Source: Pirellulales bacterium
GTDB taxonomy: Bacteria; Planctomycetota; Planctomycetia; Pirellulales; Lacipirellulaceae
Reading direction: 5' to 3'
NCBI GenBank assembly: GCA_022448265.1
Contig: JAKVCC010000006.1
Coordinates: 62,001-126,000, forward strand
Length of the DNA: 64,000 bases
Part shown: one piece after another, positions 1-64,000 of the stretch
How the letters are laid out: every line of letters starts with the position of its first letter
How positions within the stretch are numbered: the first letter of the stretch is position 1
Notes under the pieces: model-generated
Told to the model about the DNA's origin: nothing
The model's database searches: none
What the model saw: only the letters and a program-made list of their open reading frames with translations
Position numbers and translations under genes: made by a program

Positions 1-86
1 AATTGTGCCGGCAGGTGGCCCCCGGCGCGAGTTGTCGCCTATCGACATTGTGTGACTCACGGCAGGACGTCGGTTTATGGTGCCGC

Positions 87-1427
87 CTAGCGAGCCGTCA
101 CTCGACCGTAATGGCGAGTACACAGGCAGCAATGCATGCCGATGGCTAGTAGCGCCAGGAGTGTACTGGAGGGTTCAGGTACAACGGACCCGAGGAGAGG
201 ATTGAGCAGCGAAGGGTCTCCCGCGATTCGGAAGCCCACGGTTTTTTGGGGCAGGTTATGAACATGCCCAGCCAGATCAGCATCTGCCCCGTCATCAATC
301 CCGTATGAGGTGTTCCATATCGAAAGATCGTCGCCATCGACATCAAAGTCACCGTCAAAATCGGCATAGAGGGGACTGGCCCCGTCAAACTGTCTTTGCC
401 AGGATAGGAAATCAGCGCCGTCCGAGTCGTCGTCACCAATTTTCGGTCCGTTGTTGCGTTCCTCAGAACCCATGTGCGTGCCGCCGTTGGGAAAGGCGCC
501 GCCACGCACGACGTAGAGACCCGCTGCCCACGGATCGGGCTTTGTTGGGTCGGCCTCGACCCACTCAAAGACATTTCCAGACATGTCTTTGGCGCCGTAA
601 TGGCTCTGGTTGCCTGCCGTGCCTACCGTGGTCAGGTTGCCTCCGGTCGAACCGTTCCAGTTAGCCCCCTTATTCCAATTAGCTGTGAAAGGGCCGGGGT
701 TGCTGATGTTTCCATCTGAATCGGCCTGGGCACTGATCGGCAAAACGTCCTGTTGGTTGGCATAGCCCCACCATCCGTTACCGTCTTCGGTGTCTGCGCC
801 CGGTTCGTAGAAAGCTGCCTTGTGCCACTCATGTTCGTTGGGAAGAAAGTACAGTGCTCCTGGGTTGCGGGAGCTGACGTCTTCTACGTTTAAAGCGGTG
901 AGGACTCCATAGCTGTAGTCGTGGATCGATTCATCGACGTGCACGCCAAACGTGTAGGCACCGTCTTCGGTCGTAGTAGCCGATTGCAGCCCAGTAGGTT
1001 GTCCGTTATGGAGCCAATTTACGTAGCGGGCCGCATCAAACCACGTGACATAATTGACAGGCTTGTTGCCGTAACCGGTTCTTACTGAGTACGTATAGCT
1101 CCCACTACCACCTGATCGATTTATCCCGACAAACGGAAACGCAAAATTACCCATATTGGTGTGATAGAGTTTGTGTGTGTCGGTGGCGGCCACGGCATTG
1201 AGAAATTCCGCATACTGATCGTTGGTAACTTCGTACTCGCCAATCAAGTAATTGTAGCTAACCGAACCGTATCCGGTTGTTCCGTCCTTCATAATCGCCG
1301 TATGCTCGGGATTTCCGGGGTCGCCCACTTCGACCCAATCCGTCACCACGACAGCCTTCACGTTATCTGCTCCTCCCCAACCAATTGAGAAGGCGACTAG
1401 TCCTGTGAACAAACGTTGGCGTATCAT
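87..1427 (-). CDS. SUMF1-like exported protein with inserted dockerin and PEP-CTERM signal
   Basis: A 446-residue protein starting at an ATG with GGAG about 8 nt upstream; a longer open frame extends N-terminally but has no signal peptide and overlaps the neighbouring gene. A signal peptide (about 1-25) leads into a formylglycine-generating-enzyme/SUMF1-type fold (about 53-402) with the motifs YEVTNDQYAEFLNA, PVNYVTWFDAARYVNWL, FLPNEHEWHKAAFY and DMSGNVFEWV. A dockerin-like pair (about 331-375, DGADFLSWQ and DFDVDGDDLSIW) lies before the last SUMF1 strand (TVGFRIA, 396-402), so it interrupts the domain. The C terminus is a PEP-CTERM signal (VPEPSS, about 416-440). Family knowledge: these planctomycete proteins are exported and anchored through the exosortase pathway. 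Catalytic activity is unlikely to be classic sulfatase maturation; the actual role is unknown. Confidence 0.85.
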   Translation of the reverse strand: MIRQRLFTGLVAFSIGWGGADNVKAVVVTDWVEVGDPGNPEHTAIMKDGTTGYGSVSYNYLIGEYEVTNDQYAEFLNAVAATDTHKLYHTNMGNFAFPFVGINRSGGSGSYTYSVRTGYGNKPVNYVTWFDAARYVNWLHNGQPTGLQSATTTEDGAYTFGVHVDESIHDYSYGVLTALNVEDVSSRNPGALYFLPNEHEWHKAAFYEPGADTEDGNGWWGYANQQDVLPISAQADSDGNISNPGPFTANWNKGANWNGSTGGNLTTVGTAGNQSHYGAKDMSGNVFEWVEADPTKPDPWAAGLYVVRGGAFPNGGTHMGSEERNNGPKIGDDDSDGADFLSWQRQFDGASPLYADFDGDFDVDGDDLSIWNTSYGIDDGADADLAGHVHNLPQKTVGFRIAGDPSLLNPLLGSVVPEPSSTLLALLAIGMHCCLCTRHYGRVTAR

Positions 1428-1506
1428 CGAAACAACTCCGTTGATCGTAAGCACGTCTGTGCCGGAACTTGGCCGGTAAATGGGGATTGAGCGAATCCCA
1501 TAGAAT

Positions 1507-2100
1507 TCATTTACCCTTGTGGACCCGTCTGAAACACAAGCAAACGCACCCAGTAACAAATAAACCAAGTGTGCCGGGTTCCGGGACGATTGTCGGCAGG
1601 CCCAGGTTCCCACGAATTTCCCCCATGCCAAACGTAGTCGTATGCACATTAACATAGGACTCCCCGTTTTGCATGATCCCGATAATCGTGGCTGGAGTGA
1701 GCGGGTCGAATCCGGGCTGCGTAAGTGTCGACAAGAGGTGGCTGTCTGTCCAGGTATCGGAGTCGAGATCAACCGAAGCAGGAATAGCCGGTGGTCCAAA
1801 GATCTCGATGAGGTGTTGGGGGTTATTGGCGGCGGCGGTGGCCGGTCCGTGCACATGGAGCTTGGTGAGATCGCCAAATAGACTGTTCCAAGTTACGGTG
1901 TAGGAAATAATATTTGAACTGGTGTCATATTCAAAATGTCCTGTGCCGGTCGCCGGACTGTTGGTCGATCCGTCAGCCTCTGGTCCGTTCTTGACCTGTG
2001 ACTCATTGATAACAAAGTCCCAAGTCAGCACGCTGGCGGTTGCTGGTCTGGCGGATACGATCAACAAGGATGCCAAAAAAAAGACCGATACTGTTCTCAT
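1507..2100 (-). CDS. CHRD-domain PEP-CTERM protein
   Basis: A 197-residue exported protein. A signal peptide (about 1-22, ending ATAS) is followed by one CHRD-type beta domain (about 25-165) with the features FEYDTSSNIISYTVTWNSL, LHVHGPA and FGMGEIRGNLG that recur in CHRD (chordin-like) repeats. A PEP-CTERM sorting signal (VPEPGTLGLF then a hydrophobic run and RRVHKGK) ends the protein. The ATG has a good ribosome site (GAGGAGA). It is transcribed in the same direction as its neighbours but with its own leader, so probably separately. CHRD function in bacteria is not established; a surface-exposed structural or binding role is inferred. Confidence 0.85.
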   Translation of the reverse strand: MRTVSVFFLASLLIVSARPATASVLTWDFVINESQVKNGPEADGSTNSPATGTGHFEYDTSSNIISYTVTWNSLFGDLTKLHVHGPATAAANNPQHLIEIFGPPAIPASVDLDSDTWTDSHLLSTLTQPGFDPLTPATIIGIMQNGESYVNVHTTTFGMGEIRGNLGLPTIVPEPGTLGLFVTGCVCLCFRRVHKGK

Positions 2101-2168
2101 GAGATGCTCTCCTCAACACGTGCCCGTTGATTAAAGATGGTGAATTTCTGACGCTGCGCTATAGCATG

Positions 2169-3641
2169 TTATAGAGATCTGTTCCGCCGCTTTGTGGGGG
2201 CGGGGCGTGTTAACACCATGGTCATGCAGCACACAGCTACCAGCAGTATAGTTGAAGGCTCTGGAATCGTCGTACTTGATTGCGACAAAAAGGCGGCTGG
2301 TGAGCTGAAATTGGCCCACCAAGCCAGATAGTCGTCGCCATCGACGTTGCCATCGGCGTCGGCATCGCCATCGGTCCCCATCGCGCCCGAGGAAAGTCCG
2401 TATCCCCCTTGCCAAACCAGAAAATCTGCCCCGTCGTAGTCGCCGTCGCCATCAAAATCACCATTGTTAGGATCAGGTGGCAGAACGAACTCGGCACTCA
2501 CTACGCAGAATCCCCACTTCGTATCACTGAGCAACACTTTTCCGTGTCCCAGCAATGGATACACACTCTGATTGCCTACGTAGCCATCCAGTGGGCTTGA
2601 GTCATTTGACGTGTCGAATTGACCAATCAATTGGACACCGTTATTCACTACATCGTTGTCTAAATCGAGAACTTGAACTCCCGCTTCCCACCAGGCCACG
2701 TACACAATGTCGTCCAGCACGGTGACCTCGCTGGTGCTGTAGCTGTTAATCTCTAGGTCCGACGCATCTGCCGAGGAGACAAGAAATGTTTGGCTGAGGT
2801 CCGAAATATCCCAAATGCCGAGCGCGCCGCCAACTTCGCGATGCGTCGCCATCAAATAACTAGCGTCACTTGTCGGCCACGCCGACGCGGTGTTTGCGCC
2901 CGTGGGAACCTGTCCCAGCAGTACCGGCGCACTGGTGCTCTGATTGCTGATGTCATAGACGTACACCGCCCCTTCGCCGGCAACTCCTCCCAGACCGGAA
3001 GCGTACATTCGGGTGCCAATTACGGTGGCATCATAGACGCCGACCGAATCTCCCGTATTTACGGTACGCACGAAAGCTGGCAGGCTCGGCGTACTGACGT
3101 CGAACACGTGAATCAGTGCAGAGGCGTCGTCCATCTGGTACAGGTAGTCGCCGCTGATCGCGGTGTTCCGCACGTTGTTGTGGCCGCCAAGGACCGAGTC
3201 AATTTGAGCAGCTGTGAAAGCGGAAGTAGGATCCTGCACATCGACGACAAAGGTTCCGCCTCCGTCCAGGCTCGAAAAATAACCGTAACCATCTTTTGCC
3301 TTGATGTCGTAGAATTGTTGCGGGCTGGCTGGTACGAATGTGCCGACAGGAAGTGCCGGATTAATGGATCCGGAAACATCGAGAATGGCCACTCCTGATT
3401 CGAGTGATCCGATGAATCCGTAGTCGCCGTCTGCCCAGACGTCGGTGTAGGTTGTTGCTCCCGTGTTGCCAAAGGGGGCGGCATAACCAACGAACCTTAG
3501 CTCTTCAACATCTCCCACTGTGTGCGCTCGTAGATGCGCGGGGGCCAGCAATACAATCGCCAAGGTGATCGACACCAGCGGCCAGCCGACCTTGCGCGTC
3601 ACGGCCGCTGCGATCCTCGTCTTGAACAGGATTCTTATCAT
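2169..3641 (-). CDS. LVIVD-repeat-like beta-propeller protein with dockerin and PEP-CTERM
   Basis: A 490-residue exported protein. The N terminus carries a signal segment (hydrophobic VSITLAIVLLAPAHLRA, about 23-39). The body consists of repeated units of the type 'V.D..GYF.S...GG.FVVDVQDP' and 'VYVYDISN', which resemble the LVIVD/choice-of-anchor beta-propeller repeats seen in exported bacterial proteins. A dockerin-like pair follows (GDFDGDGDYDGADFLVWQ, then DADADGNVDGDDYLAWW), then a PEP-CTERM signal (IPEPSTILLVAV, basic tail KRRNR). It is probably surface-associated, perhaps docked through its dockerin repeats. No catalytic residues are recognisable. Confidence 0.8.
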   Translation of the reverse strand: MIRILFKTRIAAAVTRKVGWPLVSITLAIVLLAPAHLRAHTVGDVEELRFVGYAAPFGNTGATTYTDVWADGDYGFIGSLESGVAILDVSGSINPALPVGTFVPASPQQFYDIKAKDGYGYFSSLDGGGTFVVDVQDPTSAFTAAQIDSVLGGHNNVRNTAISGDYLYQMDDASALIHVFDVSTPSLPAFVRTVNTGDSVGVYDATVIGTRMYASGLGGVAGEGAVYVYDISNQSTSAPVLLGQVPTGANTASAWPTSDASYLMATHREVGGALGIWDISDLSQTFLVSSADASDLEINSYSTSEVTVLDDIVYVAWWEAGVQVLDLDNDVVNNGVQLIGQFDTSNDSSPLDGYVGNQSVYPLLGHGKVLLSDTKWGFCVVSAEFVLPPDPNNGDFDGDGDYDGADFLVWQGGYGLSSGAMGTDGDADADGNVDGDDYLAWWANFSSPAAFLSQSSTTIPEPSTILLVAVCCMTMVLTRPAPTKRRNRSL

Positions 3642-3716
3642 GGCGACAGTTCGACTAAAAGCAAATTCTGGTCAAACCAAGGAATGGGCAAATTGATCGA
3701 ACAGGAATAGTGGATT

Positions 3717-5936
3717 TTACGGGCAGCGCTGACGGAAGTTAACGACGAGGAAAAAGACAACTGCGGCAAGCACAATAGACGCCGGCTCGGGAACAGGGGT
3801 TAGCTGGGCTGCGAGCGGGGCGACGTCATAAAAGCTGCGTTGCCAGGCGAAAAAATCGCCGCCGTCCGAGTCGCTGTCTCCGTCGGAGTCTGCGCTGGAA
3901 GTGATGCCAAAGGCGGTATTCCACTCTGCTAGGTCGTTACCATCAACGTCGCCATCGAAATCGAAGTCGGCGGTCAACTCGCGAGACGCAACTCGAAATC
4001 CAAGGAAGTTTACTTGACCGTCAGGATTAACGCTGTTGCGGAACGTCCTCGACAGAAAGCCAGGGGCATTTTTTGTCCAATACCAGACCCCACCTCGGGC
4101 GCCACGAGGAGAATAGCCCGTATCGTTCACCATATCGAAATCGGTCTCTTCTAATTCGAAGACGTTGCCGCTCTGAGCCATCGTTCCGTAGGCGCTCAGT
4201 GCACCCGCCTGTGTGATGTCGGCAGGATCAGTGGTCTGGAAGACTTGCCCATAGATGGCTGTGTTCGGGTCCGTACCGAATTCAACTGGTTCGGGAACAG
4301 TGTTGCTTCCGGTAGCGTAGTCGAAGTAATTACCCGTTAGCGGATCATAGAACGCGGCCTTGTACCACTCGTGGGAACTAGGAAGAAAATATTTGGCCTG
4401 CGTGTTACGGTAGGGATTTGATGCGTCATACCCAGCGTCTCCCGGCTGCCAGAGCGTGAATGTGTTGCCGGTGAGCATCTTGTAAGCCGCCGGCTTGCCG
4501 TTGCTGGTGTTGAGCCAATTGGCGAATTTGATCGCCTCGATCCACGTAATGCTGGTGGCCGGCTTGTTCGCCCCGCGGCTGCTTGTCGCGATGCCAAGCC
4601 CCCCCGCGTAGTTTGCCTTGCCAATCATGTCTTCGGAAACCTCGTATTTGGCGATGCGGTAATTGTACGCCACGGCTCCCGGCAGGTCAGGATTCGCAGC
4701 GTTCGAAGCATCCGGAGCATTGCCCGCATTGCCAATATCGACGAACTCGATGTCAAAGATATTCCCACCGTTGCCGAACATGTCAGCTGCCGCACGGTCG
4801 GCGTAGGTGGACAACAGGAGTGCCACCACGAGTACAGCACGCCGAGTTGCACTCCTGCGTACGGATGCGAAACCGAACAGACCCGCAACAATCAGCGCTA
4901 ATGCAGTGGGTTCGGGAACGACTATCGAGGAAGTCGGAACATAGCTGGCCACTCGAAAACCGTTGTTGCGCGAAGGGAAACTGTGTTGATGGCCTCCGCC
5001 TCCCGGTTTGGGCCCAAGATTTCGTTCGTTGTTTCGGAGGTGACCACTGGTGTTATGAAAACTCGCGCCACGAACGATGTACGGCCCAACATTAGACGGG
5101 TCAGGCTTCGTAGGATCGGCGGTCGTCCATTCAAAGACGTTGCCGCCCATGTCGAAAGCACCGTAGTAGCTGCGGCCGCCCGAGCTGCCTACGGTGACCA
5201 CGTTCCCACTAATTTGCCCGTTCCATCCGGCACTATGGAAAAAGTTAAGGGTCGTAGGGCCCGGATTTCTTACGTCGCCAACGGCGTCTGCAACGGCCTG
5301 CCGCGGCAAAATGTCGCTTCCAATCGGATAAAACCACCACTCGTCGCCATCCCTCGTAACAACACCTGATTGGTGAAAAGCTGCCTTATGCCATTCATGC
5401 TCGTTGGGCATAAAGACTTGGGCTCCCGGATTTCGAGGGCCAGCCGTGTCGATGTCGATAAAAGTGTAGGCGCCATCTTCGGTGGTCGTGGCATCCTGCG
5501 CCCCAACGGGTTGGCCGTTATGCAGCCAATTCGTGTAACGAGCGCCATCCTGCCACGTTACGTAGTTGACCGGTTTGTTCCCCATGTTGGGTCTGACCGC
5601 ATACGTGTAGCTGCCACTCGCGCCAAATCTCGAGATGCCGCCCCAGGCTTCCTGTCCCATCAGGTCCAGGTAGAGGTCATTGGTGTCGGTGGCTGCAACC
5701 GCATTGAGAAACTCCGTGTAATGGTCATTCGTTACCTCATACTTGCCAATCTGGTATTCGTACGCAACGCTTCCATAACCGCTGGTGCCGTCTGCTTGCA
5801 TAACCATATGCCCGGGGTTGCCGGGGTTGCCAACGGTAACCCACTCTGTGACGACGCCCCCCCACACGCTGCCAACACCACCCAGATAAAATATCAACGA
5901 CGCAACAAATCCCGCGAGCATTCCCGGAAAATTCAT
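3717..5936 (-). CDS. Tandem SUMF1-like protein fused across an internal PEP-CTERM signal
   Basis: A 739-residue open frame starting at an ATG with AAAGGACG upstream. Residues 1-26 are a signal peptide and about 52-331 a first SUMF1-like domain (YEVTNDHYTEFLNA, FMPNEHEWHKAAF, DMGGNVFEW, NNGFRVA). Residues 340-361 form a full PEP-CTERM signal (VPEPTALALIVAGLFGFASV plus RR). Directly after this come a basic cluster and hydrophobic segment that look like a second signal peptide (RRAVLVVALLLSTYADRAAA, 366-385), then a second SUMF1-like domain (about 390-650), a dockerin pair (656-700) and a terminal PEP-CTERM signal (VPEPAS, 714-739). There is no ATG at the second signal peptide. The layout is what loss of a stop codon between two tandem genes would give; a sequencing error or one long protein are alternatives. 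Confidence 0.8.
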   Translation of the reverse strand: MNFPGMLAGFVASLIFYLGGVGSVWGGVVTEWVTVGNPGNPGHMVMQADGTSGYGSVAYEYQIGKYEVTNDHYTEFLNAVAATDTNDLYLDLMGQEAWGGISRFGASGSYTYAVRPNMGNKPVNYVTWQDGARYTNWLHNGQPVGAQDATTTEDGAYTFIDIDTAGPRNPGAQVFMPNEHEWHKAAFHQSGVVTRDGDEWWFYPIGSDILPRQAVADAVGDVRNPGPTTLNFFHSAGWNGQISGNVVTVGSSGGRSYYGAFDMGGNVFEWTTADPTKPDPSNVGPYIVRGASFHNTSGHLRNNERNLGPKPGGGGHQHSFPSRNNGFRVASYVPTSSIVVPEPTALALIVAGLFGFASVRRSATRRAVLVVALLLSTYADRAAADMFGNGGNIFDIEFVDIGNAGNAPDASNAANPDLPGAVAYNYRIAKYEVSEDMIGKANYAGGLGIATSSRGANKPATSITWIEAIKFANWLNTSNGKPAAYKMLTGNTFTLWQPGDAGYDASNPYRNTQAKYFLPSSHEWYKAAFYDPLTGNYFDYATGSNTVPEPVEFGTDPNTAIYGQVFQTTDPADITQAGALSAYGTMAQSGNVFELEETDFDMVNDTGYSPRGARGGVWYWTKNAPGFLSRTFRNSVNPDGQVNFLGFRVASRELTADFDFDGDVDGNDLAEWNTAFGITSSADSDGDSDSDGGDFFAWQRSFYDVAPLAAQLTPVPEPASIVLAAVVFFLVVNFRQRCP

Positions 5937-7108
5937 TTGTGTTCGTCCTTTGATAATGGATGAAGTTTTTTCAGCAACGACTGCGTAGGCGACGACGACG
6001 CCGATGACGATAATCTGGTCATGTCGGGTTGCCGAGGCGCAGCCTGACGAACTGCGGGACACGATTTGTTTGGGAGGTGGAACAGGAGAGAATAGAAACC
6101 GGTGGTGAGAAGAAATTAAAATGGCACAAGTGGCGGTGGAACATCGACTTGAACGTCAAAACTTCTTCGCTGCGAAGCGAAGCGCCAACACCCGTATTAA
6201 TTTTGCTGATGCCCCTTACCAACTTTGCTGCCCTTGCGCCTGCCATATGCCTCGATCCTGGTCGAACGTCTCTCCCTGACGCCGACGAACACCACTTCCG
6301 TGGGGCACCATTTGGATCTTCGAGTGATGACAATAACGCAATTTTCATCTTAACACGCCGCAAAAAAACTGCCAAATAATCAGGAAACGCCCGCTTGACC
6401 TACTGATGAGGCTGGCCGACTGCGGGCCAGAATCCCTAAGGAAAAACTACATATCGCACTTTCTCGGCTAGCCAGAGAGTGACGCGGGAGACCATCGCCT
6501 TGCTGTGAATTGGGCAACTAGAGTTTCTTTGGTCGTTGATTTCTCAATTCTCCGTCTACCAGAATGGAGCCGATAGGTGGCCGCCATGCGTCCCGCCCTC
6601 GAGAGACTTGCTTCGAGTCAGCAGATCGCAGATATCGACGACGGTGGTCAACAATTTCCGACAATCTGCGTATTCCCGGAAAATTTTGTACCTGGTCCAG
6701 AGAGTGCTGATAGCGTGATGCTGGCTGGCTTCAGCAATCGAACTAGAAAGTAATGCAAAGCCGTCACAAGTCAGCGAATCTGGCTGCCTTCAGGGCGTGA
6801 CTCGTGGCGGTTTTGTATTGTCCCAACAGTTCTCTATCGCCCCAGAAATTTTTGTGTGCAAAAATTTTATTCTCCAGACTGGAGCCGCTTTGCGTTGGTC
6901 TTGTAAGGAAACTGGCGATAGGCAGACGACTCTTCGCCTATGCGAATTCCTGTTCAACACTGATGCCCTACGGCATTCTTGAGCCCGCGACACTTGCCTT
7001 GGTCGCGGTGGCGCTGCTTGGCATGGCCACACGCCGATGGCGATACAGAGCAATGCGCCAAGTTCTTATCCGTCTTGGCCGATAGGATTGACGCACAAAT
7101 GCAACTTC
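5937..7108. other. Intergenic region, no secure gene
   Basis: About 1.2 kb between two exported-protein genes. Overlapping frames on both strands near 6.0-6.4 kb show no recognisable domain. A 55-codon frame on the plus strand (6586-6753) starts with an ATG preceded by AGGTGG, but its product is not recognisable and I do not call it. The only interpretable segment is a PEP-CTERM-like tail at the right end, listed separately. Confidence 0.5.
6972..7085 (+). pseudogene. Remnant of a PEP-CTERM sorting signal
   Basis: The plus-strand frame ending at 7085 finishes with GILEPATLALVAVALLGM followed by ATRRWRYR. This has the three parts of a PEP-CTERM tail: an EP motif, a hydrophobic helix and a basic cluster. 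The upstream part of the same frame does not resemble any exported protein body. It is therefore probably the 3' end of a decayed exported-protein gene facing the FG-GAP gene on the opposite strand. Chance similarity cannot be excluded because the segment is short. Confidence 0.4.
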
Positions 7109-9754
7109 TCACCCATCCCAACCGATGACAACTGCGTCGACCTCTTCTTCGGTGAGTCCGGCATGGTTTTCAAAACCAGTCTGCGCGAGCGGATTTTCTC
7201 TAAATTGTCGCTCCCGAGAGTCAGGCGATCCATAACCGATGTGGCCCGGGTACAGTTGCTCCATTGCATGATCCGTGTGATGCGTGGATAAATCAACGGG
7301 GCCCACGGGTCCAACGCGATGAGTTCCAAGAAAACTTGTTAGCTCGTGTTCTCGATACGGTAGCTGCCACCAAATGAAGGTGTGCGTCAGAGCTGGCAGC
7401 GGAGCAGGAATTGTCGTCGTAGTCACTCCCGGCTCGGTAGCATATTGGTCACTTTGAGCATTTGAACTAGTTGCTACATGGGATACAGGCAGACCAATCT
7501 GCTCTACATTCGTGACAGCCATAGCTCGGTCAACGCTACGACGAGTATCCGCATTTTCGACACGTGGGTTGCTACCAGGTACTTCTGAATAAAACTGGCT
7601 GACAAGTAAGTGAGCTCCGTCGGAGGTCGTCGACTGGGGCAATTCGACCGTGCCGTATTGTAGCCTCCACACGTTCCAATCTTTGCGGTCCACCAGATGG
7701 TCGCCGTTACTATCGCCCTGGACGGCTGATGCACCGACTACGCCAAATCCGCGTTGCAAACTGAGAAAATCAGCTCCATCGACATCGGCGTCTTCGTCAA
7801 AGTCGGCGATTTGGAATAAGTCGGTTGTGCCGTACTGGCGTTGCCACACGTCTAAGTCATCGCCATCGACCACGCCGCTTCGGTTGGCGTCGCCGTCGGC
7901 TAGCGTCGCACCGCTGGAGCCCATTCCGCGTTGCCAGGTAAGGAAGTCTCCCGCATCGATGTTATTGTCTTGGTTGAAGTCGGCTTGAAACGGGGCGGTG
8001 GTGCCTAGCAGCCGCTGCCATATTTCCAGGTCTTCGCCATCAACCGCTTCGTCATCATTGCCATCGCCGTGGGCACGCGTCGCACTAGTGCTAAGACCGA
8101 ATCCGGCTTGCCACATAAGAAAATCGGCGGCGTCAACATCCCCATCATCGTCGAAATCAGCCAAGCCATGCTGGTTCAGCCATACAAGATTCGGTTGGCC
8201 TTCACCCCGGTTTATCACAAAGGCATCGATGTCGCCGTCGTTATCGAGATCTCCGAGTGATACGCCTCGACTATCTGAGTTTCCGAGCCTCTGGCCGCTA
8301 TCGAAAAACTGGCCCATCGTGCCTCCTTGGATTCCACCTTGGTTGATCCACACGATATTCGCGGTCGTGTTGCGATTGGCGACAAAAGCGTCGAGGTCTC
8401 CGTCTGCGTCTATGTCGCCTAGCGTCGCTTCGTAGCTGTTTGAGTCTCCTAAGGCCTGGCCGGTGTCGGCAAATTGTCCTTCTGTTCCGCCCTGCACGCC
8501 GCCCTGATTCATCCACACGCGGTTGGCGTGCCGATTGGCGACGTAGGCGTCGATATCCCCGTCTCCGTCAAGATCTCCGAGTGAAATGGAACGGCTGCGG
8601 CCGGCCCCTAGCAATTGTCCACTATCGGAAAACTGGCCCGACCCGTCATTAATCCAGATCCGATTGGGCACTCCAAAGACGTCGCGGTTCGCAACGAAGG
8701 CGTCAAGATCACCATCCCGATCAAGGTCGCCAAGCTTGACATCATAGCTTCGGGCATCGCCGAGCAATTGTCCGCTATCTTCAAACTGGCCGGGACTCCC
8801 CGCCTGCGCCCCGCCCTGATTTATCCACACACGATTGGGCAGTAGTTTCCGGTTGGCGATCAGCGCGTCCAGATCCCCATCGCCGTCTAAGTCGCCGAGT
8901 GCAACCCCTCGGGAATTCGAATCGCCCATACGTTGGCCGCTATCTGCAAACTGGCCCTGGGTACCCCCTTGCAGACCACCTTGGTTCAGCCAGATCGTGT
9001 TGGGCTGGCTGGTGGAGTTTCCCATGAAAGCGTCAAGATCACCGTCTCCATCCAGGTCGCCCAAGGCGATATCATGTGGCCTGTTGAACTCCAGCACTTG
9101 GCCATTTTCGACGAACTGCCCTGCTATACCGCCTTGTAGGCCGCCCTGATTAATCCATAGGTCGGTATCGTGGTCTTCCGTATCTGGAATTGTCGCAGGA
9201 CCAAAGTTGGTTGCGAAGACGTCCAGGTCGCCGTCGCTGTCCACGTCCCCTAACGCGACGAGCCACCCTTGCTTGGTGCCTAATGCTTGGCCGCTATTGA
9301 TAAACACTCCGCTGCCACGGTCGGTGGCCGTGCGGAATTCCCATACATGGGAGGTCACATGCGTGGATGCGTCGTCAAGTACGCTGGCTGAGGCCGTAAC
9401 CTGGATTACCTCCCCTGGCTTGAAGTCTTCAGCAGGATCGAGTGTGATCTGGGGTCCGGAGCTAGTGAGACTCGTGACGTCTCCCAGCGATGACGAGAGC
9501 TGCCCACTATACTGGCTATGCAACACAAAAGTCTGATCGGTCACCGATGGCGCAGAGATGGCTAAGTCAAAGGTTGCTGTAATATCCGTATCTGGCGCAG
9601 AGATCGACCCGGCAAGAGGAAACATTGAGAGGACGGTAGCCGCTAGCAGGCGGCGGTCCTCAAGGGCTTCGCAGTGAAGCGCACGGTCCGTGCAATTTCT
9701 AAGGGCAATGGGGCCTTTAATCCAATACGATTTGTTCCACGGACGGATCACCAA
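7109..9754 (-). CDS. FG-GAP (VCBS) repeat protein with LEPR-XLL-type motif and three dockerin-like pairs
   Basis: An 881-residue exported protein. Residues 28-38 (CEALEDRRLLA) match the LEPR-XLL-type motif found near the N terminus of large planctomycete surface proteins. An Ig-like (Big_5-type) domain covers about 40-145 (PDTDITATFDLAIS, VWEFRTAT). Seven FG-GAP/VCBS repeats follow (about 150-530), each with a calcium-binding GDLDGDGDLDAF-type loop and WINQGG. Three dockerin-like pairs come next (about 532-703; DVDAADFLMWQ, NIDAGDFLTWQ, DVDGADFLSLQ). The last 180 residues are unrecognised. There is no PEP-CTERM signal. The start is TTG, or GTG one codon later. A calcium-stabilised cell-surface propeller is inferred. 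Confidence 0.85.
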   Translation of the reverse strand: MVIRPWNKSYWIKGPIALRNCTDRALHCEALEDRRLLAATVLSMFPLAGSISAPDTDITATFDLAISAPSVTDQTFVLHSQYSGQLSSSLGDVTSLTSSGPQITLDPAEDFKPGEVIQVTASASVLDDASTHVTSHVWEFRTATDRGSGVFINSGQALGTKQGWLVALGDVDSDGDLDVFATNFGPATIPDTEDHDTDLWINQGGLQGGIAGQFVENGQVLEFNRPHDIALGDLDGDGDLDAFMGNSTSQPNTIWLNQGGLQGGTQGQFADSGQRMGDSNSRGVALGDLDGDGDLDALIANRKLLPNRVWINQGGAQAGSPGQFEDSGQLLGDARSYDVKLGDLDRDGDLDAFVANRDVFGVPNRIWINDGSGQFSDSGQLLGAGRSRSISLGDLDGDGDIDAYVANRHANRVWMNQGGVQGGTEGQFADTGQALGDSNSYEATLGDIDADGDLDAFVANRNTTANIVWINQGGIQGGTMGQFFDSGQRLGNSDSRGVSLGDLDNDGDIDAFVINRGEGQPNLVWLNQHGLADFDDDGDVDAADFLMWQAGFGLSTSATRAHGDGNDDEAVDGEDLEIWQRLLGTTAPFQADFNQDNNIDAGDFLTWQRGMGSSGATLADGDANRSGVVDGDDLDVWQRQYGTTDLFQIADFDEDADVDGADFLSLQRGFGVVGASAVQGDSNGDHLVDRKDWNVWRLQYGTVELPQSTTSDGAHLLVSQFYSEVPGSNPRVENADTRRSVDRAMAVTNVEQIGLPVSHVATSSNAQSDQYATEPGVTTTTIPAPLPALTHTFIWWQLPYREHELTSFLGTHRVGPVGPVDLSTHHTDHAMEQLYPGHIGYGSPDSRERQFRENPLAQTGFENHAGLTEEEVDAVVIGWDG

Positions 9755-10097
9755 TGCGCCACATGCTGCTGAAAATTTGGACTATTTGATGATTATTGAA
9801 GAGAAGGGCTCCGACAGTACGGCCTTACCATGACCCTGATTTATAGCTCCAGCCACCATTTTTAGCCTAGTCACTTGTTGCCACTTCGTCACGTAATATT
9901 CAGTTGAAATTGCTTCCGACGACCGCAATATCGATGCGATCGGTCGAGGGTGCGGTAGGCTTTGAAGGATTCAGACCGTTTCCTTTCTCGTTTGTTTATA
10001 GTATAGACTGGGTTTTGGTGGTGCTGTCTGTTGGACTGTCTTTAGAACGGACATTTCTTTGAAGCAGTTGTAAATTCGCAAAGATGGCGGATTCGAA
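9755..10097. other. Divergent intergenic region
   Basis: About 340 bp between the divergently transcribed FG-GAP protein gene and the sulfotransferase gene. It must hold both promoters, but I see no convincing -35/-10 pair, operator or structured RNA. Confidence 0.5.
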
Positions 10098-10904
10098 GTG
10101 ACGAAACTAATCGACTCTCTACTCAATCGGGTTCAAGGCCCCAAACTTCTCGGGCTTGATGTAAATAGGGGCGATAGAAATCTGTTTTCTACAGGTTATC
10201 CCAACAGTGGAAATTCCTGGATTTCGTATCTGATATCGTACATTTTGAATTGCAAATATCATGACATCGATCACCTTGAGTGGTCGCCCGAACGGGTACC
10301 CCTGCAGAAACTTGTTAGTGGTGAGAACCCACATCCCGGTTCGGCGATCTTTGATCGAGTTCTCAAGACCCACGCGCCCGCCTCAAGCCTTTCCCTCGGC
10401 ACAAACGACAAGCTCGTCTACAACGTTCGGGATGGAAGAGATGTGGTCAATAGCTATTTTCATCGCATCGAAAAAGTGTGGGCAGTTCCCAGGGGGTGGA
10501 AGCGGCGAGCTATCTATGGGGCCTCCCGCGCGGTCCCATTTCGGATCCGCTACTCAAAACTGGCTCAGTACTTTTCCCGTCAATGGGCCTCTCAGGTTCA
10601 GCAACATCTAGATGCCGGGTACCCGCTGATCCGTTACGAAGACATGTTGACCGATCCGATTGACACGCTGAAGTCGGCGATTGGTAAGCTAGACCCCAGT
10701 GCATGGAACGAGCCCGTGGCGCGCAAGGCGGTGGACCTTTTTTCACTGAAACAAATTAGGAAAGCGTCGGAAGAATCAGGTGCGGTCGTGCAGACAAATC
10801 GCGTGGGGCGCCGAGGAGACTGGGAAAATTACTTCACGAAGGCGGATGAGCGCCGCTTCGAAGTCGAATGCGGAGAAGTGATGCGAACACTCGGATATCT
10901 TTGA
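10098..10904 (+). CDS. Sulfotransferase (PAPS-dependent)
   Basis: A 268-residue protein with a GTG start, since the ATG just upstream hits a stop after five codons. It has the hallmarks of the sulfotransferase family. The 5'-phosphosulfate loop is STGYPNSGNSW (about 31-41). The 3'-phosphate-binding motif is VYNVRDGRDVV (about 107-117). The C-terminal RRGDWENYFT resembles the RKGxxGDWK PAPS-contact motif. The enzyme would transfer sulfate from PAPS to a hydroxyl or amine of a carbohydrate or lipid. It has no signal peptide, so it acts in the cytoplasm. With the ATP sulfurylase fusion and a second sulfotransferase downstream, it points to sulfation of a surface glycan. The acceptor is unknown. 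Confidence 0.85.
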   Translation: MTKLIDSLLNRVQGPKLLGLDVNRGDRNLFSTGYPNSGNSWISYLISYILNCKYHDIDHLEWSPERVPLQKLVSGENPHPGSAIFDRVLKTHAPASSLSLGTNDKLVYNVRDGRDVVNSYFHRIEKVWAVPRGWKRRAIYGASRAVPFRIRYSKLAQYFSRQWASQVQQHLDAGYPLIRYEDMLTDPIDTLKSAIGKLDPSAWNEPVARKAVDLFSLKQIRKASEESGAVVQTNRVGRRGDWENYFTKADERRFEVECGEVMRTLGYL

Positions 10905-11047
10905 CCCCGTGCAGTACCGACGTGCTGGGGAACGCGGGATCTATAAGAGATGCCACCGGGTCAAGTTGAATGTTCTAGTACACCTTTTCAGTCGCACTAG
11001 TTGCTACCCGAATGCGCATGGATTTGCCCCTTCGGACACCCTGCCTT

Positions 11048-11884
11048 TCAGCTACCTGGCCGCTTGACCTTTTCCGGGCAGCAGAAAATAAAGTTGTAGA
11101 TGTAGTTTTGATCACGGTAGCGCCGCTGCCGCTGTGATTCCGGTTGAGCGTCCAGGTACTTTTCCATTTCGTCCAAAATGGATCGATCGGTTCGCGTCAG
11201 GCGGCCATTTCGGTAGTGGTAGACGCCGTAGCCAAGCTCTTCCAAAAAATCAAAGATGCGGAGGCCGTCTTCGCCGCAGTGCTTTTCCGCCTCGATTAAT
11301 ACGACTGGCATTTGCCGCTGGAGGGTTTCGCGGCCCCCTTGAAGCACGTTCATTTCGCTCCCCTCGACATCGATCTTAATGAAATCGATGTCATCGACAT
11401 CGCGAAAGACTTCGTCGAACGGCGCCACTTTTGTTTTAACTTTTTTCACGTGAAGGATATCATCGGCTACCGCGCTGTCGAGCCGGTCTGGCTGAGCAGT
11501 CGTGAGCGCAAAGATTTCGCCCTTGGTCTCACTGTACGGAACGGAAAGCTCAAGCTCACCGTGCTCCGTTCCCAAGGCAAGTTGATGGACCACGCAGTTC
11601 TTGGGGCCGGCCTTTTTGAGCGGTATCGCCAAATTAGGCAACGGTTCCACCGAATGGGTTGTTTGAAACAGCTTGCAGAGGATCCGTGTGTACACACCGA
11701 AATTAGCGCCAATATCTATGGCCGTTCGATTCTGGCAATCGATTAATGAATCGATACGCGTAATAAATTCGACTTCAAACTCGTGATCCTGGCGCAGGCC
11801 ATCCTTTAGGTGCCACACCTTCCAGGCCAGCGTGGGAAACCGCTTTAGGGCCATGTGCTGTAAATTGCGAAGAAACCGAGCCAT
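11048..11884 (-). CDS. FkbM-family methyltransferase
   Basis: A 278-residue protein. The ATG at 11884 has a GAGAAGG ribosome site; a TTG start 11 codons earlier is possible. It has the FkbM-type Rossmann fold: AIDIGANFGVYTRILC is the SAM-binding motif I, HSVEPLPN the acidic loop, and DFIKIDVEGSEMNVLQGG the characteristic FkbM motif with the IDVEG signature. These enzymes O-methylate sugars, often in polysaccharide or glycopeptide loci. It is the only gene on the minus strand in this glycan cluster, so it is separately transcribed. The substrate is inferred to be a glycan residue. Confidence 0.85.
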   Translation of the reverse strand: MARFLRNLQHMALKRFPTLAWKVWHLKDGLRQDHEFEVEFITRIDSLIDCQNRTAIDIGANFGVYTRILCKLFQTTHSVEPLPNLAIPLKKAGPKNCVVHQLALGTEHGELELSVPYSETKGEIFALTTAQPDRLDSAVADDILHVKKVKTKVAPFDEVFRDVDDIDFIKIDVEGSEMNVLQGGRETLQRQMPVVLIEAEKHCGEDGLRIFDFLEELGYGVYHYRNGRLTRTDRSILDEMEKYLDAQPESQRQRRYRDQNYIYNFIFCCPEKVKRPGS

Positions 11885-12855
11885 ACTGCACCTTCTCAAC
11901 GTATGCCACGACCGCAAGTGTCAGGGGCGGCCAGACCCGATCGCCCCGTCACAGTGCGTGGCCAGAGTATATTGCCTTCACTTTAATTGCTGGAGCATTT
12001 AATTATCGGGATTGGATTCTTCTGGGGAAGCCAAATCTCCACAGCCCGTGCGAGTTTCACTCGTCTGACGTTTTGTGTTGGCCAACCGATCGGTATCTCC
12101 AACCTCATGCGAGGCCTTTGTAAGAATTATAACATGCCTGTGATCATTGCGACAGACGGTTAGGCGTTGCAATCGAAGGAAGGAAAATCTGTGCGTCCCC
12201 GCTAGCCAATGGTGGGCAGCCCTGTTCTGTGCGAGATATGGGTGCTGTAAGAAGTTGCACCGTATTTTGATGTCGCGCCGGAAAAGGGCCAACTTGTCAT
12301 GACCCCTTTGCGCCTTCAGTCGGCTGCTCGTCTCTGTTATATGGCAGCATATTCAGGAAGTTAGTTGCCTTTTGGGTGTTGGCTGGGTAGGATCGATTTC
12401 AACTGGAGGGGCTCGAGGTTCGGGGTTGGGACTCAGCACTGCGTGTGAGTTGGGCCAGTGGCAAACAGTTGATTCTGCGACTGTCTGAGGAGGCGCCAGA
12501 TCACGATCGAAAAGATTCGTTTGAAAAATATCCGTGCAGATGACGATTCCAACGGAGCCGACTTTTTCAGCTGGCAGTGAGAGTTTCCATGGGGCGCGTT
12601 TAATACGGCCACTCTCTCGGCAGCCAAAGTTCCCGAACCTGCTGGTGTCACGCTAGCCTGCTTCGGCTTCGGGATATTGGCAGCTGTCCGATTCGGTGGC
12701 TCGCGCTTGCGAAGTGGGAAATGCGTCAGGTTTGGCGCTGTGGCAGACTTGGTTGAGGTGCTGGCGGAAACGACCAGGGCCGGGGGTGCGATCCAGCAGG
12801 GTTTTGCCCGGGCAGCGAGGGTGCCCTTCCGTGGGCTTTCAGAGGATTATCGCAC
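11885..12855. other. Intergenic region with a decayed exported-protein gene
   Basis: About 970 bp between divergent genes. The right half contains a recognisable dockerin/PEP-CTERM remnant, listed separately. The left half (to about 12.45 kb) has no protein that I can recognise and no clear RNA. Confidence 0.5.
12515..12718 (+). pseudogene. Remnant of a dockerin/PEP-CTERM exported protein
   Basis: On the plus strand a segment reads ADDDSNGADFFSWQ, which is the second half of a planctomycete dockerin-type repeat, and is followed at once by an in-frame TGA (12578-12580). After the stop the same frame continues AAKVPEPAGVTLACFGFGIL and then RFGGSRLR, a textbook PEP-CTERM tail (from about 12620). 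The order and spacing match the live exported proteins at 87-6000. It is therefore a decayed 3' end carrying a nonsense mutation; the 5' part is not recognisable. The GT4 gene downstream begins beyond it. Confidence 0.6.
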
Positions 12856-13986
12856 GTGATCAGATCGACGGACTCCGATTCGGCTCTTGTTACCTTTGTC
12901 GGACCTCTTCCACCCCCTGTGACCGGTATGACTGCCATGACTGAGGTTGTGGTTGAGTCGCTTGGTCGAGATGCTCCACTCCGTTCGTTGGGATGGTCGA
13001 GTGCGAGTCTTCCGGGCAGTCTTGGTTGGAAGCTAGCGCGGGCCAAAGGATACTTCCTAGCCATGGCCCGCCTACTCCTTGGCAAGCGTGTTGTGGGAGG
13101 ACGACTTTACTGTCTCGCCAATTCGGGCTGGGGGCTCTACTACGACATTGCGCTGACATTCATTGCTCGACTGAGAGGTTATCGTGTCGTCCTTCACCAT
13201 CATGTCTACTCCTACATTACCCGCTACAGTCGGCGCATGGCGCTGGTGAATCGGATCGTAGGAACCGACGGGATACACGTGGTTCACTGCCAGCAGATGA
13301 AGGCCGATTTTTTAGCCATGTATCCCACGGGTGCCGAGTTCTTGTTTTTGCCGCCGACGATTGTTGTTCAGAAGGAGCCGACGCAGGGGTTCTCGCCTAA
13401 CAAGGGCTTTCAATCAGCGGCCGATTCGCCCCGCCGTTTTCGTCTGGGGTTTTTGAGTAACCTGTCGGTCGAGAAGGGTCTGCATCTCGTCTTAACGACG
13501 TTTGAACAGCTTCGTGCCGCTGGCGACGACGTCCAGCTGACGCTGGCAGGCCACTGTTTGAGCAGTAAAGAGCAAGACCTAATTGACCAAGCAGTCGAGC
13601 GATGGCCTACGGATATCGAGTATGCGGGACCCGTTTATGGAGAAAAAAAAATCCAGTTCTTCGATTCCATCGACCTCTTTTTGTTTCCTACACAGTATCA
13701 GAATGAGTCTTGGGGAATCGTTTTGACAGAAGCCTTGGCAGCCGCACGCCCGGTTGTCGCCTACGGGCGCGGCTGCATTCCCTGGATCGTTCGCGATGGT
13801 TGTGGCAGCGCGATTGACCCGAAGGAAGACTATGTGTCCCAGGCTGTAGCCTTGATCCGTGGTTGGATACGCGACCCGGCAAGCTACCGCCAGACATGCG
13901 AGCGGGCGGCCGCTCGTAGCGAGGCCCTGAACGTCGAGGCAATAGAGCAATTTGCGGCTTTTGTCGCCCGCATGGGTCAGCGATGA
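12856..13986 (+). CDS. Glycosyltransferase family 4 (GT-B)
   Basis: A 376-residue protein with a GTG start. The N terminus FVGPLPPPVTGMTAMT is the nucleotide-sugar GT-B opening seen in many family-4 enzymes. The C-terminal half has the Rossmann strand RLGFLSNLSVEKGLHLVL and the donor-binding E-x7-E motif in NESWGIVLTEALAAARPVVA (about 298-317). It would transfer a sugar from a nucleotide donor onto a growing glycan at the inner face of the membrane. It lies between the FkbM gene and the ATP sulfurylase fusion and is followed by a probable terminator. Donor and acceptor cannot be told from sequence. Confidence 0.85.
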   Translation: MIRSTDSDSALVTFVGPLPPPVTGMTAMTEVVVESLGRDAPLRSLGWSSASLPGSLGWKLARAKGYFLAMARLLLGKRVVGGRLYCLANSGWGLYYDIALTFIARLRGYRVVLHHHVYSYITRYSRRMALVNRIVGTDGIHVVHCQQMKADFLAMYPTGAEFLFLPPTIVVQKEPTQGFSPNKGFQSAADSPRRFRLGFLSNLSVEKGLHLVLTTFEQLRAAGDDVQLTLAGHCLSSKEQDLIDQAVERWPTDIEYAGPVYGEKKIQFFDSIDLFLFPTQYQNESWGIVLTEALAAARPVVAYGRGCIPWIVRDGCGSAIDPKEDYVSQAVALIRGWIRDPASYRQTCERAAARSEALNVEAIEQFAAFVARMGQR

Positions 13987-14113
13987 AAGGGTTTTCTGCA
14001 GCGGACCTCCTTCTTTTCAGTCGGCCGGAGCCTCTTCAAGGAGTGGGGGATTCGCCCCGCCATTTGGTGAGAAATCCCTGACATCTCGGGCTCCCAAACG
14101 CCAAAAACGTCAC

Positions 14114-14145
14114 ATCCGGACGCGAAATCCGGGTCGTTTTTCTTT
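14114..14145 (+). terminator. Probable rho-independent terminator of the GT4 gene
   Basis: A 7-bp stem (ATCCGGA pairing with TCCGGGT, one G-T pair) with a 7-nt loop is followed by CGTTTTTCTTT. It lies about 130 nt after the GT4 stop codon, so it would separate GT4 transcription from the next unit. Confidence 0.5.
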
Positions 14146-14226
14146 CAATGCTCCAGTTCGTTAACGAAAACGCAAGGTCTGATTATATTATTACATGGGC
14201 CGGTGTTGTTTCGCCAATATCGAGGG

Positions 14227-14256
14227 TTGACACAACTGATCTGCCCAACCTGTAAG
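14227..14256 (+). promoter_or_regulatory. Sigma-70-like promoter for the ATP sulfurylase fusion
   Basis: A perfect -35 hexamer TTGACA (14227-14232), an 18-nt spacer and a 4/6 -10 element TGTAAG (14251-14256) sit 55 nt before the ATG at 14311. This is a sequence match only. Confidence 0.45.
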
Positions 14257-14310
14257 CAGAATCTAACGCAAGAATATTTAACTCTCATACTTTGATTGAG
14301 GAAGCTTGTT

Positions 14311-16506
14311 ATGGCCGAACGTAAACGAATAATCAATGTATTGTGTACGCTTGGTCCCGCCTCGTTGAATCAATCAACGATTGAGCGGCTTGAAGAACGC
14401 GATGTCGATCTGTTTCGGATCAATTTGTCGCACACGCCGCTTGACAAGATTGCTGAAACGATAGAGACCATTCAAAAGTTCTCATCGAAAACTCCCATTT
14501 GCCTCGATACCGAAGGAGCCCAGGTTCGTAATGGCACGATGGTCCCTGACACCGTGGTTAAGGATCGTCAGCATATTCGCTTGGTGGCAAACCCAGTGGA
14601 AGGTGACGGCAAGTGCCTGTCACTAACTCCTCCCTCTGTTTTTAGTGAGCTGGGGCCGAACAGCCTGGTTGGAATCGACTTCGATGGCGTGGTGCTGCTT
14701 GTGTTGGAGTCTGACGAGAATAGCGCGGAAACCGTAGTTCTCAACGGTGGTCGTATTGGGTCCAACAAAGCTGTCGTTATCGATCCGGCCCCCAAGCTGC
14801 CGCCGTTGTCTGAAAAAGATATCGAAGCAGTGAAAATAGGCCGTAGTTATGGGATCACAAATTATGCATTGTCCTTCGCGAACTGTGCTGCCGATGTGGT
14901 CGCGCTCCGCAACCTGACTGGGCCCAATTCAACGATAATTTCTAAGATTGAAAGTAAGCGAGGCGTTCGGAATCTCGATGAGATTATGGTGGAGACGGAT
15001 GAGATCCTTATCGACCGTGGCGACCTTTCCCGCGAAGTGCCGCTGGAAAATATTCCGCTGCTGCAAAAAGCCATTCTCCGCAAGGCCAACATTGCCAACA
15101 CGCCGGCGAACGTGGCGACGAATCTTCTTGAATCGATGATTGTCAATCGCAAGCCGACTCGTGCCGAGTTGAATGACATAATTAACACGATGATGGATGG
15201 CGGTAATGGTTTAGTACTCGCCGCAGAGTGTGCAATCGGCAAGCACCCCGTGGGCGCTGTCGACATGGTGCTAAGCATGATCGAGCGGTTTCGCCGCTCT
15301 TTGGATGGGCATCGCATTGAAGACCTCCTGGAGTCAGGTCAGCTGTTGCTGCCTTCTCTGCATGGTAGTAGTCCGCACAGCAGTCGCCCGCCGGCTCGCT
15401 ACATGAAGTCTTCGAGCGAAATGCTGGCCAAGCTCCCAGCAATTGAAGTTGATCTAGAAACGGCTATGGACGTTGAGCAGCTTGCGCACGGCGTCTACTC
15501 GCCACTAGACGGTTTTATGACGCAGCCCGAATTGGAAGGCGTGCTGGACGAAAACCGCCTTCCTGGGGGCGATGTCTGGACCATGCCGATCCTCTTGCAG
15601 GGAAAGAGCCAAGAATTTTCTGCCTACCAGCCTGGGCAATCAATCCGATTGGTTGATCAACGGACTGGCGAGTCAACGGCCATTCTGCATCTGGAGGATA
15701 AGTACGAAGTCGATTTGAAAAGCGTTGCCAGTCGTTGGTTTGGCACATCCGACAAGTCTCACCCTGGTGTGGCCCGCTTTATGAGCCGGGGAACCACAAT
15801 TCTGGGCGGTCCGGTTGAATACCTGGGACCGGTGAGCGTGGCGAGGTCTCCCTACCAGCTTACGCCCAGCCAGACGAGAATGCTGTTCGATATCAAAGGA
15901 TGGAGCAAGATCGTCGCGTTCCACACCCGCAATGTACCCCATCGGGGACACGAGCATGTGATCGCCAACGCGTGTGAGCGAAGTAACGCCGATGGTGTCT
16001 TGATTCATCCTGTCATAGGTCCGAAAAAAGTGGGCGATTTCTTGCCCGACATGATATTGGGTGCGTATGAACGACTGATCGAAGCGGCCTTTCCGAACGC
16101 GCTGCTGGCAGCGTTCAGCACTTACTCGCGGTACTGCGGACCGCGCGAGGCCGTATTTACGGCGTTGTGCCGAAAAAATTTCGGATGCACGCATTTCGTG
16201 ATTGGCCGCGACCATACGGGCGTGGGTGATTTCTATGCCCCGAATCAGAACCGAGAGCTTCTCGAATCTCTGGGTGACATCGGTATTACGCCGGTCTTTT
16301 TCGACACGGTTTACTTCTCTGACAGCCTTGGAGAAACAGTCGAGTCAAGCTCGTCCGAAGGAGACTTCAAGGCCATTTCAGGCACCAAGGTCCGCGAGTT
16401 GCTTGACGCGCATCAACCCGTCCCCGAATGGTGTATGCGAGCGGAGATATCCAACTGGCTGGTCGAGCAGAGCGAGTCTGGCCAACCCGTATTTGTTGAG
16501 TCCTGA
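14311..16506 (+). CDS. Pyruvate kinase-like domain fused to ATP sulfurylase
   Basis: A 731-residue protein; the ATG has GAGGAAG eight bases upstream. Residues 1-330 follow pyruvate kinase: CTLGPAS (12-18), RINLSHT (36-42), DTEGAQVR (66-73), SKIES (211-215), DRGDLS (235-240), ATNLLESM (269-276), PTRAE (282-286). Residues equivalent to the kinase's catalytic Arg, Asn, Ser, Asp, Lys, Glu, Asp and Thr are all present, but the C-terminal regulatory domain is missing. Residues about 375-731 are ATP sulfurylase (sulfate + ATP to APS + PPi), with HTRNVPHRGHE (538-548) and GRDHTGVGDFY (632-642). There is no APS kinase domain. It heads a run with a sulfotransferase 11 nt downstream, so sulfate activation for glycan sulfation is the likely job. 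The role of the kinase-like half is open: PEP-driven ATP supply or an altered regulatory domain. Confidence 0.85.
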   Translation: MAERKRIINVLCTLGPASLNQSTIERLEERDVDLFRINLSHTPLDKIAETIETIQKFSSKTPICLDTEGAQVRNGTMVPDTVVKDRQHIRLVANPVEGDGKCLSLTPPSVFSELGPNSLVGIDFDGVVLLVLESDENSAETVVLNGGRIGSNKAVVIDPAPKLPPLSEKDIEAVKIGRSYGITNYALSFANCAADVVALRNLTGPNSTIISKIESKRGVRNLDEIMVETDEILIDRGDLSREVPLENIPLLQKAILRKANIANTPANVATNLLESMIVNRKPTRAELNDIINTMMDGGNGLVLAAECAIGKHPVGAVDMVLSMIERFRRSLDGHRIEDLLESGQLLLPSLHGSSPHSSRPPARYMKSSSEMLAKLPAIEVDLETAMDVEQLAHGVYSPLDGFMTQPELEGVLDENRLPGGDVWTMPILLQGKSQEFSAYQPGQSIRLVDQRTGESTAILHLEDKYEVDLKSVASRWFGTSDKSHPGVARFMSRGTTILGGPVEYLGPVSVARSPYQLTPSQTRMLFDIKGWSKIVAFHTRNVPHRGHEHVIANACERSNADGVLIHPVIGPKKVGDFLPDMILGAYERLIEAAFPNALLAAFSTYSRYCGPREAVFTALCRKNFGCTHFVIGRDHTGVGDFYAPNQNRELLESLGDIGITPVFFDTVYFSDSLGETVESSSSEGDFKAISGTKVRELLDAHQPVPEWCMRAEISNWLVEQSESGQPVFVES

Positions 16507-16613
16507 GAAGTTTCGCTTTGCATCCAGTCGCGACAACTGTTTTGGGGTCTCTCGATGCCCCGCAGAAACTGCCAAGTGCTTGTCACGAAAAAGATTTCTT
16601 GCTGATTGCCAGT

Positions 16614-17543
16614 ATGCCGGCAATTGGACTGATATATAAGTGGATTCAACCTGTCATGCGTTACGCTCTTGAACAAGGTTTGCACAGTCGTAACGGATTT
16701 GTACGCAAGGGGGCGACGTTTCTGTTGCAGCTTCCCAAGCTCTATGCACGACTCGGAAGCCACCGCGACAAGTTCTTCGCCACTCCTGCCGTGCTGGTGA
16801 ACTCGTTTCCAAAGAGTGGAACGCATTTGCTGGATCAAATAGTAACTGCCTTGCCAAGTCGATGTAACTATGGGGCGTTCCTCTCGTCAATGACGAGTTC
16901 GGTCCAATTTCGCCGCCGCACGGAGCAGAGCAGTTGCCGATTTATTCGGGCATCTGTCCCAGGGGAAATTGTTCGGGCCCACTTATTCTACAGTGATCCT
17001 GTCGCAGCAGCTCTCCACGAACAAAGGTTTGTCCACTATTTCATCTATCGTGACCCTCGCGATGTTGTTTTGTCGGAAGCCCACTACTGCCGCAGTATTA
17101 ACCGTTGGCACCGTCTGTCTCGCTATTTTCGTGAGGCGAGTTCGTTGGAGGAAGGGATCACAATTTCGATTGCAGGCCTTCAAGGGGACTACCCACATTT
17201 GGATCACCCAGACATCGCGGAGCGTTATGCGAGATACGTCCGGTGGATTGAACACCCTGATGTTTACGCTGTGAAATTTGAGGAGCTTGTTTCTGCAAAG
17301 CGAGAGCAGCACTTGCTACAGATGGCCCAGCACTATCAACGGCATAGTGATGTGCGATTAGACCTCGACTTGATTTTGCAGCGAATGCGTCAAAACATTG
17401 CGCCTGAACAGTCCCACACGTATCGCAAAGGAAGGTCTGGCGGCTGGAAGGAGCAGTTTACGGCTGAGCACTGCAAACTCTTCAAGAAAATTGCAGGAGA
17501 CACTCTAGTGCAGCTTGGCTACGAGGCAGATGACAACTGGTAG
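16614..17543 (+). CDS. Sulfotransferase (PAPS-dependent)
   Basis: A 309-residue protein if it starts at the ATG at 16614; the frame is open back to a TTG at 16518, only 11 nt after the ATP sulfurylase fusion, so the start is uncertain. The 5'-phosphosulfate loop is NSFPKSGTHLLDQI (about 63-76) and the 3'-phosphate motif is FIYRDPRDVVLSE (about 143-155). The C-terminal RKGRSGGWKEQFT matches the PAPS-binding RKGxxGxWK box. This half is closer to the cytosolic sulfotransferase (Sulfotransfer_1) pattern than the gene at 10098. It is probably co-transcribed with the ATP sulfurylase fusion. The acceptor is presumably a sugar in the glycan made by this locus. Confidence 0.85.
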   Translation: MPAIGLIYKWIQPVMRYALEQGLHSRNGFVRKGATFLLQLPKLYARLGSHRDKFFATPAVLVNSFPKSGTHLLDQIVTALPSRCNYGAFLSSMTSSVQFRRRTEQSSCRFIRASVPGEIVRAHLFYSDPVAAALHEQRFVHYFIYRDPRDVVLSEAHYCRSINRWHRLSRYFREASSLEEGITISIAGLQGDYPHLDHPDIAERYARYVRWIEHPDVYAVKFEELVSAKREQHLLQMAQHYQRHSDVRLDLDLILQRMRQNIAPEQSHTYRKGRSGGWKEQFTAEHCKLFKKIAGDTLVQLGYEADDNW

Positions 17544-18003
17544 CCGATTGAAGTGGCTGACTATTACGTCGATCTGCGCAGCCATAGAGCCTAGCCGCTA
17601 GTATTTCGATTCAAGATCTGCATACCCGACGCGGCCCCGCCAGTAGCCTGAAGGATCTGTTGTAGTGATAGGCACATGGAGTGCTCCCAGGGCGTGTTGG
17701 CGGCAGGTTGGCTTTTCCAACCTTCGCAGTTTGTACAATCGGAACATCCGCAACAGACCGGATGCCTAAAATGGCTTCTTTCAGCTGCAATAATGGAGAT
17801 TTATTGGTATCTCGTTTTATAATTAAGAAGCAGGCCGTCACTTAATAGAACACTTGAGGAAAGCCCTCTTTCCAGCTTGATCCGCAACTTATTTACTGTT
17901 TTGAAGAGCCTAGAGCAGTGTGACCGGTCAGAGAGATCTGCGCTGATACTGGGATTTGCAGCCGGCTGCCGAAAGCCGGTGCCAGCCAAGAAGACAGGAT
18001 TCT
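17544..18003. other. Intergenic region upstream of the heptose operon
   Basis: About 460 bp without a recognisable gene. A perfect 6-bp inverted repeat (CCGGCT, loop GCCGAA, AGCCGG) lies about 25-40 nt before the epimerase start and could fold in the leader RNA. No known riboswitch is recognised. Confidence 0.4.
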
Positions 18004-18936
18004 ATGAAAGTCTTAATCACAGGTGGTGCGGGCTATATTGGCAGCGTACTGACGGAACACTTGCTGGCCCGGGGCGACCAGGTCCACACCATCGACAATC
18101 TCACGTGGGGCGAGCATTGCCTGTTTCAGTTTTGCGCCAATCCGAATTTCCAGTTCACCAAGGGTGACGTGCGCGACCCAGAGTTGCTCGCTAGCGCCGT
18201 CAAGGATGCCGACGTAATCATTCCCTTGGCCGCGCTGGTTGGCGCGCCGCTTTGCAAGAGAGACCCGCAACTTGCCAAAGAGATAAATTTAGACGCCGTC
18301 CTGGAGCTTGACAAGCTGCGAAGCGCCTCGCAGTTGATGATCTATCCCAACACCAATAGTGGGTACGGCATCGGCAGCGGAGATTCATTTTGCACCGAAG
18401 AGAGCCCGCTCGAACCAATTTCGGTCTACGGCCGTACAAAATGTGATGCTGAACTCGCACTGTTGGACAAAGAAAACGCGATTACGTTTCGCCTTGCGAC
18501 CGTTTTCGGTGCTTCGCCACGCATGCGAATCGACCTGCTCGTCAACCATTTTACCTATTCTGCGGTGACGGATGGCTATCTGGTCGTCTTTGAGAAAGAC
18601 TTCAAACGCAACTACGTTCACATCCGCGACGTTGCCGACTGTATGATTTACGCTATGGAGAATCGCGAGGACATGGTTGGCCGGCCTTTCAACTTGGGCC
18701 TTGACGAGGCCAATCTTTCCAAGGAACAGTTGTGCGAGAAAATTCAGAAGTTTGTCCCCTCCTTTTTCGTTCACTACGCTGAAATTGGCGAGGATCCAGA
18801 TAAACGTGATTACATAGTTTCTAATGAACGCCTGAAACAGGTGGGATTCGTGGCAAGGCGGAGCCTTGACGACGGCATCCAAGAACTTATCAAAGCTTAT
18901 CGAACTCTGGGGTTGGGGAAGTATCGCAATGCCTGA
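18004..18936 (+). CDS. NAD-dependent sugar epimerase/dehydratase (extended SDR)
   Basis: A 310-residue extended short-chain dehydrogenase. The start was set at MKVLITGGAGYIG, where TGGAGYIG (7-14) is the NAD-binding glycine loop; the frame upstream adds nothing conserved. PLAALVGAP follows the usual HLAA strand and VYGRTK carries the catalytic Tyr-x3-Lys. It is a WcaG-type nucleotide-sugar modifier acting in the cytoplasm. Its stop overlaps the next start by 8 nt (heptokinase), so it is the first gene of the heptose operon. It may act on GDP-heptose, but NDP-hexose substrates are equally compatible. Confidence 0.85.
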   Translation: MKVLITGGAGYIGSVLTEHLLARGDQVHTIDNLTWGEHCLFQFCANPNFQFTKGDVRDPELLASAVKDADVIIPLAALVGAPLCKRDPQLAKEINLDAVLELDKLRSASQLMIYPNTNSGYGIGSGDSFCTEESPLEPISVYGRTKCDAELALLDKENAITFRLATVFGASPRMRIDLLVNHFTYSAVTDGYLVVFEKDFKRNYVHIRDVADCMIYAMENREDMVGRPFNLGLDEANLSKEQLCEKIQKFVPSFFVHYAEIGEDPDKRDYIVSNERLKQVGFVARRSLDDGIQELIKAYRTLGLGKYRNA

Positions 18937-20008
18937 CGAGCTATCCGCGAGCGCGTCCACTATCGGAACGCTGAATAAAAAATTGCAGCACCCAATCGTG
19001 CGCGCCAAGTCTCCTTTGCGCATCAGTTTCACCGGTGGTGGAACTGACGTGCCGGTGTGGTACGAAAAGTATCCGGGCGCGGTCATTTCGTCATCGATCA
19101 ACCGTTATGCCTACGTCACGATGTATCCCCGCAAGGATCGCGAGATCCATATTCGATCGTTGGACATGGAGTACTCCGTCAAGTATCACCTCGACGAGGC
19201 ACCGGCCTACGATGGCGTGATGGACTTGGCGAAGGTCGCGATCAAGCGTTTGGGGGTTGAACGGGGATTGGACATTGATGTGCGCTCTGACGCCCCAGCG
19301 GGTAGCGGCTTGGGTGGGTCCTCAGCACTCACCTCGGCATTGTTGGGAGCATTGGCAGAATTTCGGGGCGTCAAAATCGGCCGCGAAAAACTGGCGGAGC
19401 TCAATTACACTGTGGAACGCGTCGATCTAAACATTTCCGGTGGCAAACAGGATCAATATGCGACAGCTTACGGTGGGTTTAACTGCATCAAATTCTCCAA
19501 GGATTTTATTGCGGTGGAGCCCATCGACGTTGACGATGCGGTGGTCAACGACCTCGAAGCACACATGCTGATGTGTTATACGGGCAAGGTTCGGGCTCAC
19601 GCCAATCTCATCGACAAGCAGGTTGATCTGCTCAGCAAGGGTAGCAGTACCACGATCGACGGCATGAAACGCCTCTACGACATGGTGTACGAGATGCGCG
19701 ACTCGCTGGTCGAGGGTGATTTGGACAAATTTGGCTTCTTGATGCACGAGTCCTATGTCAACAAGAAGCGGATGAACCCGCATATCACCGATGGAACGCC
19801 CACAGACAGTATGTATGAAGCGGCCCTGCATGCTGGTGCCCTGGGTGGCAAGCTTCTCGGGGCCGGCGGCGGCGGCTATCTGTCAATCTACTGTCCCACG
19901 GAAAAGCAGCACGAAGTGCGAAATGCGCTCGAAGCCATGGGCGCTCTTTTTACGGATTTCGCATTCGACAAACAGGGCATCCAGGTCTGGCGAAGTTCCA
20001 GTCGCTAG
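18929..20008 (+). CDS. hddA: D-glycero-D-manno-heptose 7-phosphate kinase (HddA-like)
   Basis: A 359-residue GHMP-superfamily kinase. The ATG overlaps the end of the epimerase gene. The N-terminal motif AKSPLRISFTGGGTDVPVWY (26-45) is diagnostic for the HddA/fucokinase-like branch. The ATP-binding GHMP motif is PAGSGLGGSSALTSALLGAL (123-142) and the C-terminal motif 3 is KLLGAGGGGYLSIYC. Together with phosphoheptose isomerase, bisphosphate phosphatase and nucleotidyltransferase genes nearby, it should phosphorylate D-glycero-alpha-D-manno-heptose 7-phosphate at C1. A related sugar-1-kinase specificity cannot be excluded. Confidence 0.85.
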   Translation: MPDELSASASTIGTLNKKLQHPIVRAKSPLRISFTGGGTDVPVWYEKYPGAVISSSINRYAYVTMYPRKDREIHIRSLDMEYSVKYHLDEAPAYDGVMDLAKVAIKRLGVERGLDIDVRSDAPAGSGLGGSSALTSALLGALAEFRGVKIGREKLAELNYTVERVDLNISGGKQDQYATAYGGFNCIKFSKDFIAVEPIDVDDAVVNDLEAHMLMCYTGKVRAHANLIDKQVDLLSKGSSTTIDGMKRLYDMVYEMRDSLVEGDLDKFGFLMHESYVNKKRMNPHITDGTPTDSMYEAALHAGALGGKLLGAGGGGYLSIYCPTEKQHEVRNALEAMGALFTDFAFDKQGIQVWRSSSR

Positions 20009-20037
20009 ATGGGTACAGGGATCAGGATCAATCCAAC

Positions 20038-20745
20038 ATGGATATCACAGCGATCGTCTTAGCTGGCGGAATGGGGACGCGGCTACGATCGGTCGTCGTC
20101 GATCGACCCAAGGTATTGGCGCCGGTAGCCGGCAAGCCGTTTATTGCGTATTTATTTGCCCAGTTGGAAGAAATGGGCGTGCGACACGCAATTCTTTCCA
20201 CTGGGTACTTGGCCGAGACGTTTGTAGACGTTCTTGGCGAGCGCCAAGGCTCGCTCCAACTCCAGTATGTGCAAGAGGATTCTCCGTTGGGAACTGGCGG
20301 TGCCGTCCGCTGGGTCGGCCAGCATGTCCGCACCAGCCATGCAATTGTCCTCAATGGGGACTCTTATGTGAATGCTGACCTACGGGAGTATGTGTCCTGG
20401 CACGAACAACTCGAAAACGACGTTTCGCTAATGCTGGTGCCGGTTGCCGATGCGTCCCGATATGGCACTGTCGAGATCGATGCGGAAAGCCGTGTTACCG
20501 CTTTTTTGGAGAAGCGTCCGGAGCGGGTAGCGGGTCGGATCAATGCCGGCATTTATCTTTTACGCAGCGAACTTTTTGACCAAATCCCTGACGGCAAGTG
20601 TTCCCTTGAAGCCGATGTTTTGCCAAAATGGCTGAAGTCCTATCGGGTCAAAGGATTCACTAGTGCTGGTGAGTTTATCGACATCGGTATACCAGAAGAT
20701 TATCATCGTAGTCACCAGTTCATGGAAAGGTTTAAGCGTGTCTGA
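20038..20745 (+). CDS. hddC: D-glycero-D-manno-heptose 1-phosphate guanylyltransferase (HddC-like)
   Basis: A 235-residue nucleotidyltransferase of the Rossmann-like NTP-transferase family. The signature AIVLAGGMGTRLRSVVVDRP is followed by KVLAPVAGKPFIAYL, and LNGDSYVN carries the metal-binding Asp. It activates a sugar 1-phosphate with an NTP. The heptose enzymes on both sides make GDP-D-glycero-alpha-D-manno-heptose the expected product. An ADP- or UDP-sugar cannot be excluded from sequence alone. The 3' end overlaps the phosphatase gene by 8 nt. Confidence 0.85.
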   Translation: MDITAIVLAGGMGTRLRSVVVDRPKVLAPVAGKPFIAYLFAQLEEMGVRHAILSTGYLAETFVDVLGERQGSLQLQYVQEDSPLGTGGAVRWVGQHVRTSHAIVLNGDSYVNADLREYVSWHEQLENDVSLMLVPVADASRYGTVEIDAESRVTAFLEKRPERVAGRINAGIYLLRSELFDQIPDGKCSLEADVLPKWLKSYRVKGFTSAGEFIDIGIPEDYHRSHQFMERFKRV

Positions 20746-21304
20746 CGCCGCCGGTGTCACGGTGTTTCTCGATCGAGATGGCACGTTGAATCGTGAAAAG
20801 CACCATCTCTCTGACCCGGACGACCTGGAGCTAATTCCTGGAGCTGCCAAGGGGCTACGGGCTTTGATGCTTTATGGTTGTCGCTTGGTTGTCGTCACCA
20901 ACCAATCGCCCATTGGTCGGGGAATTTTTGATGAGGCGCGACTCCACGAAATCCATGGGCGCTTGGCGGCCATGTTGTCGCGTGACGAGGGGGTAACCAT
21001 CGACGGTTGGTATTGGTGTCCCCATCTTCCGGATGCCGGATGCCGTTGTCGCAAGCCGGAGATCGGCATGTTTCTTCAGGCACGCGACGAACTGGGTGTC
21101 GATCTGAAACGATCGTGGATGGTTGGGGATAAACTGATTGATACGCAAGCAGGATGTCTGGCAGGCGCTCGCACGGTGCTGGTCGCCACCGGATACGGAA
21201 AAGAACAACACGAACTCCCCGAGCGGACGGAGTGGGTTGATTTTTTCGTCCCTTCAATGCTGGAGGCAGCCGAGTTAATTGTTGAACAGCAAGGATTACC
21301 TTGA
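20738..21304 (+). CDS. gmhB: D-glycero-D-manno-heptose 1,7-bisphosphate 7-phosphatase (GmhB)
   Basis: A 188-residue HAD-superfamily (IIIA) phosphatase. The GTG start overlaps the preceding stop (GTGTCTGA) and has AAGG upstream. The catalytic loop is FLDRDGTLN, motif 2 is VVTNQSPIGRG, and the GmhB-specific zinc site is WCPHLPDAGCRCRKPEIGM, with the Cys-x-His and Cys-x-Cys pattern. Motif 4 is MVGDKLID. It removes the 7-phosphate after the HddA-type kinase step. The strict overlap with hddC supports co-expression. Confidence 0.9.
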   Translation: MSDAAGVTVFLDRDGTLNREKHHLSDPDDLELIPGAAKGLRALMLYGCRLVVVTNQSPIGRGIFDEARLHEIHGRLAAMLSRDEGVTIDGWYWCPHLPDAGCRCRKPEIGMFLQARDELGVDLKRSWMVGDKLIDTQAGCLAGARTVLVATGYGKEQHELPERTEWVDFFVPSMLEAAELIVEQQGLP

Positions 21305-21713
21305 GTGGACCGCTTCGCTATGACGAATGATCAATGGACTGTGAGTAGTCACGCTATCCTGATGCGTCACCGACGGCGTAGTCCGTATGTAACTTTCACA
21401 TCCCATGTAAGCGAAAAGTTGGGGACATTCCATCGCTACTTTCGGCCCAAGTAGAACGGGCCGCCGCCTGAGTTGCACCACGACACCGCGTCCAGCCTTT
21501 CTGAGTCCAAGAGGTAGGCCAAAACCGCTCTCCAGGCAGGACTTCCAGGAGATTTGAGAATTTTCGGAGGGGGTAAAATAACTTGCTATCGCGGCAGTCC
21601 TTGCTAGACTCGCGTTTATGCTGTTCGCGCTGGTTCACTCGCCGTTATATGCAGTACAAGCGGTTACATCCGTATTATTTCAAACATAAAAATCTGTCCA
21701 AGAGGATCATGTC
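21305..21713. other. Intergenic region before gmhA
   Basis: About 410 bp. A possible promoter is TTGCTA, 16 nt, TAGACT near 21580-21615, roughly 100 nt before gmhA. Nothing else is recognisable. Confidence 0.4.
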
Positions 21714-22331
21714 GTGAGTGAAACAGACGCTGATGCCGACTGGCTTCAGAAAGTGCAGGGCCACTTTCAGCGGAGCGCAGACGTGAAACGGGAGTTTGCC
21801 GCGGAAAGCGGGGAGCTGTTGGTTCGCTGTGCGGACCGGATCGCCGCCTCATTTCAGCAGGGTGGTAAATTGATGTTTTGCGGCAATGGTGGCAGCGCGG
21901 CCGATTGCCAGCATCTGGCTACGGAGTTCGTGAGTGTGTTGACGCAAGAATTCGACCGCCCTGCCCTGCCTGCGCTGGCACTGACAACCGATACATCGTT
22001 CTTGACCGCACGCAGTAACGACTACGGATTCAGGTCAAGTTTCTCCAGGCAGGTTGAGGCGTTAGGCAAGCCCGGGGATGTGCTGATCGGCATTTCGACC
22101 AGTGGCAACTCCGAGAACGTACTGCAAGCGTTTCAGGCGGCTAGGTCCCGGGAAATCTTCACGATTGGATTCACGGGTCGAAGCGGCGGCAAGATGGGCG
22201 ATGGGGCTGATTTGCTCCTTCGAGTTCCCTCTGAATCAACGCAACACATCCAAGAGTGTCACATTGCCATGGGGCATGTGATGGTCGCCCAAATCGAACA
22301 AACCATCTTTTCCAAAGGAAAGCAGGAGTAA
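21714..22331 (+). CDS. gmhA: Phosphoheptose isomerase (sedoheptulose 7-phosphate isomerase)
   Basis: A 205-residue SIS-domain protein with a GTG start. FCGNGGSAADCQHLATEFV is the GmhA signature that includes active-site residues, and GISTSGNSENVLQAF is the SIS phosphosugar loop. C-terminal HIQECHIAMGH holds the conserved metal or acid-base His and Glu residues of the family. It converts sedoheptulose 7-phosphate to D-glycero-D-manno-heptose 7-phosphate, the entry step of the pathway whose later enzymes lie just upstream. Length is close to the family norm (about 190-200). Confidence 0.92.
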   Translation: MSETDADADWLQKVQGHFQRSADVKREFAAESGELLVRCADRIAASFQQGGKLMFCGNGGSAADCQHLATEFVSVLTQEFDRPALPALALTTDTSFLTARSNDYGFRSSFSRQVEALGKPGDVLIGISTSGNSENVLQAFQAARSREIFTIGFTGRSGGKMGDGADLLLRVPSESTQHIQECHIAMGHVMVAQIEQTIFSKGKQE

Positions 22332-22338
22332 TTAAGCG

Positions 22339-23307
22339 ATGTCCTATTGGCAGAATAAATCGGTCATGGTAACCGGTGGTGGAGGCTTTCTTGGCAGCCA
22401 TGTTGTGGAGCAGTTGCAACAGCGGGGCTGCCAAAAAGTTGTGGTGGTGCGCAGCGAAAACTATGACCTGGTGAACGAAGATGACACCGTACGACTATTT
22501 CAGGATCACCCGAGCGATATTGTCCTGCACCTGGCTGGATATGTGGGTGGCTTGGGGGCCAATAAGGACTACCCGGCTGACTTCTTCTATCGCAATCTAA
22601 TGATGGGTGCGCACGTCCTTCATTTTGCCTGGAAAAGCGGAGCTCAAAAAGTCGTCGCGGCGGGCGCGGGCTGTGGGTACCCTGAAGAAGCGCCCCTGCC
22701 GATCAAGGAATCGGACTACTGGAACGGTTTCCCCCAGGTCGATAGCGCGCCTTACTCGCTTGCCAAGCGAATGTTACATGTGCAGTCGATGGCCTACTGG
22801 AGACAGCACAAATTCCCGATTCTGGTCGGCATTCCAGGCAATATATACGGCCCGTTCGACAATTTTGATTTGGAAGCAGCCCATGTCATTCCCGCTCTGG
22901 TGCGAAAATTTGTTGAGGCCGCTGATGACGGTCAGTCGTCCGTCCAGGTATGGGGAACCGGACAAGCAACTCGCGATTTTGTTTACGGGGGCGACGTGGC
23001 CACAGCCTTGATTCTCATGGCCGAGAAAATTGAGGAGCCGGTACTCCTGAACCTTTCCTGCGGGCAAGAGGCCAGTGTTCGTGAAGTCGTCGACCATCTG
23101 GTCAAAATCACGGGATTTGGTGGAAAAATCGACTGGCAGACCGATCGCCCCGAAGGTCAATCGCGGCGCGTGTTCGACATGTCTAAGACGCAAAAGACCC
23201 TCGACTTTATTTGTGAAACGTCGCTCTTTGATGGCCTAGTACTTACGGTAGATTGGTATCGGGCCAACCGGACGACTGCGCGTAACCTAGTCGCGGCGCC
23301 CAGCTAG
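22339..23307 (+). CDS. GDP-L-fucose synthase-like epimerase/reductase (extended SDR)
   Basis: A 322-residue extended SDR, 7 nt after gmhA. The glycine loop is VTGGGGFLGSHVVEQL. The motif HLAGYVGGLGANKDYPADFFYRN is very close to the GDP-fucose synthase (Fcl) pattern HLAA-VGG-ANxxxPA; the catalytic dyad is in PYSLAKRM. Fcl enzymes epimerise and reduce 4-keto-6-deoxy GDP-sugars. In a GDP-heptose locus it could make a 6-deoxy-heptose or a C3/C5-epimerised heptose. No GDP-mannose 4,6-dehydratase is visible here. Confidence 0.8.
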   Translation: MSYWQNKSVMVTGGGGFLGSHVVEQLQQRGCQKVVVVRSENYDLVNEDDTVRLFQDHPSDIVLHLAGYVGGLGANKDYPADFFYRNLMMGAHVLHFAWKSGAQKVVAAGAGCGYPEEAPLPIKESDYWNGFPQVDSAPYSLAKRMLHVQSMAYWRQHKFPILVGIPGNIYGPFDNFDLEAAHVIPALVRKFVEAADDGQSSVQVWGTGQATRDFVYGGDVATALILMAEKIEEPVLLNLSCGQEASVREVVDHLVKITGFGGKIDWQTDRPEGQSRRVFDMSKTQKTLDFICETSLFDGLVLTVDWYRANRTTARNLVAAPS

Positions 23308-23388
23308 GTTCTTTCTTTTTTTTGATTCTGCGCGAGCTGCTTAGGCTGTTGATGGCTTCCCCCCCTTCCCTCACACGCTGATTTCTCC

Positions 23389-24600
23389 ATGCGTATCGTT
23401 ATCCATGATTATGCCGGCCATCCGGGCGAAATATACATGAGCCGCGAACTTGCCCGACGGGGCAACGAAGTGTTGCATCTTTATGCGGGCTCGATCGAGA
23501 CGCCGCGCGGCGAACTACAGATCACACCAGACGATCCGCCCACATTTAAGGTCGAGGGGATATTTCTCGACAAGCCGTTCCGCAAACACACCTATGTGCG
23601 GCGCCAGTTACAGGAAATCGAGTATGGGCGTTTGCTTGTCGATGCGATTGGTAAGTTCAAGCCCGATGTTGTGTTGTCGGCGAATACGCCCCTGTTTCCT
23701 CAGGCCCGGCTGGCCCGCGCTTGTCGAAAGTGGGGGGTGGGCTTTGTATTTTGGGTAATGGATGTGTACGGACTGGCAGTTGATGCCGCCCTGCGCGGAA
23801 AACTCCCTGTGATTGGAGGTTTGGTTGGTAGCTATTACATCTGGCTGGAGAAACAGCTGCTGCGGGCCAGCGATCAAGTGATTTTGATTTCAGAAGGTTT
23901 TGCGCCGACGATCGAGAGTTGGGGGGTACCGCGCGAGAAACTACAGATCGTGCCCTTGTGGCCGCCCCTCGATGAATTGCCGGTGCTTCCTAAGGACAAC
24001 GACTGGTCGCGCCAAAACGGATTCGATCAAACGATCAACCTAATATACGCGGGTACTTTGGGCTCGAAGCACAATCCGGAAACACTTGTGGCCTTAGCCC
24101 AGCAGCTCAAAGCTCGCGAAGATGTCCGGATCATTGTCGTTTCGGAAGGGGTTGGTTCGGAGTACCTTAAGAAGCGCAAGATGGAAACGCCTCTAGAGCA
24201 TCTAGTTCTGCTGCCGTACCAACCGTATGATCAGCTTGCGCAGGTGCTGGCGAGCGCCGACGTACTGCTGGCGCTACTTGAGCCATCGGCGGGGGCGTTC
24301 TCCGTGCCTGGGAAGGTATTGAGCCATTTATGTGCGCAGCGGCCTCAGGTTGCGGCTGTGCCGATGATCAATCGGGCAGCGAAAGTTATCCAGGACAGCG
24401 GCGGTGGTTTTGCGATCCCTGTAGGGGACGACGCCGCATTTGTCGATGCGGTCGTAACACTAATCGATGACCCCGAATTGAGACGGGAAATGGGCCTAAA
24501 ATCACGAGCCTATGCCGATACTGAGTTTGACATTGGCCGCATCGGCGAACGAGTTGAAGGTGTCCTCAAGTTGGTAATGCCGAACGTAAGCAGGAAATAG
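23389..24600 (+). CDS. Glycosyltransferase family 4 (WcaI-like)
   Basis: A 403-residue GT-B enzyme. N-terminal RIVIHDYAGHPGEIYMSREL is a typical opening with the acceptor-binding loop; the middle has INLIYAGTLGSKHNPETL, the donor-domain start, and LLPYQPYDQLAQVLASADVL. The terminal helix region includes AFSVPGKVLSHLCAQRP in place of the usual E-x7-E motif, as seen in WcaI-type colanic acid transferases. It probably adds a sugar residue (perhaps the heptose) to a lipid-linked glycan. It is flanked by two SDR genes, with only 4 nt to the next. Confidence 0.85.
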   Translation: MRIVIHDYAGHPGEIYMSRELARRGNEVLHLYAGSIETPRGELQITPDDPPTFKVEGIFLDKPFRKHTYVRRQLQEIEYGRLLVDAIGKFKPDVVLSANTPLFPQARLARACRKWGVGFVFWVMDVYGLAVDAALRGKLPVIGGLVGSYYIWLEKQLLRASDQVILISEGFAPTIESWGVPREKLQIVPLWPPLDELPVLPKDNDWSRQNGFDQTINLIYAGTLGSKHNPETLVALAQQLKAREDVRIIVVSEGVGSEYLKKRKMETPLEHLVLLPYQPYDQLAQVLASADVLLALLEPSAGAFSVPGKVLSHLCAQRPQVAAVPMINRAAKVIQDSGGGFAIPVGDDAAFVDAVVTLIDDPELRREMGLKSRAYADTEFDIGRIGERVEGVLKLVMPNVSRK

Positions 24601-24604
24601 AAAA

Positions 24605-25624
24605 ATGAATTTTTGGCAAGGAAAATCGGTATTGGTCACGGGCGGTTGTGGTTTTATTGGGTCGTTCCTCGTCCGTGAATTGGTGCAATTAGGCTCCCGC
24701 GTGCGCGTGGCCGACAATCTAGAGAGAGGGCATCGAGAGAGCCTTGGTTCGGCCATCGACAAGATCGATATGCATGAGGTCGATTTGCGAGATTTGGACA
24801 CTTGCCGGCGGGCATGTGTTGATATGGATGTTGTGTTCCATCTGGCTTCGAAGGTTGGCGGTATCGGCTACTATCTGGAGAAACCTTGGGATGTCTTGCA
24901 CAGCAACATGACGATGGATGGCCATATTCTTACCGCGCTGGTGGAGGCCGGGGTGCCGCACTACTTCTACGCGAGTAGCGCGCACATCTATCCCATCGAG
25001 TTGCAGATGGATATCGATGCGACGCACATCCGCGAAGAGCAGGCCTACCCAGCAAATCCAAGTCTTTCGTACGGTTGGGCGAAGCTAACCGGCGAGAAAG
25101 CTATTGAAGCTGTCTTGCAAGAAGGACACAAGGTGCGCGCATCGATTGCGCGCATTGTGGGAGCCTACGGTCCGGGCCAGGATCTCGATTTAGCTACTGG
25201 GTCGGCCATTCCCGTGTTTTGCCGCCGCGCGGTCGAATACCCTCAGCTTGCCCCTTTTCGGCTGTTGGGCACAGGGAAGGAAACGCGAACTTATTGCTAC
25301 ATCGATGACGTGGTCCGTGGGATTATGCGCTCGACCGAAAAACTGCAGCACCGAGAGGCGGTGGGACCGTACAACTTAGGCAGTCCCGATCTGGTATCCA
25401 TTGGTGAGTTAGCCGAGACCATAATCGACATATCGGGCAAGAGCATCCAGATCGAATACGAAACGTCACATCCGACCAAGATCTGGGGGCAAGCCCCCGA
25501 TTGTTCCTACGTGGAGGAGCTTTTGGATGGATGGAGGCCGACCGTAACTCTCCGCGAGGGGCTGCAGCGATGTTACGACGATGTTCAGCAGCGGCTTGCC
25601 GCCATTTCAGCCGACGGCGCGTAG
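24605..25624 (+). CDS. NAD-dependent epimerase (GDP-mannose 3,5-epimerase-like SDR)
   Basis: A 339-residue extended SDR, 4 nt after the GT4 gene. The glycine loop is VTGGCGFIGSFLV; FHLASKVGGIGYYLEKPWD and YASSAHIYPIE resemble the GDP-mannose 3,5-epimerase subgroup, and YGWAKLTGE gives Tyr-x3-Lys. The position that is a catalytic Cys in plant GDP-mannose 3,5-epimerase (SSACIYP) is His here (SSAHIYP), so the exact reaction may differ. It is the last plus-strand gene of the glycan locus and probably modifies the GDP-heptose. Confidence 0.8.
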   Translation: MNFWQGKSVLVTGGCGFIGSFLVRELVQLGSRVRVADNLERGHRESLGSAIDKIDMHEVDLRDLDTCRRACVDMDVVFHLASKVGGIGYYLEKPWDVLHSNMTMDGHILTALVEAGVPHYFYASSAHIYPIELQMDIDATHIREEQAYPANPSLSYGWAKLTGEKAIEAVLQEGHKVRASIARIVGAYGPGQDLDLATGSAIPVFCRRAVEYPQLAPFRLLGTGKETRTYCYIDDVVRGIMRSTEKLQHREAVGPYNLGSPDLVSIGELAETIIDISGKSIQIEYETSHPTKIWGQAPDCSYVEELLDGWRPTVTLREGLQRCYDDVQQRLAAISADGA

Positions 25625-25650
25625 TTCTTTTGTTTTGGATACGGAGTGTA

Positions 25651-26199
25651 CTACTGCTGCTTGCGGGCTGAAGTGACCCGATCCGGTAGCTGGTGGGCCG
25701 CCTTGGTCTTTGGGTCCGGGATGAAGGTCCCCTGAGGGTTGATCAGCTTGACAGGCTGAAAACCGGCCTTTTGCGCTGCGGTCCAGAGGGCGTTGATGTC
25801 CAATTTCTTTTTCTTTTGGCAGGTAACGATCGTTAGATTGTCTTTGACATTCGAACGAACGCGGACAACCCCTTTGACCGCATAGAGTTTACTCGCAAGC
25901 TTCTTCGCACATGTCTTGCAGTGCAGATTGCCGACGAAGATTGCGGTCTCATTGGCCGCAAGTTTTGTGTTTTTGACGTCGGGACCCTGGCGGAGCTCAG
26001 CTGCTTTCAGTTCGACCGGAGCCAATAGAAACAACGTAAGGCAGGAGAGTAACGAAAAACCCGTTGCCAAGGTTCTGTGGGGGGTACACGCGATTCGTCC
26101 CGTTAATCTGTTGGAAGGCCTGTTGGAATAAAGGGGGCGGCTGCCGGGGAAACGGCAGCAGCGAAACGAGCCATATAGAAACGGCTTGGCTAGAAACAT
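25651..26199 (-). CDS. Exported heavy-metal-associated (HMA) domain protein
   Basis: A 182-residue protein. A hydrophobic segment (FSLLSCLTLFLLAPVELKAA, about 48-67) acts as signal peptide, preceded by an unusually long basic stretch; a TTG start near residue 44 would give a normal signal. An HMA-like fold (about 85-155) has GNLHCKTCAKKLASKL with the metal-binding Cys-x-x-Cys (94 and 97), and VKGVVRVRSNVKDNLTIV. The C-terminal tail is charged. Copper or a similar soft metal is the likely ligand outside the cytoplasmic membrane. The next minus-strand gene encodes a His-rich lipoprotein, which supports a metal-handling role. Confidence 0.7.
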   Translation of the reverse strand: MFLAKPFLYGSFRCCRFPGSRPLYSNRPSNRLTGRIACTPHRTLATGFSLLSCLTLFLLAPVELKAAELRQGPDVKNTKLAANETAIFVGNLHCKTCAKKLASKLYAVKGVVRVRSNVKDNLTIVTCQKKKKLDINALWTAAQKAGFQPVKLINPQGTFIPDPKTKAAHQLPDRVTSARKQQ

Positions 26200-26240
26200 C
26201 GGACAGTCCTTTGTCTAGGTGTTGTTGGTCGCAATTGGCC

Positions 26241-26951
26241 TTACCGGCGGACATAGATTCCCGTTGCGTCCACGACTAGCTCGCCCCCTACGGCGATCCG
26301 AGCCGCGCCCTGCACGACGACCGTATCCTTTTCATTCACATCGAACAATTTGTGGGCGTCGATTGGCAAAACTGTGCCCTTTTCGTCAATAAATCGCACG
26401 ATTGCTAGCATTTCAGCATTGTCTTTGGCGTGGGCTGCGCAGAAAGCGCATTCTTCACCCGGTGCATGTGAGTGGCCGGTGGTCTCCGCTGAGGCGACGG
26501 CACCCGGGTCGGCCAAGAAGAACTTTGCCTCGTTTTTCGCGAACGGAAACGCTGCCTGTGTCCCTTCCCAGGGATTGGCCAGACCACCGATTTGCCCGAC
26601 GAGGACCACCTCGATCGTCTCGGTTGGCAGGGCAACCTTCCGGTCGCCGTGGTCATGGTCGCTAGCAACGGCTTGATCTTGATCGACATCGTGGTCGTCC
26701 GGTTTCTCGTGGGCATGCTCGTGATCGTCGGCGTCGTGGTGGTCGTTGTCATGGGCCGTCTCTGTCCGAAGGAGCGTCTCTCGCACTTCCACAACAACTT
26801 GCGCTCCGTCGGGTTCCTCGTCGAGTAACAGCCGATTCTGATACTCGGCAAGCAGCGCGGGGCTAACTTCAGACGAATTGGGGCAGCCCGCAAGCGCAGT
26901 CAGGAAAAAAGGGGGCAATAGGAAACAAACGAGGCGAATATAGCGAGACAT
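26241..26951 (-). CDS. His-rich metal-binding lipoprotein
   Basis: A 236-residue predicted lipoprotein: basic N terminus, hydrophobic core, and lipobox LTALAGC (Cys about 22). Residues about 65-105 form a His/Asp-rich stretch (HDNDHHDADDHEHAHEKPDD) that resembles metal-chelating linkers of zinc and nickel transport proteins. The remainder has a small beta-rich domain with HSHAPGEECAFCAAHAKDN, a His/Cys cluster that could bind a metal. It lies 40 bp upstream of the HMA protein on the same strand. The family is not recognised. Confidence 0.7.
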   Translation of the reverse strand: MSRYIRLVCFLLPPFFLTALAGCPNSSEVSPALLAEYQNRLLLDEEPDGAQVVVEVRETLLRTETAHDNDHHDADDHEHAHEKPDDHDVDQDQAVASDHDHGDRKVALPTETIEVVLVGQIGGLANPWEGTQAAFPFAKNEAKFFLADPGAVASAETTGHSHAPGEECAFCAAHAKDNAEMLAIVRFIDEKGTVLPIDAHKLFDVNEKDTVVVQGAARIAVGGELVVDATGIYVRR

Positions 26952-27521
26952 ATGTTACCCTCCGCAGATGTATTTCTTGGCCTATTGGGCGGCGCGACCG
27001 GATCCCGCCCTGCAGTTAGTATTGGAGGCCGCCTAGCACCAGAAGAACGGATCGAGTGGCAGTTCGTCAACCGCAGCCAGGTCTCATGGGCCCAGCTTTG
27101 TTTTAACGCGTCGGTAAGATGGGGCGAAGTTCCTTTTGAAAGCACTTCCTGATCTGGCCAGGATGATGTTCTCAGTTGTACTGAAAAGCGTCTGAGTTTT
27201 TCCGTTTCGATGAGGACTCCTATTTCGGTTGGAGGGCGTAAGCCATGATTAGGAAATTGCTGTTGAGTGTGTTGGCCGTTAGCATCGTTGCTGGACTGTT
27301 GTTGGGTAGCAATATGACGAGTGATGTGACAATCTGCTGCGAGCGGGTAACCCAATCAGTTGAGGGTAGTGTGTCAATGAAATTCCAGATTGATTGTGGT
27401 TTTCGAGTTGTATAAAACGTAGCCAGTAGCCCATATCTGAACTCTTCACGACTACGGGGCTAGAAGCCTGCTTCAAAGAGGCCTTGCCCAGCGAGCCGGG
27501 GTTAGCGCTGCGGCCATGGGT
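26952..27521. other. Intergenic region with one small candidate gene
   Basis: About 570 bp between divergent minus-strand units. A 56-codon frame with good translation signals is listed separately; otherwise nothing is recognised. Confidence 0.5.
27245..27415 (+). CDS. Small exported or membrane protein (56 aa)
   Basis: An ATG preceded by TTGGAGGG with a 9-nt spacing opens a 56-residue frame. The N terminus MIRKLLLSVLAVSIVAGLLL is a clear hydrophobic signal or anchor. The mature part (about 30 residues) has a Cys-Cys pair and one further Cys (ICCERV, QIDCGF). There is no recognisable family. The ribosome site and signal-like start support a real gene; length and lack of homology keep confidence low. 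Confidence 0.4.
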   Translation: MIRKLLLSVLAVSIVAGLLLGSNMTSDVTICCERVTQSVEGSVSMKFQIDCGFRVV

Positions 27522-28991
27522 CTAGAGCCGCAAGAGCGAAAATGGAGACTGCCAGAAAAGTTTTGGGGGAAACAAGGCAGCTAAAGTTTGCAGTACGCTG
27601 TCGTGACTCGCGATGAGTCGGCCTTCTGCAACAGCTTCAGGAAACGTAAGATTGCTGGTTAACAAGTCTTGAAAGGTGTGCCAGTCGCAGCACAACTGGG
27701 CTTGGCTCGTTCTGGCCTTTTCTTCCAACCGCGAACTTCGGCGGGTGAGCGTGAGTTGCTGCCCAATGTTGCCTATCGTAAAGTCGATCTCTAAGGGACG
27801 GGGGATGTCGGCCTCACGAGCCCGCTCGTGGAGTACGGTGTAAAACCGTTTGATCCAGCGGTTCGGCGCCAGAAGCTTCATCATCCAGGTGCCAGTCGTG
27901 GTTGCTCCATCGCCGATCCAGCTTCCGCCGGCGGCCACAAGTAGCTCATGCATGGGATCGGAAGCTGGTGTGTGAAGCGACACAAAATGATGGTCGTGAT
28001 CGATCGCGTCACGGCAGGCTCGTTCGACTAAAAGGGTTCGGGCTCTGGAGTAGCCTGGGAGAGTGAGCATTTCGACAATGCAAGAATCACGAATTACGGC
28101 ATATCCGACGACGTTGGTCGATTTACATTGGGGTGGTCCATCTTCAGGAGTCTCTGCACCGACATGGGCCAGTTTCATATCCGATAGTCGCGACGATTTG
28201 CGCGTTTTATTGGCCAGGGCAATCAGGATCTGATCGTGTGCTCTGCGGCCCGCCAGCCACTGCCAATTTTCCAGTGAACGGTGGAGAGCTCCCCACATAT
28301 TGGTTGAGAGCTGTCCGTAGATGCGTTGCAAGGCATCCAGCTCAAAGTGCCGCCACGCCCGCACTTCCAGGGTCGTTTTGCTGCGCCGGATATTGTGCGA
28401 TGGCGTGTCAAAGTGCGTGAGTATGGCGCGGGTGTTGGCGCGCGTGTGTCCAAGGCCTCGGCAGCGACTCCAACCGTGTAGGCTAAGCCATTCGGGGCGC
28501 TCGGTACGCACCAGGGCGAGTATCGATCCTTCGTCGAGCGCAATTCCCTCTGCGGTTTCCAGCAGCGCTCCATCCAAAGCAGCGGACCGATATTCGGGTA
28601 AAGTCAGAAAATCCTGCAGTCGGGCTATGGGGCACCTCTGCCCCTGAAACCAGCCGAAGAGCTTCGAAACCTGTACGTGGCCAATGAGACTTTTGCCGTG
28701 CTTGAGCAGCAGCCGGTCGGACGGTTCGTAGGAGGGTTCGTCCAGGCGGCTTTGGAAATCTTCTGCCAATTGGGTCTGATAGGCCTCTGCGAATAGCTGG
28801 AGAACTAGCGGATGATCACCCGCATTGCCCACAACAATCTTGTTGTCTGTGTCCAGGCGCCGCAGGCAGTCTCCTTCGAATACCCTATCCGTGACCAGCG
28901 CAGGGGTGGATGGACCCATCTTGCGACTGAGGCGGTTGGGGTCGTCAGAAGGATCTATGTCAGAGGAGAGAACCTTAGCTGGAGTTCGCAT
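27522..28991 (-). CDS. Eis-like protein: GNAT domains plus SCP2-type C terminus
   Basis: A 489-residue protein. The first domain (about 40-170) has GNAT features: LLLKHGKSLIGHVQVSKLF and IARLQDFLTLPEYRSAALDG, followed by EGIALDEGSILALVRTERPEW. A second GNAT-like part (about 200-370) contains VVGYAVIRDSCIVEMLTL. The C-terminal 100 residues (EIDFTIGNIGQQLTLTRR, then DWHTFQDLLTSNLTFPEAV) look like an SCP2 sterol-carrier fold. This three-part plan is that of the Eis acetyltransferase family. The substrate is unknown; an acetyl-CoA-dependent role is inferred. Confidence 0.65.
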   Translation of the reverse strand: MRTPAKVLSSDIDPSDDPNRLSRKMGPSTPALVTDRVFEGDCLRRLDTDNKIVVGNAGDHPLVLQLFAEAYQTQLAEDFQSRLDEPSYEPSDRLLLKHGKSLIGHVQVSKLFGWFQGQRCPIARLQDFLTLPEYRSAALDGALLETAEGIALDEGSILALVRTERPEWLSLHGWSRCRGLGHTRANTRAILTHFDTPSHNIRRSKTTLEVRAWRHFELDALQRIYGQLSTNMWGALHRSLENWQWLAGRRAHDQILIALANKTRKSSRLSDMKLAHVGAETPEDGPPQCKSTNVVGYAVIRDSCIVEMLTLPGYSRARTLLVERACRDAIDHDHHFVSLHTPASDPMHELLVAAGGSWIGDGATTTGTWMMKLLAPNRWIKRFYTVLHERAREADIPRPLEIDFTIGNIGQQLTLTRRSSRLEEKARTSQAQLCCDWHTFQDLLTSNLTFPEAVAEGRLIASHDSVLQTLAALFPPKLFWQSPFSLLRL

Positions 28992-29051
28992 GGTTGCGAT
29001 CCTTTCCTGCTTTTTTGGCGCCTTAATTTATAGGTTCTAAGGCATCAGGAG

Positions 29052-30656
29052 TCAGAAATCCAGCAAAAAATGGCGAAGCCGCTGTTCGGGGTATAGGCAA
29101 AAAGGATATTCCCGCGAATCCAGCAATTGGTTCACGCGTATCTGTTCGATTGCATCGACAAGTCGTTTCTCTGTCGCGCGGCGTAGAGGGGCCACCGATT
29201 TTTGCAGCGCTGCATTCGCTCCCACAATCAAACGATGTCGCTCTGCCGCATTTGCAGATGTCTTGGCACACTGTACATAGGCTAGTTTTTTGGCGCGCCA
29301 GTCCTCTCCTTGCCGCTTTGCGTCGCTATCGAGGGCAGCGCTGGCAAGGTGCTTTTCAGGATGGTATTTCAATGCACGGAGTTGCGCGCGCAGCTGTTGC
29401 ACGTGCGCCTGCGGAAGTGTGGGATGTTTGATGGGAAGTCGCAAGGTTCCCGACAACGTGACATAAGACGGCAGGCGAACGTCAAAAAATCGTTCGCTAA
29501 TCGTATCGGTGACCTGATCATATTTGGAGCCGCCGATTCCGTGGATAAATAGATCAGCCAGTAGGAGCCTGGCGTAGAGCGTGGTGGTCAGTGCGCGGGT
29601 ACGGATCTTTGTTCCCTCTGCCTCCCATGCCGCCAACTGCTGGATTGCTGCTTCGGAATTGCCACCGGTCGTCCTGGGGAAACCTTCGCGCCAATCTGCC
29701 AAGTCGCTCAGTTGTAGCTGCTGCTGTCGCTGTCGAACGAAGAGCGCTTTCCGCACAGGCTGGCTCTTCGTCCAGATCCAGAAAGGGGTTTCCGTCCAGC
29801 CATCGGTTTTTACCAGATCGGGCATGGGCTGCACCTTACTGCGCAAACGGTGTACGTCGCGATATTCAGCGAGTGCATCGTTGTAGACGGCCCGAAATCG
29901 CTGAGCGTCTTCCCATAACGAAATGGCAAAAAATCGGAAAGACTTGGTTTGGCACATTAGGCTTTGGGGTAGTTCCCAATTTTGGGCTCCCCACTGCCGT
30001 TCCATACGATGACGGGCTTGCGCCATCGAACGGCCCAGATTGTTTGTCCCGCGGAGCGGTACCGCATTTTCTCTCCAGAAATCTGGCGCTAAGGGGCCAT
30101 TAACAAGTGATGAGATAGTCTCGGAGACGCGCTGGCCAAATGACGGCCAGAGCGTAGCATCACGGATTGCCCGTTCTTCGTAAGGCAACTCGTCCTGTTG
30201 CTCGTCGAACGGTACCGACGTCAAACGGGGCTCTTGATACGTTCCGGTTGGTACTTGAACAGATGCATTGCGGCAAAGATCGCTGTCGATTATCAGGTTC
30301 ACCGCGATACCTCCGGCCTGGCGCGCCAGCGCGTCTGCGGCAAAGTTCTTTAGCCAAACTCCTGGGTGAACAAGTTCGGGTTGATGCCCGGTAAAAACAA
30401 GCGGCCCCTGTTGATCTTTGTTTGCTGGCATGGGCGCATACGACTGCGTATAGCGGCGCGCGGCCGCCAACGCTTCGCGCCGTGCTTCCGCCGCGAGTGC
30501 AGTGAGCGGCCATTCGCACTTATTGCTAACCCGGGACACATGTTGCTGCCGATTTTCCTGCAGGAGTGCAGGGAGGCTCTCGCGCGGCGGCACACATAAG
30601 AATTCCCCATCTCCTGGGGGCGCGCGGAAGCTTTGGTAGTGGCTACCGGCAGTCAT
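29052..30656 (-). CDS. BshC-like conserved protein
   Basis: A 534-residue cytoplasmic protein. Its ATG overlaps the TGA of the upstream GT2 gene (ATGA), so the two are translationally coupled. VFTGHQPELVHPGVWLKNFA resembles the nucleotide-binding start of BshC, the putative cysteine-adding enzyme of bacillithiol synthesis (VTGQQ.GLF.GPLYT). The C-terminal half has ADLFIHGIGGSKYDQVTD, a motif I associate with a planctomycete-conserved group. The distance to true BshC is large, and no BshA or BshB homolog is in the window. Function uncertain. Confidence 0.55.
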   Translation of the reverse strand: MTAGSHYQSFRAPPGDGEFLCVPPRESLPALLQENRQQHVSRVSNKCEWPLTALAAEARREALAAARRYTQSYAPMPANKDQQGPLVFTGHQPELVHPGVWLKNFAADALARQAGGIAVNLIIDSDLCRNASVQVPTGTYQEPRLTSVPFDEQQDELPYEERAIRDATLWPSFGQRVSETISSLVNGPLAPDFWRENAVPLRGTNNLGRSMAQARHRMERQWGAQNWELPQSLMCQTKSFRFFAISLWEDAQRFRAVYNDALAEYRDVHRLRSKVQPMPDLVKTDGWTETPFWIWTKSQPVRKALFVRQRQQQLQLSDLADWREGFPRTTGGNSEAAIQQLAAWEAEGTKIRTRALTTTLYARLLLADLFIHGIGGSKYDQVTDTISERFFDVRLPSYVTLSGTLRLPIKHPTLPQAHVQQLRAQLRALKYHPEKHLASAALDSDAKRQGEDWRAKKLAYVQCAKTSANAAERHRLIVGANAALQKSVAPLRRATEKRLVDAIEQIRVNQLLDSREYPFCLYPEQRLRHFLLDF

Positions 30657-31534
30657 GAGCAAGGTTGGGTATCCGCATTTGGAATCGTGCCAGAGGTGGA
30701 AGACGCCTGCGAACCTGCCGTCGCATTTGCTCTTGAGTTGGCTATCAAATCAGCTGGCAACATCCCCCCCTTGTTAACCGCGCGCTGAACGACCTGCCGA
30801 TAGTACCTCAGTCGAGATTCAGCGGAGTCGAGCGCCCCGCCGAAACTTCGTTTTTCGTCCAAGTAGATTAGCGGTACGGGCCTTTCGACGATGCGGAGTT
30901 CGTGCCGGGCTGCCTGTACCCACAGCTCCAAGGGCATCGCATAGCCGGTTTCAGTCAAGGTGAGTTGTGCCAGCGCGCCGACGCGATAAGCCTTGAAGCC
31001 ACAGAACGCATCGGTGAGCTGAAAGCCAAGTTTTTCATTAAGCTCGGCGGTTATTTGGCAATTGATCTGTTGTCGATCCGCCGGCACGCCCTTCAGCGAT
31101 TGGCGCTGGTCGAGATAGCGGCTTCCCGAGACGATATCTGTTTCTTGGCAGCTTGTGGCAAATTGAACAATCCGCTGCGGTTCATGCTGGCCGTCACAAT
31201 CGATGGTGACCACGACGTCGTAGTGCCGCACGATGGCGTAGCTAAATGCCGTTTGCAGGGCGGCGCCATAACCTCGATTTTGAGGGTGCAATATCACGTC
31301 CACGTCATGGCGCTTGGCGAGTAGCTCACGCGTGCCGTCGGTCGATCCGTCATCAACCACAACTACATCCGTGGCGTATTTGGCAACTTCATCGAGTACC
31401 GCCGTCACGTGCCGTACTTCGTTAAAAACGGGCAGAGCGGTCAAAAAGCGGGGTGACCCGGCGGGAAGCGACGCAAGGCCAGGCCCAGCGAGAGGGCCTG
31501 AGGGAGGGTCTAGAGTGGTATTGTCTGGATGCAT
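30653..31534 (-). CDS. Glycosyltransferase family 2 (polyprenyl-phosphate glycosyltransferase-like)
   Basis: A 293-residue GT-A enzyme; the start at MHPDNTTLD was preferred over an upstream frame without conserved sequence. Motifs include FLTALPVFNEVRHV, DVVVVDDGSTDGT (DDGS), PQNRGYGAALQTAF, and TIDCDGQHEPQRI (the DxD-type metal site). The mid-part DAFCGFKAYRV is typical of dolichyl/undecaprenyl-phosphate-mannose synthase-like enzymes. No C-terminal membrane helices are visible, so it is probably a soluble, membrane-associated form. It is coupled to the BshC-like gene by an ATGA overlap. Confidence 0.85.
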   Translation of the reverse strand: MHPDNTTLDPPSGPLAGPGLASLPAGSPRFLTALPVFNEVRHVTAVLDEVAKYATDVVVVDDGSTDGTRELLAKRHDVDVILHPQNRGYGAALQTAFSYAIVRHYDVVVTIDCDGQHEPQRIVQFATSCQETDIVSGSRYLDQRQSLKGVPADRQQINCQITAELNEKLGFQLTDAFCGFKAYRVGALAQLTLTETGYAMPLELWVQAARHELRIVERPVPLIYLDEKRSFGGALDSAESRLRYYRQVVQRAVNKGGMLPADLIANSRANATAGSQASSTSGTIPNADTQPCS

Positions 31535-31643
31535 GTTCGATGGATTGCACAGAGGCGAAATCGGAGAAGTTTTGATCGGGAACCCCACAGATTCATATTC
31601 TAGACCGCGCCGCACGAAGGTCAACTTGGGCCGGCTGGCAGGA

Positions 31644-32438
31644 TTAAACAGCGCGCAGCGGGTCCGACTCCGTCGTGCTCGTCCAGGTTTCCAGGCCAGA
31701 GACTTGCTCGCTTAAGTATTCGGCCAGCGAAAGCAATGCGAAGCGTTCGCTGGCAAAGTGCCCGGTGAGAATTAGGCCCAGCGAGCGCGCCTCAGCTTCC
31801 AGGCAGGTGTGCAGATTCGTCTCACCGGTGACCAGACAGTCGCATTCCTCCGCAATAGCTGCGGGGAGGAATGATCCGCCACTGCCGCATGCGATCGCAA
31901 CGCGGGAAATCTGCAACTGGTCGTCTCCAACAATGTGCAGACTATCGATACCAAGGAAGTTCTTGACGCGCCGCGCCATTTCTTGCAACGAGTATTCTTC
32001 GGCGAGGATCCCCATTCGGCCAGCACCAACGTCCGGTTCGGTACTGCCAGGGGCGCGAACCAACGCTACAATTTCCCGCAATCCCAAGCCAATAGCCAGA
32101 TGTTGGTTGATCCCAGTGGGCGCCGAGTCAAATGCCGTGTGTGGGCTATACACGCCGATTTGGGCGGCAATCAAGTTGAGCAGTAGTTTGCCGGCCGTGG
32201 TCTCGGTGGTAATGGACTTGAGGGCTCTAAAGGGCAGTGGATGATGGGTGACAATAAGATCGGCTTTGCGCTGCAGGGCTTCATGTACCGTGGTGGGAGT
32301 GACGGTTAAACAGGTCATCACCCGGCGAGCGGGCCAACTGATGTCGCCGACTAGCAGCCCTACGTTGTCCCAGTCTTCCGCGAGTGCGGTGGGCGCAAAT
32401 TGTTCGAGCCTTTCAACGATATCACCAATGGTGGGCAT
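31644..32438 (-). CDS. Nif3-like dinuclear metal center protein (DUF34)
   Basis: A 264-residue protein; the start at MPTIGDIVERLEQFAP was chosen because it matches family N termini, while the upstream extension is not conserved. Motifs are AEDWDNVGLLVGD, DLIVTHHPLPF (metal His pair), GVYSPHTAFD and CGSGGSFL, with CDCLVTGE and LGLILTGHFASERF. It is a member of the widespread Nif3/YbgI/DUF34 family, an ancient dinuclear-metal hydrolase-like fold with debated substrates. Length fits the short YbgI-type. Confidence 0.9.
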   Translation of the reverse strand: MPTIGDIVERLEQFAPTALAEDWDNVGLLVGDISWPARRVMTCLTVTPTTVHEALQRKADLIVTHHPLPFRALKSITTETTAGKLLLNLIAAQIGVYSPHTAFDSAPTGINQHLAIGLGLREIVALVRAPGSTEPDVGAGRMGILAEEYSLQEMARRVKNFLGIDSLHIVGDDQLQISRVAIACGSGGSFLPAAIAEECDCLVTGETNLHTCLEAEARSLGLILTGHFASERFALLSLAEYLSEQVSGLETWTSTTESDPLRAV

Positions 32439-32855
32439 GAGATTCCAGGACCTGGGATGGCAGCGTAGTGCAATGTCTGAGTGCCTGAGTAAGCAACTTA
32501 CAGCGCAGAGACCAACGTTCCAAGTCCTTCGTAGCCCAACGTGCGAGTGGACTGCTGATTTCATACGGGCTATGGCAGTAGATCGCCCGCCTTCGTGGCG
32601 AAAAAATAATCCTAGCGGTTCACGACAATCCGGTGGCACGCCGCCCAACTCTTCGGCACTGACCTTCAGCTCGCTGCCAATGATATTTATGACTATCCTT
32701 ATAGATATAGGTTTTTGTGTCGTACGTGCTCCTCAGGTGAAACACTTGCATCCGCTGCCGCCAGCGATCCGGGGCGTAAAGTAGGCACAAACGCTTTACC
32801 ATGATTGATCAAGTGCTGTTCTGCGATCAGTCGTCTGTCCAGGCGTGCCGTGTTG

Positions 32856-33287
32856 TCATCGATCGACTTGCAGCGCAATAATTGCAAGTTGAATCTCAGG
32901 ATTAGAACTGTTGACGCGCCCAATATGGACTTTGATCCATCCATCCGCATTCTGAAGTTTTGTGCTGCTGGTTGACTCCAAGATTTCGCAGTTCTCGTTG
33001 CAAAAATCGAGGCGAATGCTAGTGTGCCTATACTTCGGTCCCATTACGTGTAATCGGACGTCGGCCACGAAGCTAAACTTGTCGGAGACGGATGCTGCGG
33101 GACTCGAGACGGATGTGTCCGCGCCGTTGAGCGCCACCGTAAGGCAGCGTCCAGACAACGCTTTATTACATTTCACATACTGGGTCCATGCGGCACCGAG
33201 GACCCCGGGGCCACTTGTTGGGCTATCAGCCGTAGTTGACGCCTCAATTCTCCTGCCGAAAGTCCAGAAAACATTTCTATGGTATCG
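32856..33287 (-). pseudogene. Possible remnant or orphan C-terminal beta-sandwich domain
   Basis: The minus frame is open from about 33287 to 32856 without an ATG at the left of the conserved-looking part (a GTG lies at 33176). The product has the rhythm of a carbohydrate-binding-like sandwich: KFSFVADVRLHVMGPKYR, TSIRLDFCNENCEILES, and NADGWIKVHIGRVNSSNPEI then QLAIIALQV. Upstream it reads RNVFWTFGRRIEAST before a stop. It could be a decayed 3' gene end or a small protein with a GTG start. The family is not recognised. Confidence 0.3.
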
Positions 33288-33359
33288 CTATGGAGATCTC
33301 CGTTGGCCAGGAGGCCTATGGAGGCTAGAATTTATAGCGTAGAGACACACAAAATCATA

Positions 33360-33448
33360 AGAACCTATTTCAAAATATCGATCGACGGCGAGATCCTCAA
33401 GAATGGCGCCCCAAACCAGGGCTCAAGCCAGGATTTGAAAATGGTTTT
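33360..33448 (-). repeat. Dispersed inverted-end element, copy C
   Basis: Read on the minus strand it starts AAAACCATTTTCAAATCCTGG and ends ATTTTGAAATAGGTTCT, sharing start, core (TTTGGGG, GATCTCGCCGTCGATCG) and inverted end with copies at 41819 and 43943. It is about 10 nt longer because of a duplicated CCTGG segment. It ends 15 nt before the start of the TIM-barrel isomerase gene. Confidence 0.7.
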
Positions 33449-33463
33449 CCATCCAAGGCCCTG

Positions 33464-34267
33464 ATGGGCAGGACTGTGTCCAGCGTGCCAAGTGAAAAAA
33501 TCGCGGCCCAAACCGGGTGTTTTGCGGAGCCGATAAAGAAAGCATTACAGACCATTGCCCGTTTGGGGTGTGCTGGAGTGCAAATCGATGCCCGTCACGA
33601 GCTCCGTCCGGCGGAGTTATCCCAAACTGGGCTGCGCCACATGAGAAAGATGCTGGTTGATCTGAATTTACGGGTTGGCTCGCTGACTTTTCTTACTCGG
33701 CGCGGTTTGGCTTGTAGCGCAGATCTGGAGCAGCGCCTGGACGCCACCCGTGCAGCGATGCAGCTTGCATCGCAGTTGGATGCGCGGATTCTCGTGTGCA
33801 ATCTGGGAAGTTTTTCGGAGGACCCCCATGCGCCTGAGCGGGCCTCGCTCGTCGATGGGCTTGCCAATCTTGCGGTGCTGGGCAACCGATTGGGTGTTCG
33901 GATTGCGCTCCAAGGGGCCGCGACCCCGGTGGACCGTCTGGTCGACTTGCTGGCGGCGTTGCCCGACGGCACCGCAGGGCTCGATCTACACCCGGCCCAG
34001 CTCATCGCCCATGACCAATCTCCTCAGGAGTTTGTGGCAGCTGCGGGGCACGCGATCGTTCACGTTCATGCCGTGGATGGCGTGTACGATCTTGGCTCCG
34101 GTCACGGGGTGGAAGTTGAATTGGGTCGCGGTTCGGTGGACTTCCCCGAAATGCTGGGAGCCTTGGAGGAGCATGGGTATCGGGGGTGGTTTACAATCGA
34201 GCGGAGGGGGTCGCCCCACCCTGCTGAGGACGTTCACAATGCGGTGGAGTTCTTGCGGGCCCTCTAA
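33464..34267 (+). CDS. Sugar phosphate isomerase/epimerase (xylose isomerase-like TIM barrel)
   Basis: A 267-residue AP-endonuclease-2/xylose-isomerase-like TIM barrel. Features are GCAGVQIDARHELRP (strand 1-2), LDARILVCNLGSF, GVRIALQG (in place of the usual LExH motif), GLDLHPAQLIAHDQS, VHVHAVDGVYD, LGRGSVDFPEML and GWFTIERRG. The metal-binding Glu seen as 'ALEPH' in many members is Gln here, so the metal site may be altered. It probably isomerises or epimerises a sugar or acts on a keto-sugar. It is the last plus-strand gene before a convergent pair. Confidence 0.75.
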   Translation: MGRTVSSVPSEKIAAQTGCFAEPIKKALQTIARLGCAGVQIDARHELRPAELSQTGLRHMRKMLVDLNLRVGSLTFLTRRGLACSADLEQRLDATRAAMQLASQLDARILVCNLGSFSEDPHAPERASLVDGLANLAVLGNRLGVRIALQGAATPVDRLVDLLAALPDGTAGLDLHPAQLIAHDQSPQEFVAAAGHAIVHVHAVDGVYDLGSGHGVEVELGRGSVDFPEMLGALEEHGYRGWFTIERRGSPHPAEDVHNAVEFLRAL

Positions 34268-34288
34268 GGGGCAAATACGGGCGGCTTA

Positions 34289-35830
34289 TTAGCCAGTTTG
34301 TAGCAGGCGACTACCGTGTTCGCGCAGACAGTGCAACAGGCCATTGAGGTGCTCGTCGTCGGTGAGCGGATTGATGAGGGTGGTGCGCAAATATCTCCGG
34401 CCGTCGAGTGTGGTTTGGACGAGGTAGAATTCGCCCGCTTTGATTACCGACCGGCGCAGCCGCAGTTGGAACGCGTCGATTTCAGCTTCTGGGCGCTGTT
34501 TGATTTCTGCGGGCAGGTAGCGAAAAACGACAATGTTGCAACTGGGGCGACAGAATGCCTCAAAATCGTTTTGCGCCGAAAGCAGATGGTAGAACCGATC
34601 CGCCAGATCAAACGTAAGGTCAACCAGTGCCGCAAATAGGCGTCGTCCAAACATCGACCATACGCCCCACAAGCCGATCGCGGCGGCCCGTTTGGTGCAC
34701 TCCACATTGGTAATCCCATTGTCGAACTGTGCCATTCCGGGCGCCGAGGGGTCGAACAGGTAGGGGGCGACCTGCTGAAATGCCGCGTAGCGGTTTTGGT
34801 AGTTGCGATAAAATACAAACGCGCAGAGTGCCGGCATGAACATCATTTTGTGGGCGTCGCACACGACGCTATCGGCCAGCTCTAGGCCCTCGACCCAATG
34901 ACGGTGTTTTTCGCTCAGGCAGGCAGCCCCGCCATGCGCCGCGTCGACGTGCAGCCACGTCTGGTGTCGCCGGCAAACTTCGGCGATCGGGCGCAATGGA
35001 TCAAAAGCCCCGGTCGGCGTTGCGCAGGCCGCGGCACAGACGGCAACAATTTTCACCTGCCGCCTACGCAAGTCGGCCAAGATGTCGTCCAGCTGTGCTA
35101 CATCCATTCGCCGTTGGGAGTCGAGTGGCACACGCACGATCTGGTCGGTTCCCAGTCCGAGAATCCCCGCAGCGCGGGTGACACTATAGTGGACTTCGGC
35201 GTGCGCGACCAGCACGGGTGCCGATTCGCCGGTGGCCAGTCCTGTTTTCCAGCTGTCGCCTATCGAGACATTGCGCGCGGTGAGGAGCGCGGTCAGATTA
35301 GCGAGTGATCCGCCCGAGGTCACCAGACCACCGAACTGTCCCGCTGCAAAGCCGATCGCCTGCCCCACTTCGTTGATCATCGCGTGCTCTACGGCTGTCG
35401 CCCAGGGGCCCATTTCATAGATGGCCATTACTTGATTGGTGAGGGCCGTGACCGCATCGAATAGACCGGCAAGTGGTAACGAAGCGGGCACCTGGTGCCC
35501 CATGTAATGTGGATGATGCAAGTTTTGCCCGCGGTTCAAGATTTGCCGTACCAACTCTTCGAAGCGCGCCGTCAGCGCGTCGACCTGGAAATCGTCCGAG
35601 GTGTCCGCGGCACGAAGCTGGTCTGTTGCCAGCTGCACGTTGGTTTCGGGCAGGTGCCAATTCAGCACCGCCCCGCCACCCGCCTGAACGTCTGTAAAGT
35701 GGCTGTGGAGCGCATCGATCATTCGGCGACCCGCCTCGCGGACGATCTCAGGATCGTAGGCGGCAGCGACAATTTCGCGCTCGGTGGCAAGAGCTGCTCT
35801 GGGGGACAGATTAGCGGGGTGGGCGTTCAT
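34289..35830 (-). CDS. PLP-dependent decarboxylase (group II, diaminobutyrate decarboxylase-like)
   Basis: A 513-residue fold-type-I PLP enzyme. The ATG overlaps the TGA of the upstream acylase gene (ATGA). HPHYMGHQVPASLPLAGLFD and GGLVTSGGSLANLTALLTAR are class signatures; HVDAAHG (294-300) contacts PLP; Lys328 in SVVCDAHKMMFMP should form the Schiff base. It belongs to the glutamate/aromatic/2,4-diaminobutyrate decarboxylase group. The C-terminal FRYLPAE and LRTTLINPLTD are typical. The amino-acid substrate cannot be told; diaminobutyrate or a similar diamino acid is one option. Confidence 0.88.
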   Translation of the reverse strand: MNAHPANLSPRAALATEREIVAAAYDPEIVREAGRRMIDALHSHFTDVQAGGGAVLNWHLPETNVQLATDQLRAADTSDDFQVDALTARFEELVRQILNRGQNLHHPHYMGHQVPASLPLAGLFDAVTALTNQVMAIYEMGPWATAVEHAMINEVGQAIGFAAGQFGGLVTSGGSLANLTALLTARNVSIGDSWKTGLATGESAPVLVAHAEVHYSVTRAAGILGLGTDQIVRVPLDSQRRMDVAQLDDILADLRRRQVKIVAVCAAACATPTGAFDPLRPIAEVCRRHQTWLHVDAAHGGAACLSEKHRHWVEGLELADSVVCDAHKMMFMPALCAFVFYRNYQNRYAAFQQVAPYLFDPSAPGMAQFDNGITNVECTKRAAAIGLWGVWSMFGRRLFAALVDLTFDLADRFYHLLSAQNDFEAFCRPSCNIVVFRYLPAEIKQRPEAEIDAFQLRLRRSVIKAGEFYLVQTTLDGRRYLRTTLINPLTDDEHLNGLLHCLREHGSRLLQTG

Positions 35831-38034
35831 CGTTCGTCTGGTAGGCGGGGTAGGAGTTGACGGTATTCGCCGTCCGCCCAACGCGGGATGTCGTTGCGGT
35901 ACCATTTTGAAAAACGACTCTCACTGGCGCCGCCGGGAAGATTGGTCCACGCTGCCTGGGTGCCCATGTCGGTCACGAAGTGATAGCTTGGCGCGAAACT
36001 GGATTCGCGCTTGGCAGTTGTTAGCAGATGGCCTTGGAAGGGCGTTGCCTGGCAGCCTGGCATGGGCCGACGTTCCGTGTTGAAGCCCAGCAGTCGGCCC
36101 ACGCGGCTATTCTCAAAGAAACGATTGGCAAAGTGGAACGAGTTGGCATCGCCCCAGGGTTGGATGGACTCCTTGGCTGCCCGCTCGGCAGCCAGACAAA
36201 TCATTTCTCCTTTGTCGCGGTTTTGCCACCAAAGCGACGTCGGTTGGCACAGCAAGTCATCGATGGCGGTGAGAATCATGGAAGAGTAGCCCATGCGTGT
36301 GCACAGAAAAAACATCCTTCGCCAGCCAATGCCTTCTTCGTGGCCAAAGATTTCGAGCACCACGTGGCGGTAGAGATGTTGAAACATGGTCGCCGCAGTG
36401 CTGGCAGGATTGTAACGCATGTCCCACTCTTCGAGCGCGGTTTTCAAGGCACCATCTGGTACATGCGGCAAAAAGATTGGCAGCAGCCGGCGGGCCTGTA
36501 CGCTCGTCACGTCGTACTGCAGGGCTTGCATATCGGCCACGGTAACGGATTGAAGTTCATGCAATCGCTCCACGATGCGCCGCTTGCGATAGTCGGGCAG
36601 TGCGTGGCTATGTAAAAGCAACTCGCCGGCCCGGTCGAGGCCTTCGTTGGCACTGGCCAAATAGCCTTCCGGCGGGTCGTACAAGCTCGGCAAGCGGGCA
36701 CTGTCAAGAATGCCTTGCCAGTGCATGGATTCGTCCCAGGCAGGGTTTGGTACCACGCCGACCTGGCCGGCGGCGCGCTCGGGCAGCCAGCCACTAGCCT
36801 GTCGTCCGATATGCCCCTCACTGTCGGCGAGTACCCAAACCAGGGTTGGATGCGGATTCTCGCGGACTACCTCCATCGCTTCAAGTACAGTGCGGGAGTG
36901 CAAGACATCCAGCCAGCATCCAATCGATCGGCCCGATCCGGCCTCGGCGCCCACCCATTTCGCGGCTAGGTATTTGCCAGGCTCCTGGTCGGTGAGATCC
37001 CAGCGAAGTGTGCCTTGCGGATTTGTAAATACCCGCATTACTTCCGCTTGCGCACCCTTGCACTCAATTGATTCCTCGCGAACGCTGAAATCGAGCCACC
37101 GGTCGTTGCGACGGTATTGCCATCCTGTCGAACCACCAGGCCGGCAGTCTTCCACAAAATAGTCGCTGGTGTCGGCATGCATATAGGTGACGCCCCAGGC
37201 GAGTTGCGGTGAACGTCCTACCGCCATCAGCGGGCATCCGGGAAGGGTGGCCCCCATGACGTAGCGGTCGTCTTCCCAGTGGAGGGCTACTTCGTACCAA
37301 ATGGCGGGCAATCGGTTGACTTCCAAATGAGGATCCGCCGCGAGCAGCGAACACCCGGACTGGCTGCGGCGCGGGCCCACGGCCCAGGCATTGCTACCCG
37401 CCAGGCGGGGCAGGTCGGCGAGCATTTCCAGCGCCTCATCCGACAGTCGGTGTTCGATGCGAATATCTTGCAGCGCCTCCAGGTCAACGCCGTCCAAAAA
37501 AGGAGCCATCAACTCGCGCAGTAGCTCTGGGCGGACACCGGTCTGCACCAGTTCCAATAACAGCCGTTCGTTCTCCTGGGCCGCAACGGCGAGTCCCGCG
37601 AAACTCAAGAGATTCCCGATCGACAGGATCGCTGCCGGGTCCCAGGGGCGCGGGCGGAAACCGGTGACCCACATTGGCAAGGAACGCCCGGCCTCCTGCA
37701 GGCCGTCGTTGACTCCGTTGCAATACGAGTCCAATTGCTCGCTCGTGCGGGGACACAGATTATCGACTTCCGACTCCAGATTGAGGTGTAGGCCCGCCCG
37801 CCGAAAGAAACGATCGGTTTCTACCAATTCTGACCGGCCGGCGATTCGCGCAGCGGCTTGGCCGATGGCTACATTGCGGGAGAAAAAAATCTGAGTTGGC
37901 CGATCAATGGCGTGTAAGTAGCCCAACGCATAGAGTGCATCATGCCACGTACTGGCTTCTACATGCGGTACCCCGGCATCGTCGCGCCGGGCGGTAAACT
38001 GGACACGAGCCGAGGAGGTGGAAATGCGTTCCAT
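35827..38034 (-). CDS. Penicillin acylase-type N-terminal nucleophile hydrolase, without signal peptide
   Basis: A 735-residue Ntn hydrolase of the penicillin amidase family. The A-chain region has RDDAGVPHVEA, GYLHAIDRPTQIF and FRRAGLH. The processing site is LAGSNAWAVG: cleavage before Ser214 would expose the catalytic serine of the B chain, followed by LLAADPHLE. Later motifs are GVTYMHADTSDYFVE and LASANEGLDRA (oxyanion Asn). Unlike classical penicillin or AHL acylases the protein begins directly with the A-chain and shows no signal peptide, so it may be cytoplasmic. It is coupled by ATGA to a PLP decarboxylase, suggesting it releases an amino compound from an amide for decarboxylation (inference). 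Confidence 0.85.
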   Translation of the reverse strand: MERISTSSARVQFTARRDDAGVPHVEASTWHDALYALGYLHAIDRPTQIFFSRNVAIGQAAARIAGRSELVETDRFFRRAGLHLNLESEVDNLCPRTSEQLDSYCNGVNDGLQEAGRSLPMWVTGFRPRPWDPAAILSIGNLLSFAGLAVAAQENERLLLELVQTGVRPELLRELMAPFLDGVDLEALQDIRIEHRLSDEALEMLADLPRLAGSNAWAVGPRRSQSGCSLLAADPHLEVNRLPAIWYEVALHWEDDRYVMGATLPGCPLMAVGRSPQLAWGVTYMHADTSDYFVEDCRPGGSTGWQYRRNDRWLDFSVREESIECKGAQAEVMRVFTNPQGTLRWDLTDQEPGKYLAAKWVGAEAGSGRSIGCWLDVLHSRTVLEAMEVVRENPHPTLVWVLADSEGHIGRQASGWLPERAAGQVGVVPNPAWDESMHWQGILDSARLPSLYDPPEGYLASANEGLDRAGELLLHSHALPDYRKRRIVERLHELQSVTVADMQALQYDVTSVQARRLLPIFLPHVPDGALKTALEEWDMRYNPASTAATMFQHLYRHVVLEIFGHEEGIGWRRMFFLCTRMGYSSMILTAIDDLLCQPTSLWWQNRDKGEMICLAAERAAKESIQPWGDANSFHFANRFFENSRVGRLLGFNTERRPMPGCQATPFQGHLLTTAKRESSFAPSYHFVTDMGTQAAWTNLPGGASESRFSKWYRNDIPRWADGEYRQLLPRLPDER

Positions 38035-38266
38035 GTATACGAGTGTAGATTGCGGCCACGAATTGCGAAATGCGGAATGCGGTAGGGGCGGCGATTTGGC
38101 GGCACGTTTCTTGCCCCCGATGCCTACTCAGACTGCAGCGCAAGTGAATAATTTGGAGGCTAGTGTCCCACAAACACCGCTTAGCCCTCGCTCCTCCACC
38201 TCATTTCTTGCTCCTCGCTCCCCGCTCCTCCCCCTGCTACACTGAACCCTGCCGCCCCCTGCCCAA

Positions 38267-39217
38267 ATGTCTCCCTCCATGTCTCGCTACCAGCAGCGCG
38301 CCGGTCCAACCATGATCAGTCCCTGGCTGATTGGGCTGGTCGTGCTGACATTATATCCGTTTGCCGCATCATTCTATTGGAGCTTTTGTCGCTACGATCT
38401 GCTTAGCCGGCCCAGGTGGGTGGGCTGGCAGAATTATGGGCGCTTGGCTCGTGAGTTGGCCGAAGGCGGCACGTTTGCCCGGGCCTTGGGCAATACGGCC
38501 TATTACGCGGTCACGTGCGTCACGCTGTCGGTTGTGGTTGGTATTGGCCTAGCGGTGATGTTGTCTTGGCGCGTGCGTGGCAAGGCCATTTATCGGACGC
38601 TGTGTTTTGTGCCCGCAGTAATACCTACGGTTGCCGCATCGGTCCTATGGATGTGGCTCTTGGATCCGCATCAAGGCTTGGTGAACGGGGCGCTGGAATC
38701 GGTGCATGCGCCAGGCCAAGGATGGTTCAAGAGTACGAGCGCGGCCGTCTGGCCGGCGTCGTGGCCGGACGACCATCAGGGGCGTATCTTCGGGTCCAAA
38801 GATGGGCTCGTGCTGATGAGTCTGTGGGGCATTGGCAATCTCCTGATTATCTATTTGGCTGCGCTGGCCGATATCCCGCACCAGTTGTATGAAGTCGCTC
38901 GCCTGGACGGTGCGGGCCGCTTTCGCCAGTTCTGGCACGTGACACTTCCTCTGCTCACGCCTGTGGTTTTTTTTAATGTCGTCATGGGGCTCATCCATTC
39001 GGTGCAAGCCTTCACCCAAATCTACATTGTCAGCGACGGCCAGGGAGACCCGGCCGAGGCCACGCTGACCCTGTCGCTGCACTTGTTCTTAGCGGCGTTT
39101 CAAGATCTCGACATGGGATATGCGTCGGCCATGGCGTGGGTACTGCTGGTGTTTGTACTGCTGGTAACGGTTTGGCTTTTTCGTACATCGCGGCATTGGG
39201 TGCATGGAGGGGGATGA
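38267..39217 (+). CDS. ABC sugar transporter permease (MalF/UgpA type)
   Basis: A 316-residue inner-membrane protein with about six helices, beginning with MISPWLIGLVVLTLYPFAAS. The EAA-loop that docks on the ATPase is EVARLDGAGRFRQFWHVTLP. It belongs to the CUT1 carbohydrate importer family and has a periplasmic insert of about 60 residues (HQGLVNGALESVHAPG region). Two start codons lie 15 nt apart (38267, 38282). It is followed by the binding protein with an ATGA overlap. No ATPase gene is in the window, so a shared MsmK-like ATPase elsewhere is likely. The substrate is probably an oligosaccharide or monosaccharide linked to the fucose genes downstream. Confidence 0.88.
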   Translation: MSPSMSRYQQRAGPTMISPWLIGLVVLTLYPFAASFYWSFCRYDLLSRPRWVGWQNYGRLARELAEGGTFARALGNTAYYAVTCVTLSVVVGIGLAVMLSWRVRGKAIYRTLCFVPAVIPTVAASVLWMWLLDPHQGLVNGALESVHAPGQGWFKSTSAAVWPASWPDDHQGRIFGSKDGLVLMSLWGIGNLLIIYLAALADIPHQLYEVARLDGAGRFRQFWHVTLPLLTPVVFFNVVMGLIHSVQAFTQIYIVSDGQGDPAEATLTLSLHLFLAAFQDLDMGYASAMAWVLLVFVLLVTVWLFRTSRHWVHGGG

Positions 39218-40686
39218 GTGATCGAATGACCAAGATTCAAGCAACTATGACCCCAGACGCGACGACTGCCAAATGTCGATATCGGTTTACCGCTGGCCCT
39301 GGGGCGGGCCGGACGCGGAAGCCGCCGGCGCCAAGGGTAGTTTGGCTGGCCCTGTTGCTACTGCTGGTGGGGTGTATGGACGGGCTGGGCGGCCAGCCCG
39401 ATCGTCGGGAAGAAATCGTGTTCTGGCATTTTTGGGGCGGGCGTGACCGGCCCATCGTGAGCCAGATTGTGGAGAAATTCAACGCTTCGCAGGACCAGTA
39501 TCGAGTTCGGGCCATTGCGATGCCCGGATCGAATCTTGACTTGAAGTTCCTCTTGAGCGTGGCCGGGAATGATCCGCCCGACCTGCTGAATCACGACGAT
39601 CCGGTGGTTGCCGACTGGGCCCATCGGGGCGTGCTCACGCCCCTGGCTGATCTGGCTAGCGAGGAGGAACTGGATCGATTGGGCACCTGGTTGTTTCCGG
39701 CCGCGTCCAGCTTGGGAACTTACGACGGGCGCCTCTATGCGCTTTGTAACGGCTTGGATATTCGAGCCCTTTACTGCAATAAAACATTGCTCGACGAACA
39801 TGGCCTGGCCTTGCCCAAATCGATTGCCGATCTGGACACGATCGCGGAAACGATCGCCCCTGCTGGGGCTGATTTCGCGGGCGAGCAGATGGGATATTTG
39901 CCACATCCGCGCCGCTTGTGGTCTTGGGGAATCGCGTTCGGCGGATCATTCACCAGCGCCGACTTCCAGTTTAAAAAAAATGACCCGCGATCCATAATCA
40001 CCGCTGACGCGCCCCAAATCGTGTCCGCATTGACCTGGATGGCCGGTTATAGCCGCCGCTATGGGCCTAGCCGGGTCGCGGAATTTCGCTCGGGGGAGCA
40101 GGCACTCACTGGAGCTGTCTTTCCGCTGCTCGACCAGCGGCGCTATGCCGTCGTCATGGATGGTCAATGGCGCACGCGCGACATCGCAGCCGCCGAGGCA
40201 ATTGCCGTAGCGGACGGCCAGAGTTGCGATCAATTTTCCGTCGTCCCTCTGCCCGCTTCGCCTGGCGGTCACGAGGACGCCGGTTGGGTGAACGGCAATT
40301 TTTTTGTAGTTCCGAGTCAGGCACGCTGCAAACGGGGCGCTTGGGAGTTCATGAAGTTCTGGACCGGGTTTGATGGCAGCGAGACACACGCGGCCACAGC
40401 CTGCGCGGCGGGCGGCTGGATTCCGGTGTCGCAGCGCATCGTACAGGAGCCTGCCTACCAGGAGGCGCTGACTCGCCAGCCGCTCCTGCGAGAGTTTGTC
40501 CGCCTGGCACGCAGTCCTCACCAGGTCCCGGTGCCAGCCCTACCGGTGGCCTCACTCTACTACCAAGAAGTGATACGCGCCGCTCAAGAAGTCATGTATC
40601 GGGGGGCCGAACCGGCAGCCGCGCTCAAGAAGGCCGCCGACAATGCCCGCCAGCGCCTGCGGGAGGAGATGGCCGATGGGCCCTAG
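39214..40686 (+). CDS. ABC sugar-binding lipoprotein (family 1 extracellular solute-binding)
   Basis: A 490-residue lipoprotein. The ATG overlaps the permease stop. A long polar leader precedes the hydrophobic segment VVWLALLLLLVGC, whose Cys (about residue 54) is the probable lipidation site; a later start is possible. The mature protein shows the SBP family 1 pattern: IVFWHFWGGRDRPIVSQIVE, DLLNHDDPVVADW, YALCNGLDIRALYCNKTLL and GWVNGNFFVVPSQA. It would capture sugar at the outer face and deliver it to the two permeases. The stop codon overlaps the next gene by 11 nt. Confidence 0.88.
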   Translation: MSDRMTKIQATMTPDATTAKCRYRFTAGPGAGRTRKPPAPRVVWLALLLLLVGCMDGLGGQPDRREEIVFWHFWGGRDRPIVSQIVEKFNASQDQYRVRAIAMPGSNLDLKFLLSVAGNDPPDLLNHDDPVVADWAHRGVLTPLADLASEEELDRLGTWLFPAASSLGTYDGRLYALCNGLDIRALYCNKTLLDEHGLALPKSIADLDTIAETIAPAGADFAGEQMGYLPHPRRLWSWGIAFGGSFTSADFQFKKNDPRSIITADAPQIVSALTWMAGYSRRYGPSRVAEFRSGEQALTGAVFPLLDQRRYAVVMDGQWRTRDIAAAEAIAVADGQSCDQFSVVPLPASPGGHEDAGWVNGNFFVVPSQARCKRGAWEFMKFWTGFDGSETHAATACAAGGWIPVSQRIVQEPAYQEALTRQPLLREFVRLARSPHQVPVPALPVASLYYQEVIRAAQEVMYRGAEPAAALKKAADNARQRLREEMADGP

Positions 40687-41545
40687 CACCGACAATATTT
40701 GTGGCGACAAGACGCAGCGAGACACCGGCCGGCCGGTGCCCGCTCTGGCGCATCTTTGGCTCGTGCTTACCACGGCCGCTATTTGCATTCCACTGGTGTG
40801 GATGGTACTCACTTCGCTCAAGGGGCCGCAGCAGATCGCAGCGGCTCCTTACGCTTGGTGGCCAAGTCCCTGGCGCTGGCAAAACTATCTAGAAGCCATC
40901 GCGGTAATCCCTTTTTTCCGATATCTGGGCAATTCCATCCTGCTGTGTTTGGGCAGCGTCTTGGGTACGCTGGCCAGTTGTTCGCTTGTGGCCTACGGTT
41001 TTTCCCGGTTGCGTTGGGCGGGACGCGATCTGTTGTTTGGGGTCTTAATCGCAACGATGCTCCTGCCCTGGCAGGTGACGATGATACCGCGCTTCTTGGT
41101 GATTCGAGAGCTGGGGTTGTACGATTCGCTGTGGGCCCTGATTCTTCCCAAGTTTTTCGGCGAGGCATTCTATATATTTCTCTTGCGGCAATTTTTTATG
41201 ACCATACCGCAGGAGATGATCGATGTCGCGCGGGTGGATGGGTGCAGCGAGATGGGAGTGCTCTGGCGGGTGGTGTTGCCGCTGGCCCGACCCGCACTGG
41301 CGACCGTGGCGCTTTTGGAATTTATTGCCACCTGGAATGACTACGGCGGCCCCCTGCTCTATCTAAACGACCCAGACCGTTTTCCGCTGGCCTATGGGCT
41401 GGAGCAGTTTGTAAGTTCGCATTCCAGCGAAACGCACCTACTGTTGGCAGCATCGGTTATATTTACCGTGCCTATGGTGCTGCTCTTTCTGCTAACCCAG
41501 CGATTGTTTGTCCGCGGGATTGCCACGACGGGAATCAAGGGCTAG
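40676..41545 (+). CDS. ABC sugar transporter permease (MalG type)
   Basis: A 289-residue membrane protein with about six helices. The ATG lies 11 nt inside the end of the binding-protein gene. The EAA-loop DVARVDGCSEMGVLWRVVLP and the segment NYLEAIAVIPFFRYLGNSIL are typical of the second permease in CUT1 importers. It completes the transmembrane pair with the gene at 38267. A tandem 20-bp repeat starts about 40 nt after its stop. Confidence 0.9.
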   Translation: MGPSTDNICGDKTQRDTGRPVPALAHLWLVLTTAAICIPLVWMVLTSLKGPQQIAAAPYAWWPSPWRWQNYLEAIAVIPFFRYLGNSILLCLGSVLGTLASCSLVAYGFSRLRWAGRDLLFGVLIATMLLPWQVTMIPRFLVIRELGLYDSLWALILPKFFGEAFYIFLLRQFFMTIPQEMIDVARVDGCSEMGVLWRVVLPLARPALATVALLEFIATWNDYGGPLLYLNDPDRFPLAYGLEQFVSSHSSETHLLLAASVIFTVPMVLLFLLTQRLFVRGIATTGIKG

Positions 41546-41585
41546 TGGCAGAGTCAGAAATTGGCCAGCAAAACATGGGGCAGAG

Positions 41586-41645
41586 CCTTGCAGCGCAGCC
41601 AGAAGCCTTACAGCGCAGCCAGAAACCTTACAGCGCAGCCAGAAG
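41586..41645 (+). repeat. Tandem repeat, three 20-bp units
   Basis: Three consecutive 20-nt units, CCTTGCAGCGCAGCCAGAAG, then CCTTACAGCGCAGCCAGAAA and CCTTACAGCGCAGCCAGAAG, differ at two positions. The array lies just after the second permease gene and is non-coding as far as I can see. Confidence 0.9.
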
Positions 41646-41680
41646 ATTGCGGGCATCCCAAATAGAATATAGCGGGTAGC

Positions 41681-41770
41681 CTACTTTTTACGGTGGCGAA
41701 TTTTGGCCCGCATGCGGCGCTTTTTTTGGCCAACTTTGCGTCGGCCCTTACCGGACTTCTTCGTACCCAA
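41681..41770 (-). CDS. Very small, highly basic protein (29 aa), TTG start
   Basis: The minus frame reads GTKKSGKGRRKVGQKKRR followed by MRAKIRHRKK and a TAG stop; with the TTG start it is 29 residues, about half Lys, Arg or His. A GGAG ribosome site lies 6 nt before the TTG. Composition and length recall tiny basic ribosome-associated proteins (bTHX, or the AURKAIP1/COX24-like small bacterial proteins), but I do not recognise a definite family. Its isolated position between operons suggests its own transcription. Confidence 0.5.
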   Translation of the reverse strand: MGTKKSGKGRRKVGQKKRRMRAKIRHRKK

Positions 41771-41818
41771 GGGTGACTCCAGGAGTGATCAGCAGTGTGT
41801 TTGAATCGGCCTTAACCT

Positions 41819-41897
41819 AGAACCATTTCCAAACCCTGGTTCGGGGCCACAATCCTCGGGGATCTTGCCACCGACTAACAGTTTTGAAATGGGTTCT
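41819..41897 (+). repeat. Dispersed inverted-end element, copy A
   Basis: A 79-bp copy: AGAACCATTTCCAAACCCTG at the left and TTTTGAAATGGGTTCT at the right form imperfect inverted ends. The core has GGTTCGGGG and GGATCTTGCCACCGACT. It shares order and sequence with copies at 43943 and (inverted) 33360. It lies in the gap between transporter genes and the dehydrogenase. Confidence 0.75.
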
Positions 41898-42429
41898 GGG
41901 GTAAGCATGAGCTCGCCCGCTTTCATCGGTGCTCTCCCAAGTAAGGCCAGCACCAGCATGTAGCAACAATACAGTGTAGCACCCTTACCGTTCGATGGGC
42001 AAGCGCGGACCGACGTGGTAGTGTGTCCGCTTGCCCGTGCAATAGAGAAAACGACCGATGACTAGGGGCCAAATGTCCTATACGGGTTCGGTTTTCCGGC
42101 CCCTTCGTTTTTTGGATTAAGGGGGATTTTGTGGTCAACACTCGATCGTTCAGTAGGTAAAAACGACTCGTTTTTCCTGAAAATCGGGCGTTAGTTTCAC
42201 CCTGTGTGCAGGGAGTAATGGCTTGGGCTGATGTGCCTGGACCCGAGTTCGTGGCGTGGAAAAATTCTAAGTAGCATCCGCACGAATGTCCCTCGCCGCG
42301 ACTTTTTCCGGGGTATTTCGCGCTGGGCCTGCGCGTGATCCCTTCATCTCGTTTCGTACAGATTGCCATGGCGCAAGCCCGACACAGTTTCTCCAGGCAC
42401 GGCTTTCTCCAAGTGGGAGCCTTGACTAG

Positions 42430-42621
42430 GGTGGGCATCAAACTGGCGGAGTTTTCTGCGATGCAGAGTGCACAGGCCGCGATGAATTGCTACGTAGTTC
42501 CAGCGGCGAAGGTGAATCGCTAGGGCTTGCCGAGAAGCATCAGCAGCAGCTTGCGAAGCTGTGGCAAAAATTGAGCGAGGCAGAGTGGCGAAAGCATCTG
42601 GCTAGGTGGATTTATGGGTAG
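42430..42621 (+). pseudogene. Orphan coding-like C-terminal segment
   Basis: After an in-frame TAG (42427-42429), a plus-strand frame is open for 63 codons and ends ESLGLAEKHQQQLAKLWQKL then SEAEWRKHLARWIYG and TAG. It looks like an amphipathic helical protein end, but has no proper start codon or ribosome site and no recognisable family. It could be the decayed end of a gene whose 5' part is lost. Confidence 0.25.
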
Positions 42622-42909
42622 TGCGATTTATGGCACCAGATGTTTATTGTGACGACTCATCGTGTGTTATGTGTGCCAGGGGGCATCCAAGACTAGGGCT
42701 GTCACGGTAGGGCCGTTACTTGCAAATGTTCTGGAGCAAGAGTGCGAGCAAACAGGAGCCTTTTCTCGCGGTACGTCGCTTGTTAAGGTAGGGTCTCGTG
42801 CTGTGACCGAGTGGTCCGCGGTGTGCTGCGGACCGGCCCAAATAATTTTATCCCCCGCTGGACGACGTGGTCGACGCGTTCGGGCGCCTCCCGCCAGACG
42901 AAAGCCAGC

Positions 42910-43944
42910 ATGAAAGCGGTCCTGCTCAAAAAACCCAAACACCTAGAGTTGATCGATATTGAGGAAGCCGCTCCGCCCTGCCCCGGCGAAGCGACCGTGC
43001 GTGTGCACCATGTGGGCATCTGCGGTTCTGACATATCCGGGTATCTGGGGAGTATGCCCTTTTATAGTTATCCTCGAATTCCCGGGCATGAATTGGGCGT
43101 CGAGGTGCTTGCTGTCGGCGACGGAGTCGACCATGTTTCGGTTGGCGATAAGTGCTCGGTCGAGCCCTACATAAACAACCCCGACAGCTATGCGTCGCGG
43201 AGAGGCCGCCCAAACTGCTGCAGCGAACTGGAGGTACTCGGCGTGCACCGTGATGGGGGGCTGCGTCCGAGATTTAACTTGCCGGCCCGCAAGTTGCATG
43301 CCTCTGCAGCGCTCAGCACTGAGCAACTCGCCTTGGTAGAAACTCTTGGCATCGGCTGCCACGCTGTTGAGCGAGCCCAACCGCAGTCGGGTGACACGGT
43401 GCTGACGATTGGCGCCGGACCGATCGGATTGTCCGTGTTGGAATTTGTACGCCTCAGCGGCGCAAAGTCGGTGGTCATGGATCTCAATCAGGAACGTCTC
43501 GATTTTTGCAAAGAAAAAATGGGTGTGGATCATGCACTTGTCTTCGAGGGCGACGGGGCGTCCGCGCTCGAAAGCTTCGAGGAGATTACCAATGGCAACC
43601 TTGCAAAAATTGTGATCGACGCTACGGGCAACCATGTTTCGATGTCTGGCGCTTACAACTTTGTCGGCTACACAGGCAAGCTGGTCTTGGTGGGGCTGAC
43701 GGTATCGCCGATAACGTTTACGCAAAAAAAAATGCATGCCCGTGAAATGACGTTTTTGGCCAGCCGCAACGCGCTGCCCGAAGATTTCCGGAGGATCATC
43801 GCCCACATCGAGCGGGGCGAAATCAATACACAACCCTGGATTACCCATCGCAGCAGCATGGCAGAACTCATCGACGTGTTTCCCAATTACACCCGTCCAG
43901 AAACCGGTGTCGTTAAAGCCATGGTTGCCGTCGAAAATGAGTAG
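42910..43944 (+). CDS. Zinc-type alcohol dehydrogenase (MDR; L-idonate/galactonate dehydrogenase-like)
   Basis: A 344-residue medium-chain dehydrogenase. The start was set at MKAVLLKKPKHLELIDI. Catalytic-zinc residues are seen in VGICGSDISGYLG (Cys) and RIPGHELGVEV (His, Glu). The structural-zinc loop lacks the first two cysteines of the usual CxxCxxC set (NNPDSYASRRGRPNCCSE). The Rossmann loop is TIGAGPIGLSVLEF. The related group oxidises sugar acids and polyols such as L-idonate or L-galactonate. In this operon it may oxidise an intermediate of deoxy-sugar breakdown. The stop codon merges with a dispersed repeat. Confidence 0.85.
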   Translation: MKAVLLKKPKHLELIDIEEAAPPCPGEATVRVHHVGICGSDISGYLGSMPFYSYPRIPGHELGVEVLAVGDGVDHVSVGDKCSVEPYINNPDSYASRRGRPNCCSELEVLGVHRDGGLRPRFNLPARKLHASAALSTEQLALVETLGIGCHAVERAQPQSGDTVLTIGAGPIGLSVLEFVRLSGAKSVVMDLNQERLDFCKEKMGVDHALVFEGDGASALESFEEITNGNLAKIVIDATGNHVSMSGAYNFVGYTGKLVLVGLTVSPITFTQKKMHAREMTFLASRNALPEDFRRIIAHIERGEINTQPWITHRSSMAELIDVFPNYTRPETGVVKAMVAVENE

Positions 43945-44020
43945 AACCATTTTCAAAACCTGGTTTTGGGGTGACAGATCTCCGGGATCTTGCGATCGAC
44001 TGGGGTTTTGAAATGGGCTT
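43943..44020 (+). repeat. Dispersed inverted-end element, copy B
   Basis: A 78-bp copy starting AGAACCATTTTCAAAACCTGG and ending TTTTGAAATGGGCTT. Its first two bases are the last two of the dehydrogenase TAG stop codon, and it fills most of the gap before the isomerase gene. An ATG inside it (43971) is in frame with the isomerase but encodes only repeat sequence. Confidence 0.75.
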
Positions 44021-44045
44021 GAAGGACCAAAGGACCAGCGACCCA

Positions 44046-44888
44046 ATGACCAAGGCCCCATTGTTCAAATCGTGCGTCACGATCAGTCTTGTCGAGCAGG
44101 CCCGCGGAGGGCCGTTTGTTTTTTGGGACGGATTGGCAGATGGCATTGAAAAGGCGGCGGACCTTGGGTTCGATGCGGTGGAGCTGTTTTTGCCATCATC
44201 CACAGCGGTCCGTGGCGACGAAGTCCAGCAACTACTCGCCGGTACAGATCTAAGCGTTGGGGCGGTGGGCACCGGCGCGGGCATGGTCATTCACCAACTA
44301 AGCCTGACCGACCCCGATGCGGGCCGACGGTCGGCTGCGTGCGACTTCATCAAGTCGATGATCGATTTCGGTGGACCAATGGGCGCGCCGGCGATTATCG
44401 GTTCGATGCAGGGCCGTCATGGTGGCGACGTGAGCCGTGAGCAAGCCCTTGGTTGGCTTGGCGAAGCACTCACAACGCTTGGCGACCATGCTAGGCAATA
44501 TGACGTGCCATTGATCTACGAACCGCTCAACCGTTACGAAACCAATCTGGCCAACACGATCGGCCAGGGAGTTGCCCTGCTCCATGCGTGTGGCGCTCAA
44601 AATGTGGTGCTTCTCGCCGACCTGTTTCACATGAATATCGAGGAGGCCGATATCGCAGCAGCTATCCGTACTGGCGGACGCCAAATCGGTCACGTGCACT
44701 ATGTCGATTCTAACCGCCAGGCGGTTGGCTTTGGTCACACAGACTTCGTGCCTATCACTAATGCGCTCAAAGAGATTGATTACGATGGCTACTTATGTGC
44801 TGAAGCGTATCCAATTCCGGACAGTAGTACGGCGGCCAAGATGACCGTTGCAGCTGTCGACGCAGCAAATCAGATTTTGTTAAAATGA
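44046..44888 (+). CDS. Sugar isomerase/epimerase (TIM barrel, hydroxypyruvate isomerase-like)
   Basis: A 280-residue protein. The start at MTKAPLFKSCVTISLVEQ was chosen because the 25 codons before it are derived from the repeat element. Xylose-isomerase-like TIM-barrel motifs are LGFDAVELFLPS, VPLIYEPLNRYET (metal-binding Glu149), VVLLADLFHMNIEEADI, IGHVHYVDSNRQAVGFGHTD and GYLCAEAYP, so the full set of metal ligands appears present. It lies in the sugar catabolic operon. D-psicose/tagatose 3-epimerase or hydroxypyruvate isomerase-like specificity is possible. Confidence 0.82.
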   Translation: MTKAPLFKSCVTISLVEQARGGPFVFWDGLADGIEKAADLGFDAVELFLPSSTAVRGDEVQQLLAGTDLSVGAVGTGAGMVIHQLSLTDPDAGRRSAACDFIKSMIDFGGPMGAPAIIGSMQGRHGGDVSREQALGWLGEALTTLGDHARQYDVPLIYEPLNRYETNLANTIGQGVALLHACGAQNVVLLADLFHMNIEEADIAAAIRTGGRQIGHVHYVDSNRQAVGFGHTDFVPITNALKEIDYDGYLCAEAYPIPDSSTAAKMTVAAVDAANQILLK

Positions 44889-44949
44889 CAGGCTGCCCAC
44901 ACATCGCCTGGCTGCGGCAACCTCGTGCTTCAACCCGAACAAGAACGAC

Positions 44950-45396
44950 ATGCTAAATCACACCCTGATCCACCCGGAAATCAGCGCTATCTTGGCCCGC
45001 GCGGGTCATAGCAGCAAAGTCCTCATCGCGGACGGCAACTACCCGGCGTCGAGCACTATGGGTCCCAGTGCTGAGCTTATCAGCCTCAACCTGGCGCCTG
45101 GCTTGGTCACGGTGAACCAGGTTCTGGAAGTGTTAGCCACGGCTATTCCGATTGAAGCCGTCAACACTATGGGCATGCCGGAGGATGACCCGCATAGGCT
45201 CGACCGCGATCCGCCGGTGTGGGACACGTATCGCACCACGCTCAAGGCGGCTCAGCTCGACATCGAGTTGCAACCGGTCGACCGCTGGGAGTTTTATGAT
45301 GCGGTTGCGAGTCGCGATCACGTCCTTACGATTCAAACCGGCGACCAGGCCCTTTGGGCTAATCTGCTGCTTACCGTTGGGGTCCGGCAATCCTGA
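44950..45396 (+). CDS. fucU: RbsD/FucU-type sugar mutarotase
   Basis: A 148-residue protein with a standard RbsD/FucU length. ILARAGHSSKVLIADGNYP holds the catalytic His (20) and Asp (28) of the family, and the C-terminal RWEFYDAVASRDHVLTIQTGD contains the YxxxxxR-type substrate region. FucU interconverts alpha and beta L-fucose; RbsD works on D-ribose pyran/furan forms. The aldo-keto reductase and lactonase that follow favour fucose. A 67-nt gap separates it from the next gene. Confidence 0.88.
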   Translation: MLNHTLIHPEISAILARAGHSSKVLIADGNYPASSTMGPSAELISLNLAPGLVTVNQVLEVLATAIPIEAVNTMGMPEDDPHRLDRDPPVWDTYRTTLKAAQLDIELQPVDRWEFYDAVASRDHVLTIQTGDQALWANLLLTVGVRQS

Positions 45397-45463
45397 TCGG
45401 AATTGCCGCAAGCGAACATTGCCCGTTTTCGCCAAACGCGACGCGCGAGCAGAGCAAGAGAAA

Positions 45464-46402
45464 ATGGAAAAACGCCCTTTAGGAAAAACTGGCCTGCGAC
45501 TGCCGGTGCTCAGCTTTGGCGCTTCGTCGCTTGGTGCTGAATTTCGCGACATCGACATCCCAGAAGCCCTAAGCTGCGTTCGCGTCGCGCTGGATCACGG
45601 CCTGGATTTTATCGATACCTCGCCGTTCTACGGCTGTGGCATGTCGGAAGTCTTATTGGGCCGCGCTCTACAAGGTGTGCCTCGCGATCGTTATCTTCTG
45701 GGCAGCAAGCTCGGTCGTTATTCGAGCAAACACTTTGATTTTTCGGCGCGTCGCGTGGTGGAAAGTGTCGATGTGAGCCTGCAGCGATTGAAAGTCGATT
45801 ACCTGGATATTTGCTTGTGTCACGATATTGAGTTTGTCGAAATGTCACAAATTGTTGATGAGACGCTCCCCGCGCTAAAAAAAATCCAAGCGCAAGGTAA
45901 GGTGCGTTTTGTAGGGATCTCCGGATATCCCATGAAGATATTTCGATACGTATTGGGCCACACTGATCTCGACGTAGTGCTGTCTTACAACCATTACACT
46001 TTGCAGAACACTATGTTTTCAGACCTGGTGCCGCTACTGAAAAAGAGAGAAGTCGGCATTATGAACGCGGCTCCCTTCTCAGCGAGGCTGCTAACCAATG
46101 CTCCACTTCCGATTTGGCATAAAGCTACCGAACAGGTTCGAGCCGTTGCCCGCCGAGCGGCCGAGCACTGCACCGCCTGCGGTGTCGATATTGCCCAGTT
46201 GGCGTTGCAATATTCCATCGCCAATCCCGACATGACTACTTGCATTACTGGTTCGGCAAACCCGGGCCGCGTTGCCCAATGGGCTGCGTGGGCGGCTGAG
46301 CCACTCAACGAGCAATTGGTCGCTGAAGTACAAGCGATTCTGGACCCGATCCACAACTGGTTCTATATCGAGGGCCGTCCGGAAAACAACGACGGCCTCT
46401 AG
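45464..46402 (+). CDS. Aldo-keto reductase, candidate L-fucose dehydrogenase
   Basis: A 312-residue AKR. The start was set at MEKRPLGKTGLRLPVLSFG; the longer frame overlaps fucU and is not conserved. The catalytic tetrad is visible: Asp51 and Tyr56 (DTSPFYG), Lys82 (GSKLGRY), His120 (CLCHDIEF). It belongs to the group that includes D-threo-aldose 1-dehydrogenase/L-fucose dehydrogenase, which oxidises L-fucose to L-fucono-lactone with NAD(P). Neighbouring mutarotase and lactonase genes support this reading. Confidence 0.85.
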   Translation: MEKRPLGKTGLRLPVLSFGASSLGAEFRDIDIPEALSCVRVALDHGLDFIDTSPFYGCGMSEVLLGRALQGVPRDRYLLGSKLGRYSSKHFDFSARRVVESVDVSLQRLKVDYLDICLCHDIEFVEMSQIVDETLPALKKIQAQGKVRFVGISGYPMKIFRYVLGHTDLDVVLSYNHYTLQNTMFSDLVPLLKKREVGIMNAAPFSARLLTNAPLPIWHKATEQVRAVARRAAEHCTACGVDIAQLALQYSIANPDMTTCITGSANPGRVAQWAAWAAEPLNEQLVAEVQAILDPIHNWFYIEGRPENNDGL

Positions 46403-46446
46403 TCGCTTAAGCTAGGAGTCGGCCACTTGCGAGTCATAAACCTTCC

Positions 46447-47319
46447 ATGATCGACGCCCACCAACACTTCTGGGATCGCACTCGCATTGATTTTGACCAT
46501 GCCTGGCAAGAAGGCTCTGGCATGGAAAAAATCTGCAGATCTTTTTTGCCGACAGACCTGAAGCCCCTTCTTGAAGGAGCGGGCGTCGATCGTAGTGTGT
46601 TTGTGCAAACCCAGCACAAACTGGAAGAAAATCGCTGGGCATTAGGCCTGGCCGAACAATATGATTTTATCGCCGGTGTGGTTGGATGGATTGATTTGGC
46701 CAGTTCGGCCTGCGAACAGCAACTACTGGAGTTTGAAGACTGCCCTAAGTTTGTGGGCGTCCGGCACGTGACGCAAGACGAACCGGACGATGATTTTATT
46801 GTCCGCAGTGACGTGCTGCGCGGGCTGAAGATACTCGAAAAGCACGAGGTCCCGTTCGATCTTTTGTTTTTCGTCAAGCACCTGCACCATGCGGAGCGAC
46901 TGGGCCGCGAACTCCCTGACCTGCCCATGGTCATCGATCACATTGCCAAGCCAGAAATCAAATCCGGCCGCATCGACAATTGGCGCAGCAGTTTTTCCAG
47001 GGCGGCAAGCTGCGATAATATCTACTGCAAACTATCTGGGATGATTACAGAAGCAGATTGGGAAAACTGGAAGCCGTCTGACCTCAAGCCGTATGTAGAA
47101 ACCGCCTTAGACTTGTTTGGACCAGAGAGACTGATGTATGGTTCAGATTGGCCCGTATGCGAGTTGGCCGGTTCGTATCAGCAGCAGTTTGACGCCGTCT
47201 GTGAAGCGGTTGGTCCACTTGGCGAATCAGAAGTAACAGCGATATTTGGCGGCACGGCTGCGCGGTTTTACGGGCTAGGTGCGTTGCCCAATGCGAGTCT
47301 TGTATACCAAACAACATAG
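46447..47319 (+). CDS. Amidohydrolase, candidate L-fuconolactonase
   Basis: A 290-residue amidohydrolase_2 TIM barrel (COG3618-type). N-terminal MIDAHQHFWD has the metal-binding His-x-His; ending YGSDWPVCEL has the metal Asp; VIDHIAKPEI has another His. This family hydrolyses sugar lactones, notably L-fuconolactone and related ones. It follows the AKR by about 44 nt, so the lactone made there would be its substrate, giving L-fuconate. The L-fuconate dehydratase and later enzymes are not in the window. Confidence 0.85.
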   Translation: MIDAHQHFWDRTRIDFDHAWQEGSGMEKICRSFLPTDLKPLLEGAGVDRSVFVQTQHKLEENRWALGLAEQYDFIAGVVGWIDLASSACEQQLLEFEDCPKFVGVRHVTQDEPDDDFIVRSDVLRGLKILEKHEVPFDLLFFVKHLHHAERLGRELPDLPMVIDHIAKPEIKSGRIDNWRSSFSRAASCDNIYCKLSGMITEADWENWKPSDLKPYVETALDLFGPERLMYGSDWPVCELAGSYQQQFDAVCEAVGPLGESEVTAIFGGTAARFYGLGALPNASLVYQTT

Positions 47320-47625
47320 GTTCCCCCGAAAGAAATCTAGAATCGGAGATTAGTGGTATACGCTTCCGAGCGATGTTGGGACGCATCCATGTCCTGCACG
47401 CTCAGGACCCCCTGCAGGGTCTTATGCCCGATCGGAGTGGCAGCCGCTGCTTGCTTTCAATCTCCAGTTTGGTACCGCCCCAAATATGTCGGCCCTTGTG
47501 GTGTGATTGTTTGTGGAGCGATGCGAATCCCTCATTGAACCATACAGGGCATTTATCAAAATTGGACTCGACATACGGATGCACGCTCTCCTGCACCAGA
47601 GTTCCTCCGCTGGTGCTGACATTTA
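47320..47625. other. Intergenic region between convergent units
   Basis: About 300 bp between the lactonase and the subtilase-like gene, mostly taken by the metallopeptidase fragment. No clear terminator is seen. Confidence 0.4.
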
Positions 47626-47632
47626 TTATGAG
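47402..47632 (-). pseudogene. Fragment of a gluzincin-type metallopeptidase
   Basis: The minus frame directly after the subtilase-like gene reads LIINVSTSGGTLVQESVHPY, then VESNFDKCPVWFNEGFASLH and KGRHIWGGTKLEI. This matches a bacterial peptidase family whose metal site is HExxHP...NFP.CP.WFNEGL.SLYEQ. The first His of HExxH is Gln here (QESVH), so the zinc site is broken. The N-terminal part of the gene is missing and the frame ends early. I read it as a decayed gene fragment. Confidence 0.6.
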
Positions 47633-49251
47633 CGTCTTGTCCGGTGACGATAGTTGCTGAGCATCGTGAGCGCAGCTGCAACGAAAAGTATGGCACTGGA
47701 GGGCTCGGGAACCGGCATGATCTGCCAAGCAATCCCGTAGTCCCACTCGAACAAGCCGCCCACTCCAACGACTCGCATTTCGTACTCGTTTCCGGCAACT
47801 AGTCCATCGAAGAAAATATTCTCGGTGTTCTCGGTCGTACTGTCTGAGGTGGCGCCCAGGGTGGTAATCTTGGTGCCAAGGGTGGCGTCCCACAACTCGA
47901 GATCCAGGTTGTAGAGCAGAGTGGGCCCAATGGAGACGGGTATCGTGGCGCCAAGGTCGGCCTGGATATCGATATTCCACACCAGCGATGCCTTAAGCAC
48001 CTGATCTTGAACGCCTGCGGTAAAACCGTAGGTGCCCGTCGCATTGGTGCCGCCGACACCCCCAAAGCTGGGGTCGTAATCCCAGCCGTGAGTTGCGATG
48101 TTGCTGCCGTTGCCATCTTCCACGCTGTCGTGTACGCCACCGGCGAGCACGTTGTAACTGTGCAGCATGTTGACCTGTCCGGCGCCATAGTCCAGATCAA
48201 GATTGTTGGCGGTGTCGATGTTGTAATTGTCAAGCACGTTGAGAGTTGGATCGCCACCATCGGCCGACCTTGTCGCACTCGCCATCAATACCGCTCGGAT
48301 TACCTCCGAAGTCTCGGCATGGTAGATAGTGCGCGTATCGTTGGTAATCTGACTACCACCGGAGAGGGCACCGTTTTGCGCTGTTTCCAGCAGTAGTGCG
48401 GCCACCGCGGAAACCACAGCAGATGCCTTGCTGGTGGTCGTGGTTGGCGCGACGAGCGAAGGTGCCTCACGGCCTGCCGTATACACCGAATCCACAGCCT
48501 TCGTTCCCTCCGCGTGGATGCCGTTGGTGCGGCCGACAGAAATTTCGTTGAATCCACTGGCGAATACTTCCCGGGCCCCACTTGGGCTAACGCCGGCAAT
48601 CTGTAGAAAATCGTCGTGCTCCACGATGTAATCGATTCGACGCAATAGTTCCCCGTTGATTGATGTTGAGTTGTGGCTAAACGACCAACTGTGGTTGGCA
48701 ATCCTCGCATCGGACTTGTACGGCAGTATCAGCCCGCCCTGCTCGACGTTGAGGAATCCCGATGTATCAGGGGTGACATTAAAGGCCCCGCTGCCGATGT
48801 GGGTGGCGTCGTATCCCATCCAATGAAACGCCTCGTAGCCATCGATATCGGAGATCGCGGGCGCAATGCTGTCGGTTGTGCCGTAATAGTACCTCGCTAT
48901 ACCATTGGCATGCGAAGAGAACCCGGTGCTGCCCTGAGTGACTCCGGCGTTCAATGTGCTGTTGACGTATGCGCCGCCAAATACAGCCGGATTGGGACAG
49001 TAGTCGGTAAATCCGGAACCATTATGAGTCGCTTCGACGTGCTGCACACGGATTCCGGTGCCGTCTGGTGTGTTGGCTCCCAGTTGAGAAGCTAGCTCCG
49101 TATGGCCTATGTCGGTGGCATAGGGAGCGATGGCCTTGGCACGGCGGCTACCGAGCGAAATGAGTAAGAAAGACAGAAAGAAAAGGCACGCGTACAAACT
49201 CCGCGCGCCCAAGGGGCCAGGGAGCCCCTTCACGGCTGTACTCAGTTGCAT
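47626..49251 (-). CDS. Degenerate subtilase-like PEP-CTERM protein
   Basis: A 541-residue exported protein with signal peptide (about 1-40). The fold order is that of subtilisin-like proteases: GTGIRVQHVEAT at the Asp region, TGFSSHANGIARYYYG at the His region, and TTTSKASAVVSAVAALL at the Ser region. The catalytic His position appears to be Phe and the Asp region has Glu, while Ser seems retained, so activity is doubtful. A C-terminal beta domain (VWNIDIQADLG, DLELWD) and a PEP-CTERM signal (VPEPSSAILF with RHRTRRS) follow. It could be a binding rather than cleaving surface protein. Confidence 0.75.
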   Translation of the reverse strand: MQLSTAVKGLPGPLGARSLYACLFFLSFLLISLGSRRAKAIAPYATDIGHTELASQLGANTPDGTGIRVQHVEATHNGSGFTDYCPNPAVFGGAYVNSTLNAGVTQGSTGFSSHANGIARYYYGTTDSIAPAISDIDGYEAFHWMGYDATHIGSGAFNVTPDTSGFLNVEQGGLILPYKSDARIANHSWSFSHNSTSINGELLRRIDYIVEHDDFLQIAGVSPSGAREVFASGFNEISVGRTNGIHAEGTKAVDSVYTAGREAPSLVAPTTTTSKASAVVSAVAALLLETAQNGALSGGSQITNDTRTIYHAETSEVIRAVLMASATRSADGGDPTLNVLDNYNIDTANNLDLDYGAGQVNMLHSYNVLAGGVHDSVEDGNGSNIATHGWDYDPSFGGVGGTNATGTYGFTAGVQDQVLKASLVWNIDIQADLGATIPVSIGPTLLYNLDLELWDATLGTKITTLGATSDSTTENTENIFFDGLVAGNEYEMRVVGVGGLFEWDYGIAWQIMPVPEPSSAILFVAAALTMLSNYRHRTRRS

Positions 49252-49991
49252 TGGTTCTTACTCTGACAGTGTTGGAAAAGCATGCCCCTTCTTACGGTTG
49301 AGTATAGCCACAACAGCGGATTCGGCAACGAAATGGCATGCGGAGCGAATCGAAAGTGGAACCCTTCCCGGCGGTGCCACCAAAAACCGGCATGTCCGTT
49401 GTAATCCGACCAGTGTTCGAATAGACGAAGCGAGGATTCTGCAGGGCGCGCGCTCGTCTTGGTCGAGCCTCCGAGTGTTTAAAAGCCCAAGTGGCGCGTA
49501 GAATCGACGTGGCCCAGGCGCTGCCTGTTTGTTTGCGGAATAGCCTGGATGTTCTTGGAACTTGTTTTAATGTCGCAACTGAATTGGTCTGCATATTTGT
49601 TGCGTGCCTCTCCGGCTTCAGCAGCGATTGAAGCATCCATAGTCGTTTTTGTTAGTTTCATTGTGAGGTTCCATTAGTCGGTCGTGTGTTGCGACAAGCC
49701 CTTTCGGTTCAGGGTCACGCGATTGCATTCGCAATATGCCGACAATTCCATGTCGCCAGATAGTCGACACCATCTGCCACAATGCCTCTAACGACTACTA
49801 AGCCCGTTGCCAGGAGCTACCTAGCTAGATTTAGAGCCAGCCGTGATCTAGAGAAAAACGGCTTGTGGCTGCGATGAATGAAGTGCCTTCAGGATCAAAT
49901 GAAAAACGCTTACAATGCATTTGAGAGAGTTTTCAAGTCGGCCCAAGGTCGTGCCGCGACTATTGTTCGCAATATTAAGAACCGCTTCACG
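49252..49991. other. Intergenic region with a possible small fragment
   Basis: About 740 bp. The only protein-like segment is a possible rubrerythrin-like fragment on the minus strand (listed). The frame of the DUF1593 gene is open from 49878. Confidence 0.45.
49479..49661 (-). pseudogene. Possible N-terminal fragment of a rubrerythrin-like protein
   Basis: A 60-codon ATG frame begins MKLTKTTMDASIAAEAGEAR and continues NKYADQF. This resembles the rubrerythrin start, in which a Glu-containing helix has the form GES.ARNKY. The similarity stops after about 30 residues and the rest is unrelated, as expected from a truncated gene. The match is short, so confidence is low. Confidence 0.3.
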
Positions 49992-51494
49992 ATGAATTTA
50001 GCAATGAAACACGTAATGAATGGTCATGGATATATAGGAGTAAACGGGTGCCTAAACGCAACGATTCTTTTTAGGCTCGGAGTTGTTCTTGCTGCCGCGA
50101 TTTGCGTGATCAGCCAGGGAGCTGAAACGATGGCGCAAGAATCGAGTCGTCCGCGGATTATTGTGCTTACCGATATTACGAATGAACCGGATGACCAAGA
50201 GTCCTTGGTGCGATTTCTCGTTTATGCAAACGAATATGATGTGGACGGATTGATTGCGACCACATCCACATGGCTGCGCAACCGCACGAGTGTGAAAAAC
50301 ATTCGTGATTGTGTCGCCGCTTACGGCAAAGTTTGCGACAATCTGGAGAAACACGCAGAAGGATTTCCAACTTTACCCCACTTGCAGTCCGTGATTCGAG
50401 AAGGCTGGCCGGAATTTGGCATGAAAGGCGTTGGTGCAGGGAAGGACTCCAAGGGATCTGAGCATATTATCGATGTGATCGACCGAGATGACGATCGTCC
50501 CGTTTGGGTCTCGGCCTGGGGAGGAGCCAACTGCCTGGCTCAGGCTTTATGGAAGGTTCGAAAAACTCGAAAGCCAGATGAAGTTGCGAAGTTTGTATCG
50601 AAAATTCGCGTTTATGCGATTAGTGATCAAGATGACTCGGGGCCCTGGATGCGACGCGAATTCCCCAAGTTGTCCTATGTCGTAAGTCGTGGTGGTGAAG
50701 GTTCGCTCGAATACAATCAAGCAACATGGACAGGAATCTCGGGGGACCAGTTTTATCTCAACGGTCCCAGTTACCGGATCGATTTGGTAAGTAACGAATG
50801 GTTGCGCAAAAACGTCCGCACAAATCACGGACCACTCGGAGGGATGTATCCCAAATGGGTGCACATTATGGAAGGTGATACGCCTTCGTTTTTGAATTTG
50901 ATCAACAATGGCTTGGGTAGCCACATTAGCCCCGGTTATGGTGGCTGGGGAGGGCGGTATGTCTTCAAGAAGACGTATGCGGATTCTGCCCCCATTTGGC
51001 AAAACAGCCGCGATCGCGTCACGACTCCCGATGGACAAACTCACGTCAGTAATACGGCCACTATTTGGCGTTGGCGCCAAGCATTTCAACACGATTTCGC
51101 GGCACGTATGGATTGGTGTGTTGCCGATTCGCGAGATCGAGCAAATCACAATCCGCTTGTTATTGTCGAAGGCGACGGTACCAAAAATGTTCTGCACAGA
51201 AAAGTAAAGAAAGGAACGCGAGTCCGTCTATCGGCCGATGGTACCCATGATCCTGATGGTAATCGAATCACGTTTCATTGGTTTCATTATGGCGAAGTCG
51301 GCCGAGGCCTAACAAACGTTCGGGAATTATGGTCGGTTGATCTAGAAAACGCTAACTCAAAGGAAGTCATTGTCGATATTCCTGAAGAGATTCCGTGGAA
51401 CAGCCACGAATTGCATCTCATCCTTGATGTTGAAGACGATGGTGAACCAAGTTTGCATGCATATCGACGTGTCATATTGCAGATGCAGGATTGA
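49992..51494 (+). CDS. DUF1593 exported protein (nucleoside-hydrolase-like)
   Basis: About 500 residues from the ATG at 49992; ATGs also occur at 49878, 50004 and 50016. A hydrophobic segment (ILFRLGVVLAAAICVISQ) is the signal peptide. The mature start PRIIVLTDITNEPDDQESLV holds the Asp-rich calcium-type motif of nucleoside-hydrolase-like folds. VWVSAWGGANCLAQAL, YAISDQDDSGPWMRR and HVSNTATIWRWRQAFQHDFA are DUF1593 features. The C-terminal 120 residues form a beta domain (RVRLSADGTHDPDGNRITFH). Family members are linked to plant or algal polysaccharide use, but the reaction is not established. Confidence 0.82.
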   Translation: MNLAMKHVMNGHGYIGVNGCLNATILFRLGVVLAAAICVISQGAETMAQESSRPRIIVLTDITNEPDDQESLVRFLVYANEYDVDGLIATTSTWLRNRTSVKNIRDCVAAYGKVCDNLEKHAEGFPTLPHLQSVIREGWPEFGMKGVGAGKDSKGSEHIIDVIDRDDDRPVWVSAWGGANCLAQALWKVRKTRKPDEVAKFVSKIRVYAISDQDDSGPWMRREFPKLSYVVSRGGEGSLEYNQATWTGISGDQFYLNGPSYRIDLVSNEWLRKNVRTNHGPLGGMYPKWVHIMEGDTPSFLNLINNGLGSHISPGYGGWGGRYVFKKTYADSAPIWQNSRDRVTTPDGQTHVSNTATIWRWRQAFQHDFAARMDWCVADSRDRANHNPLVIVEGDGTKNVLHRKVKKGTRVRLSADGTHDPDGNRITFHWFHYGEVGRGLTNVRELWSVDLENANSKEVIVDIPEEIPWNSHELHLILDVEDDGEPSLHAYRRVILQMQD

Positions 51495-51760
51495 CACTTG
51501 CTGAGATTCTTGGAGTTGTTTCGTTGGATTTCCTTATGGGGATGGGTTTCTCTGAGCCTGTAACTTGCTGGCACTGGCCAGAGTTAAAACGAATGGCATA
51601 AGCAATAGGAGCGAACGAAAATTCAATGGGAAGTGCGCTTGTACATCTAAACTCCTAGACTTATGAATTTTAATCATCGATGTTGGCTGCTGAAGGAGCT
51701 ATATTGCAATTTGTCAAACAACTGCACACCTACTGAATCTATAGCCGAAAGGATGTTCTG

Positions 51761-52360
51761 ATGAAGCCATCGTTGTCTAAGGTCTGTGGAGTGCTCGCGT
51801 TGCTGGCACTGGTCGGCGCGCCCTTGCGTGCCGAAGTCAAGACGGGTGACCAAGCTCCGGATTTCGCACTCGCTGGAAGTGACGGGAAAGTCCACAAATT
51901 ATCGGATTACAAAGGGCAGGTGGTCATCGTGGCTTGGTTCCCAAGAGCATTTACCGGTGGTTGTACAGCCCAATGTGATTCGCTACGTGTCAGCGGAATT
52001 GAAAAAGGGTTTGATGTAAAGCTTCTGGGATTTCGCCAATTTACCGTTGCTGCGCGAGACACCGGGTCTGGTCTGGATAAATTCGATGTGGCATTTTTTA
52101 CGGCCAGCGTTGACAAAGCAGAAATCAATAAACGATATGCCGAATACCTCAAGCTGGATTATCCCGTCTTAAGCGACCCGGAAAAGAAGACGGCCCGAGC
52201 TTATGGTGTTGTCAATGACAAACGTCCTGTACCTTTTCGCTGGACGTATATCATCGGAGCGGATGGCAAAGTCCTGCACGTTGACAAACAAGTCAGCACT
52301 AAGACGCATGGCGCTGATTTAGTGAAGAAACTCAAGGAACTTGGAGTCAAGCAAAAATAA
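51761..52360 (+). CDS. Exported peroxiredoxin (AhpC/TSA, Bcp-like)
   Basis: A 199-residue protein with signal peptide (about 1-24, ending PLRA). The thioredoxin-like domain has GDQAPDFALAGSDGKVHKL and WFPRAFTGGCTAQC: Pro61, Thr65 and peroxidatic Cys68 in the PxxxTxxC pattern, with Cys72 a possible resolving Cys. The C-terminal part (YPVLSDPEKKTARAYGVV) matches the Bcp/PrxQ branch. It would reduce peroxides in the periplasm. A single-gene unit is likely. Confidence 0.9.
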   Translation: MKPSLSKVCGVLALLALVGAPLRAEVKTGDQAPDFALAGSDGKVHKLSDYKGQVVIVAWFPRAFTGGCTAQCDSLRVSGIEKGFDVKLLGFRQFTVAARDTGSGLDKFDVAFFTASVDKAEINKRYAEYLKLDYPVLSDPEKKTARAYGVVNDKRPVPFRWTYIIGADGKVLHVDKQVSTKTHGADLVKKLKELGVKQK

Positions 52361-52424
52361 ATAGTTGAAGTTGCCCGGTGAATGCAAACAGCCTCTGGTG
52401 CAACCAGCCGAGGGAACTGTTGCT

Positions 52425-52616
52425 TTAGAATAGCAGGTTGTCGGGACTGGTCAGGCCCTCAAAATTGGCTTCGCTGAGTACCTGAATGCCGAGTTGCTTG
52501 GCCTTGGCTAACTTGCTACAGGTTTTTTCTCCGTGCTGGACAATCAAATTGTGAATCTGGTTGCGTGTGCAGTTGGTTAACGTTTCCGCGACCACAAACG
52601 TTCTGTCGAAAAAAAA
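52425..52616 (-). pseudogene. Remnant of a BRCT domain
   Basis: The minus frame reads FDRTFVVAETLTNCTRNQIH, then NLIVQHGEKTCSKLAKAKQL and GIQVLSEANFEGL. This is the start and end of a BRCT domain as found in NAD-dependent DNA ligases (TR.E...LI..GGK and SKL.KA..LGI.IL.E.EF), with the middle (K.S.SV..KT.YLV.G) deleted. Only about 60 residues can be matched. It lies between the peroxiredoxin and DUF1080 genes and is a fragment without ligase catalytic domains. Confidence 0.5.
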
Positions 52617-52665
52617 CTTCTCTGCTCGGCACCTGGTCCACGGTCGTGGTGTTATCGCCTCCGGA

Positions 52666-53529
52666 TCATTCCGGCTGGTACATGAATGCGCTAGCGTCTC
52701 GCGGCAACACCCAGATATTGCGAAACCGCACGGGACTGCCATGGTCTTGGAGGATCAGTGGGCCAGCCATCGTTAATCGCTGTTGTTCAGCAACTGCTTT
52801 TAAATAGGGTGTCGTACTGTAACGAAAAGGATGATATGCACTCCGCGGTTCACCGAATCGCACGTTGTCTTGCACTTTCTTGCCGTTGAGCAAGGCAGTG
52901 ATCGAACCTAGTTTGACGATTGATCCGTCGTCGCGCCGCAAGGGCGCGCGATATTCGATGTCGTAACTTTGCCATCTTCCGGGCTCAAGGCAGGCATTGA
53001 TCCGTGGCGAGAAAAATCCGTACAAGGCTCCCATGTCCGAGGAACCCAGACTTTTCTTGGCAAACGAATTTAGGATCTGCATTTCGTAATGCCCATGAAT
53101 ATAGATTCCGCTGTTGCCAGTGGAGGCCTCTGGCAACAGAAACTCCACGTGGATGCGGGCGTTGCGGAAATGCAGGCGGGAAACCACGTGATTGAGGCCA
53201 TGTTTACCTGGTGTGGATATGAGCGACCTGTCCTTAATGGGCCAGTCAATGGATGTGCCCGCCTTGCTGACCAGCAGATGGTCCTCCCCGCCGTTAAAAA
53301 GCAGGATGGCCTTGGCGGGAACTTTGGCAGCACGGGCACTCGCCCGTTCACGGGGCACCTGCGCGGACGGCGTGGCATCCTGGGCAGGTGCTTCGCTGGT
53401 GTGGCCTGTCAACAAACCCAGCAGACACACCCAGCGACCGCACAGGCTTTTCCGTTTCCCCAACCGCTGGGCGCATGTACTGGTATCGGATGTTGTTGGT
53501 TTGCCGGATGTTGACTCGCGTTTGAGCAT
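52666..53529 (-). CDS. DUF1080 (3-keto-disaccharide hydrolase family) exported protein
   Basis: A 287-residue protein, with a signal-like segment (GRWVCLLGLLTGHTSEAPAQ, about 31-50). The concanavalin-like DUF1080 domain (about 75-285) has LLFNGGEDHLLVS, HVEFLLPEASTGNSGIYIHG, YEMQILNSF, GRWQSYDIEYRAP and GPLILQDHGSPVRFRNIWV, which is the family's terminal motif. Members bind or cleave sugars outside the cell; some act on 3-keto-disaccharides. Its partner enzymes are not nearby. Confidence 0.85.
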   Translation of the reverse strand: MLKRESTSGKPTTSDTSTCAQRLGKRKSLCGRWVCLLGLLTGHTSEAPAQDATPSAQVPRERASARAAKVPAKAILLFNGGEDHLLVSKAGTSIDWPIKDRSLISTPGKHGLNHVVSRLHFRNARIHVEFLLPEASTGNSGIYIHGHYEMQILNSFAKKSLGSSDMGALYGFFSPRINACLEPGRWQSYDIEYRAPLRRDDGSIVKLGSITALLNGKKVQDNVRFGEPRSAYHPFRYSTTPYLKAVAEQQRLTMAGPLILQDHGSPVRFRNIWVLPRDASAFMYQPE

Positions 53530-54165
53530 CGCTACAAAAACATTTTCTCGCCTCCGCTAAAGATTCATCCCAGCGGAGTGACGAACCGGATTCAAGGGCA
53601 ACCGCACCCAGGTGAGGATAACCCGCTTATTGTAAAAGTGCGCCGATCTGCTGTCCACGGAGACAGATGTTCCACCCGGAGGTGGCAAGCACGCCGATGA
53701 TCGTAATTCCGTTCAGAAAGATCAACCACGGTGACCCATTTTGATTGGCCCCAGATTCCCCCGTGTGCCATCATTAGAACAACACAAATCTCTGTCCTGA
53801 ATTGCGGTCGGTGAATTTACCTCTGTATTCTAGGACAACTCTTTCGTGCTGGCGGCTGATGCAACCGAAGCGGGTTTCAGAAACGGCGAAACGCCATCGG
53901 TCTGATTCACCGCCGCACTTTGGCGATTGGCAGAGCCTCGGCGCACTTGTTACCATCGGGGGCGCTGACAAACCGGCCGCTGGCAGCATGCGAGCTAGAC
54001 GCCGCTAGTAGAACGGAAGTTGAGGACGATGGAAGTTTGCTCAAGTCGCGGTCAGCGGACGAATCCCCTCGGCGCTACGCCTCATCCGTTCCTTCAAGCG
54101 GTGGAGCATAAACTCACCGAATAAGAGACGATTCGGCCCTTCAGGTCCAACACGGAGAAACATCC
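53530..54165. other. Intergenic region, no secure gene
   Basis: About 640 bp. On the minus strand two segments look faintly protein-like (53774-53900, and a frame around 53640-53760 with PWLIFLNGITIIGVLA, a possible membrane helix) but lack starts or recognisable families. I call nothing here. Confidence 0.4.
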
Positions 54166-54936
54166 ATGAAACAGCAAGCACTTTTGAGACCGTTCCCACA
54201 AGTCAACCCGCTGGATCTCGTATTGGCGCTACTTTGCTTCTCACCAAGTCTCCTCGCACAAGAGCCCGACGCTGCTGAGTTGGATAGGATCAAGGCCCTG
54301 ATCAAAAAACCTGATCCCATTGTTTGGCTGATTACCGGCGATTCGATCACGCACGGTGCACTGCACACCCACGGTTACCGATCGTACCCGGAGCATTTCG
54401 CGGAACGAGTCCGTTGGGAGTTGCGCCGAGTGCGTGATGTCGTGATTAACACCGGCATTTCCGGCGACAGGGTGCCTGGATTGGCAAACGATCTCGAGCA
54501 TCGCGTGCTACAGTTCAAGCCTACGGTTGTTTCGATCATGATGGGAATGAACGACGCTACAGCGGGGCCTGAGGGGCGAGAAGCGTTTCGAGCGGCCTAT
54601 ATCGAGCTCGTGGATCGCCTGAGAGACGAAACTGACGCGTTGATCCTGCTGCATACGCCCAATCCGATCACGGCGGTTGCCACGCAAAGGAGCGACCTAC
54701 CGGCGTACGCTCAGATTATCCGTGAGGTCGCGTTGGATCGAGGCGTGGCCCTTTGCGATCAACACAAGATTTGGCAAGACCACGTCAGAAGTAGGAAGTC
54801 CGATCTCAACTATTTGCTCAACGACGGCACCATCCACCCCAACGGATGGGGACATGTGTTGTTCGCACACAGTCTCTGCAAAACGTTAGGGATCCACGAC
54901 CGAGCTTCCAATACCGGGCGACTCTATGTCCCATAG
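54166..54936 (+). CDS. Exported SGNH/GDSL hydrolase
   Basis: A 256-residue protein with a signal peptide (about 1-31, ending SLLAQ). The SGNH blocks are complete: block I GDSITHG with the nucleophile Ser, block II NTGISG, block III GMNDA, and block V HPNGWGH with the catalytic His. It would deacylate an ester, such as acetyl groups on polysaccharide, outside the cytoplasm. It stands alone between an empty stretch and tRNA-Val. Confidence 0.88.
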   Translation: MKQQALLRPFPQVNPLDLVLALLCFSPSLLAQEPDAAELDRIKALIKKPDPIVWLITGDSITHGALHTHGYRSYPEHFAERVRWELRRVRDVVINTGISGDRVPGLANDLEHRVLQFKPTVVSIMMGMNDATAGPEGREAFRAAYIELVDRLRDETDALILLHTPNPITAVATQRSDLPAYAQIIREVALDRGVALCDQHKIWQDHVRSRKSDLNYLLNDGTIHPNGWGHVLFAHSLCKTLGIHDRASNTGRLYVP

Positions 54937-55052
54937 TGGATCGCCTCCTTCGCGGTTGAACCGCTACTACCCGGTTGTTCGCGAATTGGCTGCCGCACTG
55001 CCGACCATCGGCAGGTATCCCAAACTCTTGATTCGGCTGGACTTGCAATGAG

Positions 55053-55126
55053 TGGGCGATACTGGACTCGAACCAGTGACCCCTAGCTTGTCGAGCTAGT
55101 GCTCTAACCAACTGAGCTAATCGCCC
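55053..55126 (-). tRNA. tRNA-Val (GAC)
   Basis: A 74-nt cloverleaf: acceptor GGGCGAT/ATCGCCC is perfect, D-arm GCTC/GAGC, anticodon stem CTAGC/GCTAG, T-arm ACTGG/CCAGT with TTCGAGT loop. The anticodon loop TCGACAA gives anticodon GAC. Position 33 is C instead of the near-universal U. CCA is not encoded. Confidence 0.9.
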
Positions 55127-55972
55127 TTGCGCTGATCGGGGGGCAATTCTAGCATTGGGGAAATCAATCCGATAGGGCCAGACCTGCGCGCCCAGGCCGG
55201 GCAGCGATGCCATCTACCAGGATTTTTGGGTAGGCCGTGCCGGCTAGACGTCCATGGACAGCACGCCGAGTCTTGAATAGGAAGGCCAGTCGACCCCCGG
55301 AGGTTGATGGCTGCGATGTAGCCGATGATGCAGGAGTTAAGGTGGCTAGCTGGCTTGACCAGAGGTTGGCCCGCGTTGGGGATGGTTACCCTCTTCGTTG
55401 CGAACTGCTAGCGTTGGGCTCAGGTCGGCTTTGCCAAGACTCTGAAAGACGTGGCGGTCTCAGCTTGTCCGATCGAGGTGGATACGCTCTATTGACACTC
55501 TAGAGGATGCCTCGTACGACGTGCTGTTTTCATAAGCGCACAGGTGCTGTGGGAGGGTCGACGTCAGAGGCACTCGGACAGGTTAGCCAGGCGGACGGAT
55601 TAAGCGGATGCTAAAGGACAGGCAAGATATCGTCGCGGTGGGCGAATTGGCAGCGTTTGCATTGGCGTGGATGCTTTGTATCTATGCCACACTCGGAGAC
55701 CATCGCGCCCGCACGACCACGGGTAATGCCGTGGCAGAATCGTCCAGCCATTCTGATCAGTCTCAGGATCATCCACCCACGCGTGCCCCGGCAGCCATAG
55801 ATGGCCGGCCATCTATGCGGTGAAAGTGGGACGGGTTGCTGGTGGCAATCAGGATGGAAGTCGCGCGGGATGCTCCCTGAGCGGCAGGCCTAACGGTCCA
55901 CCTGGGGCTAGCGCCGACACTCAGAGACTTTTATCGCGCAACTGTGATCGCGCAACTGGCACTGCGAAACTG
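55127..55972. other. Intergenic region, no secure gene
   Basis: About 850 bp between tRNA-Val and the der gene end. Short frames on both strands (55237-55503, 55600-55823) have no recognisable product. I see no RNA or repeat. Confidence 0.45.
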
Positions 55973-57421
55973 TCATCCCTTGGGGGTAGCGGGAGCTGTG
56001 GTCGCGTTCTCGCCTCCCCGACTGCTGTTGTTGCCTGAGACGTCTGGGGTTTTGCCGGGTACGGCCGGTCGCTCGTCCATGGAGATTTCGTTCCGGCGAT
56101 CACTCGGTCGACGTTTGCGGAGATAGAGCTTGATGGGTACCTCTTCGAACCCTAACTGATCCCGCACGGCACCCAAGAGATAGCGCTGGTAGGGCCTAGA
56201 AATGGCCGCCGGTTTGTTGCAAAAGAGTACCAGTGTGGGCGGCTCAATGCCGACCTGTGTGCCGTAATACACCTTGGGCCGACGGTTTTGATAAAGAGGT
56301 GGAGGGGTGTGCAGGATCGCCTTGCGCAGTAAGCGGTTGAGCTGTCCGGTCGGAATCCTCTGCCGCGACTGCTTGTACAGCATTTGCCCATGGTTGAGCA
56401 GCGCTTTAACGTTCTTACCCGTCTCGCCAGTGATGAAAGCGATGGGTGCATAACGCATAGTGCGAAAATTGTCATGAAGATAACGGACCCATTTTTCTGT
56501 CGGCATTGACTCGACCATTTTGTCCCATTTGTTGACGACTAGCACACACGGTTTGTAATTCTGGCTAATATAATCACAAAGTTGCTTGTCGACCTTGCTG
56601 ATGCGCTGGGTTGCGTCAAGAAACAGGAGTACGACCTCGGCTCGCCGGATACTACGCTGCGCCCGGTGGAAGCCGTAAAAGTCGAGCGAGGCTTCTCGGC
56701 TCTGTGGGCGGCGGATGCCCGGCGTGTCGATGGCAACAAAGGCCTTACCGTCGAGCTCAAATCTTACATCGACACTATCGCGGGTGGTGCCGGCAACTTC
56801 GCTGACGATCATCCGCTCGGCCTGTGCTAACGTGTTGACAAATGTGCTCTTTCCGACGTTGCGACGACCGACAATCGCCACTTTCATCTCTGGTTGGGCG
56901 TCTTCGGACGTCTCCCCTTCAGATGCAGGCAGGCGCTCCAGGATGACATTCAGGAGCATGTCGCGATGGCGGTTCTGGGTAGTGCTGACCGGTATGATTT
57001 TTCCCCGGCCCAGACGATAAAAGTCGGCTGCCTGATCATCCAGGTTGTCGTTGTCCGCCTTGTTCGCTACGCAGATTACCGGTACATCGACGTGTCGCAA
57101 GCGCCGCGCGACCTCTTCGTCCAAAGGGACCAAGCCGTCCCGGGAGTCGACCACAAGCAGAATCACTGCCGCGGAGTCGATTGCGGTTTGGATCTGTTCT
57201 TCAATATGTTGTGTCAGGTTGTCTTCGTCCCGGTTGCCAATACCACCCGTGTCGATCAACTCAAAGAAGCGCTGCTCGTACTCCATCAAATAGTCGACCC
57301 GATCTCGCGTAACTCCCGGTCGATCTTCAACGATCGCAATGCGTATGCCGGCAAGCCAGTTCAAGAGGCTACTCTTGCCTACGTTGGGTCGGCCAACTAT
57401 GACGACACGGGGGATTGCCAT
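55973..57421 (-). CDS. der: Ribosome biogenesis GTPase Der (EngA)
   Basis: A 482-residue protein with two tandem GTPase domains. The first has GRPNVGKS (9-16), DTGG and NKAD; the second has GRRNVGKS, DTPG and NKWD. A C-terminal KH-like domain (IKLYLRKR) ends the conserved part; a 40-residue low-complexity tail follows. Der acts in late 50S subunit maturation. It is divergent from the uracil-DNA glycosylase gene. Length is near the family norm (about 440-490). Confidence 0.97.
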   Translation of the reverse strand: MAIPRVVIVGRPNVGKSSLLNWLAGIRIAIVEDRPGVTRDRVDYLMEYEQRFFELIDTGGIGNRDEDNLTQHIEEQIQTAIDSAAVILLVVDSRDGLVPLDEEVARRLRHVDVPVICVANKADNDNLDDQAADFYRLGRGKIIPVSTTQNRHRDMLLNVILERLPASEGETSEDAQPEMKVAIVGRRNVGKSTFVNTLAQAERMIVSEVAGTTRDSVDVRFELDGKAFVAIDTPGIRRPQSREASLDFYGFHRAQRSIRRAEVVLLFLDATQRISKVDKQLCDYISQNYKPCVLVVNKWDKMVESMPTEKWVRYLHDNFRTMRYAPIAFITGETGKNVKALLNHGQMLYKQSRQRIPTGQLNRLLRKAILHTPPPLYQNRRPKVYYGTQVGIEPPTLVLFCNKPAAISRPYQRYLLGAVRDQLGFEEVPIKLYLRKRRPSDRRNEISMDERPAVPGKTPDVSGNNSSRGGENATTAPATPKG

Positions 57422-57674
57422 GGATCAGTTTCCTGTACGTTCTGCGCCTGCTATAAACTGTTCATGATACCCGAGAGAATAGGCTGCAGATAGCGCCTTT
57501 GTCGTCAGATTGGCGGAAGTGCCGGGTCGTTGGCCCGTTTGCTGTTGTTGCCCGCCAGTTCGTGATCGGATTCCATAAGCGTCTGAGGAATTCTACAATG
57601 TAGTAACAGCTCCGATTGTTCAGCCGGTTCCCGGCCCTTTGTGACGGGCAAGACGTACTTGGAAAGTGGTACAC

Positions 57675-58385
57675 ATGGCACAGAAGAAAAACACGCGACT
57701 GCGAAGTCAACTCGTTCAGACGCTAGAAAGTTTTCATGGGGCGGGTGTGCAGCAGATCTCCAAAAGTCCCCGGGATTTCACAAACGTCCCACCGGTCGCA
57801 GCGGGAGCGCCGACCGCCTCAGAGCCAGTCTCCCTAGAAATACTTGCTGCGGAGGTTGCGGCGTGCAAGCTATGCGACGAGCTGGCCGGGACGCGGACTC
57901 AAACCGTATTTGGTGTGGGAAATCCCCAGGCTCGTCTTTGTTTTTTGGGCGAAGCACCAGGTGTAGACGAAGACCGCTTGGGTGAGCCGTTTGTGGGTCG
58001 CGGTGGGCAGCTCCTGGACAAGATTCTGGCAGCCTGCCACCTGAGCCGCCAAGACGTGTATATCCTGAACGTGCTCAAGTGTCGGCCACCCGGCAACCGC
58101 AACCCGACGCCCAGTGAAGCGCACGCCTGCAGCCATTTTCTCCAGCAGCAGTTGCAGTGCATCCAGCCGGAATTTATCTGCTGTTTGGGCGCCGTGGCTG
58201 CGCAAAACTTGCTCAACACTACCGAGGCCATTGGAAGGCTGCGCGGTAGGGTACATGATTACCAGGGCATCAATGTAGTTTGCACATACCATCCGGCCTA
58301 TCTTCTACGCACACCGGCAGCTAAGCAGCTAACCTGGGACGACATGAAGCTACTGATGCGCGAGATGGGGACGCCCGTAGATTGA
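57675..58385 (+). CDS. Uracil-DNA glycosylase, family 4
   Basis: A 236-residue protein from the ATG at 57675 (a GTG lies 3 codons earlier). It has the family-4 (UdgA-like) pattern: CKLCDEL gives two Cys of a 4Fe-4S cluster, GEAPGVDEDRLGEPFVGRGG is motif A, NVLKCRPPGNRNPTPSEAHAC gives a third conserved Cys region, and TYHPAYLLR is the C-terminal HPS-type loop. It removes uracil from DNA after cytosine deamination. The first 60 residues are a non-conserved leader. Confidence 0.9.
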   Translation: MAQKKNTRLRSQLVQTLESFHGAGVQQISKSPRDFTNVPPVAAGAPTASEPVSLEILAAEVAACKLCDELAGTRTQTVFGVGNPQARLCFLGEAPGVDEDRLGEPFVGRGGQLLDKILAACHLSRQDVYILNVLKCRPPGNRNPTPSEAHACSHFLQQQLQCIQPEFICCLGAVAAQNLLNTTEAIGRLRGRVHDYQGINVVCTYHPAYLLRTPAAKQLTWDDMKLLMREMGTPVD

Positions 58386-58752
58386 GCGAGGAGGGTGGGT
58401 GGCGGACATGGGCGGTGATGCCACGTATGTGTGTCGATGGGCGTAGCGTTGCTCACTGGGGCTGGTCACTGGTGAGAGGCTGCTGGGCTGTTCTTGCTGG
58501 CAAGGATAGCTTTGCGGGCGCAGTTTGGTGCGAGATTACCGGTCTTAACGGTCCTGCATGGGCCATTTTAGAAAGTCTTTTGGGAAGCTAGGTCAAGCTG
58601 TTTCCACTCCTGGATTCGCTTGATAGAGTCAAGTAATGAATCGCTTCCTGGTACGGTATGCATAGCCGCTTTGGTTTGGCGGTTCGCCCCGGCAGCAACC
58701 GGCAGCGCAGCAGCTTTTTCACTTTGATTAGAACCTCGTATACAAGTTTGCC
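58386..58752. other. Intergenic region, nothing recognised
   Basis: About 370 bp between the glycosylase gene and a conserved hypothetical gene. One short frame (58382-58591) has no protein-like features I trust. Confidence 0.45.
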
Positions 58753-59322
58753 ATGATTACTCCCGACTCCAGAAAATCGGATGAAGTGGAACATTTACTT
58801 CGCAATGCGCAACTGCGAGATGCACTTGAGCCTTTCGACGACGAGTCGATCGGTCGGGTGAATGCCGAGGTGATGTCGACGTCGAGCGAAAATGAGTTTT
58901 TGCAGTCGATGCTTGATTGGGAACGGGCGCCCATGCTGCCTATTTCTGAGTGGTTTCAGCCGCCTCTCCACTTGCCTGCTCCAGAAACACTAAACGACGA
59001 TCAGTTGCGCAAGCTGCTCTACGACACGATTCGAAATCTTTTTGAAAAGCGAATCGTACTCGACTTCACCGACCATCATTCCGATCGCCAGCTCTATTGC
59101 CTGATTTGTCGTGACATCTTTCCCTCGCACGAAAAGTTGATCCTTCGCCAGAATAACTATTTGCACTGGGACTGTGCCAATACGGATGACGACCCAGATG
59201 TATGGCTTCGTTACTATGCGAGTGAAGAAGAACGCCTGTCTTGGGCGGAAGAAACGGGCGGTCTGCTGCCTCCCATGGAAGACCTGCCCTGTGAGCGTCG
59301 TTTGCCGCGGGCGCCGCTATAG
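58753..59322 (+). CDS. Conserved hypothetical protein
   Basis: A 189-residue protein with an acidic, soluble composition. Mid-part DDQLRKLLYDTIRNLFEKRI and the segment LYCLICRDIFPSHEKLILRQ, then YLHWDCANTDDDPDVWLRYY, contain a CxxC and a later Cys that might bind a metal. I believe similar proteins occur in other planctomycetes, but no function is known to me. It is convergent with hemW, with only 4 nt between the stop codons. Confidence 0.6.
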   Translation: MITPDSRKSDEVEHLLRNAQLRDALEPFDDESIGRVNAEVMSTSSENEFLQSMLDWERAPMLPISEWFQPPLHLPAPETLNDDQLRKLLYDTIRNLFEKRIVLDFTDHHSDRQLYCLICRDIFPSHEKLILRQNNYLHWDCANTDDDPDVWLRYYASEEERLSWAEETGGLLPPMEDLPCERRLPRAPL

Positions 59323-59326
59323 GCGT

Positions 59327-60460
59327 TCACACTAGCTCTGGCCATAGGCTGTCACTTACCAGCAGCCCATCACGGGTGAGGCGCAGGGTCGGGCCATCGT
59401 CTTGAAGCAGACCGAGATCGACGAAACGGGCAATTTCGTTTCCGCAGAGTGCCTCGACGTCAAAGCCCGAGCGGGAAAAGAATTCTTGCCGGTTTACCCC
59501 TTCGATGCGCCGTAAGCCCAGGATCAGCATTTCACGAGCGCGCTGCTCGGGTCCGAGCAGCTCCCTCTCGGCCACGGGTGACTCGCCCGTCTTCAAACGC
59601 TGCATATAGTTAAGGGTGCTGCGATGGTTGGTGGAGCGCACGCCATCGACGTAGCGGGCTGCGCCCGGACCGGCCGCAAAATAACTCTGCCCGGACCAGT
59701 AGACTTCGTTGTGACGACTGCGGTGGCCCGGTTTGCCAAAATTGGAAATCTCGTAATGTTCGTAGCCGGCCTGGATGAGCTTGTCGATGGCCTCTAGGTA
59801 CATAGTTCGTTCGATCTCTTCGCTGACCGGTACCAGCTCCCGGCGCTGCCGCCGGGTCCAAAACGGGGTACCCTTTTCAAATGTGAGACCGTAGGTGGAA
59901 ATGTGCTCGGGATCCAGCGCGATGGCGGCTTCCAGGTCGGCTTGCCACTGGGGCAACGTTTCCTCCGGCGCGGCAAATATTAGATCGATTGATAAACGCA
60001 GGCCAGCGTCCCGCGCCAGGCGCACCGCATGGCGGATATCTGCCGCCTGGTGGTCTCGCTCAAGCCGGGCCAGCTTCGCCGTGCAGAAAGACTGCGCGCC
60101 CAAGCTAAGGCGAGTCACACCGTTGCGGGCAAGCGTTTGCAGCCGCGCGCCATCGAGGTCGCCCGGATTGGCTTCGACGGTCCATTCGTAAGCCCGTCGA
60201 AGGGGATGCCAGTGGAGTACTAACTCACAAATCTGAGCCAGTTGGTCACAAGAAAGAAATGTCGGCGTGCCTCCACCGAAATAGAGCGTATCGACACTCC
60301 GAGGCCGCGCTAGAAAGCTAAGCTCTCGGCCAAGAGCATCGAGGTAGGGTGCCACGAGATCGTCACGTCCGGCAACCAGGGCGAAATTGCAATAGCCACA
60401 TCGATGTTTGCAAAACGGTATGTGGATGTAGGCGGCGCGAGGAGGCAGGGAAGATGTCAT
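59327..60460 (-). CDS. hemW: HemW-like radical SAM protein (coproporphyrinogen III oxidase-related)
   Basis: A 377-residue radical SAM protein. The cluster motif is CKHRCGYCNF (Cys17, 21, 24), followed by the HemW-typical LYFGGGTPTFL and TVEANPGDLD, then GVTRLSLGAQSF and YEISNFGKPGHRSRHNEVYW. HemW is a heme chaperone related to HemN; the CxxxCxxC lacks the extra HemN-specific features, as in HemW. It sits 6 nt before the cyclo-ligase stop, so the two are in one minus-strand unit. Confidence 0.9.
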   Translation of the reverse strand: MTSSLPPRAAYIHIPFCKHRCGYCNFALVAGRDDLVAPYLDALGRELSFLARPRSVDTLYFGGGTPTFLSCDQLAQICELVLHWHPLRRAYEWTVEANPGDLDGARLQTLARNGVTRLSLGAQSFCTAKLARLERDHQAADIRHAVRLARDAGLRLSIDLIFAAPEETLPQWQADLEAAIALDPEHISTYGLTFEKGTPFWTRRQRRELVPVSEEIERTMYLEAIDKLIQAGYEHYEISNFGKPGHRSRHNEVYWSGQSYFAAGPGAARYVDGVRSTNHRSTLNYMQRLKTGESPVAERELLGPEQRAREMLILGLRRIEGVNRQEFFSRSGFDVEALCGNEIARFVDLGLLQDDGPTLRLTRDGLLVSDSLWPELV

Positions 60461-60466
60461 CCTGTT

Positions 60467-61141
60467 TTATCGCGATCGTCCAAGTCCGGTATGGACGTTA
60501 GACTGGGTGATTATTTTGTCCATGAACACGTCGTGCGCGGCCGATGGCAATTCCGGAAACATTTGGCAATCAAATGCCAGTGCAACCAGCGGTGCGTCGA
60601 GTCGCGCATGCTGCAGCAACTTGTCGTAATAGCCTTTGCCGTGTCCAGTGCGGGCGCCGCGGGCATCGAAGGCTACTCCTGGTACCATAATTAAATCGAG
60701 CTGACTGACTTCGATGCGCTTCGCGGCGACAGGTCGAAGATCGGCCCGAGGTTCAAGGATCTGATACATTCCTATCGAGAGTTCTTCCATCGACTCCAGG
60801 TGAAACAGCTCCAGTTCTCCGTCGACACAGTAGGGCACAACGATCCGCTTGCTACTCTGCAAGGCACCTGCCAGATTGTGTCGCGTGCGAACCTCCGCCC
60901 GGACGTCCACGTAGAACATGATCGTTTCGGAAGCCGCGTACTCGTCAAGCGCCATAAACTGGGACACGATCTGGCGGCTCAACGCGTCCTTGTCTTCTTG
61001 TGCCTTACGTTTTGCGTATGCCTGCTGGCGGATGCGCGTCTTTTGTTCAGCGACGTTGGCGCCGTTGGTCGTGTGGTTCAAGAGGAGGTTTCCGGTGTGG
61101 CGGTGGGGGTGGGCAGAGGAGCGACAACCGAATCGTACCAC
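60467..61141 (-). CDS. 5-formyltetrahydrofolate cyclo-ligase
   Basis: A 224-residue protein from a GTG; the conserved part begins at about residue 30, so a later start is likely. It belongs to the 5-FTHF cyclo-ligase family: RIVVPYCVDGELELF, DLIMVPGVAFDARGARTGHG with the ATP-binding GxGxGYYDK loop (GHGKGYYDKLL), and LVALAFDCQ. It converts 5-formyl-THF plus ATP to 5,10-methenyl-THF. It is upstream of hemW on the same strand. Confidence 0.88.
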   Translation of the reverse strand: MVRFGCRSSAHPHRHTGNLLLNHTTNGANVAEQKTRIRQQAYAKRKAQEDKDALSRQIVSQFMALDEYAASETIMFYVDVRAEVRTRHNLAGALQSSKRIVVPYCVDGELELFHLESMEELSIGMYQILEPRADLRPVAAKRIEVSQLDLIMVPGVAFDARGARTGHGKGYYDKLLQHARLDAPLVALAFDCQMFPELPSAAHDVFMDKIITQSNVHTGLGRSR

Positions 61142-61161
61142 ACCTCAGGCATGCGTCACTA

Positions 61162-61362
61162 CTAGTCCGAGACGATCTCACCGCCGTCGATGGTGGCTAT
61201 GGCTTGAAATACGCTCAATTCGATTGTATCTCCCACGAAGCGCACGGAACCATCGCCGAAGGCCATGTTGACGCCCAATACGTGAAAACTATTGGATTTC
61301 CAGGGATTGGTCCGATTGCTATTGGGTGTCCAGTCGAGGTACACGGCTGTGTGCAAGTTCAT
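61162..61362 (-). pseudogene. C-terminal remnant of a DUF1559 (prepilin-like) protein
   Basis: A 66-codon frame reads AVYLDWTPNSNRTNPWKSNS, then FHVLGVNMAFGDGSVRFVGD and ends TIDGGEIVSD. This is the end of the very abundant planctomycete DUF1559 family, with its H-x9-DG motif. The normal N terminus (prepilin-type signal and about 200 residues) is missing. The ATG overlaps the stop of the lipoprotein fragment (ATGA), which looks accidental. Confidence 0.6.
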
Positions 61363-61463
61363 GCCTCGGCTCCCATAACCGGCGCTACCGGTGGCAAATC
61401 AGGTCGCGCACCGCAACCAGGTAGTGCAGCGCCGAGGGCCAACCCAGCCAGAAAGAGTGACAA
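61359..61463 (-). pseudogene. N-terminal fragment of a planctomycete lipoprotein
   Basis: From a TTG, the minus frame reads SLFLAGLALGAALPGCGARP then DLPPVAPVMGAEA and stops. It is a clear lipoprotein signal with lipobox LPGC. The start of the mature part (DLPPVAPV) resembles small planctomycete lipoproteins with a carboxypeptidase-regulatory-like domain, which often sit beside DUF1559 genes. Everything after 34 residues is lost. Confidence 0.45.
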
Positions 61464-61597
61464 TACTTTGGCGCTATGAAAAACCAGCCACGTTAACTAC
61501 TTAGCTGTTTTCATGAGTAGTCGCCCTGCTTAAACGTAGCGCGGGCGTCTATAGATGAGAATTGCAACATAACGTTTGGCTTGGACCATCAAGATAG

Positions 61598-61670
61598 TGG
61601 AGCGAAAGAGATTCGAACTCTCGACCTCTGCATTGCGAACGCAGCGCTCTCCCAACTGAGCTACCGCCCC
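61598..61670 (-). tRNA. tRNA-Ala (CGC)
   Basis: A 73-nt cloverleaf. Acceptor GGGGCGG pairs with TCGCTCC (two G-T pairs), D-arm GCTC/GAGC, anticodon stem CTGCG/TGCAG, loop TTCGCAA gives anticodon CGC, and T-arm GAGAG/CTCTT with TTCGAAT. CCA is not encoded. Confidence 0.92.
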
Positions 61671-61719
61671 TGAAGTGGGCTTTATCCTACCCTATTTTAG
61701 ACCATCGGTCATTGGGTCA

Positions 61720-62190
61720 TCAGCGGGGTGTCTTTTTCGACTTCGCAAGGAAGGGTCGAAGCTCGTGGACGAAATCGCCGGCGTCCGAAAACTGGCGGTA
61801 GACACTCGCAAATCGGACATAAGCAACCTCGTCCAGGTCGCGCAAATGCTCCATGACCAATTCGCCCAAGCTGCGGCTATCGATCTCGGTTTCGAACGAC
61901 GTGTAGACATCGTTCTCGATTGCAGCGACCAAACGATCCACATCGCGGTCGCTGATTGGTCGCTTCCAGCAGGCCCGCTCCAGGCCTGATTTGATCTTTT
62001 CTCGTAAGAAGGGGACGCGCGTGCCATCTTTTTTGACAACCTTGATGGCGGATTCTTCAATCCGCTCATAGGTTGTGTAGCGGCGTTTGCACTTCAAGCA
62101 TTGCCGCCGCCTTCGAATAGCAAAGCCGTCTTGGCAGGCGCGGGAGTCAATAACGCGGTCGTTGTCCGTACGACAGAATGGGCATTTCAT
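61720..62190 (-). CDS. nrdR: Transcriptional repressor NrdR
   Basis: A 156-residue regulator of ribonucleotide reductase genes. The zinc ribbon has Cys3, Cys6, Cys31 and Cys34 (KCPFC and QCLKCKRR), with DSRACQDGFAIRRRRQC as the family signature. The ATP-cone (about 46-136) senses ATP/dATP. The ATG start and length match the family. No nrd gene is in the window, so its targets lie elsewhere. Confidence 0.96.
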   Translation of the reverse strand: MKCPFCRTDNDRVIDSRACQDGFAIRRRRQCLKCKRRYTTYERIEESAIKVVKKDGTRVPFLREKIKSGLERACWKRPISDRDVDRLVAAIENDVYTSFETEIDSRSLGELVMEHLRDLDEVAYVRFASVYRQFSDAGDFVHELRPFLAKSKKTPR

Positions 62191-62957
62191 GAAAACAACT
62201 ATACACGAGAGTTCCTATTCGTAAACCATCTTGGAAAATTTGCGGCGATAATCTGGTTTGTGCGGTGAATCCCTGAATGAATCCTGGGCAAAGATCGCTT
62301 AGAAAGGATATTTTCAGACGGCAGAATGCGGCCAAACCGGCGCAATGCTCAATTAATATTGGAAATTTCGCCACCTAGTTCTACTGGCCAACTACGGGGG
62401 AAGTAAAGCCGATGCGGTGCACGCAATACGAGGTTAAGGTCGTCCCTGGGGGCCGACCATGGGCAGTTCGAGCGAGATCATCTTGCGCAAGAACTGTGGC
62501 AGGGGAGAGTCCCAAAACGGGCAATGATTGGTTTCTGGTTGGGCGTAGCAGTGTTTTCTTTGGATGTGTTTGTGTTTTCCGTGGCGGAGAGTTTTGGTGA
62601 GAGAGGCTAGCTTGGGATTGATTCTACTGGTGTGACTGGAATTGTTCGGGCCGCTGTTTTATCGACCGATTTACGAGCATTGCTACTGGAGTAATCAGCG
62701 TTTCGTCTACGAAAAGGGCCTTCTGTGATGGGGAATCAACTGGGTCGAGGCCATCGGCATCGACTGATCTTTCAGCAGGGGGTGATCGAGCAGATGTTGG
62801 GAGTAGGCCCAATTTAGCTGCGCTCAAGCGATGAGTCACATTTCACCATCGAACCGCCAGGCATACAAAATAGTCGGGTTGTTGCCAAGATGATCGACAG
62901 ATTTCGTCGCCAAGAACATGTCAGACGGGGCTTGCATGTTGAGGCGGTGTAGCGAGG
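62191..62957. other. Intergenic region, no secure gene
   Basis: About 770 bp between nrdR and rpoN. A short frame near 62820-62949 on the plus strand ends AKMIDRFRRQEHVRRGLHV, which looks protein-like but has no start or family. Nothing else is recognised. Confidence 0.45.
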
Positions 62958-64000
62958 CTATTTTTTGGCCTCTGTCCAGTCGCGGCGCTGGCGGCTGCTG
63001 GGGATGTTCATGGCTTTGCGGTATTTTGTCACTGTTCGACGGGCTACGGTGATGCCGCTCTTGGCTAGCTCTTCCACCAGCGCATCGTCGCTCAAAGGCT
63101 TGGCCTTATCTTCTTCGTCGACAATTTCTTGCAGTTTCAAACGCACCTTGTCCCACGCAACTTCCTCGCCATCGGCGCTGGTGGTGCCACCGACGAAAAA
63201 ACGTTTGAGCGGAAAGATGCCGCGGGGAGTTGCCATCCATTTGTCGTCAACAGCGCGGCTTACCGTCGTGACGTGGACACCAACCCGGTCTGCGACCTGT
63301 TGCATTTTGAGTGGTTCTATGTGTTCGGGGCCCTCGTCCAAAAACTTGATTTGATGGTCGACGATGGCTTGGGACACGCGCGTGAGTGTGCTGCGGCGCT
63401 GTTCGATCGCTTCGATCAGCCACTGCGCGGCATTGATTTTTTTCTTGATGTACTCACAAGTTTTTTTGTCTCCACTCGACATGGCCTGCTGCAACATCCG
63501 GCGGTGGTTTGGGCTAATGTAAAGTGTTGGTAACTCACCATCTTCCAGACGCACTTTATAGCCGCTTGCTTCCAGACGCTCTACGAAAATGTCTGGTGTG
63601 ACCGAAGGCGCAAAATTGTCGTTGAATTTTGAGCCTGGTTTCGGCTCGAGGGTCCGCAGGTCTTCCCAGGATTCGTTGATGGTTTCGATCGAGAAGCCTG
63701 TTTTTTTGGAAATCTTCGGGAGGCGATTGTTCTCCAGATCTTCCAGGTGGTTTTCGATGAGAACCTGCAATTCTTCATAAAAGAGCAGGCCGGGTGTCAG
63801 TTGCAACAGGAGGCATTCTTTGAGCGTCCGGCCGCCCACACCGGGCGGATCGAGCCGCTGGACAATCGATAACGCTTCGGTAGCCAGTTCCAGCTGCTGT
63901 ACTTGCCAATCCTTGGTATCGCCATTCTGGTCGGGCGGCGGGGAGGCGAGCTCTTCCAGGGGGGATTTGAGATAGCCGTTGCTATCGAGATTGTAGATAA
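62958..64000 (-). CDS. rpoN: RNA polymerase sigma-54 factor (RpoN), 5' end beyond the window
   Basis: The frame is open to the right edge; about 347 residues are present. Upstream sequence YNLDSNGYLKSPLEELASPP and LDPPGVGGRTLKECLLLQL are the core-binding region. The helix-turn-helix is MQQVADRVGVHVTTVSRAVD and the RpoN box is ARRTVTKYRKAMNIPSSRQR (canonical ARRTVAKYRE). It directs transcription from -24/-12 promoters with enhancer-binding proteins, such as those controlling the exosortase/PEP-CTERM genes in other phyla. The N-terminal activator-interacting region is outside the window. Confidence 0.96.
   Translation of the reverse strand, partial: IYNLDSNGYLKSPLEELASPPPDQNGDTKDWQVQQLELATEALSIVQRLDPPGVGGRTLKECLLLQLTPGLLFYEELQVLIENHLEDLENNRLPKISKKTGFSIETINESWEDLRTLEPKPGSKFNDNFAPSVTPDIFVERLEASGYKVRLEDGELPTLYISPNHRRMLQQAMSSGDKKTCEYIKKKINAAQWLIEAIEQRRSTLTRVSQAIVDHQIKFLDEGPEHIEPLKMQQVADRVGVHVTTVSRAVDDKWMATPRGIFPLKRFFVGGTTSADGEEVAWDKVRLKLQEIVDEEDKAKPLSDDALVEELAKSGITVARRTVTKYRKAMNIPSSRQRRDWTEAKK

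Follow-up and report, generated by a model that had tools for sequence, protein, structure and literature searches.

Sulfate activation is energetically costly, and the enzymes known to be coupled to it are APS kinase, pyrophosphatase and a GTPase. In the CysD/CysN(C) sulfate adenylyltransferase the coupling operates through GTP hydrolysis, and what usually limits ATP sulfurylase thermodynamically is the removal of pyrophosphate and APS, not the supply of ATP. Fusions that unite such parts on one chain have been described: in stramenopiles, fusions of sulfurylase and APS kinase also hold a pyrophosphatase (PMC13213808), and two gene-fusion surveys name APS kinase as the partner of a CysN-type protein and a histidine phosphatase as that of Sat. 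Sulfate activation may also be encoded with its consumers, as in the sulfated-capsule clusters of Cobetia, which are described as having their own CysD, CysNC, CysQ, sulfate permease and sulfotransferases (PMC11766843). The gene presented here, from a Pirellulales bacterium, resembles the fused PAPS synthases in that a sulfurylase is joined to a putative helper of sulfate activation, but the partner is an N-terminal barrel like that of pyruvate kinase (PK). As with CysD/CysN(C), sulfate activation is tied to a second nucleotide-linked part, although the protein families are unrelated. A literature search, with most subscription journals outside its scope, found no account of a PK-like/ATP sulfurylase fusion, and we regard it as a new sulfurylase architecture, together with a sulfation-linked clade of PK-like proteins.

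The gene and its neighbours are listed in Table 1; the window is the whole stretch of 64,000 nucleotides that was analysed. The frame of the fusion starts with the ATG at 14311, with AGGAAG upstream and an in-frame TTG at 14296. Pfam recognizes PK at residues 8-317 (E 5e-63, 213.5 bits against a PF00224 gathering score of 30), PUA_2 (PF14306) at 370-505 (E 1e-37, 129.7 bits) and ATP-sulfurylase (PF01747) at 515-719 (E 5e-63, 212.7 bits), the last two also far over their gathering scores. The open frame and these matches confirm the original prediction that a PK-like barrel and an ATP sulfurylase share one gene, and its remark that the PK C-terminal domain is missing holds as well: Pfam lists none, and the sulfurylase half stands there instead. 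The listing for the chain likewise contains no APS kinase or pyrophosphatase domain. Ten NCBIfam models match the protein, none of them above its own cut-off; the fusion reaches 240.4 bits with the PK equivalog TIGR01064 (cut-off 306.4) and 288.4 bits with the Sat equivalog TIGR00339 (cut-off 322.95), and also misses the cut-off of NF003166.

Table 1. Features at the fusion locus, with coordinates in the window
Feature	Coordinates	Strand	Remarks
Second sulfotransferase (PF00685)	10098..10904	+	Upstream of the fusion; Pfam
FkbM-type methyltransferase	11048..11917	-	Pfam
Group 1 glycosyltransferase	12856..13986	+	Next gene upstream; homologues of 48-49% in L030 and L038
Fusion gene	14311..16506	+	Single frame of 731 aa with 0 inner stops; PK-like barrel with B domain, linker, PUA_2, ATP sulfurylase
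PK-like half	14311..15300	+	Predicted fold matches solved pyruvate kinases
PUA_2 and ATP sulfurylase half	15418..16470	+	Gln of the sulfate site replaced by His538, Ala by Thr636
Sulfotransferase (PF00685)	16518..17543	+	TTG taken as the start, 11 nt after the end of the fusion (start and spacing uncertain)
Sugar-nucleotide/polysaccharide genes	17956..25624	+	Pfam; NCBIfam matches below cut-off

A structural model of the PK half, built from seven sequences (pLDDT 86.6, pTM 0.84), matched solved pyruvate kinases with a best Z of 36.4 and 27-34% identity among the 50 matches listed. Many pyruvate kinases are likewise the solved chains nearest to the N-terminal half, and 1v47 (ATP sulfurylase) and 8a8d (the Methanothermococcus enzyme) are those nearest to the C-terminal half. 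The full-length model, from three sequences, reached a pLDDT of only 37, and in a fold search of BFVD two matches, both with 8% identity, reached E ≤0.001.

The same joined frame was found in 15 further proteins, which makes 16 fusions in two phyla; a fusion was counted where one match spanned both halves, so that diverged or split cases may escape. Within the family Lacipirellulaceae it is present in 10 of 43 genomes, the window's own included, the other nine proteins being 64-76% identical to it, and an order-wide search of 396 genomes at E 1e-80 returned only those same ten. A draw of 392 genomes across the phylum added G356 and G322 (43% identity), 62 genomes from the order of G356 yielded a fusion in G776 and 150 from the family of G322 one in G883 (41% each), so that identity to the four planctomycete fusions outside the family is 41-43%. 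Two further records (L003, L004) were taken as contigs of G013 and G034 and add nothing to the 16. Plasmid records with any match numbered 190, of which two had at least 80% query coverage: the rhizobial megaplasmids NZ_CP118611.1 of Ensifer adhaerens and NZ_CP144206.1 of Sinorhizobium chiapasense, whose fusions (45% identity) are close kin of each other. That an assembly error or a frameshift produced the joined frame, as one might suspect of a draft genome in 87 contigs and as the original prediction had itself considered along with split halves in relatives, has next to no chance of being right, the frame recurring in 15 other records and misassembly being excluded by its presence in the single-contig genomes G006 and G027 and in two plasmids recorded as complete.

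Both halves of the fusion are under selection. In the close pairs L069-L070, L009-L073 and L009-L010, dN/dS was 0.030, 0.056 and 0.043 for the PK half and 0.059, 0.010 and 0.033 for the ATP sulfurylase domain, at dS values of 0.60, 1.11 and 1.35, two of which exceed 1; the linker is looser than either half. In quick trees with some long branches, the fusion PK halves group together apart from 18 ordinary PKs, and the sulfurylase halves likewise make up a single clade when compared with 34 stand-alone enzymes. We had also considered that the PK domain might have been copied recently from the PK of the same genome. This was rejected because the fusions, together with the viral relatives described below, are separated from the 18 PKs by a branch supported at 100/99, in a midpoint-rooted tree with some long branches.

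The sulfurylase half shares with Sat (PF01747 with PF14306) the PUA_2 and catalytic domains and the TRN, HxxH and GRDH motifs, and the predicted stretches HTRNVPHRGHE and GRDHTGVGD were both found in the window protein. It differs from Sat at the sulfate contacts. In the Allochromatium enzyme, Gln199, Arg201 and Ala299 hold the sulfate of APS (PMC3779200). The Gln column, which corresponds to the first H of HTRN in the window, holds His in 15 of the 16 fusions (His538 in the window) and Pro in L041, and the Ala column holds Thr in 12 (Thr636 in the window), Ser in two and other residues in two; a small, mostly planctomycete sample of stand-alone sulfurylases has Gln in 32/32 and Ala in 32/32. 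Met is in addition replaced by Ser, and His by Thr, nearby in the window protein. Given the changed Gln and Ala contacts, sulfate is best called a putative substrate. The T of the TRN motif is replaced by S or G in three fusions (L040, L069, L070), and the TRN, HxxH and GRDH nucleotide motifs are lost altogether in two (L041, L074) while their PK residues are intact.

The gene stands among sulfotransferase and polysaccharide genes. The original prediction had placed sulfotransferases on both sides; both genes were borne out by Pfam, whereas the 11-nt gap to the downstream one depends on a TTG start that is uncertain. The downstream sugar-nucleotide and polysaccharide genes comprise an epimerase, a GHMP (heptose-type) kinase-like protein, a nucleotidyltransferase, a HAD phosphatase, an SIS isomerase, a GDP-fucose-synthase-like and a glycosyltransferase-like protein and another epimerase. 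Scored on selected neighbouring genes rather than every ORF, a sulfotransferase lies no more than a few genes away, by Pfam or close homology, at 11 of the 16 fusion loci (the window, L030, L031, L033, L034, L035, L038, L077, L078, L079 and L080). The NKWYS family alone was found near the fusion of L032, and no sulfotransferase was seen among the chosen neighbours in L069, L070, L071 (a 4.7-kb contig) and L072. In the 14 planctomycete genomes with the fusion (71.5 Mb, 58 PF00685 rows), PF00685 lies within 5 kb of the fusion in six, against 0.0098 expected for each; the binomial value of 2.6e-9 overstates the evidence because the 14 genomes are related, and the 5-kb distance was chosen after the loci had been seen. 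The fusion thus recurs in planctomycete genomes beside sulfotransferases, as had been proposed for checking. Transporters of PF00999 also occur near the fusion at six loci, in both phyla (raw count).

APS kinase adjoins the fusion at three of the 16 loci (L069, L070, L080) and is encoded somewhere in 13 of the 14 planctomycete genomes, the exception being G450, which is 58% complete. The genome of the window has two APS kinase loci, a CysNC-sized frame on contig C45 and an APS kinase by itself on C34, in agreement with the earlier expectation that PAPS formation would need another gene. Two PF01507 genes accompany the CysNC-sized frame on C45; in size and position the three resemble CysD, CysH and CysNC, and the fusion is thus probably not the only sulfate-activating enzyme of this genome.

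We tentatively favour the reading that the fusion activates sulfate specifically for the sulfation of polysaccharides and that its PK-like half would recycle ADP at the expense of PEP. The C-terminal half would convert ATP and sulfate to APS, an APS kinase encoded elsewhere would convert APS to PAPS, and the neighbouring sulfotransferases would use the PAPS. From PEP and the ADP freed by APS kinase, the PK-like half would make ATP where sulfate is activated, which would both lower ADP and supply the sulfurylase. The recurrence of the fusion, the low dN/dS of both halves, the retained PK reaction-centre residues, the PK fold of the model and the sulfotransferases and APS kinase nearby are consistent with such ATP recycling. 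The PK-like barrel would then be a further partner of sulfate activation and a new answer to its energy cost, and the fusion would have its counterpart in the laboratory, where PAPS-making reactions are supplied with PEP and PK for recycling; a published PAPS-generating cascade contains this pair so that ATP is regenerated and ADP does not inhibit APS kinase (PMC9885120). The protein is small enough for direct expression and assay, and might be of use in making sulfated polysaccharides. Of the original interpretation, the recurrent sulfation-linked fusion and the separate APS kinase have held, and the PEP-driven ATP supply stays plausible.

The PK half agrees with pyruvate kinase (PF00224, TIGR01064) in barrel, B-domain fold and reaction-centre residues, but is without the C-terminal domain, carries clade-fixed loop changes and is joined to ATP sulfurylase. 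The eight active-site residues named at the outset (Arg36, Asn38, Ser40, Asp66, Lys212, Glu214, Asp238 and Thr270) are all present and, in the alignment, invariant in 16/16 fusions, as are His41, Arg73, Arg236, Gly237 and Glu306; in a set of 13 rows that combines nine of the fusions with the four viral proteins, none of the eight varies and Arg73 is nearly invariant. For Arg36, Asn38, Asp66, Arg73, Lys212, Glu214, Asp238 and Thr270 we assume the reaction-centre roles given in the PK literature. Against a small, mostly planctomycete sample of ten ordinary PKs, nine of which have Ala in the Ser40 column, several loop residues are specific to the fusions: Glu68 (for Lys/Ala), Ala70 (Pro), Gln71 (Glu/Lys), Asp235 before RGD (Ala), Ser240 (Gly), Asn271 (Gln/His) and Ala304-Ala305 (Ser-Gly). 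In the B-domain lid, 15 of the 16 fusions have Asn or Ser at a position where all ten PKs have a basic residue; the position after it is Lys in 16/16 (Arg, Gln or Lys in the sampled PKs), and the fusions no longer have the NLPG motif. This second, kept lid position is what we take to be Lys206 of rabbit PK, by our count on the rabbit sequence, and the Gln71 column is presumably residue 117 in rabbit numbering, mapped through the alignment with 2e28. In rabbit PK, Lys206 is reported to hold the nucleotide ribose, and residue 117 is Glu in K+-dependent and Lys in K+-independent pyruvate kinases (PMC4284704); all 16 fusions have Gln71, neither of the two.

These clade-fixed loop and lid changes speak against ATP recycling, as do the missed PK and ATP sulfurylase equivalog cut-offs, the altered sulfate contacts, the thermodynamic limit of ATP sulfurylase given above, which usually lies elsewhere than in ATP supply, and a second PF00224 protein, present in 13 of the 14 planctomycete genomes that carry the fusion (this count and the genome count for APS kinase cover the planctomycetes only). 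So do the fusions with a degenerate sulfurylase (L041, L074) and two viral relatives that have no lid (L111, L112). Because of the loop changes, the lid loss and the survival of the PK half beside a decayed sulfurylase, the conserved function of this half may be narrower than that of PK or different from it, and may involve another acceptor or ligand sensing; a different ligand or a regulatory role was already the alternative offered by the original interpretation.

The viral relatives came from a scan of IMG/VR with the 16-row alignment, in which four contigs classed as viral (L109, L110, L111 and L112, the class being taken as given for the last two) encode the PK half alone. Like the fusions, their proteins have VATN and LIDRGDLS (LIDRFDLS in L111), and the two groups fall into a single clade (100/99 support, long branches); L111 and L112 lack the B-domain lid in the alignment. 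The best PHROG match of all four and of the PK-like half is phrog_25828, a PHROG of unknown function that spans only residues 22-322 of the window protein. Searched against plasmids, the L109 protein found the rhizobial fusions best (261 and 258 bits, with at most 188 in the other ten matches listed). Viral re-scans with a wider alignment or with single viral proteins returned the same contigs only, and no stand-alone ATP sulfurylase was confirmed in a viral scan for such enzymes.

A sulfotransferase lies directly beside the PK-like gene in two of the four contigs. In L111 it is a PF03567 protein (E 2e-5) just upstream; in L110 the sulfotransferase overlaps the start of the PK-like gene and a mini nucleotidyltransferase overlaps its end, with no APS-kinase-like match in the 8.9-kb piece. 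In L109 an APS-kinase-like gene and a mini nucleotidyltransferase lie just under 2 kb upstream, and the protein upstream of the PK-like gene in L112 had no Pfam match. The mini nucleotidyltransferase is carried by 21 contigs, one of which (L118) is that of L110 itself. Of the other 20 (L119-L138, seen as pieces only, with the repeat views L113-L118 of known contigs set aside), 19 have an APS-kinase-like gene just upstream of it, none has a PK-like match and one (L121) has a sulfotransferase-like match. The viral kinase resembles APS kinase (hhalign 97.6, E 3e-12), and its best match among solved chains is a probable APS kinase. Of the five solved matches of the mini nucleotidyltransferase, four are NMN adenylyltransferases and one is the hypothetical protein MJ0541 (E 0.0016 to 0.077), and its hhalign probability with ATP sulfurylases is 3.5. 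These results weaken the argument that the putative phage kinase and the mini nucleotidyltransferase prove a viral set for sulfate activation.

By analogy with other sulfurylases, the PK-like half could instead be a sensor or structural partner that would bind PEP, pyruvate or a nucleotide and regulate the sulfurylase, which we consider rather unlikely. There is precedent in the inactive APS-kinase domain that regulates the sulfurylase of Penicillium, and an inactive sulfurylase-like domain is described in the APS kinase of Entamoeba (PMC13213808); the loop and lid changes, the lid loss in two viral relatives and the second PK in 13/14 genomes would fit. The invariance of the catalytic residues in 16/16 fusions and the low dN/dS of the PK half argue against a sensor, however, and members of the clade occur without any sulfurylase on the chain. 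Moreover, L041 and L074 keep the PK half as the sulfurylase decays, the reverse of what a regulator predicts.

It is unlikely, in our estimate, that the barrel is active with PEP and an acceptor other than ADP, so that it would phosphorylate APS or a related nucleotide, or move a sulfuryl group; if true, this would be a new reaction in sulfur metabolism. Ordinary PK can transfer the sulfuryl group from sulfoenolpyruvate, a reaction for which a literature search found no paper. Such a role would agree with reaction-centre residues that are kept despite the lid loss in L111 and L112 or the degenerate sulfurylase in L041 and L074, and with the clade-specific Glu68, Gln71, Asp235 and Ser240 in loops round the reaction centre. 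The gene order in L110 could be read in the same sense, the PK-like gene standing between sulfotransferase and mini nucleotidyltransferase in a piece with no APS-kinase-like match, where elsewhere an APS-kinase-like gene precedes that nucleotidyltransferase in 19/20 contigs. That reading of L110 is weak, because the nucleotidyltransferase is NMN adenylyltransferase-like and a PK-like match occurs in 0/20 of those contigs. Canonical APS kinases, adjacent at three loci and present in 13/14 genomes, stand against an acceptor other than ADP too: with these available, such chemistry is not obviously needed.

More broadly, we think it quite unlikely that the whole clade, in planctomycetes, on rhizobial megaplasmids and on viral-classed contigs, has left glycolysis for sulfation, in which case it would use PEP or a like ligand and a non-ADP acceptor, its cellular members being joined to a sulfurylase whose sulfate site has been reworked and those on viral contigs being free-standing, sometimes beside sulfotransferases and sometimes lid-less. 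Apart from these proteins, a phage collection yielded 19 to 21 records with distant PK matches, of 24-49% identity among the matches listed, which we take to be probable ordinary PKs.

In two of the fusion proteins (L041 and L074), the pyruvate kinase (PK) half is intact and the sulfurylase motifs are destroyed; a sulfotransferase still adjoins the L074 fusion (locus L078). A PF00999 transporter of the sodium/proton-exchanger type adjoins or neighbours the fusion in both phyla, namely in Pirellulaceae-type loci of the window's family (L033, L034, L077 and L078), and in rhizobia (L069 and L070). The NKWYS (PF10364) proteins encoded near the fusion display weak, sub-threshold similarity to sulfotransferases and may represent an unrecognised sulfotransferase branch. 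The sugar-nucleotide cluster of the window may provide a GDP-heptose-derived sugar for a polymer.

The additional match to the PK barrel family (PF00224) in genome G451 is separate from the other PK matches of this genome and consists of two segments, which correspond to profile 2-84 and 107-315. The long frames of genomes G059 and G110 are possibly other sulfurylase fusions.

A gene pair common in phage (contigs L118-L138) consists of a P-loop kinase resembling APS kinase and, after it, a mini HxGH/ISATxxR nucleotidyltransferase (~110-135 aa). The pair may constitute a miniature nucleotide-activating set, with a role that is perhaps NAD- or sulfate-related. On contig L112, which is classed as viral, a transketolase-like pyrimidine-binding domain and a short-chain dehydrogenase come after the PK-like protein.

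Positions of fusion-associated and related features
Feature	Position	Remark
Additional PF00224 match	G451:C1:3335209-3336555	646-aa frame
ATP sulfurylase match	G059:C7:28660-29781	within unusually long open frame, 1208 aa
ATP sulfurylase match	G110:C29:127603-128619	within unusually long open frame, 954 aa
Phage kinase/nucleotidyltransferase pair, example	L120:2347-3135	phrog_10255
NKWYS protein near fusion	L031:6272-7150	
NKWYS protein near fusion	L032:7972-8799	
NKWYS protein near fusion	L034:11106-12002	
Sugar-nucleotide cluster	window 17956-25624	heptose-type kinase, nucleotidyltransferase, phosphatase, SIS isomerase, GDP-fucose-synthase-like gene
PK-like protein without B domain (nucleotide lid)	L111:463-1263	
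PK-like protein without B domain	L112:501-1238
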